This document shows positions 1 through 64,000 of a stretch of DNA of 64,000 bases, piece by piece (positions within the stretch are counted from its first letter, which is position 1; every line of letters starts with the position of its first letter). Position numbers and translations under genes: made by a program. Origin of the DNA: an uncultured bacterium. Its GTDB lineage: Bacteria; Cyanobacteriota; Vampirovibrionia; Gastranaerophilales; Gastranaerophilaceae. The notes under the pieces were generated by a model. That model worked only from the letters and a program-made list of their open reading frames with translations, had not been told where the DNA came from and ran no database searches. The stretch spans positions 1 through 64,000 of the forward strand of contig CASFPN010000043.1 of the NCBI GenBank assembly GCA_949296425.1, given 5' to 3'.

Positions 1-1
1 A

Positions 2-166
2 GTGGATTACGAAAACACACTTCGCGAAATAGAAAATGATGATAAGAAGCTGGATCAGGACTTGAAAAAACTGGATACCGAGCACAGTGCTTTACAAACT
101 GAATACGAATCCATAAAAAGTGTTATAGATAAAAACGTAGAGCGATCCTTTAAAGCATTCTCATAA
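2..166 (+). CDS. C-terminal fragment of a coiled-coil protein (5' end outside window)
   Basis: Only the last 54 codons are present; the frame is open from the window edge to a TAA at 164-166. The visible part is highly charged and heptad-like (LREIENDDKKLDQDLKKL, then a second helix with TEYESIKSVIDKNVE), so a coiled coil is likely. It ends in FKAFS. No catalytic or membrane segment is visible and I do not recognise the family. A strong hairpin terminator follows the stop at once, supporting a real gene end. Its function cannot be judged from this fragment. Confidence 0.6.
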   Translation: MDYENTLREIENDDKKLDQDLKKLDTEHSALQTEYESIKSVIDKNVERSFKAFS

Positions 167-205
167 AAAACAGCCGGATAAAGAAAATCCGGCTGTTTTT
201 TTTAT
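165..205. terminator. Rho-independent terminator, possibly bidirectional
   Basis: A 9-bp perfect stem CAGCCGGAT/ATCCGGCTG (171-179 and 187-195) is followed by T8. On the other strand an A-rich flank becomes a T run, so it can also end the minus-strand glycosylase transcript that stops at 216. Confidence 0.85.
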
Positions 206-215
206 TATATCAGTT

Positions 216-875
216 CTAAACAAGAGCAAGTTCTTTGGATTCCAAAAATTCAACATTATTGTTGTCATTGAAGTGATCAACGTCAGGCAGAACTGTGTCT
301 TTGATATTTTTAAGGTCAATTTGCATAAGTCTTCTCGGAGAACCTTCTTCCATAGAACGGTTTCTTAAAAGATATGAAGGATGGAAAATAGTTATAGCTT
401 TATAATCTTTTCCGTCAACGTTTATTGTCATCCATTGGCCTCTTACTTTAGAGATTGTCTGTTTTTTATCAAGCTGCACAAATGTTTTTAAGGCTGTAGC
501 TCCGCAAAGTACGATAGCTCTCGGGTTAATAATATCAATTTGTGCGTTTAAAAATTTACGGCAAGCTGATTGTTCTTCTTCTGTAGGAACTCTGTTTTCA
601 GGAGGTCTGCATTTTACAGTGTTAATTATGTAAATATCTTCTTCTCTTGAAATACCTGCTTCAGCGAGAAATTCGTTTAATAGCTGCCCTGCTCGCCCTA
701 CAAAAGGTCTGCCTGTTTCATCTTCCATTTCTCCCGGGGCTTCGCCTATGAATACAATTTTGGCAGTTGAAGCGTTGCCGTCAGAAAAAACAATGTTTTT
801 ACGGCTTTTTGCAAGTGCACAGCCAGTGCAGTTTTCACACTTTGATTTTACTATCTCCAGACAATCTTTTTTCAT
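216..875 (-). CDS. Uracil-DNA glycosylase, family 4 (4Fe-4S type)
   Basis: This 219-residue protein should excise uracil from DNA in base-excision repair. Visible motifs are the cluster cysteines C16, C19, C89 and C105 (CxxC near the N-terminus, KCRPPENR, ACRKFL), the active-site motif GEAPGEMED (44-52) and HPSYLL (165-170), all in the order usual for family-4 enzymes such as Thermotoga UDG. Length is normal. The ATG at 875 has a good Shine-Dalgarno (AGAGGAG) and lies 41 nt inside the upstream symporter gene, so the two are probably co-transcribed and perhaps translationally coupled. The terminator at 165-205 lies just downstream. Confidence 0.93.
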   Translation of the reverse strand: MKKDCLEIVKSKCENCTGCALAKSRKNIVFSDGNASTAKIVFIGEAPGEMEDETGRPFVGRAGQLLNEFLAEAGISREEDIYIINTVKCRPPENRVPTEEEQSACRKFLNAQIDIINPRAIVLCGATALKTFVQLDKKQTISKVRGQWMTINVDGKDYKAITIFHPSYLLRNRSMEEGSPRRLMQIDLKNIKDTVLPDVDHFNDNNNVEFLESKELALV

Positions 876-2343
876 TTTCGTCTCTCTCCTCTTTAAATAA
901 TCCTACATTATATTTTTTACAGTATCTTTTTAATTCTTTCATGATTATATCAGATAACATGAATACTGCTATTAAGTTTGGCACAGCCAGAAATAAAGTA
1001 AATGCATCAGATAGATTAATTATACTTTTAAAGTTCATGGCAGAACCTACAATAATGAATATACAATATATAACCTGAAAAGCCCGTGTTGTCAATTTTG
1101 TATCACCAAATAAATAATTCCAGGCTTTAATTCCGTAATATGACCCGCAAAGCATTGTGGAAAGCACAAAACAGCTTGCCATAATTGTTAATAAAACAGG
1201 GAAAAAAGGACAAACTGTTCCGAAAGCTTTCGAAGTTAGTTCTATTCCGGCAATACCTGTTGTATTAAGGTATTCTCCGGATACTACTATAACAAAAGCC
1301 GTTGCGGAACCAACAATTACCGTATCAACAAACGGTTGGAGCATGGCAATAAAGGCTTGTGCTACCGGATTATTTGTTTTAACTGCTGAAAATGCAATCG
1401 GCGCAGTTCCAAGCCCTGCCTCGTTCGCGAACATTGCACGGCGAAAACCCCATAACATACACATCATCCACCCGCCGGCTAATGCTTTTGGATGAAATGC
1501 TTCTTTTAAAATTACACTGAATGTATGAGGAACATGTCCGATGTTGTAAAGACATACCGCAAAAGCTGTTAAAACATATAATGTGCACATAACCGGCGTA
1601 ACTTTTGAAGTAAACTTACCTATGGCTTTAATCCCGCCAATAATTGTAAAATAAGTAATCACAGCCACAATAAGTCCCAGAAGCCAGCTTTGATCTGCAA
1701 AAAAACTGTTTTCTCCGCCTGTCACTTCTGTAATTTGTGTCGTCATTGCATTAATCTGGAATAAATTCCATCCACCAATCATTGCAAAGACACAACATAC
1801 AGCATAAATTTTAGAAAGGTAAGGTGCAAATTTGCCAATATACTTGTTATTTTTCAATGCACCTTCAATGTAATACATAGGTCCTCCGGCTATAGTGCCG
1901 TCAGGATGAACTTTACGGAATTTTATCCCGAGAAGCACTTCTGCAAATTTTAAAGCCATTGAAAAGAATCCTGCCATAATCATCCAGAAAATTACCCCGG
2001 GCCCTCCGATAGATACGGCTGCTGCAGAGCCGGCAACATTGCCGATTCCGGCAGAGGCTGAAATTGTTGCTGTCAAAGCCTGGAATGATGAAACTTCTCC
2101 TCTTTTCTTTTTGTGGCGAATTTCTTTATGTTCGTAATTTTTTGTGATAAGTTTTATTGCATGTTTAAAGCCCCAAATACCTATAAAACGGGTTCGAATT
2201 GTAAAATAAAATGCCGCAAACATTAAAAGCGCAACAAGAAATTCAATTTTTACTCCGTGGATAGTAATTGAACTGAATATAATCCCTGAAATTTTATCTG
2301 CAATCGGCGATAAAAAACTATCTATAGCTGTGTCTAAATTCAT
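835..2343 (-). CDS. Alanine/glycine:cation symporter (AGCS family)
   Basis: A 502-residue polytopic inner-membrane protein of the sodium:alanine symporter family, expected to import alanine or glycine with Na+ (or H+). Family motifs seen are AGIGNVAGSAAAVSIGGPG, GGPMYYIEGAL and FANEAGLGTAPIAFSA, with about ten hydrophobic segments and a short charged C-terminal tail. I start at the ATG at 2343 rather than the TTG one codon upstream. There is no Shine-Dalgarno; a perfect TATAAT (2351-2356, minus strand) ends 7 nt before the ATG, which suggests a leaderless mRNA. Its 3' end overlaps the glycosylase gene by 41 nt. Confidence 0.93.
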   Translation of the reverse strand: MNLDTAIDSFLSPIADKISGIIFSSITIHGVKIEFLVALLMFAAFYFTIRTRFIGIWGFKHAIKLITKNYEHKEIRHKKKRGEVSSFQALTATISASAGIGNVAGSAAAVSIGGPGVIFWMIMAGFFSMALKFAEVLLGIKFRKVHPDGTIAGGPMYYIEGALKNNKYIGKFAPYLSKIYAVCCVFAMIGGWNLFQINAMTTQITEVTGGENSFFADQSWLLGLIVAVITYFTIIGGIKAIGKFTSKVTPVMCTLYVLTAFAVCLYNIGHVPHTFSVILKEAFHPKALAGGWMMCMLWGFRRAMFANEAGLGTAPIAFSAVKTNNPVAQAFIAMLQPFVDTVIVGSATAFVIVVSGEYLNTTGIAGIELTSKAFGTVCPFFPVLLTIMASCFVLSTMLCGSYYGIKAWNYLFGDTKLTTRAFQVIYCIFIIVGSAMNFKSIINLSDAFTLFLAVPNLIAVFMLSDIIMKELKRYCKKYNVGLFKEERDENEKRLSGDSKIKV

Positions 2344-2350
2344 CAATTTA

Positions 2351-2356
2351 ATTATA
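2351..2356 (-). promoter_or_regulatory. -10 box directly before symporter ATG (leaderless start)
   Basis: Perfect TATAAT on the minus strand with only 7 nt to the ATG, so transcription should begin at or next to the start codon. The -35 region is weak. Confidence 0.5.
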
Positions 2357-2439
2357 CAACAAAAATAAATTAATTTTATAGCATAAGTCCTTGTATAAAA
2401 TTAAGTTCCAAGTACAACCCACATAGTTCCTAATACATT

Positions 2440-3216
2440 TTATGACACTTTTGACAGCGGGTTGTTGTTAACATGATTTACAAGTGCTTTGAATATAAAA
2501 GGATGAAGTTTCCCTTCTTTTACGTCCTGATAGATAATTGTCAATGCTTCTTTAGGTGTTAAAGCTTCTTTATATACGCGGGATTCTGTTAAGGCCGAAT
2601 ATTTATCAGATACGGATACTATTTGAAGGTTTAAATCGGCATTAAAATCTTTTCCAACCCATGGATAACCGGTCTTTTTAGCGTTTTGATGATGATTGCG
2701 GATTAGATTAAGAGTGACAGGATTTATGCCGGTTGTTTTAAGAAGCTCATAGCCAAGTTGTGAATGTTTGTGCATGATTTTGATTTCATTGTCATCAAGC
2801 TTTCCTGCTTTGTTCAAAATGTTTTCAGGTATCAGAACTTTTCCGATATCATGAAGATATGCTGCATCTTCAATGGCTTTTATGTTAACTTTATTTTTAA
2901 GTGAAAACGGTAGATTTTGGGATAGTGCTATTGCAATTTTTTGAGTGTCTGAAGCATGGTTATTTAATAATTCTTTAAGTTCAGCCAGATTAAGGTGCAT
3001 TTCAGGATTAAATTTTTTGACTATTTTTCTAATTTCGGGATTAGCATTTATCATTCGTTTTATAGCGGCTTCTGTTGTGTATTGTTCAATTGACTGCCTT
3101 TCAAATGTATCGCTGGCAGAATTTGACCCGAAACCCACATTAAAGCGGTTTCGATTTGTATAAATATTTGCACTAACTATGCCTGCACCAATAGGCCTTG
3201 ATATTTCCAATCCCAT
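2440..3216 (-). CDS. HD-GYP domain protein (probable cyclic-di-GMP phosphodiesterase)
   Basis: 258 residues. The C-terminal two thirds carry an HD-GYP domain: YLHDIGKVLIPENILNK (metal-binding HD), HHQNAKKTGYPW (the GYP motif is present), and VSDKYSALTESRVYKEALTP. HD-GYP proteins usually hydrolyse cyclic di-GMP. The N-terminal ~70 residues are Asn/Ser-rich and lack a receiver, PAS or GAF domain, so the input signal is unknown. There is no signal peptide or membrane segment, so it is likely cytoplasmic. It is monocistronic and divergent from panE. Cyclic-di-GMP often controls type IV pili, which would fit the pilin-rich setting, but nothing in the sequence links them directly. Confidence 0.85.
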   Translation of the reverse strand: MGLEISRPIGAGIVSANIYTNRNRFNVGFGSNSASDTFERQSIEQYTTEAAIKRMINANPEIRKIVKKFNPEMHLNLAELKELLNNHASDTQKIAIALSQNLPFSLKNKVNIKAIEDAAYLHDIGKVLIPENILNKAGKLDDNEIKIMHKHSQLGYELLKTTGINPVTLNLIRNHHQNAKKTGYPWVGKDFNADLNLQIVSVSDKYSALTESRVYKEALTPKEALTIIYQDVKEGKLHPFIFKALVNHVNNNPLSKVS

Positions 3217-3348
3217 TAATTTTCACACTAAAATTTTCTACACTATATTTATAAAGTATTTTTTTGTATTTAAAATTGCGTGAAAAATAGGTAATGTGTA
3301 CAATATTTTACATATTTATAATATTTTTTTATATGTTAAACTTGAGAT

Positions 3349-4296
3349 ATGAATATTATAAAAAATGTTTTAATATGCGGTTTAGGAGCTATAGGCAGTA
3401 TTTATGCCGATAAAATACAAAATTATGATCCGAATTATCTTCGTGTTCTTGTTGATAAGGAAAGGTTGCAAAGATATAAAACAAATCCAACGATTTTCAA
3501 TGGCAGAGAGTTGAATTGTAATTATATCTTGCCGGAGGATAATACCTTTAAAGCTGACTTGGTTATTATTGCGACAAAGTTTGAGGGGTTGGCGGATGCA
3601 TTAAATAATATCAAAAATTTTGTTAAACAGGATACGGTTATTTTATCCCTTTTAAACGGAGTAACCAGCGAGTGGCTTATTGCTGATAAATATGGAAGGG
3701 AAAAAGTTTTATATTCATATTTTATCGGACACAGTGCAGTAAGAGAAGGCAGGACAATTGTTCATGACGATGTTAATACAATAGTTTACGGATCTGAAAA
3801 TTCTGCGGATAATGAAAATGTAGAAAGAGTCAGAGAGTATTTTGAACGTGTCAATATAAATTACTCAATACCTCATGATATAATTCATTCACTATGGCTG
3901 AAATTTATGCTGAATGTTGCGGCAAACCAGACAACGGCAATTTTGGGCTTAACTTTCGGAGAGCTGCTTGAAAACCATAAGGCTATGAATTTTGTTCGTA
4001 ATATTTTAAAAGAGGTTCAAGCAGTTGCAAAAGCAGAAGGTGTAAAAAATTCGGATATAATGATAGATGAAACCGTAGAACATTTACATACAATGATTCC
4101 CGAAGGAAAAACTTCCATGCTTCAGGATGTTGAAGCCGGAAGGAAAACAGAAGTTGATATGTTTGCGGGAACTGTTATAGAGCTAGGATTGAAACACTGT
4201 ATTGTAACTCCTTATAATAAGGTGTTAAAGGAACTTATTGATATAATTTATGAGAAGCAGAAGCTTGAAAAAGAAAATCTGCTTGTCAGATTTTAA
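3349..4296 (+). CDS. panE: 2-dehydropantoate 2-reductase (ketopantoate reductase)
   Basis: 315 residues of the ApbA/PanE family, which reduce ketopantoate to pantoate with NADPH for pantothenate and CoA synthesis. The Rossmann nucleotide-binding motif CGLGAIGS lies at the N-terminus, the central LLNGVTSEWLI matches the family NGV motif, and the C-terminal helical domain (MLNVAANQTTAILGLTFGEL, then TSMLQDVEAGRKTEVD) carries the conserved K/N and S-x-x-Q-D-x-x-x-x-R/K-x-T-E-x-D signature. The Shine-Dalgarno is weak (TTGAG just before the ATG). Other pan genes are not nearby, and some ApbA-fold proteins act on other 2-oxoacids, so the substrate is assigned by family only. Confidence 0.88.
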   Translation: MNIIKNVLICGLGAIGSIYADKIQNYDPNYLRVLVDKERLQRYKTNPTIFNGRELNCNYILPEDNTFKADLVIIATKFEGLADALNNIKNFVKQDTVILSLLNGVTSEWLIADKYGREKVLYSYFIGHSAVREGRTIVHDDVNTIVYGSENSADNENVERVREYFERVNINYSIPHDIIHSLWLKFMLNVAANQTTAILGLTFGELLENHKAMNFVRNILKEVQAVAKAEGVKNSDIMIDETVEHLHTMIPEGKTSMLQDVEAGRKTEVDMFAGTVIELGLKHCIVTPYNKVLKELIDIIYEKQKLEKENLLVRF

Positions 4297-4305
4297 ATAT
4301 TTATT

Positions 4306-5204
4306 TTATTCAAGCAGATACTTAGCCGAACAACCTGCACCTGCAGCTTCCGCAAAAGTTGCCGATTGTGACTTACCTATATCTTTAGAGCAACCTGACG
4401 CTCCGGCTGAAGGATCATCATATCCTTGAGTACCTTCAGCACCTGCAGGCAGCATCTTGTTCTCCCATAACTGTGCTCCAAAAAGGTCTTTCCCGACCAT
4501 ATTAGGTCCTTTTTTATATCCGTTAACATCTACTATAATCCAGGCGCCAAACACTCCACCCATATAAATGACAGAGCCGTCAGCCATTAAGATCATCTGT
4601 GTGGAAAGATTGTAAAGAGCAAGTTTGCCTGCTTTATAATAAATTTTATGTCCATTAACATGCGCAACAGAGGTTTTTGTCGGGTAGCCCAAAGGGTCAT
4701 ACCCCTGGTTATGTCCCCAAATATAAGTATCCTCATAAGCAACACATGAGGGAGGATAAGTATTACCATGACCAGGAGAACAATGATCTAAAACTTTTAG
4801 TTTTGAAATAAATGCCGAAACAAATTCAGGATTATAGTATCCTCTGTCAAGATCATAGTTTGGGTTACCATTACTACAGATATTTGGATTATACCTGTTA
4901 TGAGTTGCACAAACATCAATACCATCAGCTTTAACAGCATTAAAAGCAGCATTAACAACAGCATAAGATTTTTTCCATCTTGCAATATTTTCTCTGTCTT
5001 CTATTTTTGAAATTATAACAGGCATAGTTATCGCTGCAACAACACCAATTATGCCCAGAGTGATTAAAACCTCTGCTAAAGTGAACGCACATTTGCGTTG
5101 ACAGTTCAACAGGGCTATGTGCGTAGCCCGCTCGGGTAAACTAAATCGTTCACTAGTCAGGCTTTCGGGGGGGGGGCAATTCTCAGCTTCTTAATTTTTT
5201 TCAT
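4306..5204 (-). CDS. Pilin A: prepilin-like protein with out-of-frame leader (C10 run)
   Basis: Translation should start at the ATG at 5204, preceded by AGGAG. The leader MKKIKKLRIAPPP then runs into ten C (5167-5176) and in the current frame stops after 15 codons. One extra C restores an open frame through a linker (ESLTSERFSLPERATHIALL) into the prepilin signal CAFTLAEVLITLGIIG and the mature domain, ending at 4306. The cleavage site has Ala, not Gly, before Phe; Glu5 is present. The C-terminal domain holds a VDVNG-x-KKGPN-x-VGKD motif shared by all six pilins here, and ends GCSAKYLLE. The part fully in one frame begins at a TTG at 5109 that lacks a convincing ribosome site. It could be phase-variable, slippage-expressed, or a homopolymer miscall. 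Confidence 0.82.
5164..5188 (+). repeat. G10 module, copy 1
   Basis: TTC, then ten G (5167-5176), then CAATTCTCAGCT on the + strand. It lies inside the leader of the minus-strand pilin A and is identical to the copies at 23638, 43222 and 47578. Confidence 0.95.
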
Positions 5205-5239
5205 AATAAAACTCCTCTTAATTTTTACACAACATATTT

Positions 5240-5268
5240 ATTATTTACTATATTTCATTTTTTGTCAA
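5240..5268 (-). promoter_or_regulatory. Promoter of pilin A
   Basis: Minus-strand TTGACA (5263-5268), a 17-nt spacer, then AATAAT (5240-5245). The same boxes and spacing recur upstream of pilins C and E; the decayed copy at 56 kb keeps TTGACA with the same spacing and ATAATA. Confidence 0.65.
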
Positions 5269-5274
5269 TTCATT

Positions 5275-8082
5275 TCAGCTGGCAAGTTTATTCAAGTATT
5301 CCTGATTCGCCTTTAAAGTGTTTTCCGTAGCAAGGATTGAATATACTGGTTTGCCTGAAAATACGTAGTCAGCGGTGTTATAAATATCATCAACCGTGAT
5401 GCTGTCTATCATTTTTAATGCTTCATTATCTATTGAGAGGCCGTAGGGGCTGTCAAGCGAACAAGCCAAACTGATGTTTTGGTTGCTGGAGGTATTGTAG
5501 GAATTTAAAATATAGTTTTTCAGATAAAGTTTTGCGTTATTTAGTTCTTCATCAGTAACTTTTTCCGTTTTAATTTTTTCAATATGTTTATTAAATCCGT
5601 CAATTGATTTTTTAACATTATCGTAACTGATTTCATTAGTTTCTTTGTTTTCGGTTGTTGTTCCTATTTTTAGATAAAACAGTCCTATATTGTCCCTTAT
5701 GTTAAAATCTGAACTGACATGATATGCTAATTTTTGTTGTTCACGCAAATCATTGAACAGTCTTGAAGATGAATTTCCGCCTAGTATTATATTTAAAAGA
5801 TCTAGGCAAAGTTTATCTTTTAAATTAGCACCTGTTCTGAACTTGAAAGCTTCAACAATTTCTGCCTGATTCTTGTTGTCAATATCGGTTAAGACTTTTG
5901 GCTTGTCAACCGGAATATACTTGTCCAAAATTTCATTTTGTTTATATACATTGAATTTTTTGTATTCTGAAATATTTTTGAAGATGGTATCATTTAATTC
6001 CGGTTTTTTATCAAATGGTGCGGTAACTGTAACTGCTGCTTTTGAATTTGTCATAATTGTATTGTATAAATTCTTAACATCATCAAGAGTCAGCGTTTCA
6101 AGTTGTTTTAGAAGTTCTTCTTTTGTTTTTCCGTACGGAAGGTTTTTGTAAATTTCAGAATCAAGTTTATCAAATGCTGATTTCGGAGAAATTTTTATAT
6201 CATCAATAATTCTTGATTTTACATCATTAAATGTTTCTTCCGTAAATCTCGGATTGTCAAGCAGTTCTTTAACAGCTATCATAGCTTTTTCCGTATCATC
6301 TGATGAAAATTTTGAATATACGGTTATTTTTTTGTTTGTAGCGGAAAAATATGCTGTTATTCCTGATTTTTGAAGATCTTTTTTAAATTCTTCTTCATTT
6401 TTATTTAATGTCCCTTCATTTAAAAGATCTGAAAGAACAAGTACTGCTCCGAATTTATCGGTATTATATCCTTCTGTGGAAAAACACATATCCATGTAGC
6501 AGTTATCGGTTTTAGTGTTGTTGGTTACGATTTTGAAATTATTATTTGGCATGTTGTATTCTTTTACATTGTTTAAATTTATTGCCTGATTTCTGCCTGT
6601 AAAAGATATATTTTTTGTTTCGTTGAAGTTTTTATTAATGCTTTCCGTACTGGCTGATGAAGGATGAACAACCGTTAGGGATGCTTTGTTAACATTCAGA
6701 TATTTTTTTGCGGTATTAACAAGATCATCGGCAGTCATTGTTTTAACTATTTGTTGATAATTGTTAAGATAATCTTCGTTATTTTCCAAAAAAGCCGTGC
6801 CTGCTGCGTTGTTGGTTCTGAAAGAATGTTCAAAAATATCAGAAAAATCATTTAGCATTCTTTTTTTGATAATTTGCATTTCATCATCTGATGGCGGGTT
6901 GTTTGCTATGTTTGCAATTTCATTAAAAATAACTTTTAAAACCTTTTCGGAGTTTTCATCTGATGATTCTCCTATAAACATTACGGCTCTGCCGTCTTTT
7001 GGATTTGTGCTGATTTTTTCTTCTTGTCTGTAAATTGAGGAGTTAAATTTTTTGAGTTTTTTATTTATCCGTGAAGTTGAATTGGCGCAAAGTAAGCCGG
7101 TAATCGCTTCTAAATAAATTCTGTCTTTGTTATTTTTACCTTCAGCACCGTTAAACCCAAGAACTATATGCGCTGCAGATGCTTTGTCTGATATAAAATC
7201 TTCTCTTACCGTTTTTTTGATAGGGGTAAGTTTTTCAAAATTTCGCTGTCCTGAAGGCTGTTTTTTAGACGTAAAGTATTTTGCCATCAGTTTTATTGTT
7301 TCTTCAGGTTTTACATCACCTGTTATTACGGTAACCATATTGGCCGGATAATAGTTATTATTGTAGTAATTTACAACGTCATCGCGTGTCAGATGTGTTA
7401 TATTATCAGTTGTGCCGCCAATCATGTCTGTTGATGTTGTGTTAATTCCGTATAAATTTTTGAGCATTTTATTTACAGCAAGATTTTCAGGGTCTGATGT
7501 TATCATATTTATTTCGGAATTTACTATTCCTTTTTCTTTTTCAAGTTTATCGACTGCAAATAAAGGTGTTTCAAGCATAGATGCATGCAGTTTTATTTTG
7601 TTTTCAAGATCTCCGTCATTCAAGAGGTTAGAACTTATATAATAATTAGTTTCAGCAAAACCTGTTGATGCGTTTGTTGAAGCCCCCATTTTGTCAACCT
7701 GTTTAAAAAAGTCACCTTGCTCCAGACCTTTAGAACCGTTAAAAAGATTGTGTTCAATATAGTGGCTTATCCCCCGAAGCTTGTCAGGTTCATTCATAGA
7801 ACCAGTATTAACGTATGTACGTAAAACAGTTTCACCTTCCTGCGGAATAACAATGACTTTTTGTCCGTTAGAAAGCTTATAGCAGTGCGCCTTTGTATTG
7901 TACGGAAAATCTATTTCTCCTGTTTTAACATAAGACACAGGAGTTTTAACCGCAAAATCAGGCTGAACGTAAGGTAACTGTTCAATTTGAGGGGACGTTT
8001 GAACTTTATCGCCCTTAAAAGACGTTTGGTTACTGTTATACTGATAATTATTTACACTGTTAATTGAGTTTATTCTAACCAC
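5275..8082 (-). CDS. M16-family zinc metallopeptidase (insulinase/pitrilysin type)
   Basis: 935 residues, about the size of a two-lobed M16 enzyme carrying four M16 domains. The inverted zinc motif HYIEH is at residues 107-111, and the third ligand is probably the Glu in IVNSEINMI about 80 residues later. A second M16 peptidase/C-terminal pair follows, with SSRLFNDLREQQKLAYHVSS typical of the inactive half. The N-terminus is Asn/Ser-rich with NQTSFKG at 18-24 and no classical signal peptide; this F-x-G motif recurs in other proteins of the window. The gene lies 43 nt downstream of the GH13 gene on the same strand, so the two may form an operon. The substrate is unknown; such enzymes usually degrade short peptides. 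Confidence 0.9.
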   Translation of the reverse strand: MVRINSINSVNNYQYNSNQTSFKGDKVQTSPQIEQLPYVQPDFAVKTPVSYVKTGEIDFPYNTKAHCYKLSNGQKVIVIPQEGETVLRTYVNTGSMNEPDKLRGISHYIEHNLFNGSKGLEQGDFFKQVDKMGASTNASTGFAETNYYISSNLLNDGDLENKIKLHASMLETPLFAVDKLEKEKGIVNSEINMITSDPENLAVNKMLKNLYGINTTSTDMIGGTTDNITHLTRDDVVNYYNNNYYPANMVTVITGDVKPEETIKLMAKYFTSKKQPSGQRNFEKLTPIKKTVREDFISDKASAAHIVLGFNGAEGKNNKDRIYLEAITGLLCANSTSRINKKLKKFNSSIYRQEEKISTNPKDGRAVMFIGESSDENSEKVLKVIFNEIANIANNPPSDDEMQIIKKRMLNDFSDIFEHSFRTNNAAGTAFLENNEDYLNNYQQIVKTMTADDLVNTAKKYLNVNKASLTVVHPSSASTESINKNFNETKNISFTGRNQAINLNNVKEYNMPNNNFKIVTNNTKTDNCYMDMCFSTEGYNTDKFGAVLVLSDLLNEGTLNKNEEEFKKDLQKSGITAYFSATNKKITVYSKFSSDDTEKAMIAVKELLDNPRFTEETFNDVKSRIIDDIKISPKSAFDKLDSEIYKNLPYGKTKEELLKQLETLTLDDVKNLYNTIMTNSKAAVTVTAPFDKKPELNDTIFKNISEYKKFNVYKQNEILDKYIPVDKPKVLTDIDNKNQAEIVEAFKFRTGANLKDKLCLDLLNIILGGNSSSRLFNDLREQQKLAYHVSSDFNIRDNIGLFYLKIGTTTENKETNEISYDNVKKSIDGFNKHIEKIKTEKVTDEELNNAKLYLKNYILNSYNTSSNQNISLACSLDSPYGLSIDNEALKMIDSITVDDIYNTADYVFSGKPVYSILATENTLKANQEYLNKLAS

Positions 8083-8125
8083 ATTAATATAAAAACATGA
8101 ACAACAAAAAAATTGCTATTTTTTA

Positions 8126-10420
8126 TCATACTCTTTTTAATTCGTAAACTCTGAACTCACTAGGTTCAAGTTTGTCAAAATGAAGTGTGGAAGTTTCTTT
8201 GTCAAATGGTTCTGATGCGAATTTCCCGTTTTCAATGTAGTGTTCTTTTTGTATTGTAAAGTCTGATGGCAGGTTGATTGTTTTGTCAAGTACTGCCTTG
8301 CCGTTCATAACTTCCGAGTAGCTTTTGTTGTTTTCATCAAACATTGTAACAAGTTCGGTTGTATAGTTATAATTGGAAACAACAAGGTAAGCTGTTTTTA
8401 AAGGCGCTTTTGATATAATCCATGCGGCAAATCCGTCTTCATCCTGCACAATTATTTGAGCTTCACCTTCTGTTATTATTGTGTTATTTTTAACAAACAC
8501 ATCAATAGCATTGAATTTTTTATAAAATTCATAATTATTTTCTCTGGCCATAGATGATTCTTCACCTATTGCGCCTTCAATACCGCGTTTAGTAAAGCTT
8601 TCATCTCCGTCAACATAAAGCATAGGACGCTTGGCAAATTTCCCTCCCGGCAGGAATTTATATTTAAACCACTTATATAAAGCTCCGTTTTCGCTCAACT
8701 GACCGGGATACTGGTTTATACATCTGAATTCACCGTCCTGATTATTGTATGTTTTCAAAATGGAAAGTTTTTCGCCTTTTTTGAAATTTACGTTGTAATT
8801 TGAAAGATGCTGGTTATCTTCCGTAATTTTTTCAGGTGTTTTTTCATTCTGCGACACAATATCATTTCCCCACAGAAGGTCAAAATTCATATCTTTATGG
8901 TATTCTTTAAGATAATCGTCCCACAGCATGTATTCTGCAAGGGTGCCGAAATACGGAATTTTTGTTTTTATTGTTTTATTAAGTTTGCCTAAAACTATTC
9001 GCGGAGCTCTGTAGCTGATTGGCTTGCCGTTTCTTTCGGAAACCTTGTCGACTATATGATCTATATGATCTACTCTGAATCCGTCAAAGTTATATTTTTT
9101 TTGCAAACCGAGCATGTAATTTATAAAATAATCAATAACCGGTTTATTAAGACTCCCGTTTTCAAGAAAACAGAAGTAATAAGGTGTTTGGCAGTCAAGA
9201 TTGGCAAAGCTTGTGACATCTTCTCCTTTGTAATCGTAATGTTTGAAAGTGGGATATCCGCCGCATTCGCTCATTTTGTCATAAACAGGAGTGCCGGCTG
9301 AACACCATGCTCCACCCGGTGCCGGCCACAAACCTTCTTTTATAAGTTCCTGTATTGCATCTATTTGTTTTGTAATATCATCTTCTGTAAGTTTCTGATT
9401 GTTTTTAAAGTTATGAATTTTGGCAATAATTTCTTTTGCGCGTTTTTGAATTTTTTCTTGCGAATCTTTTTTCATCATGGAATTTGAAAGATTTTTTTTA
9501 GCTTCTGTCATAAGACTGTCAAATGTATCATAGATATTTTTGTAGTGTGAAGTTAAATCTCCGCAGGAACCGTTTTGCGAATCTTTATAAATATTTTTGA
9601 TAAGTTCAACATCTTCATCGTCAAAAGATTGCGGCATGTTCTTTGCTATTCTGTTTATATTGGCATCAAGGTCTTTTTTTAATGTATTTATATCAAACCA
9701 TCTTGCTATTTCGGGGTTTGCAAGTACAGCTTTAGAAAATCTTCCGGTCTGAGGAAGGATATCGTAAATGACTGGATGTCCGGCAAGTTGTGAAAGCATT
9801 ATAAACATTTTTACCTGTTCCTTAGCATCCAGACCTGTTTCCTTTTCAAGCTCTTTATCAAGCAAATTCTCGCTGACCTCGGAGCTTTTAGGGAGATAGG
9901 CGCATCCGAATTCTCTCGGATGGAATGGAATCAAATATATTGTTGTATTAAATATACCGTTTTCAAGATTTCCTGTAGGGAGAATTAAAAGCTGTCTTAA
10001 CCAGTCCATAAATTTACCGGGTTCTTTTGTTTTGTTCCCGTTACCAAGACCAGCGAGGTTAATTAGTTTAATATCATGACCTTCCTGTTGAATCCAGGCA
10101 GAATTTTTTATATTGTTTCTGGATAGCACACTGATTTTGTCATCTGTAAAAGAAAATTTTCCGTTATCAAAAATTTTGTTTGCCGTCCACTTTATTTCAA
10201 GTCCGAAAAGAATTTCTTCAAATGAGAGTTCTTCCAGTGCTTTTATATACGGATAAGGCAAATAACCGTACTCTTTAATAAGTTTTTTCAGTTCTTTTTT
10301 TCTTTCCCCGGAAATATTTTCCGAAGGGTATTTTTTCTTCAGGCATGTATAAAAATTATTAAGTTTTTCTGATTTTTCGGTTGTTAAGTTGTTCTTTTTT
10401 TTGAAAAGAAAGTCAAGCAT
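8126..10420 (-). CDS. Glycoside hydrolase family 13-like (alpha-amylase superfamily) enzyme
   Basis: 764 residues. The mid-protein motif YNFDGFRVDHIDHIVD matches the GH13 conserved region II with the catalytic Asp, FGTLAEYMLWDD fits region III with the acid/base Glu, and MNFDLLWGNDIV follows where region IV is expected. The N-terminal ~350 residues are not a typical starch-binding module and are Lys/Asp-rich. The C-terminus looks like a beta-sandwich domain C (LEPSEFRVYELKRV). There is no signal peptide, so it probably works in the cytoplasm on glycogen or maltodextrin-like glucans, by hydrolysis or transfer. The exact specificity cannot be read from the sequence. It is first gene of a likely pair with the M16 peptidase. 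Confidence 0.8.
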   Translation of the reverse strand: MLDFLFKKKNNLTTEKSEKLNNFYTCLKKKYPSENISGERKKELKKLIKEYGYLPYPYIKALEELSFEEILFGLEIKWTANKIFDNGKFSFTDDKISVLSRNNIKNSAWIQQEGHDIKLINLAGLGNGNKTKEPGKFMDWLRQLLILPTGNLENGIFNTTIYLIPFHPREFGCAYLPKSSEVSENLLDKELEKETGLDAKEQVKMFIMLSQLAGHPVIYDILPQTGRFSKAVLANPEIARWFDINTLKKDLDANINRIAKNMPQSFDDEDVELIKNIYKDSQNGSCGDLTSHYKNIYDTFDSLMTEAKKNLSNSMMKKDSQEKIQKRAKEIIAKIHNFKNNQKLTEDDITKQIDAIQELIKEGLWPAPGGAWCSAGTPVYDKMSECGGYPTFKHYDYKGEDVTSFANLDCQTPYYFCFLENGSLNKPVIDYFINYMLGLQKKYNFDGFRVDHIDHIVDKVSERNGKPISYRAPRIVLGKLNKTIKTKIPYFGTLAEYMLWDDYLKEYHKDMNFDLLWGNDIVSQNEKTPEKITEDNQHLSNYNVNFKKGEKLSILKTYNNQDGEFRCINQYPGQLSENGALYKWFKYKFLPGGKFAKRPMLYVDGDESFTKRGIEGAIGEESSMARENNYEFYKKFNAIDVFVKNNTIITEGEAQIIVQDEDGFAAWIISKAPLKTAYLVVSNYNYTTELVTMFDENNKSYSEVMNGKAVLDKTINLPSDFTIQKEHYIENGKFASEPFDKETSTLHFDKLEPSEFRVYELKRV

Positions 10421-10613
10421 ATCTATACTCCCCTTATAAATAATTCCGTATTGATATTATAGCATAATAAAAATAATTTTTATAATTTTATGAATAATTG
10501 TATTTTTTACAATAAAATTAGCCTATCGGGTAATGGATTAATACTTGTAGATATTATTAAATAATCTTGGTTAGTAAATAGATGCACATGCATTTAGGAA
10601 AAGTGGGGTAGAT

Positions 10614-11303
10614 ATGGCTCAAAAAACAGATGAAACAAAAACAAAACCGATTAGTGTGATTATTGTCGAAGATTTTAAACTTACCCGTGTGGGTTTAAGA
10701 TGTGCGCTTAATGCTAATGACGATATTAACGTTGTGGCTGAGGCAGAAGATGCGGTTGAGGGCTTGAAACTTATAGAAAAGCATAAACCGGATGTAATTT
10801 TAATGGATTTAGGGCTTCCGGGCATGAACGGTATTGAGGCTATGATTAAATGTAAAGAGATGATGTTTGATTCGAAAATAATTGCGCTGACATCGCATGA
10901 CAGATGCGAAGAAGTTATTGCAGCATTAAGTTCCGGAGCCAGTGCATATTGCTTAAAAGATATAGATCCGCAAAAGCTTGCCGATGTCGTCAGGGATGTT
11001 TCAACCGGTGTATGCTGGATTGACCCTATGGTTGCCCAGATGACATTAAATGCATTACCTAAGATTGATAATATAGGCTTTTTACCAAACAAATCAAATA
11101 CTGAAGGGCGTGTACCTTTAACCGAAAGAGAGTTTGAGGTCTTGAAGCATCTTGTGTCAGGCAAAAGTAACACGGAAATTGCAAAAGAACTTATTGTGAG
11201 TGTCCATACAGCCAAAGCTCATGTTTGTTCAATATTGCAAAAGATGTGTGTAAATGACCGTGTACAGGCGGCTGTTAAAGCCGTTAAAGAAGGCATGGTA
11301 TAG
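10614..11303 (+). CDS. NarL/FixJ-type response regulator (orphan)
   Basis: 229 residues with a receiver domain (acidic pair E19-D20, phospho-acceptor D65 in LMDLGLPGMNG, ALTSHD, and the conserved Lys in CLKDID) joined to a LuxR-type helix-turn-helix (LTEREFEVLKHLVSGKSNTEIAKEL, then VHTAKAHVCSILQKM). It should be phosphorylated by a histidine kinase and bind DNA as a dimer. No kinase gene is adjacent, so it is an orphan regulator here. The ATG has GGGG close upstream. The 190-nt AT-rich stretch before it has no recognisable gene. The transcript ends at a terminator shared with the convergent kinase gene. Confidence 0.92.
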   Translation: MAQKTDETKTKPISVIIVEDFKLTRVGLRCALNANDDINVVAEAEDAVEGLKLIEKHKPDVILMDLGLPGMNGIEAMIKCKEMMFDSKIIALTSHDRCEEVIAALSSGASAYCLKDIDPQKLADVVRDVSTGVCWIDPMVAQMTLNALPKIDNIGFLPNKSNTEGRVPLTEREFEVLKHLVSGKSNTEIAKELIVSVHTAKAHVCSILQKMCVNDRVQAAVKAVKEGMV

Positions 11304-11326
11304 TTAATTCCCATGTATTTGCTTGC

Positions 11327-11351
11327 AAAGAGGATTTTTTAATCCTCTTTT
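11327..11351. terminator. Bidirectional terminator between convergent genes
   Basis: Stem AAAGAGGATT/AATCCTCTTT (11327-11336 and 11341-11350) with a TTTT loop. A/T flanks allow termination in both directions. It overlaps the last codons of the minus-strand kinase gene. Confidence 0.75.
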
Positions 11352-11857
11352 ATTTTTGCAATGATTTTCATTACCTGTGATTTTAAAGATTCATAATCAA
11401 AATTGTTATCTATAATATAATCCCAATTTTTGATATTATCTAAGCCCGTTTCTGTAATATCCTTCTCGCCTATTAATTCTCCTCTTGAGGCTCTTGTATC
11501 TCTAGAAGCTTCAACACGGATTGCAATAGCTCCAGCTTTTTTAAATACTTCATATTCATGAGGAACTCTGACGTCTGTCACTATGATATTCCCATCCTGT
11601 TCTATTATTTTTTTCAGCCAGTAATCCTCATCCTGTGCCCTGCCCCAATTACCTAAATCAATTAAATCCTGTCTGTAAATAGGTTTATTTTTTTCTATTT
11701 CTTCATAAGTCAAACCTTTTTCTTTTCCGTAGGTAAGTTTTATAATATCCCCCATTGCACATCGTCTGAAATCCGGCATTTCGTTCAACATGATTTTTGC
11801 GGCCGTGTCTTTACCCGAATATTGCTTACCTGAAAAAATTATAATTTTATCTGCCAT
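11339..11857 (-). CDS. P-loop nucleotide/phosphomevalonate-kinase-like protein
   Basis: 172 residues with a modified Walker A, FSGKQYSGKDTAAK, near the N-terminus, a central ITDVRVPHEYEVFKKAG strand-helix, and a lid-like segment (TRASRGELIGEKDITETGLDN) followed by WDYIIDNNFD. This layout resembles deoxynucleoside-monophosphate kinases and the animal-type phosphomevalonate kinase fold. It is probably a small cytoplasmic phosphotransferase, but the acceptor is not certain. The ATG at 11857 has AGGGAGACAG upstream as a plausible ribosome site. It stands alone between a response regulator (convergent) and glyQ (divergent). Confidence 0.7.
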   Translation of the reverse strand: MADKIIIFSGKQYSGKDTAAKIMLNEMPDFRRCAMGDIIKLTYGKEKGLTYEEIEKNKPIYRQDLIDLGNWGRAQDEDYWLKKIIEQDGNIIVTDVRVPHEYEVFKKAGAIAIRVEASRDTRASRGELIGEKDITETGLDNIKNWDYIIDNNFDYESLKSQVMKIIAKIKED

Positions 11858-11960
11858 TTCTGTCTCCCTGTTTCATAAATTATTAAATCATATCAAAATC
11901 TTTTTTATAGATTTATTTAACTTTCAGCTTAATATTTTTAAACATAAAATTTGCAATTTT

Positions 11961-12010
11961 GCTATGTTGGTCGTAGCATAAGAAAAGCACGTGTGAGCTG
12001 TTGTTGCTCT
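11961..12010 (+). other. Hairpin-forming, GC-richer patch upstream of glyQ
   Basis: Two short hairpins, GCTATG/CGTAGC (11961-11977) and GAGC/GCTC (11996-12010), lie in the otherwise AT-rich 200-nt gap before glyQ. The T-box consensus AGGGTGG is absent, so this is not a recognisable T-box. It may be part of the glyQ 5' UTR. Confidence 0.3.
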
Positions 12011-12058
12011 GCCTGCATAAACGAGTGTAAATAGTACAATATATTGGAAAAATTGGAT

Positions 12059-12931
12059 ATGGCTTTAAACTTTCAAGAATTGGTTTTTAATTTACAAAAA
12101 TTTTGGTCTGATTACGGATGTATTATTCAACAGCCTTATGATATAGAAAAAGGCGCATCAACTATGAACCCTGCTACATTTTTAAGAGCCTTGGGGCCGG
12201 AACCTTGGAATACTGCAATGATTGAACCATGCAGACGTCCGACTGATGCAAGATATGGCGAAAATCCGAATCGTTTGGGACATTACTTTCAGTTTCAGGT
12301 TATTCTAAAACCTTCTCCTGATAACGCTCAGGAACTTTATCTCAGAAGTTTGGAAGCTATGGGGATTGACCTTAAAGAACATGATGTAAGATTTGTGGAA
12401 GACAATTGGGAATCTCCGACGTTAGGCGCGGCCGGTGTGGGCTGGGAAGTTTGGCTTGACGGTATGGAAATTACGCAATTTACTTATTTTCAACAAGTCG
12501 GCGGTGTAGAGGTTAAACCTGTGGCTCTTGAATTGACTTACGGGCTTGAAAGAATTGCCATGTATCTTCAAAATAAAGAATCAGTCTATGATATTATGTG
12601 GAATGATACATTAAAATACGGTGACATTTATCTTCAAAACGAAATTGAACAGTCTAAATATAACTTTGAAGTCAGTGATGCAAAGGCTTTATTTACAATG
12701 TTTGATTTATATCAAAAAGAAGTTGATAATTGTGTTAATGCAAAACTTGTTTTGCCGGCTTATGATTATGTGTTGAAATGCTCCCATACATTTAACCTTT
12801 TGGATGCAAGAGGAGTAATCAGCAAAGATGAAAGAATTAACTTTATTAACAGGGTCAGAACAATGGCTTCTGCTGTTGCAAGACTGTATGTAGCACAAAG
12901 AGAAGAACTGGGATTCCCTCTTTGTAAATAA
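12059..12931 (+). CDS. glyQ: Glycyl-tRNA synthetase alpha subunit
   Basis: This is the catalytic class II subunit of the heterotetrameric (alpha2beta2) glycyl-tRNA synthetase, charging tRNA-Gly in the cytoplasm. The hallmark sequence [20 protein letters not shown], then [20 protein letters not shown] and [14 protein letters not shown], is intact, and the length (290 residues) is typical. I choose the ATG at 12059, since family members begin close to FQ-LxxLQKFW; an in-frame TTG lies five codons upstream. The ribosome site is weak (TTGGA). The beta subunit glyS is not in the window, which is unusual because glyQ and glyS are commonly adjacent. Confidence 0.95.
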
Positions 12932-12950
12932 CTACCGGGGACTAACACCT

Positions 12951-12982
12951 CACCCCGACTCTCTCCTTCGGGAGAGGGAGAA
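12951..12982 (+). repeat. Palindromic intergenic repeat with TTCG tetraloop
   Basis: CTCTCC-TTCG-GGAGAG (12961-12976) after CCTCACCCCGA, between glyQ and the first permease. A related hairpin is embedded in the pilin B linker at 16336-16351. Confidence 0.6.
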
Positions 12983-12995
12983 ATGGAGAAAATAA

Positions 12996-14588
12996 ATGGC
13001 TGAAAAATTTCACCGCGCGACATTTACTCGCAATTTTTTGAAAACTATAACAAGGATTAAAAATCCTGATGAAATGTTGGCTGAAGCAAAAGCTGAAGGT
13101 TTGGAAAAAACTCTCGGCGTGTGGGATTTAATTATACTTGGTGTAGGTGCAATTATAGGTTCAGGAATTTTTGCGGTTGTCGGTATAGCTGCGGCAGGAA
13201 GTTCTGACGGTTCAATAATCGGGGCAGGACCCGGACTTATTGTATCAATGGTAATTGCTGCTATAGCTTGTATATTTTCGGCTTTATGTTATTCCGAATT
13301 CGCAACTATGATACCTGTTGCGGGTGGTGCTTATACTTATACCTTTGCAACGTTGGGTGAATTTGCCGCCTGGATGGTAGGCTGGGTTTTGATGCTCGAA
13401 TATGCAATTGGTTTTATTGCTGTTGCCTGCGCCTGGTCAAACCATTTTGTGCAGTTTATGAGCGGGTTTGAAAAAGTTTTACCGGCTTGGCTCGCAAATC
13501 CTCCTGTCTGGCTTGTTAATGATGTGTTTTCAGCTACTAAAGTTGCCGCTGATGATCCTAATATTCATTTGCCTATGTTATTTGGCATGCCTATTAGTAT
13601 AAATTTACCTGCTATTGTAATTGTTCTGTTAATAACAATGATACTTGTCAGGGGTACAAAAGATTCGGCTAAAATGGCGGGATTAATGGTATTTATAAAA
13701 CTTGCAGTAATTGCACTGTTTGTATTTGCCGGAATATTTTTTGTAAAACCCGAAAATTGGACACCATTTGCCCCGAACGGAGCTGCAGGAATTTTTGCCG
13801 GTGCATTTTTGATATTTTTTGCATATATCGGCTTTGATGCTCTTGCAACTGCTGCGGAAGAATGCAAAAATCCACAAAAAGATTTGCCCGTTGGTATAAT
13901 AGGTTCATTAATTATAACAACAATTGTCTATGTTTCTGTTGCACTAGTTTTAACCGGTCTGCAGGATACAAGTTCTGCTGTGCCTCTTGCTTTTTTGAAA
14001 GCTCCTATGGCATATTGTATGTCGATGCTGAATATGAACTGGGCTGCAGGATTAATTTCAATAGGTTCGCTTGCGGGATTGACGTCAGTTTTGCTTGTAT
14101 TGGAAATGGCTGCAACTAGAATTTTATATGCAATGAGCAGAGATCATTTTATATCACAGAGATTCCAAAAGCTTCATCCGAAGTTTAAAACTCCGGCGCT
14201 TTTGACCTGGACTGTCGGAATTTTGGCTGTTGTAGGAATTTTAACTCTTAATCTGGATGTGGCAGCAGAACTTTGCAATTACGGAACATTTACGTCTTTC
14301 ATAATTGTTTGTGTTGCCGTTTTAATTTTAAGAAAGACCGATCCAGAAAGACCAAGACCGTTCAAGGTGCCGTTTTCTCCAGTCACACCTGCCCTTGGTA
14401 TAATTATATGCGGCGGTTTAATGGTGTATAAATCAATGCAGCCTTCCGGTTCTGCTTTACTTTTCCCTGTATGGCTCGGGGTGGGTGCGATAATTTATTT
14501 GTTATATGGCTTTGTAAGAAACAGACAAAATGAAAACAGAATTCATAACCAAAAAGTAGAACTTAAAAAACAAGAAATGATGAAATAA
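12996..14588 (+). CDS. APC-family amino acid permease (cationic amino acid transporter-like), copy 1
   Basis: 530 residues with 12 or more membrane segments. The N-terminal motif LIILGVGAIIGSGIFAVVGIAA is the APC-superfamily substrate/gating region, followed by CYSEFATMIPVAGGAYTYTFATLGE and FIGFDALATAAEE-type signatures of the CAT subgroup. It should import an amino acid, perhaps cationic or branched; specificity is not readable. The cytoplasmic C-terminal tail is rich in Lys, Glu and Gln. Its stop overlaps the start of the next permease (TAATG), so the pair is translationally coupled and probably arose by tandem duplication. The upstream 30 nt carry a palindromic repeat. Confidence 0.9.
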   Translation: MAEKFHRATFTRNFLKTITRIKNPDEMLAEAKAEGLEKTLGVWDLIILGVGAIIGSGIFAVVGIAAAGSSDGSIIGAGPGLIVSMVIAAIACIFSALCYSEFATMIPVAGGAYTYTFATLGEFAAWMVGWVLMLEYAIGFIAVACAWSNHFVQFMSGFEKVLPAWLANPPVWLVNDVFSATKVAADDPNIHLPMLFGMPISINLPAIVIVLLITMILVRGTKDSAKMAGLMVFIKLAVIALFVFAGIFFVKPENWTPFAPNGAAGIFAGAFLIFFAYIGFDALATAAEECKNPQKDLPVGIIGSLIITTIVYVSVALVLTGLQDTSSAVPLAFLKAPMAYCMSMLNMNWAAGLISIGSLAGLTSVLLVLEMAATRILYAMSRDHFISQRFQKLHPKFKTPALLTWTVGILAVVGILTLNLDVAAELCNYGTFTSFIIVCVAVLILRKTDPERPRPFKVPFSPVTPALGIIICGGLMVYKSMQPSGSALLFPVWLGVGAIIYLLYGFVRNRQNENRIHNQKVELKKQEMMK

Positions 14589-16150
14589 TGGAATTAAAAT
14601 CAATAATAAATAATGCATTAAAGAAAAAAAGCCCCGATGAATTAATAGCTGTAAGTAAAAAATCAGAGCTTAAAAAAACGCTGAATGTTTTTGATTTGAT
14701 AGTTCTGGGAATTGGTGCCGTTGTCGGAACTGGAATTTTTACTATTATCGGTTCGGCAATTCAGGGAGGCCCTGAAAGCGTTGGTGCAGGCCCGGCAATT
14801 GTAATTTCTATGATTTTGGCAGTTGTAGCATGCGTTTTTTCTGCATTATGTTACAGTGAAATTGCTGCTATGATACCTGTTGCCGGAAGTGCTTATACAT
14901 ATACTTACGCAACAATGGGTGAATTTATGGCCTGGATGGTAGGCTGGATTTTAATGCTTGAGTATGCAATAGGAAATATTACGGTTGCTTGTGCTTGGAC
15001 CGGTTATTTTGTCCAGTTCTTAAAAGGATTTAAGCATATTCTGCCTGATTTTGTCGTGAATTTTCCTTTGTGGCTCAGAGCGGATTATCGTTATATGTTT
15101 ACATACTGTGATAAATACGGGCTTGATCCGCATACACAAATGCCGTTTATTTTTGATAAAATTCCATTTGCCATAAATCTTCCGGCTATGGTTATTGTTT
15201 TGCTTCTAACTATTTTGCTTGTAAAAGGTGTAAAAGAATCTACAAGATTTGCAAGTATTATGGTCGGTGTAAATATGTTTATGATAATTTCGTTTATTGT
15301 AGTCGGAGCTTTTTATGTTAAGCCTGAAAACTGGACTCCGTTTGCGCCTAATGGTTTTGAAGGTATTTTTATGGGCGCGTTTTTGATATTTTTTGCATAT
15401 ATCGGATTTGATGCTATTTCTACCACTGCAGAGGAAACTGAAAATCCGCAGAGAGATTTGCCTATTGCGATTTTAGGAACTCTTGTTATTTGTACAATTT
15501 TATATATATGTGTTGCACTTGTTCTGACAGGAAATGTTCCTCTGGGGCAAATTGATATTCAGGCGCCTATCGCTCATGCTATGCGAGCTATGGGAAAAGA
15601 CTGGTTTGCAGGATTAATTTCTATCGGCGCTTTATGTGCTTTAACATCTGTAATTTTGATATATCAACTTGGAACAACAAGAATTTTATACGCAATGAGC
15701 CGTGACAGATTTTTGCCGAAATCTTTGCGTTTAATTCACAAAAAATACAGAACTCCGCATGTCCTGACATGGATTTCCGGTATAATTGTAATTTTGTGTA
15801 CATTTTTTATGGATTTGAGCATATCTGCAGAACTTTGTAATTTCGGAACGTTTACATCTTTTATTATAATTTGTATTGCGGTTTTGATTTTACGTAAAAC
15901 AGATCCTGAAAGACCAAGACCTTTTAAAGTCCCGTTTTCTCCGTTGTTCCCTGTTTTGGGTATATTAACATGCGGCGGTTTGATGGTTTATTCTATGAAG
16001 TTTTTAACAACTTCATCATTATATTTCCCTTTGTGGTTGTTGATTGGGCTGGCAATTTATGCAGGTTACGGATATAAACAAAAAAGACTTGAAGAAAAAT
16101 TAAAAAAGCAAAGACGAATAAAGCAGAAAGTTGAATTTCAAGCAAAATAA
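14588..16150 (+). CDS. APC-family amino acid permease (cationic amino acid transporter-like), copy 2
   Basis: 520 residues, a clear paralogue of the preceding gene: VLGIGAVVGTGIFTIIGSAI, CYSEIAAMIPVAGSAYTYTYATMGE and FAYIGFDAISTTAEETENPQRDLP align along the whole length. The ATG overlaps the upstream stop by one base (TAATG). It differs in a longer periplasmic loop (RADYRYMFTYCDKYGLDPHT), so substrate range may have diverged. Both ends in basic cytoplasmic tails. The likely -10 region for the downstream pilin B lies right at its stop codon. Confidence 0.9.
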   Translation: MELKSIINNALKKKSPDELIAVSKKSELKKTLNVFDLIVLGIGAVVGTGIFTIIGSAIQGGPESVGAGPAIVISMILAVVACVFSALCYSEIAAMIPVAGSAYTYTYATMGEFMAWMVGWILMLEYAIGNITVACAWTGYFVQFLKGFKHILPDFVVNFPLWLRADYRYMFTYCDKYGLDPHTQMPFIFDKIPFAINLPAMVIVLLLTILLVKGVKESTRFASIMVGVNMFMIISFIVVGAFYVKPENWTPFAPNGFEGIFMGAFLIFFAYIGFDAISTTAEETENPQRDLPIAILGTLVICTILYICVALVLTGNVPLGQIDIQAPIAHAMRAMGKDWFAGLISIGALCALTSVILIYQLGTTRILYAMSRDRFLPKSLRLIHKKYRTPHVLTWISGIIVILCTFFMDLSISAELCNFGTFTSFIIICIAVLILRKTDPERPRPFKVPFSPLFPVLGILTCGGLMVYSMKFLTTSSLYFPLWLLIGLAIYAGYGYKQKRLEEKLKKQRRIKQKVEFQAK

Positions 16151-16192
16151 TGTTAAAATAAGTTTGGAAATATTTGATAAGGAGTTGAATTT

Positions 16193-17223
16193 ATGGAAAA
16201 GTTTATTAAGAATCGGAGCTTCGGGGGGGGGGCACTCCTGAGCTAGGTAGAAGTCAAGAGGTCAAGAAGTCAAGCTATTTAAATCTCGTAAGATACTATG
16301 TCACTAAGGCACTAAGAAGTATCGTAACAATTTTTCCTCTCTCGGGAGAGGAACTAAGGAAGAGGGGTGCTACGCACGTAGCTTTGCCGAACTTTCAATG
16401 TAAATACGGGTTCACCCTTGCTGAAGTCTTAATCACCCTCGGTATAATAGGTGTTGTTGCGGCTATGACGTTATCGACAGTAATATCTAAAATACAGGAT
16501 AAGCAAAATATTGCCAAATGGAAAAAGGAATACTCTGTAGTAAGCAACGCATTTAATGAAGTCGTGGCTGACGGAGTGCAGATATGCGAAGCATATAGCA
16601 CTAATGGCAAATGCATTAGTGTAGATAATAAGTATATTGGCGTCCCAACTGTAGAATTTTACCGTGCTATGATGTCAAAGTTAAAAGTAATAGACTATTG
16701 CGGCTTAAAAGTTTCGGATAGTAATAAACGTTGTGACTATTATAATTCAGATTGGTACAATAAATATGCAAAATACAAATGGTCCGGAGTTGCAAATATA
16801 TATAGCCGTTATAAAGCTTTGGGAGTAAGAGAAGAATCTAATCCTGGTTCTTATTCTCCTTATGGAATAAGCGCGTATAATTTCGGAAATCTTGCCTTAC
16901 TTTTGTCAGACGGAGCAGTTGTCTATTTTGGTGATTTTCATGGGGGTCCCTGGATAGTTGTAGATGTGAATAATTTTCAAACAGGTCCTAATGAATTCGG
17001 ACGTGATGTGTTTGTAATAAAACTGTTTTCTAATATAAAAACAGACAAGCATTATCTTAGTCCAATGGGTGCAGAAGGAACATTTAACAAAGAGAAAAAC
17101 GGAGATGTTTGTGAATGTTCTCCTGATAAAGGTGTGAAAGGAGATTCTTCTTTAGCGGGGAATAATGGGGAAGGAGAAGTTGTTTCGGGTATCTGTTGTT
17201 CCGCTAAATATTTACTGAAGTAG
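16193..17223 (+). CDS. Pilin B: prepilin-like protein with out-of-frame leader (G10 run, inverted module)
   Basis: The ATG at 16193 follows AAGGAG. The leader MEKFIKNRSFGGG meets ten G (16223-16232) and stops at a TAG after 17 codons. With eleven G the frame is open across a ~150-nt linker into YGFTLAEVLITLGIIGVV and on to 17223. The linker contains palindromes (16336-16351, 16369-16382) and encodes GATHVALPNFQ, matching RATHIALLNCQ in pilin A. The mature domain has VDVNNFQTGPNEFGRDVF and ends CCSAKYLLK like pilin A. Unlike the minus-strand pilins, the module here is reversed relative to the gene, so the run encodes Gly rather than Pro. A likely promoter is TTGAAT-17-TAAAAT across the end of the permease gene. 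Confidence 0.82.
16220..16244 (+). repeat. G10 module, copy 2 (inverted relative to gene)
   Basis: TTC, ten G (16223-16232), CACTCCTGAGCT. This is a slightly diverged copy of the module, still with G on the + strand although its gene is also on the + strand. Confidence 0.9.
16336..16382 (+). repeat. Two palindromes inside pilin B linker
   Basis: CCTCTC-TCGG-GAGAGG (16336-16351) and GCTAC-GCAC-GTAGC (16369-16382). The second corresponds to GGGCTA-CGCACA-TAGCCC in the pilin A linker. Confidence 0.7.
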
Positions 17224-17337
17224 CAGCTGTGGTAAATAATTATTAAAAAATCAACATGGCTCTTGTTTTAATTCATTGAGCCCGTATAATAAGTGTATAA
17301 AGTGTACTTATTAAGGTTATTTTGAAAAGGAGTCCGG

Positions 17338-18726
17338 ATGATAACTTTAGACTACCGAAATATTGAGCAAAGTGTTATTGGGTGTGAGAACGGTTTAGAT
17401 ATTCAACAAGAGTTTGCAAATTACAAAGACAGAATTACCTCCATAATTGCAGACTTGAACAAACGCAAAGATAAGCCAGGACAATGGCTTCAGTGGATGA
17501 ATTTGGGTTATAGCGAAGAAACCCTCTGGTATGTTAAAGAATATGCATCTATGGTGGAAGGTCGTTTTGATAATATTTTGGTTTTGGGTATCGGCGGGTC
17601 AGCTCTGGGCGGATTGGCTGTTACCGAAGCTCTGTTAAAACCATACTGGAATTTACTTACTCCAGAGCAAAGAAATGAACTGCCAAGAATTTTCTTTTTA
17701 GATAACATTGATCCTGATTCAATAAGCGGTTTATTGGATATTCTTGATTTGAAAAAAACTCTTGTAAATGTAATCACCAAATCAGGTTCAACTGCAGAAA
17801 CAATGTCACAGTTTATGATAGTTAAAGATCGTTTGGAAAAAGAATTAGGAGACAATTACCGCTACAATGTTGTGGCTACAACCGATAAAAAGACTGGTAT
17901 TTTACGGCAAATTGCAGAACAGGAAGGTTATAAAACTTTTGTAGTTCCGGATGATGTCGGCGGAAGATTTTCTGTATTTTCTGCTGTCGGTCTTTTGCCG
18001 TTTGCGCTTGTGGGTATTGATATTGATGAAATTACAAACGGTATTAAAGATATGGATTTGGCACTGAAAAATACTGATATCAATGAAAATATTGCAGCCC
18101 AAAATGCACTAATTCATTATCTTATGGATACTCAAAAAGGTAAAAATATTTCCGTTATGATGCCTTATTCAAGCAGGCTGAAATATGTTTCCGACTGGTA
18201 CGCACAACTTTGGGCTGAGTCCTTAGGAAAAAATAAAGATAAACACGGAAACGATGTGTGTGTGGGGCCTACGCCTGTTAAAGCTCTTGGAGCTACGGAT
18301 CAACACTCTCAAATTCAATTATATAACGAAGGGCCTAATAACAAGATTATAAATTTTATACGTGTAAAAGAATTTGATAATAACCTTGAAATTCCTGCTA
18401 TTTTTGAGTATACTGGTATCGGTTATTTAGGAGGAAAAACAATTAATCAGCTTATTAATGCTGAAGCTGATTCCACAAAAGTTGTGCTATCTGATTTTCA
18501 ACGTCCGAATGTAACTATTACCCTTGAAAAAGTTGACGGTTATAATGTAGCTCAGCTTCTTTATATGCTTGAGGTTCAAACAGCTATAGCAGGGGAGCTG
18601 TATAACATAGATGCGTTTAACCAGCCGGGTGTTGAACAGGCGAAAAATTATACTTACGCTTTAATGGGCAGAGCAGGTTATGAAGAATCCGCTCAGACTA
18701 TTAAAGAAAAAATGGCTTTGGCCTAA
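17338..18726 (+). CDS. pgi: Glucose-6-phosphate isomerase
   Basis: 462 residues, interconverting glucose 6-phosphate and fructose 6-phosphate in glycolysis. Visible family motifs are VLGIGGSALGGLAVTEAL, VITKSGSTAETMSQF (the SGTT-type phosphate-binding loop), DDVGGRFSVFSAVGLLP (the PGI signature around G-G-R-F/Y-S) and GATDQHSQIQLYNEGP carrying the catalytic His. Length fits the shorter bacterial/archaeal-type PGI. A strong AAGGAG ribosome site precedes the ATG. A small exported protein and trxB follow closely on the same strand. Confidence 0.95.
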   Translation: MITLDYRNIEQSVIGCENGLDIQQEFANYKDRITSIIADLNKRKDKPGQWLQWMNLGYSEETLWYVKEYASMVEGRFDNILVLGIGGSALGGLAVTEALLKPYWNLLTPEQRNELPRIFFLDNIDPDSISGLLDILDLKKTLVNVITKSGSTAETMSQFMIVKDRLEKELGDNYRYNVVATTDKKTGILRQIAEQEGYKTFVVPDDVGGRFSVFSAVGLLPFALVGIDIDEITNGIKDMDLALKNTDINENIAAQNALIHYLMDTQKGKNISVMMPYSSRLKYVSDWYAQLWAESLGKNKDKHGNDVCVGPTPVKALGATDQHSQIQLYNEGPNNKIINFIRVKEFDNNLEIPAIFEYTGIGYLGGKTINQLINAEADSTKVVLSDFQRPNVTITLEKVDGYNVAQLLYMLEVQTAIAGELYNIDAFNQPGVEQAKNYTYALMGRAGYEESAQTIKEKMALA

Positions 18727-18734
18727 GGGTTTTT

Positions 18735-19229
18735 ATGAAATTTTTATTAAAGCTAGCTGTAATAATTTTACTTCTTTCTGTTTCTTGTGTTTTTGCAAAG
18801 ACTCTGAAAGCCGGTGTTTCAATTGATAATGTGCCAAAAACTTTTTACGGCACATGGCGTGTTGCCGCAAAAATTGATAAGCAAACAGGAAACAGCGTGA
18901 ATTTTAAACCAAATACAGTTGATGTTTGGAACTTATCAAGGCAAGGTGACGTCATAAATTTAAACAATCCGTTTACCGGTGCAAATGCTTCTGTTAAATT
19001 GGATTATGTTGAAGGAAATCTTATAAGATTTACCAAAACAGGAAATTATGACAATAAAAAATTAACCGATACTGTTGATTTAAAACTGGACGGTGATACA
19101 TTTACAGGTATAAATACATTAGTTCTTGAAACTTTTTCGGTTTATGATAATAAGTTGATTCATAAAGATACGGCTTTGTATATTCTAAAGGGCGAAAAGA
19201 TTTCAGGAACAAGCATTACAGGAAAATGA
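18735..19229 (+). CDS. Exported protein of unknown function
   Basis: 164 residues beginning with a Sec-type signal peptide, MKFLLKLAVIILLLSVSCVFA, with likely cleavage after VFA; the Cys at position 18 is not in a convincing lipobox. The mature part is predicted mostly beta (repeated short strands such as GTWRVAAKI, VNLNNPFTG, DTFTGINTLVLE), suggesting a small beta-sandwich or barrel. I do not recognise the family. It starts 8 nt after pgi and its last bases overlap the first possible start of trxB (ATGA), so it is probably co-transcribed with both. Confidence 0.75.
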   Translation: MKFLLKLAVIILLLSVSCVFAKTLKAGVSIDNVPKTFYGTWRVAAKIDKQTGNSVNFKPNTVDVWNLSRQGDVINLNNPFTGANASVKLDYVEGNLIRFTKTGNYDNKKLTDTVDLKLDGDTFTGINTLVLETFSVYDNKLIHKDTALYILKGEKISGTSITGK

Positions 19230-19237
19230 GGAAGGAT

Positions 19238-20173
19238 ATGGAGCAATTAAATTTTGATACAATAATATTAGGCGGCGGGCCGGCCGGCCTGTCAGCCGCA
19301 ATTTATGCAGCAAGAGGTGCTGTTTCAACCGCAATAGTTGACATAAATATGCTGGGCGGTCAGCCTTCAAACTATCTTGAACTTGAAAATTATCCCGGTT
19401 TTCAAATAGTCGGCGGATATGATTTAATGGAAAAGTTTGAAGAACATGCGGATAAATTCGGTGTTCAAAAATTTCCGATGCAGGAAATTGAAAATGTTGA
19501 TTTAAAAAATAAAATAATTAAAACAAAAGAATACGAATTTAGAGGAAAAGTAATAATAATTGCAACCGGTGCTCAGCCTATGAAGCTCGGAGTCCCAGGA
19601 GAAACAGAATTTGTCGGACGCGGAGTTAGTTACTGTGCCGTTTGTGACGGAGCTTTTTATAAAAATAAAATCGTTGCGGTTGTCGGCGGCGGAAATGCCG
19701 CTGTTGAAGAAGCAATGTATCTTACAAAATTTGCTGATAAAGTTTATCTGATACACAGACGTGATGAACTTAGAGCTGACAAAATTGTTCAGGAACGCGC
19801 ATTTAAAAATGAAAAAATAGAATTTGTCTGGAACTCGATAGTCAAGGAGATAAAAGGCGATAAGCAGGTTACGGCCGCCGTATTGGAAAATGTGAAGACA
19901 AAAGATATTTCTAATCTTTCGGTTAACGGAGTTTTTCCTTATATAGGTATGGCCCCTAATATTGAGCTATTTTCAGGACAATTGCAGCAGGATGCAAGAG
20001 GTTTTATAATTACTGATGAAACAATGGCTACATCTGTTGAGGGTGTCTTTGCTGCCGGAGATGTAAGAACAACACCTTTAAGACAGGTTGTAACAGCTGC
20101 AGCTGACGGTGCAGTCGGTGCTGTGTATGCTGTTAAATATCTTGAAACAATTAAAGAAAAGGAAGCTGTTTAA
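19238..20173 (+). CDS. trxB: Thioredoxin-disulfide reductase
   Basis: About 311 residues. The FAD-binding motif ILGGGPAGLSAAIYAARG is N-terminal, the redox-active disulfide is YCAVCDGAFY, the NADPH-binding motif is VVGGGNAAVEEAMYL, and GVFAAGDVRTTPLRQ closes the FAD domain. It reduces thioredoxin with NADPH in the cytoplasm. Two ATGs are possible: 19226 (overlapping the upstream stop) and 19238; I prefer 19238 because GAGGAAGG sits just ahead of it. No thioredoxin gene is adjacent. A strong terminator follows. Confidence 0.93.
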   Translation: MEQLNFDTIILGGGPAGLSAAIYAARGAVSTAIVDINMLGGQPSNYLELENYPGFQIVGGYDLMEKFEEHADKFGVQKFPMQEIENVDLKNKIIKTKEYEFRGKVIIIATGAQPMKLGVPGETEFVGRGVSYCAVCDGAFYKNKIVAVVGGGNAAVEEAMYLTKFADKVYLIHRRDELRADKIVQERAFKNEKIEFVWNSIVKEIKGDKQVTAAVLENVKTKDISNLSVNGVFPYIGMAPNIELFSGQLQQDARGFIITDETMATSVEGVFAAGDVRTTPLRQVVTAAADGAVGAVYAVKYLETIKEKEAV

Positions 20174-20180
20174 TCAAATA

Positions 20181-20217
20181 AGTACGGATAATAACTATAT
20201 TTATCCGTACTTTTTAT
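20181..20217 (+). terminator. Terminator after trxB
   Basis: Stem AGTACGGATAA/TTATCCGTACT (20181-20191 and 20201-20211) followed by TTTT. Confidence 0.9.
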
Positions 20218-20296
20218 TTTTCTCTACTGCGTCATTTTATAAATTTGCTATAATCTTTTTTTCTTGTTGCATGCTTAATATTCAATAATATCAAGC

Positions 20297-20324
20297 AAAA
20301 AAAAGTTGCCTGAAATGAGGCAAC
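20297..20324 (-). terminator. Minus-strand terminator without an annotated gene
   Basis: On the minus strand GTTGCC-TCATTTCA-GGCAAC (20324-20305) is followed by T8. It implies a minus-strand transcript in the trxB-pilT gap. Confidence 0.6.
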
Positions 20325-20325
20325 A

Positions 20326-20385
20326 TTAAATAAACACGAGGATATTAAGAGAGAGAGTATAAAAATAAACCTTTTTCTTTTTCAT
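20326..20385 (-). CDS. Possible 19-residue hydrophobic peptide
   Basis: A minus-strand ATG opens a 19-codon frame MKKKKVYFYTLSLNILVFI whose stop lies directly before the terminator at 20297-20324. A basic start and a hydrophobic tail resemble small membrane peptides such as type I toxins, but the ribosome site is weak and there is no homologue to compare. The 416-nt gap 20174-20589 otherwise holds the trxB terminator and the pilT promoter region. Confidence 0.3.
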   Translation of the reverse strand: MKKKKVYFYTLSLNILVFI

Positions 20386-20589
20386 CTCATTCAAACTAAC
20401 TGATGAATTTGATTACTTATTTAATATCCAATTTTTTTATTAATTTTAAATTTCCCTTACATTTATATAAAGTATTTTTGATTATAAAAATTTACTGTTT
20501 TCTATTTATTGTTACATTATTGTTACATTAAACAGATTATTGTCATATAATAGAAAAAATGGTATAATTTTTCTATTGAGAGGATATTT

Positions 20590-21705
20590 ATGGCAGAGAA
20601 TTCTTTAAACAGCAAGTTTAATATTATAGCATTTTTAAAGAAAGCCGTTGCAATCGGCGCTTCGGATATTCATCTTCAGGTTGATGAACATCCTGCAATA
20701 CGTATTGACGGCAGAATTACAAAAGTTGACATGCCGCTTTTGACCGAAAATGATATTGCAATTGCGTATGATATTTTGCTTCCGACACATTTTAAAGGTA
20801 AAGTTAATGCTGTATTTGACTTGGATTTTGCTTATGAAATTCGTGGGGTGTCCCGTTTTAGGGTTAATTTAAGCCGTCAACTCGGTAAAAGTGCTCTTGT
20901 TATCAGAACAATACCTTATAATATCAAACGTATATCGGATTTGATGCTGCCTGAATCTATTGAACAATTTGCGACACTAAATAACGGTCTTGTACTTATA
21001 ACAGGTCCGACAGGCTCCGGTAAATCTACAACAATTGCATCTTTAATTGATTATGTTAATATAAATTACCCTAAACACATAATTACAATTGAGGATCCTG
21101 TTGAATTTATTTTTTCCAATAAAAAATCAATTGTTTCACAAAGACAAGTTTTGATTGATACACCTTCTTTTCCGGACGGTATTAAATACGCTTTAAGACA
21201 AGACCCTGATGTTATATTTATCGGTGAAATAAGGGATAAAGAAACTGTTGTTGCAGCATTGAAAGCCGCTGAAACTGGGCACCTTGTTTTTGCAACAATA
21301 CACACAAATGATGCAATTCAGACTGTCAACAGAATTGTTAATATGTATGAACCGTCTGACAGAGATTTTGTAAGATCCCAACTGGCTCAGGTATTGCGCG
21401 GAACAGTTTCTCAAAAATTAATTCCTGTTTCAAACGGTACCGGTAGACGTCCAGCTTGTGAAGTTCTTGTTGTAACGCCTACGGTAAAAGATTTTATCGA
21501 AAAAGACAAGCTGAGCGATATTTATGAACTTGTTAAAAAAGGTTCTTTCAACAATATGATTACTATGAATGCTTCTTTATACAGATTGTATGAACAGGAC
21601 TTAATATCTGAAGATGTTGCAATGTCTTATTCAGATAACAAAAATGAATTGCAGCAGATGTTTAGAGGAGTATTCCACGGTACATTCGGGCCTTCCGGGA
21701 AATAA
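20590..21705 (+). CDS. pilT: PilT-like type IV pilus retraction ATPase
   Basis: 371 residues of the GspE/PilT ATPase family, hexameric motors at the inner-membrane base of type IV pili. Walker A is GPTGSGKST (139-147), the Asp box is ITIEDPVEF, Walker B is DVIFIGEIRDKET and the His box is TGHLVFATIHTNDA. The AIRNLIREGK motif of classical PilT is not obvious at the C-terminus, which instead reads YELVKKGSFNNMITM; this is close to the PilT/PilU LIxxGxxxGM-type region. It is the only pilus-motor gene in the window, so PilB, PilC and the secretin must lie elsewhere. GAGAGGA precedes the ATG. Confidence 0.88.
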   Translation: MAENSLNSKFNIIAFLKKAVAIGASDIHLQVDEHPAIRIDGRITKVDMPLLTENDIAIAYDILLPTHFKGKVNAVFDLDFAYEIRGVSRFRVNLSRQLGKSALVIRTIPYNIKRISDLMLPESIEQFATLNNGLVLITGPTGSGKSTTIASLIDYVNINYPKHIITIEDPVEFIFSNKKSIVSQRQVLIDTPSFPDGIKYALRQDPDVIFIGEIRDKETVVAALKAAETGHLVFATIHTNDAIQTVNRIVNMYEPSDRDFVRSQLAQVLRGTVSQKLIPVSNGTGRRPACEVLVVTPTVKDFIEKDKLSDIYELVKKGSFNNMITMNASLYRLYEQDLISEDVAMSYSDNKNELQQMFRGVFHGTFGPSGK

Positions 21706-21733
21706 CAATTAAATTTAAAACAGAGATAGTTGT

Positions 21734-22510
21734 ATGAACAATTTTGTAACGGATGCAATTAATCTTAAGGCTTATAACTTGAGTGAAGCTGATAAGATTA
21801 TAGTTATGTATTCAAGAGATAAAGGTTTGATAAGAGGAGTAGCTAAAGGTGTTAAAAAACCTAAGAGTAAGCTTGGCGCAAGGATGGATTTGCTTGTAGC
21901 AAATAAACTTATGCTCTATAAAGGTAAAAACCTTGACAGGATATGTCAGGCAGAAGCTTTAAACACATTTCATAAGACCAGAGAAAACATGGATAAGATT
22001 TTTTATTCTATGTATATAACAGAAGTAGTTAACAATTTCGGGGTAGAAGATGATCCGTGTTCAAAGGAAGTTTATGATCTTCTATACAAGGCTCTTGATA
22101 AAATATCAAATGCTTCCGGCTCAGTCGAAATATTGATTGCAGTTATAAAATTTCAATTAAAAATGATGCAGATATCTGGGTTTGCGATTGAACTTGATAC
22201 TTGCTTATGTTGCGGAGAGCCCGTTAAAGATACAAATATGTATTTTTCATCTAATATGGGTGGAATAATTTGTAGTGAATGCAATGAAACATTTAAACTG
22301 CATACAATTATGCATCATAAGTTAAGAGATTTTTTAAATGCCTGCTTGCAGCATGATTTTGATTACAAATCAGAGTATGATGAGAAGGCTAATGATAAGG
22401 TATGCAGTGTATGTTTTGAACTTTTGAAAGAGTATATTAATATTCATTCATCAAAAAGATTTAAATCAACTGACATTTTACAGGAAATTAAGCAGGTAAA
22501 AAATGTTTAA
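21734..22510 (+). CDS. recO: DNA repair protein RecO
   Basis: 258 residues. The N-terminal OB-fold (TDAINLKAYNLSEADKIIVMYSRDKGLIRGVAKGVKKPKSKLG) and the helical C-terminal part with two zinc-knuckle CxxC pairs (CLCCGEPV and CSECNETF) match RecO, which loads RecA on SSB-coated DNA in the RecFOR pathway and anneals strands. Its stop overlaps the next gene by 8 nt. The pilT-recO adjacency is probably fortuitous. RecO is relevant to recombination between pilin copies in other bacteria, but no specific link is shown here. Confidence 0.9.
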   Translation: MNNFVTDAINLKAYNLSEADKIIVMYSRDKGLIRGVAKGVKKPKSKLGARMDLLVANKLMLYKGKNLDRICQAEALNTFHKTRENMDKIFYSMYITEVVNNFGVEDDPCSKEVYDLLYKALDKISNASGSVEILIAVIKFQLKMMQISGFAIELDTCLCCGEPVKDTNMYFSSNMGGIICSECNETFKLHTIMHHKLRDFLNACLQHDFDYKSEYDEKANDKVCSVCFELLKEYINIHSSKRFKSTDILQEIKQVKNV

Positions 22511-22871
22511 AAATTTATTTGATTTGTCAATTAAGCGTACCGGTCTTGAAATATTTGGATTTTATCTGTTTTATTCAATCGCAGGTTCAATTGCCGCAGG
22601 TTTTGTGTGCGGTATTTTAATTTTTTTAACTCATCCGCAACCGATTGCAGTAAGTGATATTCAGCGTCTGGCGGTATTATACGGCTCTGTAGCCTCTATT
22701 TTATATGGGGTTGGGCTTTCACTGGCAATCATTGCATCAAAAAAGATATTTAATTCATTTAAGGCTGTTTTGCTTACAATAATATCTGTTGTTCTTTTAT
22801 TTTTTTTCGGAGCTCTTGTCGGAATGATTCCTGTGGCTTATCTGACAGCTTTTGATAAGAACGCTATTTGA
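22503..22871 (+). CDS. Small integral membrane protein of unknown function
   Basis: 122 residues with three clear hydrophobic segments (IFGFYLFYSIAGSIAAGFV, LYGSVASILYGVGLSLAII and LLTIISVVLLFFFGALVGM). It overlaps recO by 8 nt, so it is likely co-transcribed. There are no charged motifs or domains I can name. A role in membrane transport or as an accessory subunit is possible but not supported by anything specific. Confidence 0.75.
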   Translation: MFKNLFDLSIKRTGLEIFGFYLFYSIAGSIAAGFVCGILIFLTHPQPIAVSDIQRLAVLYGSVASILYGVGLSLAIIASKKIFNSFKAVLLTIISVVLLFFFGALVGMIPVAYLTAFDKNAI

Positions 22872-22884
22872 TTATAACTGTTTA

Positions 22885-23678
22885 TTACCATGGATAGTCT
22901 TTACTAATGACCCATCCGTCTTTTTGAATCAGTGCTCCGCAGCTTTGATAAATTGTAGCGGCACTGCCATCTTTTTTACATAATTCAAGCAAATCATCCC
23001 TGCTTTTTTCCACTCCGGGCATTACCAGCTTGCCTGAAGTATTAATATGAAGTAAAAATACATCTTTACCTATTATATTGGGTCCTTTTTTGCCGTTGAC
23101 ATCAACATATATGGAAGGGGAGGCTCCGGTGCCGTCATTGTTGTAGTCAATTTTATAAAAAATAAAACTTCCGTTTGCCAAAAGCATAGTATAATAATCT
23201 GTTCCTGTTAAGCTGGTTGGAGCAGTCTGTTCTCCGCTCATTGTTTTATATGTTGGGAAATATCCGGTGCTTACCGGATATATGTAGCCGAAGACTTTTG
23301 TTTTCTTTAAATTGCCTGTAACATATTTTTCAGCATCGGCAATTTTTTGTTCGTTCGTATAATTAACCATAGCTTTGTTGTCAATATTTTTAGCCCACTC
23401 AGGATCTTCAATCATTCCCTGTGACATTTCAATAGATTGAAAAATAAGGTTGAAAGTTGTTTTTAATTGATTAGCAAGTACGATTTTTTGATGTTTCGCA
23501 ATAAGTGCCGGCATAGTCATTGCCGCTGCAACCCCTATAATTCCGAGAGTGATTAAGACTTCCGCAATGGTAAACGCACATTTGATTTGCTGCCTAAACT
23601 CATTTTTATCTTCTAAAAAGTAAGCCCTATCTACCTTTTCGGGGGGGGGGCAATTCTCAGCTTCTTAATCTTTTTCAT
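22885..23678 (-). CDS. Pilin C: prepilin-like protein with out-of-frame leader (C10 run)
   Basis: The ATG at 23678 follows AGAGGAG. The leader MKKIKKLRIAPPPKR stops at TAG just after the ten-C run (23641-23650). With eleven C the frame stays open through EKVDRAYFLEDKNEFRQQIK into the signal CAFTIAEVLITLGIIGVAA and on to 22885. Ala replaces Gly at the cleavage position. The mature domain has YVDVNGKKGPNIIGKDVF and ends DGWVISKDYPW; similar DYPW-type endings identify the decayed copies at 39.4 and 56.3 kb. In one frame only the part from an internal ATG at 23520, inside the signal helix, is available, which could not be processed. The gene is convergent with recO and its downstream gene. Confidence 0.82.
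23638..23662 (+). repeat. G10 module, copy 3
   Basis: TTC, ten G (23641-23650), CAATTCTCAGCT on the + strand, inside the leader of pilin C. Confidence 0.95.
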
Positions 23679-23711
23679 AATAAAACTCCTCTTAATTCTT
23701 ACTGCATGTTT

Positions 23712-23740
23712 ATTATTTACTATTTTGTCCAATTTGTCAA
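23712..23740 (-). promoter_or_regulatory. Promoter of pilin C
   Basis: Minus-strand TTGACA (23735-23740), 17-nt spacer, AATAAT (23712-23717), the same arrangement as pilins A and E. Confidence 0.65.
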
Positions 23741-23746
23741 TTATAA

Positions 23747-23977
23747 CTAGTAATTTTCATGCAGTATCTGTTTATTATAGTCAACTGTTTGGCGGCGCAT
23801 AGTTTCTATTTCATTTACTGTTTCATCTACATGTTGCTGTACACTTTGTTTATTTGCAGGGGAATCATTAATTTTTAAAGAAGAAACACCTTTAAATGTA
23901 TTCACACTGATTAAAAATATGAATGATACAATTACCAAACCTATTAGTAAATCTATTGCGCCAAATGCTTTTTTCAT
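23747..23977 (-). CDS. Small membrane-anchored, possibly pilin-like protein
   Basis: 76 residues: MKKAFGAIDLLIGLVIVSF opens with a short basic stretch, a Gly, and a long hydrophobic helix, then a polar, coiled-coil-like tail. The start resembles a prepilin signal (G then a hydrophobic helix) but the conserved Glu5 is absent and there is no FTLAEV motif. A simple single-span membrane protein is equally possible. It lies 14 nt downstream of another small membrane protein and just upstream of the pilin C promoter, at the end of the RNase E/G operon. Confidence 0.6.
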   Translation of the reverse strand: MKKAFGAIDLLIGLVIVSFIFLISVNTFKGVSSLKINDSPANKQSVQQHVDETVNEIETMRRQTVDYNKQILHENY

Positions 23978-23991
23978 TATTATCCTTTTGA

Positions 23992-24282
23992 TTATGTCAG
24001 TTTGTTTTTATGTATAAAAAATTGTATGGCTTCTTCTGTTGTTTTTGGTGTTTTTAAAATTCCTGAAGTTGTTGAATTTAATTTGTTGTTCCGGTTGAAT
24101 AATTTGTTATATATGGTTAATACAAGAAAAATAATTAAAGAGGAGAGTAAAACTCCGCACATTGCAAGAGCGAATTTTCCCATAGGAGAATGAAAAACAG
24201 CTGTGCGGGTTTGTTCGCACATCCCCGCATTAGCTGTTAATAATATAAAAGTAAGCAATGTATGAAAAGTCTTATTCTTCAA
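23992..24282 (-). CDS. Small exported/membrane protein of unknown function
   Basis: 96 residues with a signal-peptide-like N-terminus (MKNKTFHTLLTFILLTANAG), a second hydrophobic segment (FALAMCGVLLSSLIIFLVLTIY) and a polar cytoplasmic tail. Its start overlaps the end of the RNase E/G gene by 11 nt, suggesting translational coupling. I do not recognise the family. Confidence 0.65.
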   Translation of the reverse strand: MKNKTFHTLLTFILLTANAGMCEQTRTAVFHSPMGKFALAMCGVLLSSLIIFLVLTIYNKLFNRNNKLNSTTSGILKTPKTTEEAIQFFIHKNKLT

Positions 24283-26011
24283 TTTTTTCCTCTTTAGATT
24301 TTTTAGTTCTTGTTTTTCTTGTTTTGGAAGTCCCGCGATTTGGTCTGCGAGTTTTTTTAGGTTTTTCTTCCGTCGAAGTTTCTTGTGCCTGTTCCTGCGT
24401 ATTTTGAGCAGCTTCTACCTCAAATACAGGTTGAATTTCTTCATTAGGTTTTAAAACAGTTTCTGCGGTTTCTATTGAGGGTTCATGAATTTCAGGTTCA
24501 GTTTTCTTTTCAAACTTATTTTTTCTTCCGCCGCGTTTTCTTTTGCTCTCTCGTTTTTCAGTTTCTTGAATTGCTGTAGTTGACGGATTTTCCGTTTCTA
24601 TTTCAACTGGCTGTTGCTGGATTTCTTCAACAACCGGAGTTTCCAAAACGGGCTGGTTTAGATTTTTATCTTTTTTATTGTTCTTTTTAAAATTGTTGTT
24701 TACAGGTAGTTTCATTTTTGCAGCTTTAGCTCTGTACTCTCCTTCTGCTGTTGGAGTTGCAAAGTTAAACTCATTCATAAAATAGCCTGTTCCCTGACAG
24801 TGAGGACATTTTTTAGTAAAGATTTCAGATAAAGACTGTCCCTGTCTGTGTCTTGTAAGTTCAACAAGCCCTAAATCCGATAATTGACCGACTTGCGGTT
24901 TTGCTTTATCCGGTTCAAGTGCAATTTCAAGTTCTTCCATAATTGCGAGTTTATCAGCGCGTGAGAGCATATCAATAAAGTCTATAATAATCATACCGCC
25001 GATATTTCTTAAACGGAGCTGTCTTGCAATTTCGTGAACGGCTTCAATATTTGTTTTTAGAATTGTTTCGTCCTGAGTGGAGGAGCTTGTAAATTTGCCG
25101 CTGTTAACATCTATTACAGTTAATGCTTCCGTTGTTTGAATAAACAGATAACCGCCTGACGGCATATTAACTTTCACGTTCAAAGCTGCTTTGATTTCTT
25201 TGTGAACATCAGTTGCGATAAGCAAAGGTTCTGTTCCTTTGTATAAAGTTACCTGAACGTTTTTGTTCATGTGCCAGTTTTGTAGAATATTTTGAACCCT
25301 TTGTAGCGCAAAAGCGGTATCTACAACGATTTCTTTAACATCTTCCGTGCAGGCTTCTCTTATTGTTCTATATAGTAAATCCTGATCTCTGTATAAAAGG
25401 TTCGGCGGAGTTACGGTTTCAGCTGACGTTATAATGTTATTCCATTTTTCAAGAAGGATTTCCAAATCTTCCTGAATATCAGCTTCTGTCTGTCCTTCTG
25501 CTTCTGTCCTTATGATTACACCGACTCCGACAGGTTTTATAAGGCTTACAATAGCTTTTAATCTTGCTCTTTCTTTTGAATTTTCAATTTTTTTACTGAT
25601 ATTAATTCCTGGTTCATTTGGCATTAATACCAAAAATCTTCCGGGAAGGCTTATTTCTGTAGTTACTCTTGGACCTTTATGTCCTGTTGGTTCTTTTACA
25701 ACCTGAACAATAAGCTTTTGTTTCGGTGAAAGTTTGTCTTTCAGAGCACCTTTACCCATAACATCCTGAGCGTGTAAGAATCCCATTTTATCAGTGCCGA
25801 CATTTACAAATGCTGCATCAATACTGGGTAAAATGTTATCAACGGTAGCCAGATAAACATCGCCTAAAATTACATCTCCTCTTGAGATAAAAAAGTCTGT
25901 TACTTTACCGTTTTCCATAACAGCAGCGATATTATCGCGTTCTGCAATAATGATTTTTTTGTCAGCGTGCAAATTTTGCTGAGAATTTTTGTTGTGTTTG
26001 TCGTTTGCCAT
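24272..26011 (-). CDS. rng: Ribonuclease E/G family endoribonuclease
   Basis: 579 residues. An S1-like RNA-binding region is N-terminal (GDVYLATVDNILPSIDAAFV, then MGFLHAQD), the DNase I-like catalytic region shows IDVNSGKFTSS and GGMIIIDFIDM with the two metal-binding Asp residues, and the zinc-link is CPHCQGTG. It cuts single-stranded AU-rich RNA in mRNA decay and rRNA processing. The last ~150 residues are a low-complexity tail with basic clusters (KRESKRKRGGRKNKFEKK and RRPNRGTSKTRKTRTKKS). Cyanobacterial RNase E uses a C-terminal Arg-rich motif to bind PNPase; a similar role is an inference here. It follows the radical-SAM gene by 14 nt. Confidence 0.92.
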   Translation of the reverse strand: MANDKHNKNSQQNLHADKKIIIAERDNIAAVMENGKVTDFFISRGDVILGDVYLATVDNILPSIDAAFVNVGTDKMGFLHAQDVMGKGALKDKLSPKQKLIVQVVKEPTGHKGPRVTTEISLPGRFLVLMPNEPGINISKKIENSKERARLKAIVSLIKPVGVGVIIRTEAEGQTEADIQEDLEILLEKWNNIITSAETVTPPNLLYRDQDLLYRTIREACTEDVKEIVVDTAFALQRVQNILQNWHMNKNVQVTLYKGTEPLLIATDVHKEIKAALNVKVNMPSGGYLFIQTTEALTVIDVNSGKFTSSSTQDETILKTNIEAVHEIARQLRLRNIGGMIIIDFIDMLSRADKLAIMEELEIALEPDKAKPQVGQLSDLGLVELTRHRQGQSLSEIFTKKCPHCQGTGYFMNEFNFATPTAEGEYRAKAAKMKLPVNNNFKKNNKKDKNLNQPVLETPVVEEIQQQPVEIETENPSTTAIQETEKRESKRKRGGRKNKFEKKTEPEIHEPSIETAETVLKPNEEIQPVFEVEAAQNTQEQAQETSTEEKPKKTRRPNRGTSKTRKTRTKKSKEEKIEE

Positions 26012-26025
26012 AAAAAATCCTTTAC

Positions 26026-28737
26026 TTATAATTCTTTGAATTCTCGGTCAAAAAACCTCGTTCTTGTAATATTAAAAGTAACTTCGGGCGCAATTAAATT
26101 CATTAAAGTATCTGCTCTCAAGGCGGGAATTCCTGCCGTTACGGTACCGTCTTTGTTGTTAATTGCACATTGACCGGTTTTGAGTACTATAAACATATTC
26201 TCATCTTCAAATCTGTATGATTTAATTGATGGTTTGATGTCTGTTTTTTTTATTAAACCTTTTTTGTTTTTCTTCTCAATAAAAATTTCGTGAGAAGACA
26301 AAACTTTGTCTGTATTATAGCGTAAAGATTCAAAATCGTAAAGTGATTTATTTAAAATATCAATTTTATATTCTGCCCATTGAGCTGTTATATCAATGGC
26401 CGGAACGCTTTTTTCGGTTTTTACAATACTTATAATTTGAGATTGTTCCGGCAAAACTTTTTCCAATTTCATTTTTAATTCATCGGGTGAAATATTGTCA
26501 AAAAGATCAATATCGACGAGTTCGCATAGACTTTCGGCAAACAAAGGCAATGCAATACCCATTGAAATTTTCATCATAGGGCTGTATCCCAGTGAATAGG
26601 CTATATTTAAATCCGTTCTTGCAAGAGCCTTTAAAAAAGTATTTTGCCAGTCAAGATGTGACAGGTATTTTAAAATTCCTGTTTTAGTAAGTTTAATTCT
26701 GTATTTATAAATTTCTTTGTTATAGCCCTGACAGTTTTTCGGGTCTTTTATTTCAATTTTTATATTTTGGGCTTTTTCGCTTGCTTTAAAAGGTTTTGCA
26801 AGAACTTTACGGGTGTTTAAATTTTTGCAGACTCCGCAATTAACGCATTTTGTTTCACAGGTCGGGACAAAGGAGGACAGGAAGGCAGTAGGACAGGAAG
26901 GTAGGCTGCTTTTTTCTGAAATTTGCTTGCCCTCTTGACCTCTTGTCTTCTGGTCTTCTTTGACTGCTGTATTATATTCATTAACAAGCCAAGTCTTGTC
27001 CAATCCGACATTTATAAAGTCCCACGGCAGTGTCTCTTCTGTGGAATATTCATGCTGTGCAAGTTCTGCAAGGTTAATACCGAGGTCTTTAGCTGTTTCG
27101 TGCCAGATATCTTTATTAAAATATTCACCCCACGCATCTAAATAACATCCTTTTTTATAAAGATTTTCTATATATCTGCATAAATCTCTGTCACCTCTTG
27201 TCAAAACAGCTTCAATTTGTGAGGTCACGTCTTCATGATAATTTATTTTTAATCCTTTAATATGTTTTGTTTTATCTTTCAGATAATGTATATGTTCTCT
27301 GACTTTTTCTAAATCCATTTGCCCGCACCACTGGAAAGGTGTAAACGGTTTAGGTACAAAAATTGACAGGGTGCATGTTATATCAAGCCCGTGATTAAGC
27401 CCTTTCTCCCTCTTAATCTGTCTGCATTGGTATTTAATTTTACTGAGAAGATCAGCCATTTCATCCATATCTTCAATGGTTTCTGTCGGAAGCCCGCAGA
27501 TAAAGTAGAATTTAACTTTAGACCAGCCGTTTTCGTATAAAGTCAACACGGCATTTAGAATTTGTTCTTCTGTTATATTTTTCTTTATAACATTTCTGAG
27601 CCGTTGGCTTCCTGCCTCAGGGGCAAGTGTCATTGTGGATTTTCTAACACTTTGAACAAGGTTTGCAAGTTCAAGGTTAAAACCGTCAATACGCTGGCTC
27701 GGAAGTGATACTGATATTTTTTTCTCGTTAAAATCAAGTGCAAGTTCTTTTATAACTTCATTAATATTTTTATAATCGTTTGAAGAAAGCGACAAAAGAG
27801 AATATTCATCATATCCTGTATTTTTAACAAGTTCTTTTGCAATTTTTATAATATCTTCAGCTTCTCTTTCCCTTATGGGTAATGTAACATGACCAGGCTG
27901 GCAGAAACGGCACATCCTTCCGCAGCCTCTTCTTATTTCCACAACAGCCCTGTCTTGAACGGAAGTTGAAAAAGGAATGGGATAAGCTTTTAAAGCTGTG
28001 TCATATTTCAACTGTGCAATACGTCTAGTTACTGTGCCGCCGGTAAGTGCTGACCAACGACCGCAGGCAGAGGGCAGGATGTCAGCAGAACAGGAGGACA
28101 AACTCTTTTGATTTGAAATTAGCTCGTCTTGCGGCCTTCTTACCATCTGAACTTTCGTATCATAGCCGCACAATGCTTTTATTCTTTCATTTCTTGGCAG
28201 CCCTTTTGTTTTTTTTAAAATTTCACATACTTCAACAATACTATCTTCTCCGTCGCCTATCATGAAAACGTCTATAAAATCAGCAAGAGGCAATGGATTA
28301 AATGCGCAGGGACCTCCGGCAATTATAATAGGGTCATTGTTGTTTCGCATATCATTACGATACGGAATACCTGCCATTTCAAGCATTTTTAAAACAGTAG
28401 GGTATGCCATTTCATATTGGAGAGAAAATCCAACGGCATCAAAATCTTTAATCGGACGTTTGCTTTCAAGTCCGTAAAGTAAATCAGGATTAAAGTCCGG
28501 TTCGGGAGCATAAACTCTGTCGCACATACACCCTTGCTGACTGTTAATAAGAGCATATAAAATTCGGACTCCTAAATTGCTTATACCTATTTCATACTTA
28601 TCAGGAAATGCAAATGCAAATCGCATTTCAGCTTCATCAAAATTTTTGTTATATGAAAGAAATTCCCCTCCGACGTATTGATAGGGTTTGTTGCATTTAT
28701 ATAAGGCTTCGCGGTTTTCTCTGAAAAAACAGTTCAT
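26026..28737 (-). CDS. Radical-SAM protein (TIGR03960-like) fused to a DUF2344/TIGR03936-like domain
   Basis: 903 residues. The N-terminal part is a B12-binding-like domain, followed by a radical-SAM core with the cluster motif RRGCGRMCRFCQPG and LAPEAGSQRLRNVI. After about residue 650 comes a DUF2344 domain (YRIKLTKTGILKYLSHLDWQ, then GYSPMMKISMGIALPL). In many bacteria these two parts sit just upstream of the RNase E/G gene, as here; the biochemical role is not established. Two stretches look inserted and low-complexity: NQKSLSSCSADILPSACGRW before the radical-SAM core and roughly EDQKTRGQEGKQISEKSSLP before the DUF2344 part. Both resemble the window's intergenic repeats yet keep frame. Confidence 0.87.
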   Translation of the reverse strand: MNCFFRENREALYKCNKPYQYVGGEFLSYNKNFDEAEMRFAFAFPDKYEIGISNLGVRILYALINSQQGCMCDRVYAPEPDFNPDLLYGLESKRPIKDFDAVGFSLQYEMAYPTVLKMLEMAGIPYRNDMRNNNDPIIIAGGPCAFNPLPLADFIDVFMIGDGEDSIVEVCEILKKTKGLPRNERIKALCGYDTKVQMVRRPQDELISNQKSLSSCSADILPSACGRWSALTGGTVTRRIAQLKYDTALKAYPIPFSTSVQDRAVVEIRRGCGRMCRFCQPGHVTLPIREREAEDIIKIAKELVKNTGYDEYSLLSLSSNDYKNINEVIKELALDFNEKKISVSLPSQRIDGFNLELANLVQSVRKSTMTLAPEAGSQRLRNVIKKNITEEQILNAVLTLYENGWSKVKFYFICGLPTETIEDMDEMADLLSKIKYQCRQIKREKGLNHGLDITCTLSIFVPKPFTPFQWCGQMDLEKVREHIHYLKDKTKHIKGLKINYHEDVTSQIEAVLTRGDRDLCRYIENLYKKGCYLDAWGEYFNKDIWHETAKDLGINLAELAQHEYSTEETLPWDFINVGLDKTWLVNEYNTAVKEDQKTRGQEGKQISEKSSLPSCPTAFLSSFVPTCETKCVNCGVCKNLNTRKVLAKPFKASEKAQNIKIEIKDPKNCQGYNKEIYKYRIKLTKTGILKYLSHLDWQNTFLKALARTDLNIAYSLGYSPMMKISMGIALPLFAESLCELVDIDLFDNISPDELKMKLEKVLPEQSQIISIVKTEKSVPAIDITAQWAEYKIDILNKSLYDFESLRYNTDKVLSSHEIFIEKKNKKGLIKKTDIKPSIKSYRFEDENMFIVLKTGQCAINNKDGTVTAGIPALRADTLMNLIAPEVTFNITRTRFFDREFKEL

Positions 28738-29081
28738 TAAGCCAAATCCTCCGGGAAGTATTTTTCGATTTCGATAATAGTCCCGTCAAGAGTATTCTCT
28801 TCAAAAGATTTAATAAACCTGAAAAGTTCAGAGTTCGGCACATCGTAATTATAAAGTACGGTATCCCCTTTATATTCACGCATTACACGAACTATATAAT
28901 GACATTTTTGTGCGTATTTCTTTAAATGTTCAGGATTAAATTTGTTGCCGTTATGGTCTTTATCTATCCTAACATAGCTAAAACCTGCATAATATTTTAT
29001 TTTTTCTTTTACTTCCGGTGAAAAATCATTATTATGCTTTGAAAAAATATCAATGACTTTCTTGTTTATTTCATCGCTCAT
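28737..29081 (-). CDS. Conserved-looking hypothetical protein
   Basis: 114 residues, soluble, with mixed alpha/beta character (KIKYYAGFSYVRIDKDHNGN, YIVRVMREYKGDTVLYNYD). Its stop overlaps the start of the radical-SAM gene by one base, so it is the first gene of that minus-strand operon. No catalytic motif is recognisable and I do not know the family. Reading-frame length, operon position and codon usage similar to its neighbours support it as a real gene. Confidence 0.65.
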   Translation of the reverse strand: MSDEINKKVIDIFSKHNNDFSPEVKEKIKYYAGFSYVRIDKDHNGNKFNPEHLKKYAQKCHYIVRVMREYKGDTVLYNYDVPNSELFRFIKSFEENTLDGTIIEIEKYFPEDLA

Positions 29082-29138
29082 ATTTTTATTAAACTATATT
29101 TTGAAAGTCATGTCTAAATATTAAGAAAAATTATAATT

Positions 29139-29453
29139 TTATTTGTTTTTTTTAGCGTAATCAGTATATTCTTTTATAAAATCAATAATTTCCAGCGCGA
29201 GTTGTTTTCTTATATCTAACGGGGCATTTTTAAGATATTCCATAGCATGCGAAACTTTAATATTTTTATCGTACCACCTGCGCATAATATAGTTGTACTG
29301 ATCGTCAAGAGACATTTCAATATTGAAATCAATATCTTTTAATCTGTCAATAATAAAGTCAGCACAACGAACCTGAATGTATTCTTCAGCTTTTTCAAGT
29401 TTATCAACTGCCCTGCTTACAACAGGGTCAATATCATACCAACGCTTTTTCAT
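29139..29453 (-). CDS. RWYD-repeat protein, paralogue 1
   Basis: 104 residues made of two repeats, each opening with RWYD (KKRWYDIDPVVSRAVDKLEK and RRWYDKNIKVSHAMEYLKNA) and continuing into a helix rich in Ala and Ile. The preferred start is the ATG at 29453, next to the first repeat, although an in-frame TTG lies upstream. The neighbour at 29493-29798 has the same plan. No membrane segment or catalytic motif is present, so it is probably a small helical cytoplasmic protein. I do not recognise the family. Confidence 0.65.
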   Translation of the reverse strand: MKKRWYDIDPVVSRAVDKLEKAEEYIQVRCADFIIDRLKDIDFNIEMSLDDQYNYIMRRWYDKNIKVSHAMEYLKNAPLDIRKQLALEIIDFIKEYTDYAKKNK

Positions 29454-29492
29454 ACATTCATAATACAAATTTTTTTACGTTCTGTCAATATA

Positions 29493-29798
29493 TCAGACTA
29501 AGGCTTCTTTTTGGTTTTTATAAGCTAGAACTTCTAAAGAAACCTCTTTTTGTATATCCTTTGATGTTTCTTTCAAGTAAGAAAAAGCTCTTGAAATGAT
29601 TTCGTTTTCATCATACCATCTTGTATGCTTGTTAATAAGATTATTTATTGCGGAATTTTTAATATACTCCATATTAACATCTTTCTCTTTAATTGCCTTT
29701 ATAATGTAGTCAGCATAATCAAGTTGTGCGTCAGGGGCTGCACACTCAATCATACTAATGGCCATGCAAACATCAGGCTCAATATCATACCAGCGCAT
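29493..29798 (-). CDS. RWYD-repeat protein, paralogue 2
   Basis: 101 residues with two repeats (MRWYDIEPDVCMAISMIECA and TRWYDENEIISRAFSYLKET). I start at the ATG at 29798 because GGAGG lies 8 nt upstream and the first repeat begins at once, as in the neighbouring paralogue. The two proteins clearly share an ancestor and each arose from an internal duplication. Adjacent tandem paralogues of this size are often accessory genes, but nothing here shows the function. Confidence 0.65.
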   Translation of the reverse strand: MRWYDIEPDVCMAISMIECAAPDAQLDYADYIIKAIKEKDVNMEYIKNSAINNLINKHTRWYDENEIISRAFSYLKETSKDIQKEVSLEVLAYKNQKEALV

Positions 29799-29909
29799 TT
29801 CAGCTTCCTCCATATCAATGTACAAATTTATTATGCCCAAATTTGAATAAAATAAAACAATACATTTTGAAAATTTTTACATTTTTTGTACTTTATTCTA
29901 TAAATGTTG

Positions 29910-29915
29910 TATAAT
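29910..29915 (+). promoter_or_regulatory. -10 box 6 nt before the ATG at 29922 (leaderless)
   Basis: TATAAT at 29910-29915, then 6 nt to the start codon. TTGTAC lies 18 nt upstream as a possible -35 box. No Shine-Dalgarno is present. Confidence 0.55.
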
Positions 29916-29921
29916 TTTGGT

Positions 29922-31076
29922 ATGAAAAAAATAGTTGCTTTATTAATGTTAACGGCTTTTCTTTGTTCAAATACCGCTGTTTATTCTGAGGTATTGGAAG
30001 GTCATGCTGAAAAAAATGATACTTATGAACAGCGACTTCAAAAAGAATTATTCACAGGTGAGGTTGAACACCTTGAAAGAAAAGATATAATTAATATGAC
30101 TGTATCACAGGTTCTTGATAGTAACTTGAATATTGAAGGCGATGAATTTTTTGCGGAAGTAACAGATGAGGTCAAAGGCGACAAGGGTGTGATTATTCCT
30201 AAAGGTACAATTGCACACGGAAGAATAACACAAACAGGAGATCCGCAAAGGCTGGGACGTCAAGGGTGGATTGCACTTGATTTTGATTATCTGGTAACAC
30301 CTGACGGCCGTGAAATCCCTATTGAAGGTAAAATGTCCACGAAACTTCATCCGGTTGCTGAGGCTTCAAAAATAGTTGCCCAGGATATCGGATATACCCT
30401 TGCTGGCGGAGCTGTGGGAGGCTTTTTAGCTTTAAACTGGCTAGGGTTAGAAGCTGCTATTGCATCTCAAGGGTATACTTTAGCCGGTGGTGCCGCAATC
30501 GGCGGAGCCGTTGGACTTGGTATGGCGTTAATTCGTAAAGGCAATGATGTATTGATCGCCCCCGGCGATCAAATAAGAGTTAAAATAAATACGTCAGTAC
30601 CCCTTCCTGTTTACAAAGAAACTGCACTTATGCAGCATGAATTATTTTACCCGGGGCTTGACATTCATATAAGTGATATCAGGCATGAAAAAGATCCTTT
30701 TGGTGAAGTTAATACCATTACTTTGACTGTTATGATTTCTAATATGTCAGATAAAACTTTTTCAGGGCTTGATATGGGGCTGGTGAATGATTATAATGCA
30801 GTGTTCCGTCCGTCTATTTTTGGCGATACGAAACTTATGTTCAAGCAGATAAAACCCGGTGACAAATTTGTCGGCAATGTTTCTTTTGCGGTTGACAATA
30901 TTGATAGAAAATTCTGGTTGACATTTTATGATCGCAGAACAGGGACTGCTTTAACGAAAATTTCTGTTGACAATGCTTATAGAAAAGTTTCTGACAGAAC
31001 CAAAAAGAAAAATTTAAGGTTGAGAAAGAAAAAGACAAATTTTAAGAAAGAGGAAGATTTGCTCAATATTCAGTGA
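29922..31076 (+). CDS. Exported protein with glycine-zipper segments
   Basis: 384 residues with a Sec signal peptide (MKKIVALLMLTAFLCSNTAV, cleavage probably after VYS). The mature protein has a region resembling TrbI/PilZ-like beta domains (GDKGVIIPKGTIAHGRITQT) and two glycine-zipper hydrophobic segments (YTLAGGAVGGFLALNWLG and YTLAGGAAIGGAVGLGMAL), often seen in envelope proteins. The C-terminal tail is very basic (RTKKKNLRLRKKKTNFKKEE). It is probably periplasmic or envelope-associated. I start at 29922; the upstream in-frame ATG would lie over the -10 box. Function unknown. Confidence 0.75.
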   Translation: MKKIVALLMLTAFLCSNTAVYSEVLEGHAEKNDTYEQRLQKELFTGEVEHLERKDIINMTVSQVLDSNLNIEGDEFFAEVTDEVKGDKGVIIPKGTIAHGRITQTGDPQRLGRQGWIALDFDYLVTPDGREIPIEGKMSTKLHPVAEASKIVAQDIGYTLAGGAVGGFLALNWLGLEAAIASQGYTLAGGAAIGGAVGLGMALIRKGNDVLIAPGDQIRVKINTSVPLPVYKETALMQHELFYPGLDIHISDIRHEKDPFGEVNTITLTVMISNMSDKTFSGLDMGLVNDYNAVFRPSIFGDTKLMFKQIKPGDKFVGNVSFAVDNIDRKFWLTFYDRRTGTALTKISVDNAYRKVSDRTKKKNLRLRKKKTNFKKEEDLLNIQ

Positions 31077-31167
31077 TTGTAACGTTTTTGTTATCAGTAT
31101 GTTGAATTCTGAAATTTTTATGTTACAATGTTAGTAATTAGTAGAAGTAAAGAAAGTAGAGGAACTT

Positions 31168-31509
31168 ATGGTGTGCGGTAAACTTGAAATAGATATATTA
31201 AACTCCTTCTGGCAGATGACAGAAGATGATGAAGACAGAGATATTTCTATTCAGGATATAGTTGATGATTTATCTTCAAATGGTATTCAAAGAGCTTATA
31301 CCACAATAAAAACCGTTATGGACAGATTAACCACAAAATCAATTCTGGTTCGTTACAAGGTCGGAAAAAAATTCTTTTATAAAGCTGCCATGAGTAAAAA
31401 AGAAATGGCATCAGAAGCTGTAAAAACTGTTGCTGCACAGTTTTTTGACGGTGATTATGTTAAACTTATTAAGTTTGCGGAAAGTGAAATTGAAGACTTG
31501 TTAGTATAA
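31168..31509 (+). CDS. BlaI/MecI-family winged-helix regulator
   Basis: 113 residues with the BlaI-type winged helix (LEIDILNSFWQM, then AYTTIKTVMDRLTTKSILVRYKVGKKFFYKA), and a short C-terminal helix for dimerisation. BlaI proteins repress target operons and are released by proteolysis through a BlaR sensor; no sensor is nearby. GAGGAA precedes the ATG. The next gene starts 1 nt after its stop, so the three genes 31168-32937 probably form an operon. Some BlaI-like proteins control copper or stress genes, so the signal is open. Confidence 0.85.
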   Translation: MVCGKLEIDILNSFWQMTEDDEDRDISIQDIVDDLSSNGIQRAYTTIKTVMDRLTTKSILVRYKVGKKFFYKAAMSKKEMASEAVKTVAAQFFDGDYVKLIKFAESEIEDLLV

Positions 31510-31510
31510 T

Positions 31511-31882
31511 ATGAGTGGTTTTGAAGATAGGGTTTTAGTCGCAAACCTGATAAGACAGGTTTTAATTTCTCGTATGTGTGTAAGAGAAGCTATTTTGAAA
31601 TTTCCGCGTGATACCGAAGATAAAAGTATTCATGCGGCTTATCATGCTCTTGTGCATTACGAAGCAGATGAAGATTTGAGAAATCGTGATAATTTATATA
31701 GAGAAGAACAGGATGATTACCTTGAATTTCTTTCAAATCTTCTTGAAAACGGAGAGGACTTGCCTGAAAATATTATTCAAAACTACGAAAAATATTATGA
31801 ATGTGCTAATATTCCTCATGAGAAAAATGCAAGAGGTTTTTTTAAAGGATTTTTTAAATTTTTGAATATCAAGGATAATTAG
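31511..31882 (+). CDS. Hypothetical protein in BlaI-type operon
   Basis: 123 residues, acidic and mainly helical (VLVANLIRQVLISRMCVREA, then SIHAAYHALVHYEADEDLR). There is no signal peptide or membrane span. It begins 1 nt after the BlaI-like gene stop and is followed at 11 nt by an exported protein with its own Shine-Dalgarno, so it is likely co-expressed. I do not recognise the family and no catalytic motif is visible. Confidence 0.7.
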   Translation: MSGFEDRVLVANLIRQVLISRMCVREAILKFPRDTEDKSIHAAYHALVHYEADEDLRNRDNLYREEQDDYLEFLSNLLENGEDLPENIIQNYEKYYECANIPHEKNARGFFKGFFKFLNIKDN

Positions 31883-31893
31883 AAGGAGAGTAT

Positions 31894-32937
31894 ATGAAAA
31901 AATTATTTGCATTATTTACAATACTTATGTTAGCAGGTGGATGCGCCTTCGCCAGAACCGCGGAAACGCTTGATGTTTTGCCGTTATTTAATTCAAAATC
32001 GGTGCAGCAAAACAGGTTATGGGTAGGAACTTTTCAGCTTGTTTGGAATGATTTAATGGACGGAATTGTTAAAGGTTCCGTAAAATTTGTTGATTACAAA
32101 TCACCCCTTGCCAAAGAGCTGAACAAACAAACATTTAAGGCTGATGATTTGTCGGAAGATTCTTATTATAAAACCTTTGGAGAAACATCTCCCGAACTTA
32201 AAGCTGAAATTGAAAAGGCGCTTAAAGAAAAATTCGGAGAGACAAGTGATATTCTGAACTCATTTGATTGGACTCCCGCCAAAGGTAAGTTCTTTATTTA
32301 TGCAATGCTGAAAAAAGATTTTAAATTTCTGACAGCATTTGATAAACTAAAACCTGCAAGATTTGCCCGTTCTTTCAAAAAGGTTGACTATTTCGGAATA
32401 GATAAAAACAGTGACAAAATCCTTGATAAAATGGTTCACGTTATGTTTTATAACTCCTCAAACGATTTTGCAATTTCCGTAACAACTCAGGGAAAAGATA
32501 TATTGTATCTTTACAGGACAGATGATAATAAGAACTTTGAAAGATTGTATGCTGATATGTTTATGAAAAAAGCAAAATATGACGGTACACGAGAATTTCA
32601 GGCAAAGGATGAACTAAAAGTGCCTGACATAAACCTTTACAGTGAAAAATCTTTTGATGAATTATGTAATCATCCTATAAAAGATACAGATATAACTATT
32701 GATAAAGCATTAGAAACTGTTGAATTTAAAATGAGTAATGAAGGTGTTAAACTAAAATCGGAAGCTGCTATTGCAACAACAATGTCAATGCCTATTCCGG
32801 TTAAGAAGATTAAACCTCGCAAATTTTACTTTGATGACACATTTGTTTTATTCCTTCAGGAATCTGATAAAGATATGCCATATTTTGCATTAAGAGTAAA
32901 TGATGTTTCATTAATAAATAAAACAGGAAGAAATTAA
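31894..32937 (+). CDS. Exported protein of unknown function
   Basis: 347 residues with a signal peptide, MKKLFALFTILMLAGGCAFA; the Cys at 17 could be a lipobox (LAGGC) or cleavage could follow AFA. The body reads DVLPLFNSKSVQQNRLWVGTFQLVWNDL, and TFVLFLQESDKDMPYFALRVNDV near the C-terminus, which resembles the ends of serpin-like proteins (a conserved core strand then a C-terminal FxLREsxtxxxLFxGRV-like region), but the similarity is loose and I do not assign it. AGGAGAG precedes the ATG. It is the last gene of the BlaI-type operon; a 17-bp inverted repeat starts at its stop codon. Confidence 0.7.
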   Translation: MKKLFALFTILMLAGGCAFARTAETLDVLPLFNSKSVQQNRLWVGTFQLVWNDLMDGIVKGSVKFVDYKSPLAKELNKQTFKADDLSEDSYYKTFGETSPELKAEIEKALKEKFGETSDILNSFDWTPAKGKFFIYAMLKKDFKFLTAFDKLKPARFARSFKKVDYFGIDKNSDKILDKMVHVMFYNSSNDFAISVTTQGKDILYLYRTDDNKNFERLYADMFMKKAKYDGTREFQAKDELKVPDINLYSEKSFDELCNHPIKDTDITIDKALETVEFKMSNEGVKLKSEAAIATTMSMPIPVKKIKPRKFYFDDTFVLFLQESDKDMPYFALRVNDVSLINKTGRN

Positions 32938-33366
32938 CATAAGAGATGTTATCGGAAGCGAACCAATCTGCTAAAGACACCTTGTTGGTACTTTCTTGTA
33001 CCGACAAGCGGATTGCGAGCAGAGGCTGGAGTGGCGGATGCGTTGAGCATTCGGCACGCAATGCCGTTAATAGCGAGCAACCAAGTGAAAGTACCGCAAA
33101 GAAACTCCCGGCAGTCACTCCGTTCACTAATCAATTGTAATTGCTCAACTCAAGCCGGCTAAACTCGCTTATACGTCACCATGAATTTGTTTCAAGGTCT
33201 AATTAATTTTACGCTCAAACAATAGCCGGCTTTGTTGTTGTTTCGCAAACATTGATTGTTCACTACGTTAAATGCCGGATTATTTTTCTATTTTTCGTGC
33301 GCTTCGCGCACTGTAATGACTTATTCTCCTATTTACTTATTATCTTCAAATAACATCTCTTATGTT
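32936..33366. mobile_element. MITE-like element with 17-bp terminal inverted repeats
   Basis: AACATAAGAGATGTTAT (32936-32952) and its exact reverse complement (33350-33366) bound a 431-bp segment that is clearly GC-richer than its surroundings. Inside are a strong hairpin (CTTGTTGGTAC/GTACCGACAAG, 32982-33009, one G-T pair) and GTGCGC-TTC-GCGCAC near 33305. No transposase is encoded; the frames inside are short and unconvincing. No target-site duplication is evident. It accounts for most of the 465-nt gap before radA. A frame through its right end can be joined to radA upstream but has no start signals. Confidence 0.6.
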
Positions 33367-33390
33367 GCAAATATAAAATTATTTTTGTCG

Positions 33391-33396
33391 TATAAT
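33391..33396 (+). promoter_or_regulatory. -10 box 6 nt before radA ATG (leaderless)
   Basis: TATAAT at 33391-33396 with CAATAT then the ATG at 33403; no Shine-Dalgarno. Confidence 0.55.
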
Positions 33397-33402
33397 CAAT
33401 AT

Positions 33403-34770
33403 ATGGCAAAAGTTAAATCAAAATGGGTTTGTACGGAATGCGGCTATGAAACAGCCGGTTATTTAGGGAAATGTCCTGAATGCGGAGCATGGGGAAGTTT
33501 GGTTGAAGAAGTTCAATTCGCATCAAAACTTCAGCCGCAGGTTCAGGACGAGTTTATTAATAAAGAAAAGCCGGAACTTTTAAAAGATATTCATATAGGA
33601 GAAGAAGTCAGAGTTTCAACAAATATTTCTGAGTTTGACAGAATTTTAGGCGGCGGGTTGGTTCAAGGTTCTTTGGTTTTAATTGCAGGAGATCCGGGAA
33701 TCGGTAAATCAACAATTCTTTTACAAACAAGCGGTGAACTCTGTAAAAATAATAAAAAGGTTCTGTATGTTTCCGCGGAGGAAAGCGCAAGCCAGTTAAA
33801 ATTGCGTGCTCAAAGACTTTCAATAACTTCTGATAATCTTTATGTTTACCCGCAGACTTTGATGGAAAATATTAAAAATCAGATAGAAGATCTTACCCCT
33901 GATGTTGTTGTTATAGACAGTATTCAGGCAATTTATTCCCAAAATGTTGCAAGCTCTGCCGGAAGCGTTTCGCAAATAAGAGAATGCACAAACCTTTTAA
34001 TGCATATCGCAAAATCAAAGAATATAACAATTGTTGTAATCGGTCATGTTACCAAAGAAGGTAATATCGCAGGGCCGAAAGTCCTTGAACACATGGTTGA
34101 TACCGTAATTTATTTTGAAGGAGATAAATATAAATCTTACAGAATGTTGAGGGCAATGAAAAACCGTTTTGGAAATACATCTGAGGTTGGAATTTTCGAA
34201 ATGAATTCTGACGGACTTAAATGTGTGACAAATCCTAATGAATTATTTTTAAATGAGCGTTCTCAAGTATCTGTTCCTGGAAGCGCTATAGTTGTTACAA
34301 ATGAAGGTACACGTCCTCTTTTGGTTGAGATTCAGGCGCTTGTTGGGACAACTCCTTACCCTACGCCAAGACGTGTTACAAATGGTGTTGATACAAGCAG
34401 AGTTTTACAGATTTTGGCTGTACTTGAAAAGCGTGTAGGGTTAAACCTTTCCAAACAGGATGTTTATGTAAATGTAATGGGCGGGATTGATGTGTCGGAG
34501 CCGTCTGCTGATTTAGGGATTGCTCTTGCTGTCGCAACGTGTGCACGCGATGTTGTTGTAGATCCGCAAACAGTCATAATAGGTGAAATTGGTTTGTCCG
34601 GAGAAATTCATCCTGTTAATAATATTGAAAAACGTTTAAATGAAGCTGTAATGACGGGATTTAAAAAGGCAATAATCCCTTATGCAAACAGGATAGAAGA
34701 TGAACGCATTGAAATAGTTCCTGTAAAACGTCTAATAGATGCAATTACAGCATGTGTTTCTGCTCAGTAG
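33403..34770 (+). CDS. radA: DNA repair protein RadA (Sms)
   Basis: 455 residues, the usual RadA length, which decides the start at 33403. The N-terminal zinc finger uses C10, C13, C24 and C27. Then come the Walker A motif GDPGIGKST, Walker B VVIDSIQAIYS, the RadA-specific KNRFG (in RAMKNRFGNTSEVG) and a C-terminal Lon-protease-like domain (GGIDVSEPSADLGIALAVAT). RadA is a DnaB-like helicase that extends recombination intermediates during repair and natural transformation. A frame extends 49 codons further upstream across the inverted-repeat element, but it has no plausible start signals. Confidence 0.95.
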   Translation: MAKVKSKWVCTECGYETAGYLGKCPECGAWGSLVEEVQFASKLQPQVQDEFINKEKPELLKDIHIGEEVRVSTNISEFDRILGGGLVQGSLVLIAGDPGIGKSTILLQTSGELCKNNKKVLYVSAEESASQLKLRAQRLSITSDNLYVYPQTLMENIKNQIEDLTPDVVVIDSIQAIYSQNVASSAGSVSQIRECTNLLMHIAKSKNITIVVIGHVTKEGNIAGPKVLEHMVDTVIYFEGDKYKSYRMLRAMKNRFGNTSEVGIFEMNSDGLKCVTNPNELFLNERSQVSVPGSAIVVTNEGTRPLLVEIQALVGTTPYPTPRRVTNGVDTSRVLQILAVLEKRVGLNLSKQDVYVNVMGGIDVSEPSADLGIALAVATCARDVVVDPQTVIIGEIGLSGEIHPVNNIEKRLNEAVMTGFKKAIIPYANRIEDERIEIVPVKRLIDAITACVSAQ

Positions 34771-34790
34771 TTTGTGCGAATTTAAAAATT

Positions 34791-34845
34791 AAACATAACC
34801 TTCCTAGCAAAGGGAGGGAGAACGCGTAAGCGGTGGAGATAATTC
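34791..34845 (+). repeat. REP-like repeat R1 near DUF559 gene
   Basis: AACCTTCCTAGCAAAGGGAG followed by GGAGAACGCGTAAGCGGTGG. Two hairpins (CCTTCC/GGGAGG-type and GCGTAAGC). Same family as R2 and R3. Confidence 0.7.
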
Positions 34846-34860
34846 CAAACAAAAAAGAAT

Positions 34861-34913
34861 AAACATAACCTCCCTTGTAAAGGGAGGAGGACCGCGTAAG
34901 CGGTGGAGGAATT
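34861..34913 (+). repeat. REP-like repeat R2, supplies the DUF559 ribosome site
   Basis: CCTCCC-TTGTAAA-GGGAGG then ACCGC-GTAA-GCGGT (a GNRA-type loop). The GGAGGAA at its end is the Shine-Dalgarno of the gene at 34915. Confidence 0.75.
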
Positions 34914-34914
34914 T

Positions 34915-35274
34915 ATGTATAATCATAACAAAAGTCTTACACCTTATGCAAAAGCTTTAAGAAAGAACATGACACCAGAAGAGCGCTGTTTGTGGTATAA
35001 TTTTTTACGTCAATATAAAATTCGTTTTCTCCGTCAAAAAGTTATTAAAAATTATATTGTTGATTTTTATTGTTCAAAGGCATCATTGATTATTGAAATT
35101 GATGGCAGTCAGCATTATGAAGATAACGCAATATTAAATGACAGATTTCGAGATGAAGAATTGAGCAAGCTCGGATATAAGGTTTTAAGATTTACTAATA
35201 TGGATATAAAAAATAATTTTGAGGGAGTTTGTTTTGTAATTGATAAAAATGTACAGGAAAGAATCCCCCTTTAA
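34915..35274 (+). CDS. DUF559 (very-short-patch-repair-like) endonuclease-domain protein
   Basis: 119 residues. Motifs of the PD-(D/E)xK-type DUF559 domain are present: MTPEERCLWYNFLRQYKIRF, FLRQKVIKNYIVDFYCSKAS (Asp) and LIIEIDGSQHYED (E-x-D/Q), then YKVLRFTNMDI. Related domains occur in Vsr-type nicking enzymes. The ATG at 34915 is placed directly after repeat R2, whose end provides GGAGGAA. A third copy of the repeat lies just beyond the stop. The gene and its flanking repeats look like one mobile unit, though no transposase is present. Confidence 0.85.
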   Translation: MYNHNKSLTPYAKALRKNMTPEERCLWYNFLRQYKIRFLRQKVIKNYIVDFYCSKASLIIEIDGSQHYEDNAILNDRFRDEELSKLGYKVLRFTNMDIKNNFEGVCFVIDKNVQERIPL

Positions 35275-35302
35275 TTCCCCCTTTACAAGGGGGATAATAT
35301 TT

Positions 35303-35350
35303 ATACCTTCCTAGCAAAGGGAGGGAGATCGCGTAAGCGGTGGAGGAATT
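35303..35350 (+). repeat. REP-like repeat R3 downstream of DUF559 gene
   Basis: Same family as R1 (CCTTCCTAGCAAAGGGAGGG then CGCGTAAGCGGTGGAGGAAT). It overlaps the stop codon of the minus-strand gene at 35349. A separate CCCCCTTT-ACA-AGGGGG palindrome lies immediately upstream. Confidence 0.7.
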
Positions 35351-35681
35351 AATTATTTTTATTTTTCGCAACGCCTGGTGCATCTTTTATAATAAACGGT
35401 CTTACAAATGCCCAGGTGCCGTATAGTGATGTTAAAAGTCCTGCCCCCATTGTGGTTTTAAAAAGTTTAGGATGCTTCATTTTATTGACGAGTCCGCCTA
35501 AAGTTACAAGAGTTGTTCCTGCCATAATCCCGAGATAACCTTTAAATATAGTTCTCGGCACAACAATTGTATCTGTCATGTCTGATGAATTTCTTGTCTT
35601 TTCTTGAATTCTGTCAAGCCAGCTTTGCCTGCTTGATGAAGTGCCTGCAAATCCTAAATTGGTTATCATCTGAATTTTCAT
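35349..35681 (-). CDS. Small membrane protein with N-terminal F-x-G motif
   Basis: 110 residues with two hydrophobic segments (YLGIMAGTTLVTLGGLV and MGAGLLTSLYGTWAFV) linked by a short basic loop. The N-terminus MKIQMITNLGFAGTSSS carries the F-x-G motif also seen in the M16 peptidase and the protein at 57824. AGGGA precedes the ATG. Repeat R3 abuts its stop codon. I do not recognise the family. Confidence 0.65.
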   Translation of the reverse strand: MKIQMITNLGFAGTSSSRQSWLDRIQEKTRNSSDMTDTIVVPRTIFKGYLGIMAGTTLVTLGGLVNKMKHPKLFKTTMGAGLLTSLYGTWAFVRPFIIKDAPGVAKNKNN

Positions 35682-35846
35682 AATGTCCCTAATCTATTCA
35701 GGAATGTATTTAAAAATGGCCTGAATTTACAGTTAAGAGCATAGCACACTTAATATAAACTTTCAAGCAACAGACTAAGTTGCAAATGTTGTTAAAATAC
35801 GTTATTATTATTAAAGCTAAATTGTTAATTAAATAAGGAGGGAAAT

Positions 35847-36607
35847 ATGAAAAAATTATTTGCTAATGCTTTTCGGGGGGGGGGCATTCTCAGCTCCCTG
35901 TAAGGTTTTTAAATGGATTTACCCTTGCCGAGGTATTGATTACTCTTGGTGTTATCGGTGTTGTTGCGGCCATGACTTTGCCTGTATTGATTAGTAAATA
36001 CCGTGACAGACAGTATGTGACAGGATTGAAAAAAGCAGTTGCAATTTTAGATAATGCGTACAGGCTTGCGATTTTTGAAAACGGCGGTAGTAATGATTTT
36101 GGTTATCTGGAAGCAGAATATGTTCCGCTCCCGCCAGAGGAAGGCTCAGGGGTTTATAATAAAAACGGTAATTACAATTCAGACATGTTGTTCAAGGCAA
36201 TGAAAAGCCATCTCAATGTTATAAAAGATTGTGGAAAAAACAGTGAGGACGGATGTTTCCCTGAAACATTGAAGTCTCCGTTCCGTGATAAAACTTGGAG
36301 TATTGTCCATAATCAAGGGAATTCAAGACGTTTTTTTATATTGAGTGACGGCATGAGTATCGGAATTACTCCGGCTCTTGCTTATATTGATGTAAACGGA
36401 TTAAAAGGACCGAATACTTTAGGTATTGATGTATTTCAGATTGCTTTAAATGAAAATGGTATCGGGTGGTATGATGACGGCAGTAATGGAACTCTGGAAT
36501 GTTATACAAATGAGTTTACCTGCTCGTCCTGGGTAATGGTTAATGACAACATTGATTATATTCATTGTGATGATTTGAATTGGAAAACTAAAACAAAGTG
36601 CAAATAA
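35847..36607 (+). CDS. Pilin D: prepilin-like protein with out-of-frame leader (G10 run, inverted module)
   Basis: The ATG at 35847 follows AAGGAGGG, the best ribosome site among the pilins. The leader MKKLFANAFRGGGILSSL reads through ten G (35875-35884) to a TAA at 35901. With eleven G it becomes RGGGHSQLPVRFLNGFTLAEV, fully open to 36607. Gly precedes Phe at the cleavage site and Glu5 is present. The body contains AYIDVNGLKGPNTLGIDVF. The single-frame part starts only inside the signal helix, so no processed product could come from it. As in pilin B the module is reversed relative to the gene. The gene lies upstream of gap on the same strand but with its own signals. Confidence 0.82.
35872..35895 (+). 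repeat. G10 module, copy 4 (inverted relative to gene)
   Basis: TTC, ten G (35875-35884), CATTCTCAGCT: one A shorter than the consensus after the run, G on the + strand. Confidence 0.93.
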
Positions 36608-36710
36608 TTAACTATTTCTTAATATTTGAAAGGCAGTAACCACTTGATTAGTTTTTTTGTTAATGATATAAAAACCATGTGAGAGTTTTTATAAAAGAAA
36701 GGAAACACTT

Positions 36711-37715
36711 ATGGTAAATGTAGCAATTAACGGTTTTGGTAGAATCGGCCGTAACACTTTACGTGCCGCTATCAGAGAAGGTATTTTTGACAAAATTAAT
36801 TATGTAGCAATCAACGACCCCGGTTTGAAACCTGCTGAAGCTGCTTTGTTATTCAAACACGATTCAGTTATGGGTAAATTCGACGGTACTGTTGAAGCTT
36901 ATGAAGAAGGTATTATCGTAAATGGTAAAAAAATCAAATTCTTCGCAGAAAAAGATCCTGCTCAATTACCTTGGAAAGATTTAGGTGTAGAAGTTGTTGT
37001 TGAATCAACAGGTTTCTTCACAGATGCAACAAAAGCTCATGCTCATATTGATGCCGGTGCTAAAAAAGTTATCATTTCAGCTCCTGCTACAAATGAAGAT
37101 ATTACAATTGTTTTGGGTGTAAATGATAAAGAATACGACCCTGCAAAACACAATGTAATTTCTATGGCATCTTGTACAACTAACTGTTTGGCTCCTGTAG
37201 CTAAAGTTATTGATGAAAAATTCGGTATCGTTAAAGGTTTGATGACAACTGTTCACTCATACACAGGCGACCAGAGAATTTTAGACGCAGGTCACAAAGA
37301 TCCGAGAAGAGCCAGAGCCGGTGCTTTGAATATCGTTCCTACAAAAACAGGTGCAGCAAAAGCAGTTGCTCTTGTATTACCTCAATTGAAAGGTAAATTG
37401 GACGGTTTCGCTATGAGAGTTCCTACTCCGGACGTATCTTTAGTTGACGTTGTATTTGAACTTTCTAAAGATGTTACTGTAGAAGAAGTTAATGCAGCAT
37501 TAAAAGCAGGTGCTGACGGACACGTTCTTTGCTATACTGAAGAACCGTTAGTATCTTCTGACTACATCGGAACATCTCAATCATCAACTGTTGACGCTTT
37601 GTTAACTCGTGTAATGGGCGGAAACCAGGTTAAAATCATTTCTTGGTACGATAACGAAATGGGTTATTCTACAAGATTGGCTGAAACCACATTGATGGTT
37701 GCTTCAAAATTATAA
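36711..37715 (+). CDS. gap: Glyceraldehyde-3-phosphate dehydrogenase (type I)
   Basis: 334 residues. The NAD-binding motif NGFGRIGRNTLRA is N-terminal, the catalytic SMASCTTNCLAPVAKV holds the nucleophilic Cys, and the TVHSYTGDQRILD and TGAAKAVALVLPQLKGKL segments are intact. It oxidises glyceraldehyde 3-phosphate to 1,3-bisphosphoglycerate in glycolysis. Codon use is noticeably tidier than in its neighbours (frequent GGT, GAA, AAA), typical of a highly expressed gene, and AAAGGAAA precedes the ATG. A strong terminator follows. Together with pgi and PFOR it supports a glycolytic, fermentative lifestyle. Confidence 0.97.
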   Translation: MVNVAINGFGRIGRNTLRAAIREGIFDKINYVAINDPGLKPAEAALLFKHDSVMGKFDGTVEAYEEGIIVNGKKIKFFAEKDPAQLPWKDLGVEVVVESTGFFTDATKAHAHIDAGAKKVIISAPATNEDITIVLGVNDKEYDPAKHNVISMASCTTNCLAPVAKVIDEKFGIVKGLMTTVHSYTGDQRILDAGHKDPRRARAGALNIVPTKTGAAKAVALVLPQLKGKLDGFAMRVPTPDVSLVDVVFELSKDVTVEEVNAALKAGADGHVLCYTEEPLVSSDYIGTSQSSTVDALLTRVMGGNQVKIISWYDNEMGYSTRLAETTLMVASKL

Positions 37716-37741
37716 TTTTTTGAAGTCACATATTATTAAAC

Positions 37742-37772
37742 AAAAGAGTTCGTCTGTTTGACGGACTCTTTT
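37742..37772 (+). terminator. Terminator after gap
   Basis: Stem AAAAGAGTTCGTC/GACGGACTCTTTT (one G-T pair) with a TGTTT loop. Confidence 0.88.
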
Positions 37773-37840
37773 GTTATACAGTTGTGTGATTGTATATTTT
37801 TTCCCTCTATTAATAATTAGTTTATAAAGGAGGAAAATTT

Positions 37841-38032
37841 ATGCATATTTTAAAACTAATTACGTTTATTCTTGTTATTATAGGAGCTTTAAATTGGGGA
37901 TTGGTAGGCTTTTTCAATATTGATCTGGTTGCAATGATATTTGGAGAAATGACAGTCCTGTCAAGAATAGTTTATTCTCTTGTCGGTATCAGTGCTGTAA
38001 TTTATGCCGCATTAGCCTATAAAGATTTGTAA
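37841..38032 (+). CDS. DUF378 family small membrane protein
   Basis: 63 residues, two membrane spans. ITFILVIIGALNWGLVGFF and the following NIDLVAMIFGEM, then LSRIVYSLVGISAVIY match the compact DUF378 family, whose role is unknown. AGGAGGA precedes the ATG. It stands alone between gap and the convergent purA, with stop codons only a few bases apart. Confidence 0.85.
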   Translation: MHILKLITFILVIIGALNWGLVGFFNIDLVAMIFGEMTVLSRIVYSLVGISAVIYAALAYKDL

Positions 38033-38037
38033 TATGT

Positions 38038-39318
38038 TTAGTTCTTGAAAATTGTCTGTTCTCTGTCAGGGCCTACGCTGATAATTGAAATCGGAATTTC
38101 CAGCAGTTCTTCGATACGTGCAAGATATTTTTTGCAGTTATCAGGTAATTCGTTGTATTCTTTAATATCAGATATATTTTTCCACCATCCTTTATGGATT
38201 TCATAGACAGGCTCCATATATTTATGGATAAAAACGTCAGTGGGATAACTTTTATACACATTTCCGTTTCTGGTATCTTTATACCCTGTACAGATTTTTA
38301 TTTCATCAAACGTATCAAATACATCAATTTTTGTTAATGCAATAGATGTTAAGCCGCCAACCAACACGGCATATTTCATTGTTACTGCATCAAACCAGCC
38401 GCAGCGTCTTGGTCTGCCTGTTGTAACACCGTATTCGTGTCCTATTTCCCGGATTTTGTCGCCGGTTTCGTCTTTTAGTTCTGTAACAAAAGGCCCTTCG
38501 CCTACTCTTGTTACATAGGCTTTTGCAACACCTATAACTTCATCAATCATTGTCGGACCGTATCCAGAGCCTGTTGCAGCACCGCCGCCTATAGGGTTAG
38601 ATGAAGTTACAAACGGATATGTTCCGTAATCAACATCAAGCATTACCCCTTGTGCACCTTCGAAAAGTATTGCTTTACCGCTTCGTTTGGCATCTTCAAG
38701 TTCTTTTTGCCAGGTTTCGCATACGTAAGGTCTGAAAATTTCGGCATATTTTTCACAAAGAGCGAGAATGCAATCTTTTGTATAAGGTTGAAGTCCGTAA
38801 ACTTTTTCCAGAATTTTGTTTTTTAAAGGAAGTATTATATCAAGTTTTTCATTAAGAGCTTCTTGTGAATACAAATCTTGAATTTTTAGACCGATTCTTG
38901 CCATTTTGTCGGTGTAGGTAGGACCTATGCCTTTTTTTGTTGTTCCTATTTTGCCCTTAGTGGCAGTACTTTCGGCATATCCGTCCACTTCCGTGTGATA
39001 AGGCATTGTGATAGAAGCAAGCGGATTAATTTTAAGATTTGAAACATCAATACCTTCATTTATTAGTCCCTGTACTTCCTGTTCAAAATATTCGGGCAAA
39101 ATAACTGTTCCTGCGCCGATGAAGCATTTTTTCCCTTTATATAAAATACCTGATGGTATTAAATGAAATTTAAAAGTTTTGTTATGAGCGACAACAGTGT
39201 GTCCTGCGTTGCATCCGCCCTGATATCTTATAATCAAATCAGCATCCTGCGCTAATATATCAGTAATTTTAGCTTTGCCTTCATCGCCCCACTGAGCGCC
39301 TACTACAACCTTATTCAT
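38038..39318 (-). CDS. purA: Adenylosuccinate synthase
   Basis: 426 residues. The GTP-binding start VVGAQWGDEGKAKITDILA, the IMP-site QGGCNAGHTVV, ATKGKIGTTKKGIGPTYTDK and VTTGRPRRCGWFD are all present. It joins IMP and aspartate with GTP hydrolysis on the way to AMP. A typical Lys-Gly-K motif follows the first signature in the usual place. The ATG at 39318 has AAGGGATATG-type spacing with AAAGGA upstream. No other purine genes are in the window. Confidence 0.97.
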   Translation of the reverse strand: MNKVVVGAQWGDEGKAKITDILAQDADLIIRYQGGCNAGHTVVAHNKTFKFHLIPSGILYKGKKCFIGAGTVILPEYFEQEVQGLINEGIDVSNLKINPLASITMPYHTEVDGYAESTATKGKIGTTKKGIGPTYTDKMARIGLKIQDLYSQEALNEKLDIILPLKNKILEKVYGLQPYTKDCILALCEKYAEIFRPYVCETWQKELEDAKRSGKAILFEGAQGVMLDVDYGTYPFVTSSNPIGGGAATGSGYGPTMIDEVIGVAKAYVTRVGEGPFVTELKDETGDKIREIGHEYGVTTGRPRRCGWFDAVTMKYAVLVGGLTSIALTKIDVFDTFDEIKICTGYKDTRNGNVYKSYPTDVFIHKYMEPVYEIHKGWWKNISDIKEYNELPDNCKKYLARIEELLEIPISIISVGPDREQTIFKN

Positions 39319-39370
39319 ATCCCTTATCCTTTCATAAAGCTTTTTCCTGATTTATTTTAGCACAAAAAGT

Positions 39371-39483
39371 TTATTTAATCCAAGGGTAATCTTCAGGTAT
39401 TTTCCATCCATTTTTAATTATTGATACTTCGGGCAAGGTAAACCGTTTAGTAATCAGCCTTTCTAGGGGCAATTCCCAGCTTG
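39371..39483 (-). pseudogene. Decayed pilin copy: leader module fused to pilin C-terminus
   Basis: On the minus strand, directly after the etfA stop, AAGCTGGGAATTGCCCC (a degenerate module with four C) runs into a frame reading FTLPEV, which jumps straight to SIIKNGWKIPEDYPWIK and a stop at 39371. The last part matches the end of pilin C (QKDGWVISKDYPW). The whole mature domain between signal and tail is missing, and the leader ATG is gone. Confidence 0.75.
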
Positions 39484-40482
39484 CTACTCTTTATTGTTTA
39501 ATATTTCTGTTGTTAATTTTGGCAGAATTTCAAAAGCATCCCCGACAATTCCGCAGTCGCTTATTTCAAATATAGGAGCTTTTTCATCTGTATTAATTGC
39601 AATAATTTTGTCACTATCCTGCATCCCTACAATGTGTTGAATAGCACCTGAAATCCCGCAGGCTATATAGAGTTTTGGCGTAACTGTTTTTCCTGTCTGT
39701 CCTATTTGAATATCGACAGGAGCAAGTCCCATTTCAACTGCCCCGCGGCTAGCTGCTATGCAGGCTCCAATGCTTTCTGCAAAATTTTTCAATAACTCAA
39801 ATCCCGCTTCATTTTTCATCCCTTTGCCGCCCGCAACAATAATATCAGCACTGTCAAGTTCATTTATTGCAGTATTTAAGCCTTTTACAAATTCTACAAA
39901 TTTTACTTTTGTATCAACGTTGTCAATATCAGGTTTAATATAAATAAATTTTGTATCTTTTACTATATTTTCAGGCGCGGGTTTAAATACTTTTGGTCTT
40001 ACGGTTGCCATTTGCGGCAGAGTTTTGCACAAAATTGTTGCCATCAACTTGCCGCCAAATGTCGGACGTGTTGCAGCAAGCTGTCCTTTTTCATTAATAT
40101 CAAGCCCTGTGCAGTCAGCCGTTAAGCCGGTATGAAGCGAGGATGAAATTTTCGGAGCAAGATCCCTTCCCTGTGTTGTTGCACCAATAAGGACAATTTC
40201 AGGCTTAACTTCATTGATAACATCTACTGCTATTTTAGAGTATAGTTCTGTTGAATAGTTCGCAAACCTATCATGTTCAGCGATATAAACATAGTCAAAA
40301 CCTGAGTTTATAAAAGCTTCTTTAAATTCTTCAGCTAATCCGGTTTTGCATATTAAAAGCGCCGAAACATCAGCGTTGTTTAATTTTTTCGCAAGTTCCT
40401 GAGCTTTATAAGCGAGTTCAAAAAGTACTGTATGAATATAATTCTCTTTTGTAACTTCTGCATATAATAGTATATTACTCAA
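39484..40482 (-). CDS. etfA: Electron transfer flavoprotein alpha subunit
   Basis: 332 residues. The N-terminal domain (VLIGATTQGRDLAPKISSSL) and the C-terminal FAD-binding domain (AVEMGLAPVDIQIGQTGKTV, ACGISGAIQHIVGMQDSDK, then AIFEISDCGIVGD-type ending) are intact. EtfA pairs with EtfB to carry electrons from flavin dehydrogenases. It lacks an N-terminal ferredoxin domain. Its start overlaps the etfB stop by 8 nt, the usual etfB-etfA coupling. No acyl-CoA dehydrogenase or ETF-quinone reductase is adjacent, so its redox partners are open. Confidence 0.95.
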   Translation of the reverse strand: MSNILLYAEVTKENYIHTVLFELAYKAQELAKKLNNADVSALLICKTGLAEEFKEAFINSGFDYVYIAEHDRFANYSTELYSKIAVDVINEVKPEIVLIGATTQGRDLAPKISSSLHTGLTADCTGLDINEKGQLAATRPTFGGKLMATILCKTLPQMATVRPKVFKPAPENIVKDTKFIYIKPDIDNVDTKVKFVEFVKGLNTAINELDSADIIVAGGKGMKNEAGFELLKNFAESIGACIAASRGAVEMGLAPVDIQIGQTGKTVTPKLYIACGISGAIQHIVGMQDSDKIIAINTDEKAPIFEISDCGIVGDAFEILPKLTTEILNNKE

Positions 40483-41260
40483 TGTTCAGCCCTCCGAATT
40501 CTTTTATTTTTTCCGCAAGAGCTATACAATTTTCGCAGATTTCACATTTTTCTCTGTTATGTACAGGACGGAAAGCTTTGCTTACATAAGTGGGAGACCC
40601 TTTAATCCCGGTGTCCTCTGGAGTTAATCCTATATCATCCATTGAATAAGTTGTAATGCAAGCATTTTTTGCTTTTATAAATCCATTTATCAGAGGGCGT
40701 GTTGTTTCTTCAATCCCTTTTAGCACACAAACAAGAGCTGGAAATTCTACTTTAAGTGTTTCAAAACCTTCTTCAATTTGCCTTACAGCACAAATTGAGC
40801 TGCTGTCGCATTGTTTTAATTCTTTTACAAATGTAATCTGAGGAATGCCAAGCTGATTTGCAATACTCGGCCCTGTTTGTGCGGTATCACCATCTATTGC
40901 AAATTGACCGCAAATTATTAAATCATAATCCTGTAGTTTTGATTTAATTGCTGAAGCTATTGTTTTGCCTGTAGCATAAGTATCTGCGCCGGCAAATTTT
41001 TTATCGGAAATTAACACACCTTTATCACATCCGAGTGCTATTGCCTGACGTAATATAGATTCAGCCTGCTTGGGTCCCATTGTCAAAACGGTTATTTCAA
41101 CATTTTCAAGATTTTGCTTTAGCTTTAAAGCTTCTTCTATCGCATAAACATCATAAGGGTTTATTATACTTTCGACCCCTTCCCGTTGAATCGTGTTATT
41201 TTCAGTCCACTTGATGTCTGTTGTGTCAGGAACCTGTTTTATACAGACTATAATTTTCAT
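40475..41260 (-). CDS. etfB: Electron transfer flavoprotein beta subunit
   Basis: 261 residues. The start MKIIVCIKQVPDTTDIKW, the AMP/FAD-domain DLIICGQFAIDGDTAQTGPS and VCVLKGIEETTRPLINGFI are typical. The C-terminus ends with NREKCEICENCIALAEKIKE, where three Cys in a CxxCxxC arrangement might bind metal or disulfide-bond; most EtfB lack this. It overlaps etfA by 8 nt and follows a small Cys-containing protein by 9 nt. In bifurcating systems EtfB carries the second FAD, but the bifurcating motif cannot be judged by eye here. Confidence 0.93.
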   Translation of the reverse strand: MKIIVCIKQVPDTTDIKWTENNTIQREGVESIINPYDVYAIEEALKLKQNLENVEITVLTMGPKQAESILRQAIALGCDKGVLISDKKFAGADTYATGKTIASAIKSKLQDYDLIICGQFAIDGDTAQTGPSIANQLGIPQITFVKELKQCDSSSICAVRQIEEGFETLKVEFPALVCVLKGIEETTRPLINGFIKAKNACITTYSMDDIGLTPEDTGIKGSPTYVSKAFRPVHNREKCEICENCIALAEKIKEFGGLNIE

Positions 41261-41269
41261 ATTAAAACC

Positions 41270-41452
41270 TTATCTGTGAATTTTAGATGCTTTTTGTCTG
41301 GCTGTTGTTTCAAGCAAAGCATTATATGCAAGCATGTATACCGAACATTTTCTTACGCTCGGTACAAACCAGGCGCAGCTTTCGAGTGTACAAACTTTAT
41401 CAATATCCGACCCTGCACTCATCAGCGGGCAATATGGAATGTCTTTAGCCAT
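41270..41452 (-). CDS. Small Cys-containing protein in etf operon
   Basis: 60 residues with four Cys (DIPYCPLMSAG, VCTLESCAWF, RKCSVYM). The pattern resembles small zinc or iron-sulfur proteins but the spacing is irregular. It lies 9 nt before etfB and 9 nt after the NfnA-like gene on the same strand, so it is part of the operon and may be an accessory redox or assembly factor. I do not recognise the family. Confidence 0.65.
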   Translation of the reverse strand: MAKDIPYCPLMSAGSDIDKVCTLESCAWFVPSVRKCSVYMLAYNALLETTARQKASKIHR

Positions 41453-41461
41453 AATTCTCTC

Positions 41462-42310
41462 CTATTTATTGACTGACTGTTTTAGTAAATTACAGTTTTC
41501 GTCACGTTTCCTTTCCTGATCTTTATAAATTTTAGTTCTGTTTATAACTTCGTCAAAATCAATTTTATGTGCATCAAAGTCAGGTCCGTCAACGCAGGCA
41601 AATTTTGTTTCCCCGCCGACAGTAAGACGGCATGCTCCGCACATTCCTGTACCGTCAACCATAATCGGATTCATGCTTGCTTCAGTATAAATCCCTTTAT
41701 CGCGGGTTAAATCCGCCACTGCTCTCATCATGGGCATTGGTCCGACGGCTATTGCGTAATCTATTTTCTCGCGTTCCATTAGCCTTTGCAAAACCTGTGT
41801 AACAAATCCTTTTTCGCCTAATGTTCCGTCATCCGTTGTTATAAAAAGTTCTGAACAGGCATCTTTCATTTTATCCTGCCAGAAAATTAAATCTTTTGTT
41901 CTGGCTCCCATAATCATGTAAACCTTGTTGCCTGCTTCTTTAAAAGCTTTAGCAATCAAATAACAAGGAGCTGCACCATAACCGCCGGCAAGACAGACAA
42001 CCGTTCCGTATTTTTTTATGTGTGTGGGTTGTCCGAGCGGGCCTGCAATATCATGAATCTCTTCGCCTTCATTTAAGGCCGCAAGTTGTTTTGTTGAATA
42101 CCCTACAGCCATGAATACAAGTGTCAGTTCGCCTTTTTCTTTGTTTACATCGGCAATGGTAAGCGGAACACGTTCACTGTTTTCGTTTGCTCTGAAAATT
42201 ATAAACTGTCCTGCCTTTGCATTTCTTACTACATAGGGTGCTTCAACCGTAATCTCAAACTGATTCGGGCACAATTCTTTTTTTGATAATATTTTGTATC
42301 CCATATTCAT
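41462..42310 (-). CDS. NfnA/SudB-like ferredoxin-NADP+ reductase subunit
   Basis: 282 residues. An FAD-binding domain with RVPLTIADV opens the protein, followed by the NAD(P) domain (VVCLAGGYGAAPCYLIAKAF, then YAIAVGPMPMMRAVADLT) and a C-terminal 2Fe-2S site, DGTGMCGACRLTVGGETKFACVDG. This matches the small subunit of NfnAB (sulfide dehydrogenase beta/SudB). The large partner (glutamate-synthase-like NfnB) is not in the window. I start at the ATG at 42310; an alternative ATG lies two codons in. It heads an operon with the small Cys protein and etfBA. Confidence 0.9.
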   Translation of the reverse strand: MNMGYKILSKKELCPNQFEITVEAPYVVRNAKAGQFIIFRANENSERVPLTIADVNKEKGELTLVFMAVGYSTKQLAALNEGEEIHDIAGPLGQPTHIKKYGTVVCLAGGYGAAPCYLIAKAFKEAGNKVYMIMGARTKDLIFWQDKMKDACSELFITTDDGTLGEKGFVTQVLQRLMEREKIDYAIAVGPMPMMRAVADLTRDKGIYTEASMNPIMVDGTGMCGACRLTVGGETKFACVDGPDFDAHKIDFDEVINRTKIYKDQERKRDENCNLLKQSVNK

Positions 42311-42366
42311 CTCTTTCTTATATACCAAATTATACACTAAAAATCGAAAGAGGACAATAGATGTTT

Positions 42367-43262
42367 TTAAGGTAAGCATTCAAAATATGTTTTTGTGCTG
42401 TCATACGGGCATTCATTTTTCAAAGCATAATAAGAACAGCCAATGCCGTTTGCTTTCTGGCTTGAGGTCAAATTACACGGGTTTCCGGCTCTTTCTTTAA
42501 CGTGTTCTTTGCCTTCATCGTATTCTATATTATCAAGTTCTTCATCGGACAATATTTCCGGCTTATTAGTTGCAGCTGCCAGAGCATCATTTTTAGAATT
42601 TATCTTAAAAACAAATATGTCATGTCCTAATTTATTAGGTTTTTTGGAACCGTTTGTATCTATACCTACATACACTTTTAATTCGATTATACTAAAGTTA
42701 ATATAACTTCCATCCGGCATAGCGTAAGTATTAAATATAGGATCACCAATTCCTGCAAGATCATTAACAGTTACAACTTGCTTATTATTATATGTTCTTA
42801 TTGTTTCATTATTCCTTCTATCAATAAAATTATCCGTCACTTTCCAGGGGGCGTTTATTCGTTTATTTATCAAACTCTTAAACAAAATCTCATAACATTC
42901 GTCAGCGTGATCATACGGCATACCGCTGCCGACATCATACGGATAGTATGCACAATACTGTGCAAAATTGTCAATTCCTGAATCAGCCTTTGCTTTTAAA
43001 ATAGCCTGAGAAACAACAGATATTGATTTTTTGTATTGAGTTTCAAGTGCTTTGTTTTGGAATTTATGAATTAATGACGGCATTGTCATAGCAGCAACAA
43101 CACCTATTATGCCGAGCGTGATTAACACCTCTGCTAAAGTGAACGCACATTTGTGTTGACAGTTCAACAGGGCTATGTGTGTAGTCCGCTCTGGTAAACT
43201 AAATCGTTCACTAGTCAGGCTTTCGGGGGGGGGGCAATTCTCAGCTTCTTAATCTTTTTCAT
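42367..43262 (-). CDS. Pilin E: prepilin-like protein with out-of-frame leader (C10 run)
   Basis: The ATG at 43262 follows AGAGGAG. The leader MKKIKKLRIAPPPKA stops in the current frame after the ten-C run (43225-43234). With eleven C it continues as ESLTSERFSLPERTTHIALL into CAFTLAEVLITLGIIG and on to 42367. Leader and linker are nearly identical to pilin A at DNA level, while the mature parts differ (here VGIDTNGSKKPNKLGHDIF and a Cys-rich end CPYDSTKTYFECLP). This points to recent duplication or gene conversion of the 5' part only. Ala precedes Phe at the cleavage site. The promoter lies across the stop of the PfkB gene. Confidence 0.82.
43222..43246 (+). repeat. G10 module, copy 5
   Basis: TTC, ten G (43225-43234), CAATTCTCAGCT on the + strand. 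Confidence 0.95.
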
Positions 43263-43295
43263 AATAAAACTCCTCTTAATTTTTACAACTTTTCT

Positions 43296-43324
43296 ATTAT
43301 TTACGATTTTTTAATGTTTGTCAA
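43296..43324 (-). promoter_or_regulatory. Promoter of pilin E, overlapping the PfkB gene stop
   Basis: Minus-strand TTGACA (43319-43324), 17-nt spacer, AATAAT (43296-43301). Confidence 0.65.
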
Positions 43325-44364
43325 GCTTTTTGATATGTATAGGACTGATTTAACTTTAATTTTTCTTCTATCTGTTCAAATGTCAGCAAACCTTGTGTAG
43401 CTCCAAATTCGGATACTACTCCGGCTGAGTTAACTGAAGCATACATTAAAGCTTTTCCTATATCTTTATTTGTTCTTCCGAGTGCTGCACAAAAAGTTGA
43501 TGCAAATGCATCGCCTGCACCCAGTGTTGAAACGACAGGCCCTTCAAATACAGGGCAATAGTAGTAATCTTCCCCGTCATAGGCATAAGCACCTTTACCG
43601 CCATCTGTAATTACTATAATTTGAGACTCGCCGACTTTTAATTTATTAAACATCTCTTTGATGTCAGGATGGATAAGTTCTTCTGAAAATTTTTCTTCTC
43701 TTGTATCAGGTCTAACTTGAATTTGAGTGGCAAGGGAGGCTTCTTCTTTATTCATTACAACTATATTTGCATTCTCAAGAATTTCTTTCAGGTAGTTGAA
43801 CCCTTTTTTCAAACTTGATGAACCTGCATTAAAGCAAACAAAAACATTGTTTTCTCTCGCAAAATTTGCAATATCATCAAGAACTTTGGTGCTGTCGCCG
43901 TTAAGCGGGGCAATATATAAAAGTTTTGCATTTTTTATTGCGTCAAAATTAATATCTGATTTTTTCAACTGAGCATTGGCGCCCCTGTGTGCAAGAACTG
44001 TTCTGTCTCCTTGAAAGCTTACAAGAATTATTGAAAATCCGGTACTGAGATTGCTGTCTTGAACAATATTTGATAAATCAACTTTTTTGTTTTTAAATGA
44101 TTCTAAAATCCCGTCAGAATAAATATCATCCCCTATTTTAAATATTGCACTTGTGTTATATCCGAGATTAGCGAAGTTTACTGCTGTGTTAATTCCTCCT
44201 CCTCCGACTTTAGATGTAAAATCCGTAATTTCAACTTTAGCTCCGTAGGGGTAACTCATAAATTCCGATTTTTTATTCTTTGTATAAACTGAAACAATAT
44301 TTGCATCATCGCTTTCAACAAATACATCCATTGTTGCGCTTCCGATAGTTATTACGTCACACAT
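43321..44364 (-). CDS. PfkB-family carbohydrate kinase
   Basis: 347 residues. VITIGSATMDVFVES opens the Rossmann-like core, VGGGGINTAVNFANLGYNTS is the N-terminal PfkB signature, and VVSTLGAGDAFASTFCAAL is the C-terminal signature with the catalytic Asp in GAGD. It phosphorylates a sugar or nucleoside; candidates include ribose, fructose and adenosine. I choose the ATG at 44364 because GGAGG lies 7-10 nt upstream; longer frames would run through the RNA structure at 44412-44499. That structure sits between pnp and this gene. Confidence 0.88.
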   Translation of the reverse strand: MCDVITIGSATMDVFVESDDANIVSVYTKNKKSEFMSYPYGAKVEITDFTSKVGGGGINTAVNFANLGYNTSAIFKIGDDIYSDGILESFKNKKVDLSNIVQDSNLSTGFSIILVSFQGDRTVLAHRGANAQLKKSDINFDAIKNAKLLYIAPLNGDSTKVLDDIANFARENNVFVCFNAGSSSLKKGFNYLKEILENANIVVMNKEEASLATQIQVRPDTREEKFSEELIHPDIKEMFNKLKVGESQIIVITDGGKGAYAYDGEDYYYCPVFEGPVVSTLGAGDAFASTFCAALGRTNKDIGKALMYASVNSAGVVSEFGATQGLLTFEQIEEKLKLNQSYTYQKA

Positions 44365-44411
44365 GTTGTTTATCCTCCAGTTAATTTTAACGTAACACAA
44401 AATAAAATAAA

Positions 44412-44499
44412 AAACACCATTTTGTCTGTTGAATTCATGGAAGTTCCACGCTAGATTCTGAAACAAGTTCAGAATGGCTATTTATACAAAATGGTGTTT
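44412..44499 (-). ncRNA. Structured RNA between pnp and the PfkB gene (three-way junction plus U-rich tail)
   Basis: Outer stem AAACACCATTTTGT (44412-44425) with ACAAAATGGTGTTT (44486-44499), 14 bp; an inner hairpin ATTCTGAA/TTCAGAAT (44455-44462, 44468-44475); and a small TGGA/TCCA hairpin (44438-44448). On the minus strand the outer stem ends in a T-rich stretch, about 30 nt before the PfkB gene's Shine-Dalgarno. It may be an elaborate pnp terminator, an RNase site or a cis-regulatory element. Confidence 0.6.
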
Positions 44500-44514
44500 A
44501 ATAATTTCTTGTTT

Positions 44515-46656
44515 CTAGTTAAATTGAGCTTTTTCTTCGTCTGAAACCCCTTTGATTGTGAGGTTTACTCTGCCTTTATCGTCGATTTTAATTACTTTAA
44601 CGATAACTTCGTCGCCGATATGAAGGTGCGGTTCAATTGTATCTATTCTCTCATTGCAAACCTGAGAAATGTGAACCATGCCGTCTTTGCCGGGAGCAAG
44701 TTCTACAAAGGCGCCGATTGGAATAATTCTTACAACTTTACCTTTTACAACCATTCCAGGTTCAGGTTTGAAAGTTAATTCTTTAATCATTCTTTGAGCA
44801 ATTTCTGCACCTTCCTGATCGTTAGAGGTAATTGTTACAACGCCTGAATCCTGAATATCAATTTCTGCACCTGATGCGTCGATGATTGCTCTGATCTGTT
44901 TTCCGCCGGGTCCGATTACTGTTCCGATATCTTCAACAGGAATTGTCATTGTTGTAATACTTGGAGCATACGGTGACAGATGATCTGCCGGTGCTGAAAT
45001 TACTTCTCTCATCTTGCCTAAGATATGAAGTCTGCCTTCTTTTGCCTGTGCAAGGGCTTTACGTAATGTTTCGTTTGCAATGCCTTTAGCTTTCATATCC
45101 ATTTGAAGGGCTGTAATTCCTGTATCGTTCCCTGTAACTTTAAAGTCCATATCGCCCAAAAAGTCTTCAATACCTTGAATGTCAGTTAATACAACGGGTT
45201 CTTTACCTTCTTCCGTTATCATACCCATTGCAACACCGCCAATCATACATTTAACCGGAACACCGGCATTCATCAAAGCCATTGAAGATCCGCAGGTTGA
45301 TGCCATTGATGTTGAACCGTTTGATTCAAGAACATCTGATGTAACGCGGATAGTGTAGCCAAATTCTTCCTGAGAAGGAAGTGCTGGTATATTTGCTCTT
45401 TCAGCTAAATTGCCGTGTCCTACTTCACGTCTGCCGGGGCCTCTTAGAGGCTTTACTTCTCCCACTGAGAATCCGGGGAAGATGTATTTGTGCATATAAG
45501 TTTTTTCAGTCTGCGGATCAACTCCGTCAAGTTCCTGCTTCATACCGGGACCTGCAAGAGTCGCAACGGAAAGAACCTGAGTCTGTCCTCTTGTAAATAC
45601 GGCAGAACCGTGTGCTCTCGGCAATACACCTACTTCACACCAGATAGGACGAACTTCATGAGGCTTTCTTCCGTCAGCTCTAACACCTTCGTCAAGAATC
45701 ATTGTTCGCATAATATGTTTTTCTGCATTTTTGAATTCTTCTGCCACAAAGTCGATGCCTGTTTCTTCCATAATTTTTTTGATGTAATCATCTTCAGGAA
45801 GCGCATCAATTTTTTCTTTGACAAGTTTTTTAGCTTCTTCAAGCTTATTCTGTCTGTATTCTCTGTCAAAGTTGTGATAAGCATCAAAAATCATATCGTG
45901 AGCTGTTTCGTCAATAATCTTTTTGATTTCGGAAGTATCGTAAGGATTTACAAATTCTTCTTTTTCCACTCCGCATTCTTTCATAAATGCAACCTGTGCG
46001 TCACATTGTTTTCTGATTTCAGCCTGAGCAAATTCAACAGCATTCATAATATCGTCTTCTGTTACGAATTTGCAGCCTGCTTCAACCATAATTACAGAAT
46101 CGTGTGTACCTGCAACTACAATATCCAAATCTGATTTGTCAGCCTGCTGGTGAGTCGGATTTGCAATCATGTTGCCGTTTTCATCTCGAGATACCCTGAC
46201 AGCTCCGATAGGCCCTTCAAAAGGAGCGCCTGAAAGCATTAAGGCACAAGATGCTCCTAACATTGCAAGAGTATCCGGCTGGTTAACCTGATCGTAGCTG
46301 AATAATTGGGCTACAATTTGTATATCATTTCTGTATCCTTTAGGGAACAGCGGTCTTATAGGTCTGTCAATAAGTCTTGAAATAAGTATAGCTTTATCAC
46401 CGGCCTTACCTTCTGAGCGGTTATAACCGCCTGGAATACGACCTATTGATGACATTCTTTCTTCATAATCAATTAGCAAAGGGAAGAAATCTATCCCTAC
46501 TCTCGGTTCTTTTGAAACACAGCAGTGAACAAACAACATTGTGTCGCCGCATCTTACCGTAACAGAACCGTTTGCAGATTGAGCGTATTTACCTGTTTCA
46601 ACAGTAACGGTTTTTCCGCCAATCTCAATTTCAAATTTTTTTGTTTCCGGTACCAT
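44515..46656 (-). CDS. pnp: Polyribonucleotide nucleotidyltransferase (PNPase)
   Basis: 713 residues, normal length. Two RNase PH-like domains (GRIPGGYNRSEGKAGDKAIL, then FPGFSVGEVKPLRGPGRREVG), a KH domain (VIGPGGKQIRAIIDASGAEI) and an S1 domain (GAFVELAPGKDGMVHISQV) are in order. It degrades RNA from the 3' end with phosphate and works with RNase E in the degradosome of many bacteria. The upstream rpsO, usual in other genomes, is not visible here; the neighbour is pilin F. The AATTATG-type start has a GAACAGG site upstream. A structured RNA follows. Confidence 0.96.
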   Translation of the reverse strand: MVPETKKFEIEIGGKTVTVETGKYAQSANGSVTVRCGDTMLFVHCCVSKEPRVGIDFFPLLIDYEERMSSIGRIPGGYNRSEGKAGDKAILISRLIDRPIRPLFPKGYRNDIQIVAQLFSYDQVNQPDTLAMLGASCALMLSGAPFEGPIGAVRVSRDENGNMIANPTHQQADKSDLDIVVAGTHDSVIMVEAGCKFVTEDDIMNAVEFAQAEIRKQCDAQVAFMKECGVEKEEFVNPYDTSEIKKIIDETAHDMIFDAYHNFDREYRQNKLEEAKKLVKEKIDALPEDDYIKKIMEETGIDFVAEEFKNAEKHIMRTMILDEGVRADGRKPHEVRPIWCEVGVLPRAHGSAVFTRGQTQVLSVATLAGPGMKQELDGVDPQTEKTYMHKYIFPGFSVGEVKPLRGPGRREVGHGNLAERANIPALPSQEEFGYTIRVTSDVLESNGSTSMASTCGSSMALMNAGVPVKCMIGGVAMGMITEEGKEPVVLTDIQGIEDFLGDMDFKVTGNDTGITALQMDMKAKGIANETLRKALAQAKEGRLHILGKMREVISAPADHLSPYAPSITTMTIPVEDIGTVIGPGGKQIRAIIDASGAEIDIQDSGVVTITSNDQEGAEIAQRMIKELTFKPEPGMVVKGKVVRIIPIGAFVELAPGKDGMVHISQVCNERIDTIEPHLHIGDEVIVKVIKIDDKGRVNLTIKGVSDEEKAQFN

Positions 46657-46755
46657 AATTACCTGTTCTTTCTCGCACTTCCCGTGCGTTCTTAGTTATA
46701 CACTTCTAATGTTCGTTTTTATTATACCTTAAAAACAAAAATTTTGAAATTAATA

Positions 46756-47618
46756 TTACTCACCGACTTTATAATCTTCATAAATAAACTCGTCATTTCC
46801 GGAGAGTATATTTTTGAAGCTTTCTGAACCTAAATAAGGTTGTATTGCTGGTGTTACTTTATCTTTTTTTATTATAATCTGCTGTGCATCTTGTCCTAAG
46901 CGGTTTGGCATACTATTGCCATTTACATCCATAATGATTGTTGCACAATAATCTAAGGGGCTGGTATGAGTGATTGGATTCTTGTTTTCATCAAGAACAG
47001 GTCGGCCGTTTTCATCCATTTCTGACCAGGTATCCATTGTATAGCAATTAGGATTATTGTATTGGTATATAAATAAAATAGCTCCGTTATTTAAGATTAT
47101 TGCCGGTTCATAGCGGGAAGAAACAGTAGCTTTATCTGTGCCTTGAGTATAATATTTGCTATATTTCATATCATAATAATATTCTTTGCATTTTTCATCT
47201 AAATGAGATGTACAAACTTTAGATCCCTTAAAGTATTTTGAAAAATTTAGAGCTGTTTGATAACTCGAATTACTTGGGTTGAATAAAGCAGAATTGTCAC
47301 CTAACGCATTCGAATTGTTTTGGGCAAGCAATATTGCATTGTTTATATCAGAGTAAATCTTTCTTACACGTGTGGCTATTTCTTTATTTCGATGTTCCGT
47401 AATTAATGTTGGTAAAGTCATCGCTGCAACCACACCTATAATTCCGAGCGTGATTAAAACTTCCGCAAGTGTGAACCCAAATTTTCGGTCTATTAAGTGA
47501 TGTTTCATGTTACAATTATGACATATTTTAGAATTAATGTCAATAAAACTGGGTAAAAAGTTAGTCCAGTCTACCTTTTCGGGGGGGGGGCAATTCTCAG
47601 CTTCTTATCTTTTTCCAT
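46756..47618 (-). CDS. Pilin F: prepilin-like protein with out-of-frame leader (C10 run)
   Basis: The ATG at 47618 follows AAAGGA. The leader MEKDKKLRIAPPPKR stops after the ten-C run (47581-47590). With eleven C the frame runs EKVDWTNFLPSFIDINSKIC, then into MKHHLIDRKFGFTLAEV and on to 46756. An internal in-frame ATG exists at 47508 but has no ribosome site. Gly precedes Phe at the cleavage point. The body has IIMDVNGNSMPNRLGQDAQ. Unlike pilins A, C and E it lacks an upstream TTGACA box and its 5' region abuts the TPR gene stop, so it may depend on read-through from there. Confidence 0.82.
47578..47602 (+). repeat. G10 module, copy 6
   Basis: TTC, ten G (47581-47590), CAATTCTCAGCT on the + strand. 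Confidence 0.95.
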
Positions 47619-47649
47619 ATAAAAATCCTTTCTTGTTTATTTTTGTTTG

Positions 47650-49308
47650 TTAAATTTCAAATAACTTATGCAGTCGATTTTTGATGTCTTCTTCATCAAG
47701 CTCTTGTGTTATTTTATTTAGATCAATTGCCATCTGATAATAATTTGCTGCGTCATTTATAAAGCCCATTGCCTGTGAGGCTCTTGCAGCATTAAAGTAT
47801 GCAAGGGTATAATTCGGATTCAGCTCAACCGCCGTTTCAAAATATTCAAGTGCTTCTTCAGCATCACCCAAGCCGTCTAAGTAAAGTATTCCCAGATTAT
47901 TTTGAGCGTATTCGTTTTCCGGGTTGAGGTCAATTGATTTATGGAAGGAAACAAGTGCTTCTTCAAGATAATCTTTTTCCCAGAGTGCAATTCCTGCTTT
48001 TGAATATCCGCGATAATCCTCAGGATTAAGTGTTATTGCATCACAATATGCTCTTATTGCGTTATCTAAATCGTATGCAGCCATATGTACATCTCCGAGT
48101 GATAAATACAATTCGTAATTATTCGGATCAAGAATTATTCCTGCCTGATACGTTGAAACTGCAGCATCAATATTACCTTTAACTTCGGCATAAATAGACC
48201 CTAATGCCTGACATACAATTGATGTCCATTCTTTATCAGGATTAATTGCGATTGCTTTCTGGTAATGTTCTATTGCCTCGTCATATAATTCTGCTTTGGA
48301 ATATGCGTATGCCAGTGAATTATTGTAAAACGGGTTTTCGGAATCTCTTTCAACTGCAAGTTTAAATGCGCTTATAGAATTTATTTTATCTTCTTTTTTT
48401 AGATAAAGGTGCCCTAGTTCATAATAAATTTGGGGAGTGTCAATATCAAATTCAAGAAGCTTTTCATAGCAATCTATTGCTTCATCGGTGTTATCAGGAA
48501 AATAAGTTTGTAAGACGGTTGCAAGTTTTAAAAGAACTTCCCGGTTAAGAGGATTAGCTTCTAAAACTTTTCTGTAGCAGTCGACGGTCAAGTCCATTTC
48601 TTTATTTTTGAGTGCAAGATCTCCCATCTTGTTATAAAAAATTTCTCCGTGATTAGTTTTTGAAATAGCCTGCCTGTAAATATTTTCCGCTGTCGGATAA
48701 AGTTTAAATTTTTCTAAGAATTTCCCTACTGTATTATAGGTAAATACTGAAAAATCATCTGACATGTTTTTGTAAAACATTTTCATGGATGGTCTGTCCC
48801 AGGCAAGCATTAAACTTCCCGATAGAAAATAATAAAGAAAACTTAAATAATCTCCGGCATTCCCGTTTTTTGAATTAATTTTTTGGAGGATTGACTGTGA
48901 AAGAATCAAGCGCGGCCTTGCGGAATTTAGTTTTCCCATTTTTATGGCTGATTTGAATTCTGTTTCTGCAGAATTAAAATCCTGGGCCATTTTCATGAAA
49001 AAGCCGGTATAGAGATGTGCATTAATATTCTTTGGAGCCAGTGAAATTGCGGTTTTACATTGCTCTATGGCCGTATCTATGCTTATTTGCCCCTGCTCCC
49101 ACATTAAAGCCGCAAGCCTGTAATACGCCTCAGGCATTGTCGGATCATATTTTACCGCATCAATATAGTGTTCTATGGCTTCCTGTAAATCTTGATTTTG
49201 CTGCCGGATAAGGTATTTTTCGTGTGCTATTCTTGCTTTTTCAAGTGATTCTTTTGCTTTATCCGTATTAGCCGCTACGGGCTGTAGTAGTAATTGTTCT
49301 GACATCAA
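47650..49308 (-). CDS. Tetratricopeptide-repeat protein
   Basis: 552 residues of mostly TPR repeats. Several show the consensus (AIEQCKTAISLAPKNINAHL, AIDCYEKLLEFDIDTPQIYY, AIEHYQKAIAINPDKEWTSI, AIRAYCDAITLNPEDYRGYS, ALEYFETAVELNPNYTLAYF). There is no signal peptide or membrane segment, so it is likely a cytoplasmic scaffold for protein-protein contacts. TPR proteins such as PilF assist type IV pilus assembly, but this one lacks the lipobox and is much longer, so I do not assign that role. It is followed at 32 nt by pilin F. Confidence 0.88.
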   Translation of the reverse strand: MMSEQLLLQPVAANTDKAKESLEKARIAHEKYLIRQQNQDLQEAIEHYIDAVKYDPTMPEAYYRLAALMWEQGQISIDTAIEQCKTAISLAPKNINAHLYTGFFMKMAQDFNSAETEFKSAIKMGKLNSARPRLILSQSILQKINSKNGNAGDYLSFLYYFLSGSLMLAWDRPSMKMFYKNMSDDFSVFTYNTVGKFLEKFKLYPTAENIYRQAISKTNHGEIFYNKMGDLALKNKEMDLTVDCYRKVLEANPLNREVLLKLATVLQTYFPDNTDEAIDCYEKLLEFDIDTPQIYYELGHLYLKKEDKINSISAFKLAVERDSENPFYNNSLAYAYSKAELYDEAIEHYQKAIAINPDKEWTSIVCQALGSIYAEVKGNIDAAVSTYQAGIILDPNNYELYLSLGDVHMAAYDLDNAIRAYCDAITLNPEDYRGYSKAGIALWEKDYLEEALVSFHKSIDLNPENEYAQNNLGILYLDGLGDAEEALEYFETAVELNPNYTLAYFNAARASQAMGFINDAANYYQMAIDLNKITQELDEEDIKNRLHKLFEI

Positions 49309-49487
49309 TGAGCTCCAATAAGATGTGTATTCTGTATATATTTTATTACGTCGATATAAATAATATTAATCTTTAGTAATTTGAATTAATATCATCCGTT
49401 TGGAGTAGATGAAAGATTAATCTATTTTAATTTTTTGATTAAAACAACTTTCTTTGTAATATAATATTTTCATAGCCGATTAGGAAT

Positions 49488-51377
49488 ATGAATATGGATT
49501 ATCTAAATAACAAATATGATGTAATAGTTGTAGGAGCCGGCCATGCAGGGTGCGAAGCCGCTGTTTCTTGTGCAAGGCTTGGGGCAAAAGTTCTTCTTTC
49601 AACTCTTGATGTTGATCATATAGCTTTAATGCCTTGTAATCCCGCTATCGGCGGACCTGCAAAATCTACTCTTGTCCGTGAAATTGATGCTCTGGGCGGT
49701 ATTATGGGGGAAGCTGCAGATGCTACTTATATTCAGATGAAAATGCTCAATTCTTCAAAGGGCCCTGCAGTCAGAGCTTTGCGTGCCCAATCTGACAAAA
49801 AGCAATATATGGATTATATGCGCAATATTATTGAAAATAACGAAAATATTTACCTGCGCCAGGCTTGTATTACAGATTTGCTGGTTAAAGACGGTGAAAT
49901 TACGGGAGCTATAGATGAATACGGAATTGAGTATTCTGCACGTACGGTTATTTTAACAACCGGCACATCATTAAACGGAAAAATTTTTGTCGGACTTCGT
50001 TCCTACAGTGCCGGAAGATTAGGCGAAAAAGCTGCTTACGGGTTATCAGAATCGTTAATAAAACACGGTATAGTGGTAAAAAAACTTAAAACCGGTACTC
50101 CACCCCGTGTTGACAAGCGTACAATTGATTATTCAAAAATGACAATTCAACCCGGTGATGAAGTATTACATTTTTATTCCTTTAAGCCTGACAGACCTGT
50201 CAGAAAACAGTATCCCTGCTATCTGACAAGAACAAATGAAAAAACGCATGAAATAATAAAGGCTAATCTTGATAAATCCCCGATGTTTCAGGGATTAATT
50301 CAGGGGGTAGGTCCGCGTTACTGTCCGTCTATTGAGGATAAGGTAGTAAGATTTAGCGAAAATCCTTCTCATCATATTTTTATTGAGCCTGAAGGTTTAG
50401 GGACTTATGAAGTTTATATTCAGGGATTTTCAAGCAGTCTGCCGGCTGATATTCAGTTACAGATGCTCAGAACTCTTCCAGGACTTGAGAAAGCTCATGT
50501 TATAAAACCGGCCTATGCTGTTGAATACGATTATGTTCCTGCAGTCCAGACATCACATTCTCTTATGTCAAAGAAAATAAAGGGATTATTTTTAGGCGGA
50601 CAGATTAACGGCACAAGCGGTTATGAAGAAGCTGCTGCACAAGGGTTAATTGCAGGTATTAACGCATTTAATTATCTTAACGGTTCTGAAATGCTGGAAC
50701 TTTCAAGAAGTTCATCATATATCGGTACATTGATTGATGATTTGGTTACAAAAGATATTCAAGACCCTTATAGAATGCTTACTTCTCGTTCAGAATACAG
50801 ACTTTTACTCCGTCAGGATAATGCTGATGCCAGACTTACTCCTCTCGGACGGAAGTGTGGTCTTATTGATGACTCTCAGTTTAAAATTTTTACGGATAAG
50901 CAGGAAGCTATTGAGAAAGAATTATCAAGGATTAAAGATGCTAAAATTTCTGCAACTGAGCAAATAAACTCAGTTCTTTCAAAGTACGGGGAGCACATGG
51001 AACGCGGAATGAAAATAGCTGAACTTTTGAAGCGTCCTAATATAGATTACAATGTGGTAAAAGAAATTGACGCATTTACAAATGAATTAAATATACCGTT
51101 TGATGTATCAGAACAGGTTGAAATCCTTGTTAAATATGACGGATATTTGAAACGTCAGGAATTTCAGGTAGAGCAGGCCTCTAAGTTAGAAAAATTTAAA
51201 ATCCCTGATGACATAGATTATTCAACATTAGATCATATTTCATCAGAAACCCGTGATAAACTATCAAAAATCAGACCAAAAACTCTTGCTCAGGCGTCCC
51301 GTATCGGCGGTGTTAAACCTGCTGACATTTCTATTTTAATGGTACTGCTTGAACGGCATCAATATTCAAAGCTTTAA
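49488..51377 (+). CDS. mnmG: tRNA uridine-5-carboxymethylaminomethyl modification enzyme MnmG (GidA)
   Basis: 629 residues. The FAD motif [53 protein letters not shown] and [20 protein letters not shown] are characteristic, and the C-terminal helical domain ends in [18 protein letters not shown]. With MnmE it modifies the wobble uridine (xm5U34) of several tRNAs. Two ATGs (49488 and 49494) are possible; TAGGAA suits either. TATAAT at 49460-49465 is a plausible -10 box. MnmE is not in the window. Confidence 0.96.
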
Positions 51378-51662
51378 CTAAACTATATAATTAAAACTAT
51401 TGTCATTTTTCTTTTTGTAAGAAATACTGTTATTTTTTAATATGGATTCAAAAGCGTTGTCCCTGTAATCTTTTACATAAATGTCGACTTTACCGTAAAC
51501 TCCTGTATTTCTGATTTTGTTAAAGGTAGTGCTGGCATTATTTAACCAAAAGTTGTTCATTAAAGCTCCTAGTATAAAAATTTGGCGTTTAGATGTGGCA
51601 GAGCTTGTGTCCACGGTATATGTACTTTTAAAGGCCGGGGAGTTGGTATAATTTATTTTCAT
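51378..51662 (-). CDS. Hypothetical small protein with N-terminal F-x-x motif
   Basis: 94 residues: MKINYTNSPAFKSTYTVDTSS, then mixed alpha/beta text (VYGKVDIYVKDYRDNAFESI). The start resembles the Asn/Ser-rich F-x-G N-termini elsewhere in the window, although here the motif is AFKS. It is convergent with mnmG, with adjacent stop codons. No membrane span or catalytic motif is visible; the family is unknown. Confidence 0.55.
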   Translation of the reverse strand: MKINYTNSPAFKSTYTVDTSSATSKRQIFILGALMNNFWLNNASTTFNKIRNTGVYGKVDIYVKDYRDNAFESILKNNSISYKKKNDNSFNYIV

Positions 51663-52155
51663 ATTTATCAGAAAACCCGTAAAAAAATTTTTTTGCTAAT
51701 AAAAAATAATTATTTAATAAGTTAGCTCAAAAAATTTTTTATGCTGTTAACGCACGCCTTTATTTCTTTTTACGCATTAAAAACCGGTATTAGCGGGTTC
51801 ATATCCGTCTATTAAAATTTTAGAAAGAATTGCTGCGGTTTTAAATGTTGAATGTAAAAGAACACATGGTTTGATTTCTTGTTACAGATGGTTTGAGTAT
51901 TTCGGGTAATAAAGTTGCGGCAGTCGTCACCAAATCCTTAGATCAATAATGTCGAATTATTAAATTATATCTATGGAGTGTTAATATTGACTTATACATT
52001 AAATAGCAAGAAATATAAAGAAATGTTAAGAAATTTTAAAATAGCTGAAATACAGTTATAATGTCAGTATGGTATGGTATGGTAGAAGTGTGCCGTAGCA
52101 ATTTTTTTTTTTCATTTGTTTTTATATATATGTAGGTAAAATCATATGAAAGGAA
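51663..52155. other. Gene-poor stretch with a regulator remnant
   Basis: About 490 nt of AT-rich sequence. It contains the XRE-like fragment at 51781-51909, a possible 24-codon frame starting at a TTG near 51987 that I do not trust, and a run of GTATG repeats near 52068-52083. I see no intact gene or strong terminator. Confidence 0.5.
51781..51909 (+). pseudogene. Fragment of an XRE-family helix-turn-helix regulator
   Basis: The frame VLAGSYPSIKILERIAAVLN, then VECKRTHGL, is typical of the third helix and end of XRE/Cro-type HTH domains (..PSIKxLExIAxALNVx..). An in-frame TAA lies directly upstream and there is no N-terminal half, so this is a remnant. Confidence 0.6.
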
Positions 52156-52161
52156 ATGTAT

Positions 52162-52548
52162 ATGGCAAATTTAATTCAATTTAAACACCCTATTTCTCAA
52201 CTTCTTACACAAAGTGGTACAAAAGTTCAAAAAACAATTGCAAATGCCTGTCCTAAGAGCCCTAGAACTGTAATTCCTTGTGAGGGGACACTATTAATGG
52301 CAAAAACAGGAACTGTTGCTAAATTAATTACTTTTGGACCAAATTCAAAATCTAAATTTGCACAAGCAGGCTATGATCAAATTTTGATTACAAAACAACC
52401 CCATGATAGTGGTCTTGTAACAAATTTAATATCTTTATTTAAAAAGGGTAAGTGGGTAAGAGATTTATGGATGGAACCTAATAGGAAGTTCAGTACTTGT
52501 GAAAATACTATAAATGCAGCAAAAGAGATTGGTTTGTCAGTAAAATAG
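52162..52548 (+). CDS. Orphan hypothetical protein
   Basis: 128 residues, basic, with no membrane span. I prefer the second ATG (52162) because AAAGGA lies at good distance. ISLFKKGKWVRDLWMEPNRK and SGTKVQKTIANACPKSPRTV are the most distinctive parts; the family is not recognised. It sits alone between remnant sequence and a repeat-rich gap ending in tRNA genes, so it may be a recent acquisition. A clean terminator follows its stop, supporting expression. Confidence 0.55.
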   Translation: MANLIQFKHPISQLLTQSGTKVQKTIANACPKSPRTVIPCEGTLLMAKTGTVAKLITFGPNSKSKFAQAGYDQILITKQPHDSGLVTNLISLFKKGKWVRDLWMEPNRKFSTCENTINAAKEIGLSVK

Positions 52549-52568
52549 CAAGAAGTGTGCTATTTTTT
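52542..52568 (+). terminator. Terminator after the orphan gene
   Basis: AAAATAGCA/TGCTATTTT stem, overlapping the stop codon, followed by a T run. Confidence 0.75.
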
Positions 52569-53380
52569 GTACCTAATAATAACCTCAGCCCAATTGTATT
52601 TTTAATCAAAGTATTAATTGATATTCAGTAGCAGTAGGGTGTGTCGTTTTGATGCACCTTTTACTTTATTAATTAATTTTCCATTCTTTTTAAAATTATG
52701 ACGGGACTAAAATATCAAGAATAAAAACAGCACTTGCTTGCCAAATTACAGAAAATTACATTTTTAAAATTATGAAAATGTATAAATATAAAAAAGCTAT
52801 TTAGATATCTGAATTCTAAGGTTCCGCAAAATTGGTTCCGCAGATTTGTAAAATTAATATTCTCTACAATAAATTCTAAAATTTGATGTTATTTTAGAAA
52901 TTTACATTGTAATTGTCACCAGTATTAGATTTTACCAATTTTTATACTTAACGATTTTATTGAATTTGAGGTGTAAAAGTTCCGCATATTCAAGTTCCGA
53001 AAAAATTCAAACATATATAATCTCTACTTCCGGCTTATCCTGCCTAAAGTTCCGACCTGTATGTTTGTATTCATTTTATATGTTATTTTACAAAAAAACT
53101 TCCGGCTAAAATTTCAAATGTCCTTGCCGAAAATAATCAAACCATTCGTACAAGTTTAAATATGTCCTAAACTTTCGCCACATAAGGGTTACAACCAAAA
53201 GTCGAGGGAGCGGATTTCAACGGACACCTCGTGGACTTTTCAAGTAATTTGGTTTGATTATTTTCGGACACTTCCGGCAGGTTAAAACCTAAACACAAAG
53301 CCACTTTACGGGGTAAAATCATTTTAACCGTACAGGATTGAAATGTCTGGTTTAATACATTGAAAATAAGCATTAAAAAA
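52569..53380. other. Repeat-rich gap before tRNA genes
   Basis: About 810 nt without a convincing gene. GTTCCG occurs five times between about 52820 and 53055 (for example GGTTCCGCAAAATTGG and AAAGTTCCGCATATTC). A long inverted repeat lies at 53127-53267. Both hint at remnants of a mobile element next to the tRNA-Gln gene. Confidence 0.5.
53127..53267. repeat. 18-bp perfect inverted repeat around a 105-nt loop
   Basis: CCGAAAATAATCAAACCA (53127-53144) and TGGTTTGATTATTTTCGG (53250-53267). TGTCC/GGACA words recur around and between the arms. Confidence 0.65.
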
Positions 53381-53451
53381 TTCCCGGAGATGGATTCGAA
53401 CCACCGTTGGAAGAGCCAGAATCTTCAGTCCTGCCACTAGACGATCCGGGA
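53381..53451 (-). tRNA. tRNA-Gln (anticodon CTG)
   Basis: Minus-strand cloverleaf: acceptor TCCCGGA/TCCGGGA, D-arm GTC..GAC, anticodon stem GAAGA/TCTTC with loop TTCTGGC (anticodon CTG), T-arm GGTGG-TTCGAAT-CCATC. The 3' CCA is not encoded. Confidence 0.88.
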
Positions 53452-53463
53452 ATAAAATAAAAA

Positions 53464-53535
53464 CTCCCCAGGTTGGACTCGAACCAACAGCCTACCGGTT
53501 AACAGCCGGTTGCTCCGCCATTGAGCTACTGAGGA
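53464..53535 (-). tRNA. tRNA-Asn (anticodon GTT)
   Basis: Minus-strand cloverleaf: acceptor TCCTCAG/CTGGGGA, anticodon stem ACCGG/CCGGT with loop CTGTTAA (GTT), T-arm GTTGG-TTCGAGT-CCAAC. It is 12 nt upstream of tRNA-Gln on the same strand, so they are probably co-transcribed. Confidence 0.92.
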
Positions 53536-53624
53536 ATAAATTCTTCCGCAACTTAAATCAGTTGGGGCTTACGTATTTATTATATAATAAAAATTTTTTA
53601 TTGTAAAGTACTTTTTTTATTTTT

Positions 53625-55409
53625 TTATTTTATTGAAGATAATTGTACAAGAGTCGCAAAATCAGGGTATTTACAGCTTAATTCATTAAATGAGCCGATA
53701 TCAATTAACTGTCCGTTTTTTATATAAATCAATTTATTGCATGCTTTTAGTGTTGACAGACGATGGGCTATTGCTATTATTGTTTTTGATTTACTTATAT
53801 CCTTTAACATTTCGGTTATTTCATGTTCAACCTGTACGTCAAGAGCAGATGTCGCTTCATCCAGTATTATAATCTCCGGATCTCTGTAAAGTGCACGGGC
53901 TATTGCTAAACGCTGTTTTTGCCCTTGTGAAAGCCCGTTTGCTCCTGATACTGCAGGAGCATTTATGCCTTCTGGAAACTCGGAAACTATATTATAGATT
54001 TGTGCGGCTTTTAATGCTTTTATCACTCCGTTATCATCAATTTTTTCGCAACCCCATGCTACATTTTCTTTAAATGTTTTGTTTAAAATATTTATTTGCT
54101 GAGGAACATAGCCGATTATATGTCTGAATTTGGGATAATTTTCATTTGTCAGTACAGTATTATCTACGATAATTTGGCCTGAGTCGGCGGGCAGCAGACC
54201 GGTTATTATGTCGGCAAGAGTGCTTTTGCCGGCTCCGGAAAGCCCAATTATACCTACAAAGTCGCCTTTGTTTATCTGGAATGATATATTTTTTATTACT
54301 TGTTTTTCGCCGTTATAAGAAAAATTTATATTTTTTAATTGAATTTTATCTTTAAAGTTTAATCTTTCATTTAACGGGCAGTCATGTTTCTCAAAATGTT
54401 CAAAGTCATATTGTTCATAGGTTTCATTGATTTTTTTTACAAAATCCCGTGATGAATTAATATTAATAATTGCTGTTTGAATCCTGTTTAAAGCTGGCGC
54501 AATTCTGAAAAGTGCTGCCACGACTATTGCAAATGAAGCTATAAGTGCGGGGTTATTGCCGGTGTTTTGTATTGATAAAATGCTGGCCATTACAAGAAGT
54601 GCTGATACTACCAGTATTTCTATTATGTAAGGCGGAATCGCTGCGTAAAATCCTTGTTTTATTTGAATTTGTTTTAATTTTGAGGCTGTTTTTACGAAGT
54701 TATTATAGAACAAGTTTTCAGATGAGAGTATTTTCAAATCTTTAAGATTAGTAATATTATCAAGTAAGGCTGCTTTATATTCATGCGATATTTTAGTTAA
54801 TACGGCAGATATTTCAGAGGTTTTAGATTTAAAATATTTGTTTTGTATAAATAGTGTAATACATACAAATACAATTGTTATTATTGCAGGTATAAGATAT
54901 TTAATCAAAAGTAAAGATATTACCATAATTATTATAATTGTATTTGTAAGAAGATTTAGTGCCCTGCAAACAAAACTGTCTATAACTTGTCCGGTAACTG
55001 TTTCAATTGTATAAAGTTTATTTGTTTGTGAAATTTTCATAGTGTCTTTGTACGGAGCAAAGATATAGTAACTCATAAATTTATTCACAATATACTGTTT
55101 CCAGTTTGCAACAAATTTTGCCTGAACATATTGGGTAAATATAATAAAAGCATTTTTTATTATAAAAATCAGCAGAACCGAAAGTCCTATTAAAAGTCCG
55201 CTCCGCAATGAATTATCAATTTTTATGATTTTGAATGTGTCTGAAATAGCTTCCGGCTGGATAATTAAAAATATAAACGGATATATAAGTGCAATCCCGA
55301 CAAATTCAAGACAGCCTGCTATAAACGAAAGCATTGTAAATCCGCATAATTTTAGATATCTGCCTTTGCCGTAATATTTTAAAAATTGTGTAAAGTTCTC
55401 AAGAAACAT
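53625..55409 (-). CDS. ABC exporter, fused membrane and ATPase domains
   Basis: 594 residues starting at the ATG at 55409 (AAGG upstream), since upstream codons would run into the divergent gene's promoter. Six membrane segments (LSFIAGCLEFVGIALIYPFI and onward) precede an ATPase with Walker A GLSGAGKST, signature NGLSQGQKQRLAIARALYRD, Walker B EIIILDEATSALD and the switch His AHRLS. This half-transporter layout fits MsbA-like or lipid/peptide/protein exporters. The substrate cannot be read, though neighbouring genes give no hint of an antimicrobial peptide. Confidence 0.9.
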   Translation of the reverse strand: MFLENFTQFLKYYGKGRYLKLCGFTMLSFIAGCLEFVGIALIYPFIFLIIQPEAISDTFKIIKIDNSLRSGLLIGLSVLLIFIIKNAFIIFTQYVQAKFVANWKQYIVNKFMSYYIFAPYKDTMKISQTNKLYTIETVTGQVIDSFVCRALNLLTNTIIIIMVISLLLIKYLIPAIITIVFVCITLFIQNKYFKSKTSEISAVLTKISHEYKAALLDNITNLKDLKILSSENLFYNNFVKTASKLKQIQIKQGFYAAIPPYIIEILVVSALLVMASILSIQNTGNNPALIASFAIVVAALFRIAPALNRIQTAIININSSRDFVKKINETYEQYDFEHFEKHDCPLNERLNFKDKIQLKNINFSYNGEKQVIKNISFQINKGDFVGIIGLSGAGKSTLADIITGLLPADSGQIIVDNTVLTNENYPKFRHIIGYVPQQINILNKTFKENVAWGCEKIDDNGVIKALKAAQIYNIVSEFPEGINAPAVSGANGLSQGQKQRLAIARALYRDPEIIILDEATSALDVQVEHEITEMLKDISKSKTIIAIAHRLSTLKACNKLIYIKNGQLIDIGSFNELSCKYPDFATLVQLSSIK

Positions 55410-55488
55410 TCTAAACCTTATTACATTATTAAGATATGGTATTTTTTTATGATATATTATATAATCATGGTAAAGGAAGGAGTTAATT

Positions 55489-56220
55489 ATGTCAAATCCT
55501 ATATTAAATGAAGACAGGTTTTCTGCCGGAGAGAGAATTCTCGAGGGAGAACCTATGACAATTGCAGGTACTGTTAATAAAATTTTCATGCTTTTTGTAT
55601 GCCTGCTTGCAGGAGCAGCCATTAGTGTGTATTCATTGTTTACAACACCGGCTATGGTTCCTGCTATGCTTGTTGTTAGCGCAATTGTATCTTTTATTCT
55701 TGTGCTTGCAACATGTTTTAATATCAAAATAGCAAAATATACTGCTGCACCTTATGCGTTATTTGAAGGTCTTATGCTCGGTGCTGTGTCTATGCTTTTT
55801 GAGGCTCAATGGCATGGTATAATATTGCAGGCTGTATTTGCTACATTTGCTACAATGTTTGTCATGCTAATGCTTTATAAAGCCCGTATAATTAAATATA
55901 CTGCAAAATTTCAGGCTGTTTTGATGACTGCAATGTTCTCTGTTTTGGCCATTTATCTTATTCAATTTATTGCATCATTTTTTGGCCGCAGTATTCCTTT
56001 AATTTGGGAAGCGGGCCCTGTAGGAATTATATTTAGTCTTATAGTTGTCGGGATTGCAGCATTTTCATTGATCCAAGATTTCTTTTTTATTGAAAATGCT
56101 TCGCAGAATATGCTTAGCAAGGATTACGAATGGTATGGTGCCATGGGGTTGATGATTACCCTAGTATGGCTGTATATGGAAATATTGAGATTGTTTGCAA
56201 AGTTAAACAGCAGAAATTAA
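55489..56220 (+). CDS. Bax inhibitor-1 / YccA family membrane protein
   Basis: 243 residues. A charged N-terminus (MSNPILNEDRFSAGERILEG) leads into seven membrane segments, with VGIAAFSLIQDFFFIENASQ and the GLMITLVWLYMEILRLFAKL end matching the BI-1-like family, which form pH-sensitive Ca2+ leak channels in some bacteria. AAGGAGG precedes the ATG. It is divergent from the ABC gene and followed by a clear terminator. Function in this organism is unknown. Confidence 0.85.
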   Translation: MSNPILNEDRFSAGERILEGEPMTIAGTVNKIFMLFVCLLAGAAISVYSLFTTPAMVPAMLVVSAIVSFILVLATCFNIKIAKYTAAPYALFEGLMLGAVSMLFEAQWHGIILQAVFATFATMFVMLMLYKARIIKYTAKFQAVLMTAMFSVLAIYLIQFIASFFGRSIPLIWEAGPVGIIFSLIVVGIAAFSLIQDFFFIENASQNMLSKDYEWYGAMGLMITLVWLYMEILRLFAKLNSRN

Positions 56221-56224
56221 AGAT

Positions 56225-56251
56225 AAAAAGCTCCTGAATAAGGAGCTTTTT
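56225..56251 (+). terminator. Terminator after BI-1-like gene
   Basis: AAAAAGCTCCT-GAATA-AGGAGCTTTTT, an 11-bp perfect stem. Confidence 0.9.
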
Positions 56252-56272
56252 ATTTGGATAATTTTCCATTTA

Positions 56273-56342
56273 TTATTTAATCCAATGATAATCCGCACGC
56301 TTTCGGGGCGAGGGCAATTCTGAGCTTCTTAATCTTTTTTAT
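56273..56342 (-). pseudogene. Decayed pilin copy with lost start codon
   Basis: The minus strand shows the pilin leader with ATA in place of ATG (56342), AAAAAGATTAAGAAGCTC, a C-run broken to CCCTCGCCCC, and then almost at once DYHWIK and a stop (GATTATCATTGGATTAAATA), like the ends DYPW/DYPWIK of pilin C and the 39-kb remnant. The signal helix and mature domain are deleted. Confidence 0.75.
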
Positions 56343-56376
56343 AATAAAACTTCTCTTAATATTTATGCAGCATGTT

Positions 56377-56405
56377 TATTATGATGATTTTTCAGTGTTT
56401 GTCAA
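56377..56405 (-). promoter_or_regulatory. Relic promoter of the 56-kb pilin copy
   Basis: Minus-strand TTGACA (56400-56405), 17-nt spacer, ATAATA (56377-56382). The boxes are retained though the gene is lost. They overlap the end of mtaB. Confidence 0.5.
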
Positions 56406-57695
56406 TATTAATTCGCCGAATATTTTTCCGTTTTTTAATTCTTTAATTCTTACATTTTGTATGGTGTTTAAAAATTTTTTGTCATCGGAATTTTTTATAA
56501 GTACTGTCAAGTAGTTTCGTGTCACCCCTTTTAATAAGCCTGTTCGTTTATCCGGATGCTTTTCTATCAGAGTTTCGCGTTCAGTACCTATATTTTTGTT
56601 TATAAATTCAATGTGCTTAAACATAGAAAGCGCTTTAACAATATCGCAGCGCCACTGTCTTGTCTTTTCATCAACCTGATTTGATGCAAGTGCTCCAATT
56701 GTCCCTTTTCTTATAGAGTAAGGAAAGGTATGAATTTGCGAAAGCCCGGAAACTCTCAAATTTTCAAGTGTTGTGTTAAAATCTTCTTCTGTTTCTCCTG
56801 CAAAACCCGTTATAATGTCGCTTCCGAGAAAAGGCATGTCAAACATTGAGTTAATTTTATCAATTTGTTTAAGATAATCTTCAACTTTATAAAATCTGTT
56901 CATTGATTTAAGGGTTTTGTTGCATGCTGATTGTAATGAAAGATGAAAATGAGGACAGAATTTTTTAGACTTCGACAAGAATTTAAGCAGCTCATCAGTA
57001 ATTTCATGAGGATTTAATGAGCCGAGCCTGTAACGTTCTATAGTTGTACGATTTTCAATTTCTTTTAAAAGATCAAGAAGTGTCAAACCGAATTCTTTTC
57101 CCCACAATCCAATATGAATACCTGTCAGCACAACTTCCTTAAATCCGTGCTGCGATAAATTGTTAATCTGCCTTATTATAAAATCAACATCGGCACTTCT
57201 GCTTTTACCGCGCGCAAAAGGAATAATACAATAAGAACATCTGTTATCGCATCCGTCCTGAATTTTCAGGCTTGCTCTGGTTTTGGTTATGTCATGCAAA
57301 ATAACTTTGTTAAATTCTGTCTGCTGCATTATATCTGCTACAATGCAATGTTGTTTTTCATGTGCTTGTATAATTTCATAAAGGGTAAATTTTTCATTAT
57401 TTCCGATTACATAGTCAACGAATTCGTTCTCAAGAAGTTTTTCTTTTTCTATCTGTGCAAGGCATCCGGTAATTATATTGATTAATTTCGAATTTTTATG
57501 CTTTGCCGCCCGCAGAAGATACAAGGCCTCATTATCACTTTTGTGTGTTACTGTGCAGGAATTAAGTATATAATAATCAGCATCTTCAATATTTTTTGTT
57601 TGAATAATTCCGTTTTTTGCTAAATTTTCAGCTATAACTGAGCTTTCAAACTGGTTAGCTTTACAGCCCATTGTGTGAATATAAAACTTTTTCAT
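56379..57695 (-). CDS. mtaB: tRNA (N6-threonylcarbamoyladenosine(37)-C2)-methylthiotransferase MtaB
   Basis: 438 residues of the methylthiotransferase family. The N-terminal MTTase domain (HTMGCKANQFESSVIAENLA, with later Cys in NSCTVTHKSDNEA and ITGCLAQIEK) binds one cluster, the radical-SAM core has KIQDGCDNRCSYCIIPFARG with CxxxCxxC, and a TRAM-like C-terminal domain follows. GCKANQ rather than GCQMN favours MtaB (t6A to ms2t6A) over MiaB. The ATG at 57695 has no obvious Shine-Dalgarno. Its stop region overlaps the relic pilin promoter. Confidence 0.9.
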   Translation of the reverse strand: MKKFYIHTMGCKANQFESSVIAENLAKNGIIQTKNIEDADYYILNSCTVTHKSDNEALYLLRAAKHKNSKLINIITGCLAQIEKEKLLENEFVDYVIGNNEKFTLYEIIQAHEKQHCIVADIMQQTEFNKVILHDITKTRASLKIQDGCDNRCSYCIIPFARGKSRSADVDFIIRQINNLSQHGFKEVVLTGIHIGLWGKEFGLTLLDLLKEIENRTTIERYRLGSLNPHEITDELLKFLSKSKKFCPHFHLSLQSACNKTLKSMNRFYKVEDYLKQIDKINSMFDMPFLGSDIITGFAGETEEDFNTTLENLRVSGLSQIHTFPYSIRKGTIGALASNQVDEKTRQWRCDIVKALSMFKHIEFINKNIGTERETLIEKHPDKRTGLLKGVTRNYLTVLIKNSDDKKFLNTIQNVRIKELKNGKIFGELILTNTEKSS

Positions 57696-57823
57696 AATTA
57701 TAATATATATGAAAAATAAAATAACTTGTAAATAATCTTTACAAATTTAGTATTTTTTAGCAAAAAATTTTACTTTTGGTTTTTAATAGAGTATAATTAT
57801 TTTGTGAAAGTGTAGGTGTGTGT

Positions 57824-58726
57824 ATGCAAATTTCTTCTATCAGCCCTAATTTTACCGGCAGACGCGATAATATTGATGCATTAATCTCTCTTGATGACAG
57901 GTCTATACAACAGCTGGCATATTTAAAAACTAATAAAAAAGCAAATGAAAAGAAACATCGCAGAATTACAAATACACTTATTGCGGCTGCTCCTGTCGCA
58001 GCAGGTTTGAGCGCTGCAGTATTTTCTAAAGGAAAAACTAAAATATTTTCAAAAGAAGTTTCAGGTTTGGCTGCAAAACTTGCAAACGGTTTAAAAGTCG
58101 GCGGTTTATGGGCAGCTGCATTAGGCGCAGTTGGACTTGTGGGAGTCGTAAATAACGAACTGGTAAATTCATCGGATAAAGTAAGAAAATTCGAAAAAGA
58201 CCATCCGATACTCTCAATTATAGGTCTGTTAGCTGCAGGGTTTGGTGCAATCTCGTTAACAGGAAAACTTGCCGGGAAATTGGCATCTGTTGAAGCTCCT
58301 AAATTCCTTCAAAAAGGGACTGAACAATTCGCAAGATTTTTAAATACAAATAAATCAATAGCATCAGTAAAACAGGGAACGAAAAATTTAATTTCTAAAG
58401 TTCCGTCAGCATTGAAAGAAGCCGGTGAAACAGCTTTAGACTGGGCTCCGCAGGTATTGTTACTCGGCGGTTTGTTCCATTCTCTAGGGCATCGTACGGC
58501 TGTTAACAGAGAATTCGGTAAAAATTATTCAGAATTAAAAGAAAAACAGTTGATGTTGTCAAAAGCACGTCAAAGAGAACTCCAAATAGAAAATGATTTC
58601 TTAAGACAAAATGCTCAGAACTGTGAGGAGCTCGCATTAGTAAAAGATCCTTTGAAGAATTTGCCTGATGAAGTGATTGACAAGATAAACGTCCTTAATG
58701 AAGACGCAATTGAAGAAGAAGTTTAA
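57824..58726 (+). CDS. Membrane protein with N-terminal F-x-G motif and coiled-coil tail
   Basis: 300 residues. The N-terminus MQISSISPNFTGRRDN carries the NFTG motif that recurs in this window. Two hydrophobic, Ala/Gly-rich regions (LIAAAPVAAGLSAAVFSKGK and GLWAAALGAVGLVGVVN, then LSIIGLLAAGFGAISLTGKL) suggest membrane insertion or a compact hydrophobic core, and the C-terminal ~70 residues are helical and charged (YSELKEKQLMLSKARQRELQ). I start at 57824, the ATG right after GTGTGT. The family is unknown. Confidence 0.7.
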   Translation: MQISSISPNFTGRRDNIDALISLDDRSIQQLAYLKTNKKANEKKHRRITNTLIAAAPVAAGLSAAVFSKGKTKIFSKEVSGLAAKLANGLKVGGLWAAALGAVGLVGVVNNELVNSSDKVRKFEKDHPILSIIGLLAAGFGAISLTGKLAGKLASVEAPKFLQKGTEQFARFLNTNKSIASVKQGTKNLISKVPSALKEAGETALDWAPQVLLLGGLFHSLGHRTAVNREFGKNYSELKEKQLMLSKARQRELQIENDFLRQNAQNCEELALVKDPLKNLPDEVIDKINVLNEDAIEEEV

Positions 58727-58769
58727 TTTGATTATTTGTTCATAAATACAAAAGCACAGCATTCTATTT

Positions 58770-58787
58770 CACGGGTGCCGTGTTTTT
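58770..58787 (+). terminator. Terminator downstream of the 57824 gene
   Basis: CACGG-GTG-CCGTG followed by TTTTT. A weaker AAAAGCAC partner upstream could extend the stem. Confidence 0.65.
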
Positions 58788-58828
58788 GTAGATAATTATA
58801 TTTTTATAAAAATTCATTGTTTTTGTGA

Positions 58829-58834
58829 TATATT
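58829..58834 (+). promoter_or_regulatory. -10 box 6 nt before PadR ATG (leaderless)
   Basis: TATATT at 58829-58834, then 6 nt to the ATG at 58841; no Shine-Dalgarno. Confidence 0.45.
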
Positions 58835-58840
58835 TTTTGT

Positions 58841-59365
58841 ATGACAGAACTTTTGATTTTATATGTTTTGTTAAAACGGGACTTAACTATGTATGCTGTG
58901 CAAAAGCATATTGAAGATATTTTTGCCCCGTTTACAAAACCGAGTTTCGGAGCTTTGAATCCTGCTTTAAAACGACTTGGTGCAAACGGTTTTTTAACAT
59001 CCAGAAAAATGATGTCTGACGGTGGAAAGTTATCGGTATATTATTCAATTACTACTCAGGGAAAAAATGAACTTAAACGTTTAATTTTGGAAGATTTAAG
59101 CGAAAATCCGCTTCAATTTTATTCAAATTCAAGAATAAAAATTTCATGCGCAGATGTTTTGTCCGTAGAGGAAAAACAAAGACTTTTTTTCTCTGTAAAA
59201 TCGCGCGCAATGCGTTTCAAAACTCAGGCTCAAAATATTTTGAATGATGAGTATAAGCACACAAATTTTTATCAAAAAATCATTTTGGACAACACCGTTT
59301 GTGATATGTCAAATTTTATAACTATTGTGGAAGGTTTGGAGAAGGATAATGCCGGCAATAGTTAG
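58841..59365 (+). CDS. PadR-family transcriptional regulator
   Basis: 174 residues. The N-terminal winged helix (TELLILYVLLKRDLTMYAVQ, then SFGALNPALKRLGANGFLTS, and YYSITTQGKNELKRLI) is the PadR fold, and the remaining ~90 residues form a helical C-terminal domain for dimerisation. PadR proteins repress genes for phenolic-acid or drug responses, but ligands vary widely. It appears leaderless. Its last 17 nt overlap the start of the next gene, so the two are co-translated. Confidence 0.85.
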   Translation: MTELLILYVLLKRDLTMYAVQKHIEDIFAPFTKPSFGALNPALKRLGANGFLTSRKMMSDGGKLSVYYSITTQGKNELKRLILEDLSENPLQFYSNSRIKISCADVLSVEEKQRLFFSVKSRAMRFKTQAQNILNDEYKHTNFYQKIILDNTVCDMSNFITIVEGLEKDNAGNS

Positions 59366-60620
59366 TGAGGTATTAAAAAACTCAATCGCTGAAGAACTTG
59401 GTATTCAGCCAAAAGACGAAATAGTGTCTGTTGATGATACTAAAATGTCTGATATGATTGACTATAATTTTCTTTGTAAATCTGAATTACTTACAATAGA
59501 AATAAGAAAGGCTGACGGTAATACCGAAATAATTGAAATAGAAAAGGATTTTGATGAGGATTTGGGTATTGTTTTTGAAAGCGCTGTGTTCGACAGAATT
59601 AAACCGTGTCTGAATAAATGTATTTTTTGTTTTGTAGACCAGCAGCCGGAGGGTTTACGTGATACATTGTATGTTAAAGATGATGATTACAGGCTTTCTT
59701 ATCTTCAAGGAACATATATTACTTTAACTAATTTGACGGAAAAGGACAAAGAACGAATAAAACAAATGCACCTCGGTCCTTTTTATGTTTCTGTCCATAC
59801 AACAAATCCCGAATTGCGCGTAAAAATGTTAAGAAACCCGAAAGCCGGCAAGGCTCTGGAAAATTTAAACTGGTTTAGAAAAAACAAAATACCTTTTCAT
59901 GCTCAAATTGTTTTATGCCCCGGTTATAATGACGGTGTAGAACTTGAAAGAACTCTCTCAGATCTTTCCAAATTAAAAAATACTGTTCTTTCAACCGCTA
60001 TTGTTCCTGTAGGGGTTACACAATTCAGAAAAGACAACTTGGAGCGTGTTGATAAAGCATGTGCGCGTCAAACAATAGATATTGCCTCAAAATACAGGCG
60101 TGTATGTTGTTCGGATGAGTTTTTTTTACTTGCTGAATATGATATTCCGCCTGCAAAATACTACGGCAGCTTTTCTCAGCTTGAAGATGGTGTAGGGGCA
60201 TTAAGACTTCTTCTTGATGATTTTAAATCAAGAAGATTACCTAAAAAATTGATTAAGCCATTAAAAATTTCTTTTGCAACGAGTTTCGCGGCTAAATATG
60301 CAATTGAAAAAATAGCTGATAAATTGAATAAAATTAAAAATCTTACTGTTACTGTAAATCCTGTTAAATCGAAATACTGGGGGGATGACATTACTGTTGC
60401 AGGCTTGATAACAACAGAGGATTTGATAAAGACTGTCAAGGAAATTGATACTGATCTTGTCATAATCCCTTCTGTTATGTTGAAACCATATTCAGAAGAT
60501 TTTCTTGACGGAAGAAATCTTAGTTATGTAAAAAAATGTACCCGAAAAGAATTTTTTGTGGTAAAGAATATATATTCAATGGAAGAAATTATAACCTATC
60601 TAAATGAAATGAGCTTTTAA
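59349..60620 (+). CDS. DUF512 radical-SAM protein with N-terminal PDZ-like domain
   Basis: 423 residues. A PDZ-like segment (VLKNSIAEELGIQPKDEIVS) is followed by radical-SAM cysteines C87, C91 and C94 (KPCLNKCIFCFVDQQ), then the TIM-barrel (LGPFYVSVHTTNPELRVKML, AQIVLCPGYNDGVELERTLS) and a C-terminal DUF512 region (ADKLNKIKNLTVTVNPVKSK). The function of this family is not established. I start at the ATG at 59349 with AAGGA just upstream; the longer frame would add an unsupported start inside the PadR gene. Confidence 0.85.
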   Translation: MPAIVSEVLKNSIAEELGIQPKDEIVSVDDTKMSDMIDYNFLCKSELLTIEIRKADGNTEIIEIEKDFDEDLGIVFESAVFDRIKPCLNKCIFCFVDQQPEGLRDTLYVKDDDYRLSYLQGTYITLTNLTEKDKERIKQMHLGPFYVSVHTTNPELRVKMLRNPKAGKALENLNWFRKNKIPFHAQIVLCPGYNDGVELERTLSDLSKLKNTVLSTAIVPVGVTQFRKDNLERVDKACARQTIDIASKYRRVCCSDEFFLLAEYDIPPAKYYGSFSQLEDGVGALRLLLDDFKSRRLPKKLIKPLKISFATSFAAKYAIEKIADKLNKIKNLTVTVNPVKSKYWGDDITVAGLITTEDLIKTVKEIDTDLVIIPSVMLKPYSEDFLDGRNLSYVKKCTRKEFFVVKNIYSMEEIITYLNEMSF

Positions 60621-60730
60621 TGGAGATAAAAGTATCATTTTCCCCCCTGTTTTATGGCGGGGAAGGATTCCTTGAGCGGATTGATTTGGGATGACAGAAT
60701 GGTCTGATGGCTGTTTATATTAAAATATAA

Positions 60731-60760
60731 AAAAGCGGAGTTTTATTAAACTCCGCTTTT
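60731..60760. terminator. Bidirectional terminator between DUF512 gene and PFOR
   Basis: AAAAGCGGAGTTT-TATT-AAACTCCGCTTTT, a 13-bp perfect stem with A/T flanks, between convergent genes. Confidence 0.9.
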
Positions 60761-60782
60761 CAGTTTTATTATGAAATCAATT

Positions 60783-63700
60783 TTATTTCATAAGTTCGCC
60801 GACAGCTTTGTAAACTGCCATACGTTTTGCAGCATCTTCTTCTGCCTGTGCATAAAGAGCTTCTGCAGCTTCCGGATTTGTTTTCATCAGAGATTTATAA
60901 CGTCCTTCTGATCTGATGAATTCTTGATAGCTGCCTTTCGGATCTTTAGCATCCCAGCTGAACGGAGCTTCCGGATGATCCGGATTGTATCTGTAAAGCG
61001 GGAAGTAGCCTGCTTCAACAGCACGTTTTTGTTCTGTCTGGGTTTTACTCATATCAATACCGTGAGCGATACAAGGAGCATAAGCAAAGATGATAGAAGG
61101 TCCTTTGTAAGCTTCAGCTTCTTTGAATGCTTTAAGAGTTTGAGCTCTGTCAGCACCAAGAGCAACTGATGCTACATATACATAACCGTAAGACATACTC
61201 ATCAAGCCCATGTTTTTCTTGTAAGTTCTCTTACCGCCTGTTGCAAATTTTGCAACTGCACCTGTAGGAGTAGATTTAGAAGCCTGACCGCCGGTATTTG
61301 AGTAAACTTCGGTATCAAGGACAAGGATATTAACATCTTTGTCTTGAGCTAATACGTGGTCAATACCGCCGTATCCGATATCATTTGCCCAGCCGTCACC
61401 GCCGATAATCCATACGGATTTGTCAGTGAAGTAATCTTGAAGTTCTCTGACTTTTGCTAAATCAGTACATTGAACATCTTTGTATTTAGCAAGAACTTCT
61501 TTTGCTTTATCCTGTGCTTTAACAGCTTCTTCAGTTTTTGAATTTTCGAAGTGAGCCATAGCGCCTTCAAGAGCTTCTTTCAAATCAGCAGGAGTTTTTT
61601 CGTTAGAAAGAACTTTTTCTACATAAGATTTTAAAGTTGCTCTGTTCTGATCAACCGCCAATCTCATACCGAAGCCGAATTCAGCATTGTCTTCAAACAA
61701 TGAGTTAGCCCATGCAGGTCCTCTACCGTCTTTATTCTTAGTATAAGGAATAGTCGGGAAAGTCCCTGAATAAATTGAAGAACAGCCTGTTGCGTTTGCA
61801 ACGATAACATTTTCACCGAACAATTGAGAAACAAGTTTAACGTAAGGAGTTTCGCCGCAGCCTGCACATGCGCCTGAGAATTCAAACAACGGTTTTCTAA
61901 GCATTGCGCCTTTAATTGTGTTAGTGTTGTTTTTACCCATAACGTTGTCAGGAAGTGCATCGAAGAATTCTTCGTTAACCATTTCTCCAGCTGCTTCTTC
62001 TTTTTCAATAGAAGACCAGGTTAAAGCTTCTTTGCCTGCAACTTTAGCCATCGGACATTGATCTATACAAACACCGCAGCCGGTACAATCTTTGCAGTAA
62101 ACCTGAACTTTGAATTTTTCTCCGTGATCGTTCGGTTTTGCATCAACTGTATTGAATGATGCAGGAGCATCTTTCAAATCATCTGCTTCAACAAGTTTGG
62201 TTCTGATAGCAGCATGCGGGCAAGCAGAAGCACAAATGCCGCACTGAATACAAAATTCTGAGTTCCAGTGAGGTACACGAGGGGCAATTCCGCGTTTTTC
62301 AAGGCAGGCTGTTCCGGTCGGGATTACGCCGTCATTTGACATTGCTGATACAGGAATATCATCACCTTTTTGTCTCATTGAAGGTTCAATGATTTTTTTA
62401 GCAAAGTCTGATGCGTTATCAGGAATTAATTTAACATCATCTGCACATCCCACTCCGTCAAGCGATGCTGGAATAGGTACTTCTTCTGTTGCGTTAACAG
62501 CAGCATCAATCAATGCTAAGTTCATGTTAACAACATCGTCGCCTTTTTTCTTGAAGGTTTTCTTAGTCATTTCTCTCATGCCTTCAAGAGCCTGTTCAAA
62601 CGGAATAATGCCTGATACTTTGAAGTATGCAACCATCATAACGGTGTTTGCACCTTTGCCTCTTAAGCCCGGCTGTTGTTCGATAAGTTTTTCAGCATCT
62701 ACGTTGTAGAATTTGATTTTCTTATCAATAATAGTTTTTTGCATATCGCGTGTAAGATGAGCAAATGCTTCATCTTTAGTGTACGGGCTGTTAAGTAAGA
62801 AAGTACCGCCTTCTTTAATACCTTTTAACAGGTCATATCTGCCTACGTAAGCATGAGCTGAGCAAGATACAAAATCAGGTGCTGTGATAAGGTAAGTTGA
62901 TTTAATCGGTTTGTCGCCGAATCTTAAGTGAGAAACGGTTACACCGAAAGATTTTTTAGAGTCATAAGCAAAGTAAGCTTGTGCGTCTTTGTTAGTGTAC
63001 TGACCGATAATCTTAATTGAGTTTTTGTTAGCACCAACTGTACCGTCAGAACCTAAGCCCCAGAACATGCAGTTTGTAGTACCTTCGGGTTCTGTAACGA
63101 TGTGTTCTTCAACTTTTAATGATTTGTGAGTAACATCATCTTCAATACCAACTGTAAATCCGTGGAAACCGTTATTTTCAGCGTGTTTGTAAACTGCAAG
63201 CACCATAGACGGAGTGAATTCTTTAGAAGCCAAACCGTAACGGCCGCCGATAATTCTAACGTCTTTGCCTTCCATAGCTGCTACAACATCTAAATACAAC
63301 GGTTCACCGATTGAACCCGGTTCTTTAGTTCTGTCTAAAACAGTAACACGTTTAGCAGTTGCAGGTACTGCAGCTAAGAAACGTTTAACATCAAACGGTC
63401 TGTATAATCTAACCTTAACCAAGCCGTATTTAGTACCGCGTTTAGCGTTCAGGTATTCAATTGTTTCTTCGATTGTTTCGCAGCCAGAACCCATTGCAAC
63501 AATAACATCTGTAGCATCAGGAGCACCTACGTAATCAAACGGATGATACTGTCTGCCTGTTACTGCTGCAACTTTGTCCATATATTCCTGAACGATATCG
63601 GGAACTGCATCATAATATTTATTAACTGTTTCACGGCCTTGGAAGTAAACGTCTGTGTTTTGTGCACCGACTTTGCAGACGGGTGCTTCAGGTCTTAATG

Positions 63701-64000
63701 CTCTTTGTCTGAACTCTTCAATATATTTCGGTTCAACAAGTTTTGCAATATCTTCGTAAGAAATTTCTTCAATTTTGTGAACTTCGTGTGATGTTCTGAA
63801 ACCGTCAAAGAACTGTAAGAAAGGAACTTTAGCTTTGTAAGTTGATAAATGAGCAACTAAAGCTAAATCCATTTCTTCTTGAACTGAATTTGCAGCTAAC
63901 ATTGCATAACCTGTGTTACGGCATCCCATAACGTCTGAATGATCGCCGAAAATCGCTAATGATTGAGCAGCGATAGCACGTGCAGCAACGTGAATTACGT
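60783..64000 (-). CDS. nifJ: Pyruvate:ferredoxin oxidoreductase (5' end outside window)
   Basis: At least 1072 codons of a single-chain PFOR; the frame is still open at the window edge (IHVAARAIAAQSLAIFGDHS is encoded there), so about 100 residues of domain I are missing. Two 4Fe-4S motifs are visible (CIQCGICASACPHA and CTGCGVCIDQCPMAK), then the thiamine-diphosphate domain (CAGCGETPYVKLVSQLFG, NATGCSSIYSGTFPT, GDGWANDIGYGGIDHVLA). It converts pyruvate and CoA to acetyl-CoA and CO2 and reduces ferredoxin. Codon use is regular, as in gap, suggesting high expression. Confidence 0.96.
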   Translation of the reverse strand, partial: VIHVAARAIAAQSLAIFGDHSDVMGCRNTGYAMLAANSVQEEMDLALVAHLSTYKAKVPFLQFFDGFRTSHEVHKIEEISYEDIAKLVEPKYIEEFRQRALRPEAPVCKVGAQNTDVYFQGRETVNKYYDAVPDIVQEYMDKVAAVTGRQYHPFDYVGAPDATDVIVAMGSGCETIEETIEYLNAKRGTKYGLVKVRLYRPFDVKRFLAAVPATAKRVTVLDRTKEPGSIGEPLYLDVVAAMEGKDVRIIGGRYGLASKEFTPSMVLAVYKHAENNGFHGFTVGIEDDVTHKSLKVEEHIVTEPEGTTNCMFWGLGSDGTVGANKNSIKIIGQYTNKDAQAYFAYDSKKSFGVTVSHLRFGDKPIKSTYLITAPDFVSCSAHAYVGRYDLLKGIKEGGTFLLNSPYTKDEAFAHLTRDMQKTIIDKKIKFYNVDAEKLIEQQPGLRGKGANTVMMVAYFKVSGIIPFEQALEGMREMTKKTFKKKGDDVVNMNLALIDAAVNATEEVPIPASLDGVGCADDVKLIPDNASDFAKKIIEPSMRQKGDDIPVSAMSNDGVIPTGTACLEKRGIAPRVPHWNSEFCIQCGICASACPHAAIRTKLVEADDLKDAPASFNTVDAKPNDHGEKFKVQVYCKDCTGCGVCIDQCPMAKVAGKEALTWSSIEKEEAAGEMVNEEFFDALPDNVMGKNNTNTIKGAMLRKPLFEFSGACAGCGETPYVKLVSQLFGENVIVANATGCSSIYSGTFPTIPYTKNKDGRGPAWANSLFEDNAEFGFGMRLAVDQNRATLKSYVEKVLSNEKTPADLKEALEGAMAHFENSKTEEAVKAQDKAKEVLAKYKDVQCTDLAKVRELQDYFTDKSVWIIGGDGWANDIGYGGIDHVLAQDKDVNILVLDTEVYSNTGGQASKSTPTGAVAKFATGGKRTYKKNMGLMSMSYGYVYVASVALGADRAQTLKAFKEAEAYKGPSIIFAYAPCIAHGIDMSKTQTEQKRAVEAGYFPLYRYNPDHPEAPFSWDAKDPKGSYQEFIRSEGRYKSLMKTNPEAAEALYAQAEEDAAKRMAVYKAVGELMK

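Follow-up and report, generated by a model that had tools for sequence, protein, structure and literature searches.

The pilin B locus poses a simple question: how can a pilin be made from a gene whose start codon and body lie in different reading frames, and what keeps the long, palindrome-containing stretch between them open? The locus (16193-17223, plus strand) lies in a window of 64,000 nt from contig CASFPN010000043.1 (GCA_949296425.1) of an uncultured gut bacterium, part of a 2.0-Mb genome (G000) in 46 contigs, which contains 97 matches to PF07963, the prepilin motif. A Shine-Dalgarno (SD) sequence, AAGGAG (16179-16184), precedes an ATG that opens a ten-codon leader start, MEKFIKNRSF (16193-16222), followed by a tract of 10 G (G10, 16223-16232). 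This tract has one base too few to join the leader with the pilin, and the leader frame yields the peptide MEKFIKNRSFGGGALLS, which terminates at TAG (16244-16246), that is, an OFF state. The original prediction that the frame joining a corrected leader to pilin B is open only after adding one base (+1) is borne out in silico, since 11 G give a 343-aa protein running through the linker (16233-16404) and the cleavage/methylation motif GFTLAEVLITLGIIGVVAAMT to the end at 17223, while with 9 G the frame terminates at TGA. The pilin itself (16405-17223) is a type IV prepilin, with a GFxxxE motif, a hydrophobic helix, and scores above cut-off for both TIGR02532 (24.5 bits, cut-off 16.3) and PF07963 (25.5, cut-off 21.2). 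At about 72 aa, the joined leader is not short and positively charged, which weakens only the claim that pilin B is a typical prepilin, leader length being variable within the family. An Rfam scan of 12900-17300 gave no matches.

As stop counts show, linkers are translated in frame with the pilin. In G000, the pilin frame contains a single stop in about 2865 codons of linker, versus 267 and 198 stops in the other two, and 53 of 54 linkers are stop-free, as compared with 6.3 expected to be open upon shuffling. The same is seen in G007, G001, and G004, which belong to the same genus, and in G002 (Lapin-012__bin75, CANQMP), with respectively 4, 2, 0, and 0 stops in the pilin frame versus 106 and 145, 43 and 60, 9 and 20, and 23 and 60 in the other frames. 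Stop-free linkers in these four genomes amount to 40/41, 12/13, 9/9, and 14/14, where shuffling predicts 4.8, 1.3, 3.5, and 2.1. Openness therefore holds in relatives, where interrupted linkers were to be looked for, and it can be upheld that the leader has taken up repeats while selection held the joining frame open. Purifying selection on the amino acid sequence, which had also been anticipated, was not found: the dN/dS of linkers is 0.71 in G000 and 0.73 in G007, within the range of wrong-frame controls, and that of the mature pilin start is 0.15-0.16. Since wrong-frame controls give similar ratios, dN/dS is uninformative as a coding test and the stop counts are decisive. It is thus openness that is selected, and strictly kept, while the amino acid sequence of the linker is nearly free. 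In G155 (E08__bin45) and G156 (BRZ_BN__bin58), leaders of up to approximately 200 aa of repeat-like sequence are open throughout.

Translation must start at the ATG that precedes the tract in many members of the family. An ATG with an SD lies before the tract in 138 of the 139 tract pilins with an assigned start; in 96 of 194 tract pilins, the stretch from tract to helix is free of ATG, GTG, and TTG. The linkers RNISRSK and NLAAPYK, for instance, offer no alternative common start. Could the pilins nevertheless begin at an ATG or TTG by the signal helix, the tract leader being an unrelated or regulatory mini-ORF? Some linkers do hold typical prepilin starts (MKHHYKNKK-like), and pilin B has an inner TTG (16384), but only in the pilin frame are linkers free of stops all the way back to the tract, and internal start codons are ruled out for the half of the loci that have none after the tract. 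We consider this reading very improbable.

Both palindromes expected in the linker of pilin B are present. The first, CCTCTCTCGGGAGAGG (CCTCTC-TCGG-GAGAGG, 16336-16351), is, as proposed, of the same family as the intergenic hairpin at 12961. Palindromes of this type (CTCTC..GGGAGAG) are found in 26 places in the genome and are read in two frames; 21 are in pilin leaders, a count that includes a few leaders truncated by the end of a contig ahead of the pilin, and five are elsewhere. The second, GCTACGCACGTAGC (GCTACG-CA-CGTAGC, 16369-16382), is internal to a leader module, GATHVALPNFQ(CKY), at 16366-16404. The notion of a general mobile element does not fit this one, as 33 of the 34 genome copies of its module, GCTACGCACGTAG, are in pilin leaders, counted in the same way. 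In the loci examined, 24 of 29 copies upstream of pilins are read as ATHV and five in another frame, as CYARRS. In pilin A, the linker ends with RATHIALLNCQ at the same place as GATHVALPNFQ in pilin B, a match that had been noticed correctly. This is not the dispersal of REP-like elements, which is intergenic and involves any gene family; the palindromes are mainly pilin-leader modules. Rickettsia-type palindromic elements are likewise palindromic repeats absorbed in frame within coding genes, but those described here are almost wholly in pilin leaders that processing should remove, and the same module is used in two frames. In type IV pili, prepilin peptidase cleaves off all residues ahead of the F of GFTLAE, and this would account for the tolerance of any open insert: judging from type IV pilus biology, any in-frame, stop-free repeat could be absorbed and then removed with the leader. 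A module FTLAE-GATHVALPN..R-A-AFTLAE occurs at the same place in several species (L131, L133, L236, L252, L407, and 16366-16404 in the window), and some leaders carry tandem copies 59-60 nt apart, as though the beginning of the pilin helix had been copied to either side of the module.

The main point, which was absent from the original prediction, is the homopolymer gate itself, present in dozens of pilins per genome and one base short. The window contains six G/C tracts of at least 8 nt (with 18 overlapping G8 matches versus 0.27 expected in a shuffled window), and all six are 10 nt long, are flanked by an SD-preceded ATG on one side and a pilin on the other, and need +1. Apart from pilin B, these gate pilin A (4306-5204, minus strand, ATG 5204, C10 5167-5176) and the pilins at 22885-23678 (minus, ATG 23678, C10 23641-23650), 35847-36607 (plus, ATG 35847, G10 35875-35884, with a linker that is merely HSQLPVRFLN), 42367-43262 (minus, ATG 43262, C10 43225-43234), and 46756-47618 (minus, ATG 47618, C10 47581-47590). 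The window also encodes, alongside these pilins, a PilT-like ATPase of the T2SSE family (20590-21705), and its sole A/T homopolymer of at least 9 nt is a T11 at 52102-52112.

Genome-wide, G000 has about 90 G/C tracts of at least 9 nt (190 overlapping G9 matches). A tract lies within approximately 330 nt upstream of at least 57 pilins, 49 of the 57 tracts being 10 nt long, and 41 of the 53 tract pilins with an assigned start combine 10 nt with a need for +1, starts being assigned by rule (SD plus ATG) so that some exceptions are possibly mis-assigned. In G007 (8 contigs, 97 pilins), 52 of 55 tracts have length 10 and 49 of 54 need +1, as do, at length 10, 14 of 16 loci in G001 and 15 of 16 in G004. 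Length 10 accounts for 86-95% of tract pilins in G000 and its relatives, the share of pilins with a tract being biased in G001, G004, and G002, which were sampled around tract matches (≥9). G and C tracts are similar, with 98 G versus 37 C loci that are 10 nt long and need +1. The nearest named relatives are gut MAGs labeled Candidatus Gastranaerophilales. Among 80 loci from named MAGs, a few of them shared with the above genomes, +1 is needed at 16 of the 17 that have both a ten-base tract and an assigned start. More widely, 114 of the 146 genomes in the order contain ten-G tracts; family f1 has up to hundreds of matches per genome, and most genomes from other families have few or none. Within the family of G000 itself, several genera (g15 and g26) have hardly any of these tracts; the gate was either lost there or never acquired, which helps dating. 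The JAIRZW01 records (L291, L296), although labeled Heliobacteriaceae, carry Gastranaerophilales-type pilins and are probably mislabeled. Viral contigs contain just two distant pilins and, when searched for the leader, no copies of it.

Because paralogues are related, the loci are not independent, and we therefore clustered their contexts. Upon ungapped greedy clustering at 60% identity in six genomes, a need for +1 is the majority state in 52 of 72 clusters (P = 1.8e-11 versus one third), and at 80% identity in 93 of 124. This supersedes a gapped single-linkage clustering (70%, four genomes) in which contexts were chained into 12 clusters, nine of them needing +1 (P = 0.004). The identical deficit results from three different combinations of 5' and 3' codon phases of the flanks (G000, G007, G001, and G004). 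Three near-identical AYTLSEIIIVML pilin leaders in G000 (L100, L101, and L102, on C14, C8, and C16) differ by the loss of CA beside the tract and by G10 or G11, and need 0, +1, and +2. Gating is also seen in a non-pilin protein of 333 aa, MGIEKLVTSLPQLKSLELI-GGGG-KLAGGVLKTAKQ..., with a G10 that needs +1 (L218, G000:C16:100900-102900, minus strand).

A second clade, represented by G155 and G156, has nine-base tracts, 11 of 18 and 9 of 17 loci, respectively, being 9 nt long and needing +1. Since this clade also mostly needs +1, what is conserved is being one base short rather than tract length. In G156, four 10-nt loci are in frame (ON) beside the G9 loci that need +1, which argues against a systematic under-call, whereby tracts would truly be one base longer, all pilins in frame, and the short-read consensus one base short. 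The named relatives are MAGs with contig names of short-read assemblers, and in Bifidobacterium an annotated G11 was mostly G12 in cells (PMC9187656), but other tracts in the same assemblies were called at 11-15, and control G11 and C11 templates retained the right majority length, approximately 94% for C11 (PMC9187656). We therefore regard such an error as improbable.

How, then, would the missing base be supplied? On the strength of these sequence patterns we lean, with some reserve, toward a phase-variable set of type IV pilins, very large in number and gated by tracts, most of which are OFF for want of one base and whose processed leader tolerates any open insert. As in contingency loci, the homopolymer is in the 5' coding region of a surface-structure gene, and its length sets the frame (G10 OFF and G11 ON in silico; G9 OFF and G10 ON in G156). 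The gate would most likely be such a locus at the DNA level, with replication slippage from 10 to 11 (9 to 10 in the other clade) turning one pilin ON, and reverse slippage turning it OFF. A given cell would express no more than a few, if any, of the approximately 60 gated pilins, and the population consensus would read OFF. The one-short bias might come from slippage adding bases at G10 or below and removing them above, with tracts at equilibrium and brief ON excursions. Slippage biased toward insertion at shorter and deletion at longer tracts is reported for Campylobacter, and possibly Neisseria (PMC4085013).

Several observations favor phase variation. G tracts and C tracts behave in the same way, which DNA slippage would predict, and a precedent exists in Bifidobacterium pili (PMC9187656). 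In G002, pilin tracts are 10-14 long, with mixed frames and some pilins ON. Tracts of 9-19 G are also found there within non-pilin transferase- or polysaccharide-like genes (L238, G002:C4:57000-76900; L244), as in classical phase-variable genomes, and these, together with the variable pilin tracts, point the same way. Loss of mismatch repair was ruled out as the cause of the variability in G002, a MutS1 match above cut-off being present in all 12 genomes tested. Conversely, the presence of MutS1 may damp slippage and thus counts against phase variation, as does the uniformity of tracts: whereas the spread of lengths is broad in G002, it is near-constant at 10 in G000, G001, G004, and G007, with about 0-10% ON, unlike in classical phase-variable genomes. 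For comparison, tract lengths in C. jejuni were G8 257, G9 214, G10 431, G11 77, and G12 9 (PMC4965091). Moreover, ON clusters are no commoner than those in the other off-frame (15 versus 16 of 124 at 80% clustering), which also speaks against phase variation and in favor of recoding at the RNA level.

In the latter case, the G10/C10 (or G9) tract would be a programmed slip site, where a base added by transcriptional slippage, or a -1 slip of the ribosome along the homopolymer, yields a fixed fraction of full pilin per locus from unchanged DNA. Slip site and frame offset are indeed conserved: tract length and deficit are near-invariant across species despite differing leaders, linkers, and flank phases, the deficit is still +1 when the tract is 9 rather than 10, and a need for +1 is far more frequent than a need for +2. 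The leader-frame stop comes early, a median of 2-4 codons past the tract, and the presence of MutS fits too. However, RNA polymerase or the ribosome should favor one base, whereas G and C tracts are alike, and the mixed frames of the 10-14-long pilin tracts in G002 are also at odds with recoding. No stimulatory structure was seen next to the tract of pilin B (z 0.96 and -0.17); z is -0.88 and -1.33 beside tracts at other loci, and -5.2 in pilin A, but with repeat hairpins. To our knowledge, the characterized G/C-tract gates in surface genes all operate at the DNA level. As a serious though less likely alternative, a whole paralogous pilin family, with dozens of genes per genome and in many species, might use programmed one-base recoding with DNA length constant, which would be a genome-wide, gene-family-specific homopolymer recoding for surface fibers.

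Tract gating as such is already known. In Neisseria pilC, a G/C homopolymer in the 5' coding region sets the ON/OFF frame. Poly-G contingency loci of Campylobacter do the same for surface-structure genes, with widely spread lengths (PMC4965091, PMC4085013). The gate there is found in a few unrelated genes and not, as here, in a paralogous pilin repertoire. The closest published analogue is the G-tract slippage switch of sortase pili in Bifidobacterium (B. breve bbr_0113 and bbr_1889), also gut commensals, in which a G10-G12 tract inside the first pilus ORF splits two ORFs at its annotated length, the second ORF has no active start, and fusion requires a length change (PMC9187656). It concerns one or two loci per genome, in contrast to the dozens of type IV pilin loci described here, which also differ by the use of both G and C tracts, a deficit that is uniform across species, and repeat-filled leaders. 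Transcriptional slippage and programmed frameshifting in IS elements similarly join frames at a homopolymeric slip site with a conserved offset, but these reports deal with A/T runs or an IS3-family group (PMC1088944, PMC6211511), whereas we see G or C runs with no base preference and no stimulatory structure. In the literature on Gastranaerophilales/Melainabacteria, we found no report of pilin gates.

Standard annotation would split or mis-start gated pilins, hiding the gate. If confirmed, the same deficit at dozens of loci in many species would provide a clean natural set for testing DNA versus RNA slippage, and the system would illustrate how repeats collect in a cleaved leader when selection acts on openness alone. 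The gated pilins look like a bank of silent surface fibers, each switched on by one extra base, and with at least 57 of 97 pilins gated in 2 Mb, the number of surface proteins behind such tracts would be very large for the small genome of a gut relative of cyanobacteria.

Follow-up and report, generated by a model that had tools for sequence, protein, structure and literature searches.

Gene-less, MITE-like cassettes with inverted dif-like ends, probably flipped by Xer-type recombination: a copy upstream of radA and its relatives

The window, that is the whole 64,000-nucleotide stretch of DNA that was analysed, carries on its plus strand a gene for a 347-aa protein (31894-32937; ORF listing and orthologues) followed by radA (33403-34770; ORF listing). 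Between the two lies a 431-bp segment, 32936-33366, with perfect inverted ends of 17 bp. The left arm AACATAAGAGATGTTAT (32936-32952) is the exact complement of the right arm ATAACATCTCTTATGTT (33350-33366), and complementarity is 91% when the arms are extended to 23 bp. The segment begins inside the TAA stop codon (32935-32937) of the 347-aa gene and its right edge is 36 bp upstream of the RadA start at 33403. Its G+C content is 0.418, compared with 0.355 for the window. When the surrounding 2.3 kb was searched for perfect inverted repeats at a spacing of 300-600 bp, 17 bp was the longest match in the real sequence, while none exceeded 14 bp in 200 first-order Markov simulations. Inside the segment every listed ORF is shorter than 70 aa, with overlaps on both strands, and a minus-strand ORF of 105 aa runs across the left end. 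The preliminary description of a GC-richer segment that lacks a credible gene, starts at the preceding stop codon and has ends unlikely to match by chance was therefore confirmed. In the species G090, G099 and G101 (L090, L099 and L101), an ORF resembling a helix-turn-helix regulator lies upstream of radA, where it replaces the terminator region of the 347-aa gene.

The internal hairpins described previously are real, with fold z-scores of -6.2 for the plus strand and -5.4 for the minus strand, and much of the signal comes from nested palindromic modules and from the ends pairing with each other. The suggestion that the segment might be a structured RNA gene was unsupported and has been rejected: no Rfam family matched above its gathering score within the segment, where only weak sub-threshold matches were returned. 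The body (32960-33342) is a non-coding mosaic of shared modules, as judged from body comparisons and from aligned sister copies, which have their ends and a few body modules in common and are mosaic in the middle. A nested 78-bp module (33009-33086, plus strand) is absent with a clean join from most sister copies and occurs alone elsewhere, including in other families of the order. A stem, AAGCCGGCTA / TAGCCGGCTT (33152-33232), evident both as an inverted repeat and in the fold, surrounds a palindromic repeat unit. The core of the 78-bp module, GATTGCGAGC...GCGAGCAACCAAG, surrounds a variable hairpin (L065, L069, L073). In other families of the order this module is also found in frame within coding genes, for example in a prepilin gene encoding FTLAE-ADCEQRLKLAGSGRDPKQASVTPFNASNQ-EKRKAFTLAE; in this it behaves like the Rickettsia palindromic elements.

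Using the segment as query, 27 matching pieces at approximately 15 places were found in its own genome, and matches were obtained in 27 of the 39 genomes searched (its own and relatives). The segment is multi-copy, and the contrary case of a single copy kept at the same place in all relatives was examined and does not hold. The copies, hereafter cassettes, are single, gene-less units of 340-750 bp situated between chromosomal genes. The earlier proposal of a MITE stands in so far as the segment is multi-copy and some sister-species sites lack it, but its ends are dif-like rather than the terminal inverted repeats of an ordinary transposase. An autonomous relative with the same ends was sought and no gene-bearing pair of such ends was recovered from the end searches and fetched loci, a non-exhaustive search across broken MAG contigs; a single body pattern searched against viral contigs gave zero matches.

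A 28-bp consensus, ACTTCCRATAA-CATnnn-TTATGTAA, was derived from 84 ends representing 42 of 43 curated pairs, L042 having been dropped as a doubtful pair. Positions 1-5 and 24-28 are conserved although they were free in the search, whereas several middle positions were fixed by the motif. Each end shows the layout of a dif site (PMC2731167, PMC11705084, in the parts available), namely an 11-bp arm, a 6-bp centre and a second 11-bp arm, with ATAA and TTAT flanking the centre. The XerC-like arm faces inward and the XerD-like arm outward, so that across the 84 ends each cassette is a segment between two inversely oriented 11-6-11 sites. At the left end of the segment, read on the minus strand, the outer XerD-like arm is TTATGTTAATT (32932-32942; from the end consensus and the host dif arm), the centre is CATCTC (32943-32948) and the inner XerC-like arm is GCTTCCGATAA (32949-32959). 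At the right end, on the plus strand, the inner arm is TCTTCAAATAA (33343-33353; from the end consensus), the centre, equal to that on the left, is CATCTC (33354-33359) and the outer arm is TTATGTTGCAA (33360-33370), which is present without the cassette in G015. Some single matches to the end motif are coding sequence and not cassettes (e.g. L175, L178). A second class of ends, with the centre TATTTA, recurs across species (G000:C41:19202, C16:100750, C42:53844 and relatives) and may represent a separate cassette lineage.

The likely dif site of the host is TATACTTATAA-TATATA-TTATGTAAGAA, in which TTATGTAAGAA is the XerD arm. On a 1.03-Mb contig of G019 the switch in the sampled GC skew falls near 775 kb, and the candidate at 806 kb is the best dif-like sequence in the approximately 120 kb around it. 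Using a pattern with the centre left free, exactly one such site (centre TATATA or TGTATA) was found in each of 26 of the 33 genomes of the genus, the remaining seven giving no match; a pattern demanding A at position 26 misses the host dif in most genomes. Mean conservation of the site is 0.98, as against 0.63-0.85 in neighbouring 28-base blocks (24 loci with enough flank), a value that is high partly by construction as the loci were found by pattern and then filtered. In the segment's own genome the site lies inside a coding gene. That gene is conserved in the genus (L324 at about 1500-1530, G000:C44:36825-36849; orthologues L299-L323; peptide FLHNIYYKY), and the host-dif DNA is constant where the flanks of the gene diverge.

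The arms of the cassettes resemble those of the host dif to unequal degrees. Of the 11 positions in each arm, cassette ends share 6-10 with the host XerD arm and 4-10 with the host XerC arm; the mode for the latter is 6 (44 of 84 ends at 6/11), and five ends reach 10/11. The weak likeness of most inner arms to the host XerC arm counts against recombination by Xer, and it would suit a different tyrosine recombinase, such as the integrase of a phage or conjugative element, acting upon similar arms in place of host XerC/XerD. The own genome contains two XerC/D-type proteins that score above the NF001399 cut-off but fall slightly short of the narrower cut-offs for XerC and XerD, and nine integrase-like matches in all, some of them fragments, from which such an enzyme might be drawn. 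This explanation is nonetheless improbable, since the outer arm equals the XerD-arm consensus of the host and none of the cassettes fetched contains an integrase gene between its ends.

The 6-bp centre differs between copies and is equal, in inverted reading, at the two ends of one copy. The 43 curated pairs were chosen partly by the likeness of their two ends (13/18 or more) and the test of the centres was therefore confined to sets in which the relevant positions had been left free. When all six centre positions were left free, the two ends were identical there in 24 of 26 pairs, the exceptions being L029 (five positions agreeing) and L172 (three). With the triplet free, 18 of 20 inverted pairs in the genus have identical triplets (maximum of 10 after shuffling), and 56 of 60 triplet positions agree in the inverted reading, compared with a mean of 21.5 and a maximum of 41 in 100,000 shuffles. 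Identical centres at both ends were likewise found in 28 of 30 cassettes clustered by site, which had been chosen partly for end similarity. A direct target duplication is absent: in direct orientation the hexamers agree at 39 of 120 positions, and the junctions of aligned sister copies have no common direct repeat. A simple MITE mobilised by a DDE transposase was rejected on the absence of direct duplication. More broadly, an ordinary MITE of a DDE transposase that prefers dif-like or palindromic targets would be short, multi-copy and intergenic with inverted ends, as the cassettes are, yet it is very unlikely given that agreement is inverted (56/60 triplet positions) and not direct (39/120), that a transposase with related ends was not found and that the cassette-free sites described below are not perfect palindromes.

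The excess of matching between ends is limited to the centre and position 7, which agrees in 21 of 26 pairs; little or no excess is seen at positions 23-28 of the outer XerD arm or in the flanks, and little at the variable inner-arm positions 1, 2 and 4. Position 7 lies within the XerC arm, and its matching is left unexplained by a strand exchange limited to the centre, which counts against the Xer reading. It is more readily accommodated if the two ends pair as the stem of a hairpin or cruciform during replication and mismatches are then repaired, inversion arising as a by-product when the short inverted repeats recombine, with no need for Xer; the ends do pair as a stem in folds of both strands. 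Even so, the small excess at positions 1, 2 and 4 tells against correction of this kind, which leaves unexplained both the likeness to host dif on either side of the 6-bp centre and the clean six-base spacing of the cassette-free sites. We regard it as unlikely.

The flanks of 30 cassettes group into nine site clusters of 2-7 species each, with flank homology that extends right up to the junction or stops no more than a few tens of bases short. Among 45 between-species comparisons at the same site, the two cassettes have the same orientation in 14, are inverted in 16, are mixed in nine and share little in six; L161 (G008) belongs to the radA cluster by flank similarity and was left out of these comparisons. 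For example, L031 in the own genome is inverted with respect to L140 (G014) over 277 of 316 bases and has an identical centre. L031 and L164 (G017) lie in the same orientation and have the differing centres ACTATG and GGAATG, each matched internally. At the radA site itself, the own copy is inverted relative to that of G017, and the body of the G023 cassette is largely different. All 16 inversions are between species and no flip was seen within one species or strain, which weighs against the Xer reading. As the bodies of cassettes from different sites are no less alike than those from one shared site, independent insertions in opposite directions could also have given rise to cassettes of opposite orientation.

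Sites without the cassette, which the preliminary description had proposed to look for, do exist in sister species. They were sought at five sites in ten genomes with queries made of the joined flanks. Those of G041 (ACATAA-TAGATA-ATATGTT) and G001 (AAATAA-TTGAAA-TTAAAC) have six bases between the outer arms. The radA site without the cassette reads AATAA-CATATC-TAATG in G018 and GATAG-CATCTC-TTATG in G015; both carry bases resembling cassette ends and may thus be remnants. Minimal remnants, little more than the two ends, are present at one site in G023 and G020, and a shortened cassette is retained at another site in G023. L254 has 11 bases between the arms and L244 about one; L246, L248, L253 and L263 were uninformative in the joined-flank query. 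The cassette-free sites are few and degenerate, a further point against the Xer reading. Splitting of a palindromic target by insertion was rejected as a model, since these sites are not perfect palindromes.

Beyond the genus, a search of 146 genomes of the order with a stricter end motif gave matches in 16, belonging to seven of 40 genera; the reversed control pattern gave none. Pairs with matched ends spaced 312-622 bp apart occur in G077, G081 and G143. G053, from another genus of the family, has 22 ends, 16 of them with the centre CATGGG, in what appears to be a burst, perhaps a recent one, of cassettes sharing that centre (L329-L344). Since one centre is common to 16 of the 22 ends, the centre can travel with the cassette. 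As a general rule, a centre supplied by the target was rejected: these 16 ends lie at different places, and the centre varies among species at one shared site. The partner ends in G053 have a different inner arm, which again does not favour Xer. Of 19 ends, 13 have a partner at 16/20 or better, a count that is no unbiased test, as partners were picked for the greatest similarity to the inverted end, centre included.

Copies, dif-like ends, matched centres, cassettes inverted or replaced at shared sites and a few cassette-free sites are thus read directly from the DNA. Drawn from sequence, the case for Xer comprises the dif layout of the ends, the host dif, the Xer genes, the matched centres, the fading of excess matching from the XerD arm outwards, the inversions and the six-base cassette-free sites. 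Taken together, these data suggest that the segment probably belongs to a family of MITE-like, gene-less cassettes with inverted dif-like ends, which are flipped, and probably moved, by Xer-type recombination. We infer that a tyrosine recombinase of the Xer type, most likely host XerC/XerD, would exchange strands within both 6-bp centres and, as the ends are inverted, flip the cassette in place. Where the two centres differed, each product centre would be a heteroduplex, and after replication both ends of one daughter would carry the first centre and both ends of the other the second. Flipping followed by replication would in this way allow centres to drift between copies yet keep them equal within each copy. 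Inverted sites do not excise, and spread would therefore require an additional step, perhaps rare entry into a degenerate dif-like sequence (ATAA-N6-TTA) or replacement of another cassette, which would leave the family dispersed and mosaic. More tentatively, and possible rather than probable, the recombinase of chromosome dimer resolution may, in the bacterial family to which the window's genome belongs, serve as the transposase of a large gene-less cassette family, flipping its members frequently, keeping their two centres identical by doing so and swapping them at fixed docking sites on the chromosome.

If this is correct, the genome is shuffled by a system that Xer drives and that has no enzyme dedicated to it, and Xer-dependent mobility would extend beyond a few plasmid and phage systems to dispersed, gene-less chromosomal repeats in another phylum. 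In addition, the cassettes would serve as a natural record of inversion at specific sites, in that centres differ between copies and match within each. Flipping could alter expression, since cassettes sit ahead of genes such as radA. The cassettes break assemblies.

No description of such cassettes in this bacterial group, nor of MITEs with dif ends, came up in the literature searched. MITEs are short, non-coding, multi-copy and non-autonomous elements with inverted ends. The cassettes are likewise short, non-coding and multi-copy with terminal inverted repeats, but they differ in that neither a direct target duplication nor a transposase of their own kind was found and in that their ends look like recombinase sites. 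Xer-dependent integrating phages and elements such as CTXphi or IMEX make use of host XerC/XerD and of dif-like sites; they carry genes and enter the chromosome at dif itself, in contrast to the cassettes, which occupy many other sites.

A closer likeness is to the dif modules of Acinetobacter, in particular the C modules, which as far as the accessible text describes them have internal XerC sites and undergo inversion and replacement of single modules (PMC13141974, PMC11705084). In both, the segment is bounded by two dif-like sites in inverse orientation, each with a 6-bp spacer and its XerC arm facing inward, and the cassette arms resemble the host dif, weakly so for the XerC arm in most copies. 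Recombination between plasmids was reported, in the same accessible text, to require closely related central regions (PMC11705084). As described there, the Acinetobacter modules are adjacent in plasmids, with C and D types alternating, and most of them contain genes (one D module without predicted ORFs is mentioned), whereas the cassettes, 340-750 bp in length and gene-less, occur singly and dispersed through the chromosome in another phylum; their centres match at the two ends of a copy and vary from copy to copy. Chromosomal dif modules bounded by extra dif-like sites have been reported in Acinetobacter (PMC12907356); in the part of that report available, these are clustered, gene-carrying and plasmid-like, unlike the cassettes, which are without genes and without clusters. 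As the alternating, gene-carrying plasmid array is replaced here by single gene-less chromosomal units, the cassette is not filed as a dif module, although, judging by its sequence, it appears to work like one.
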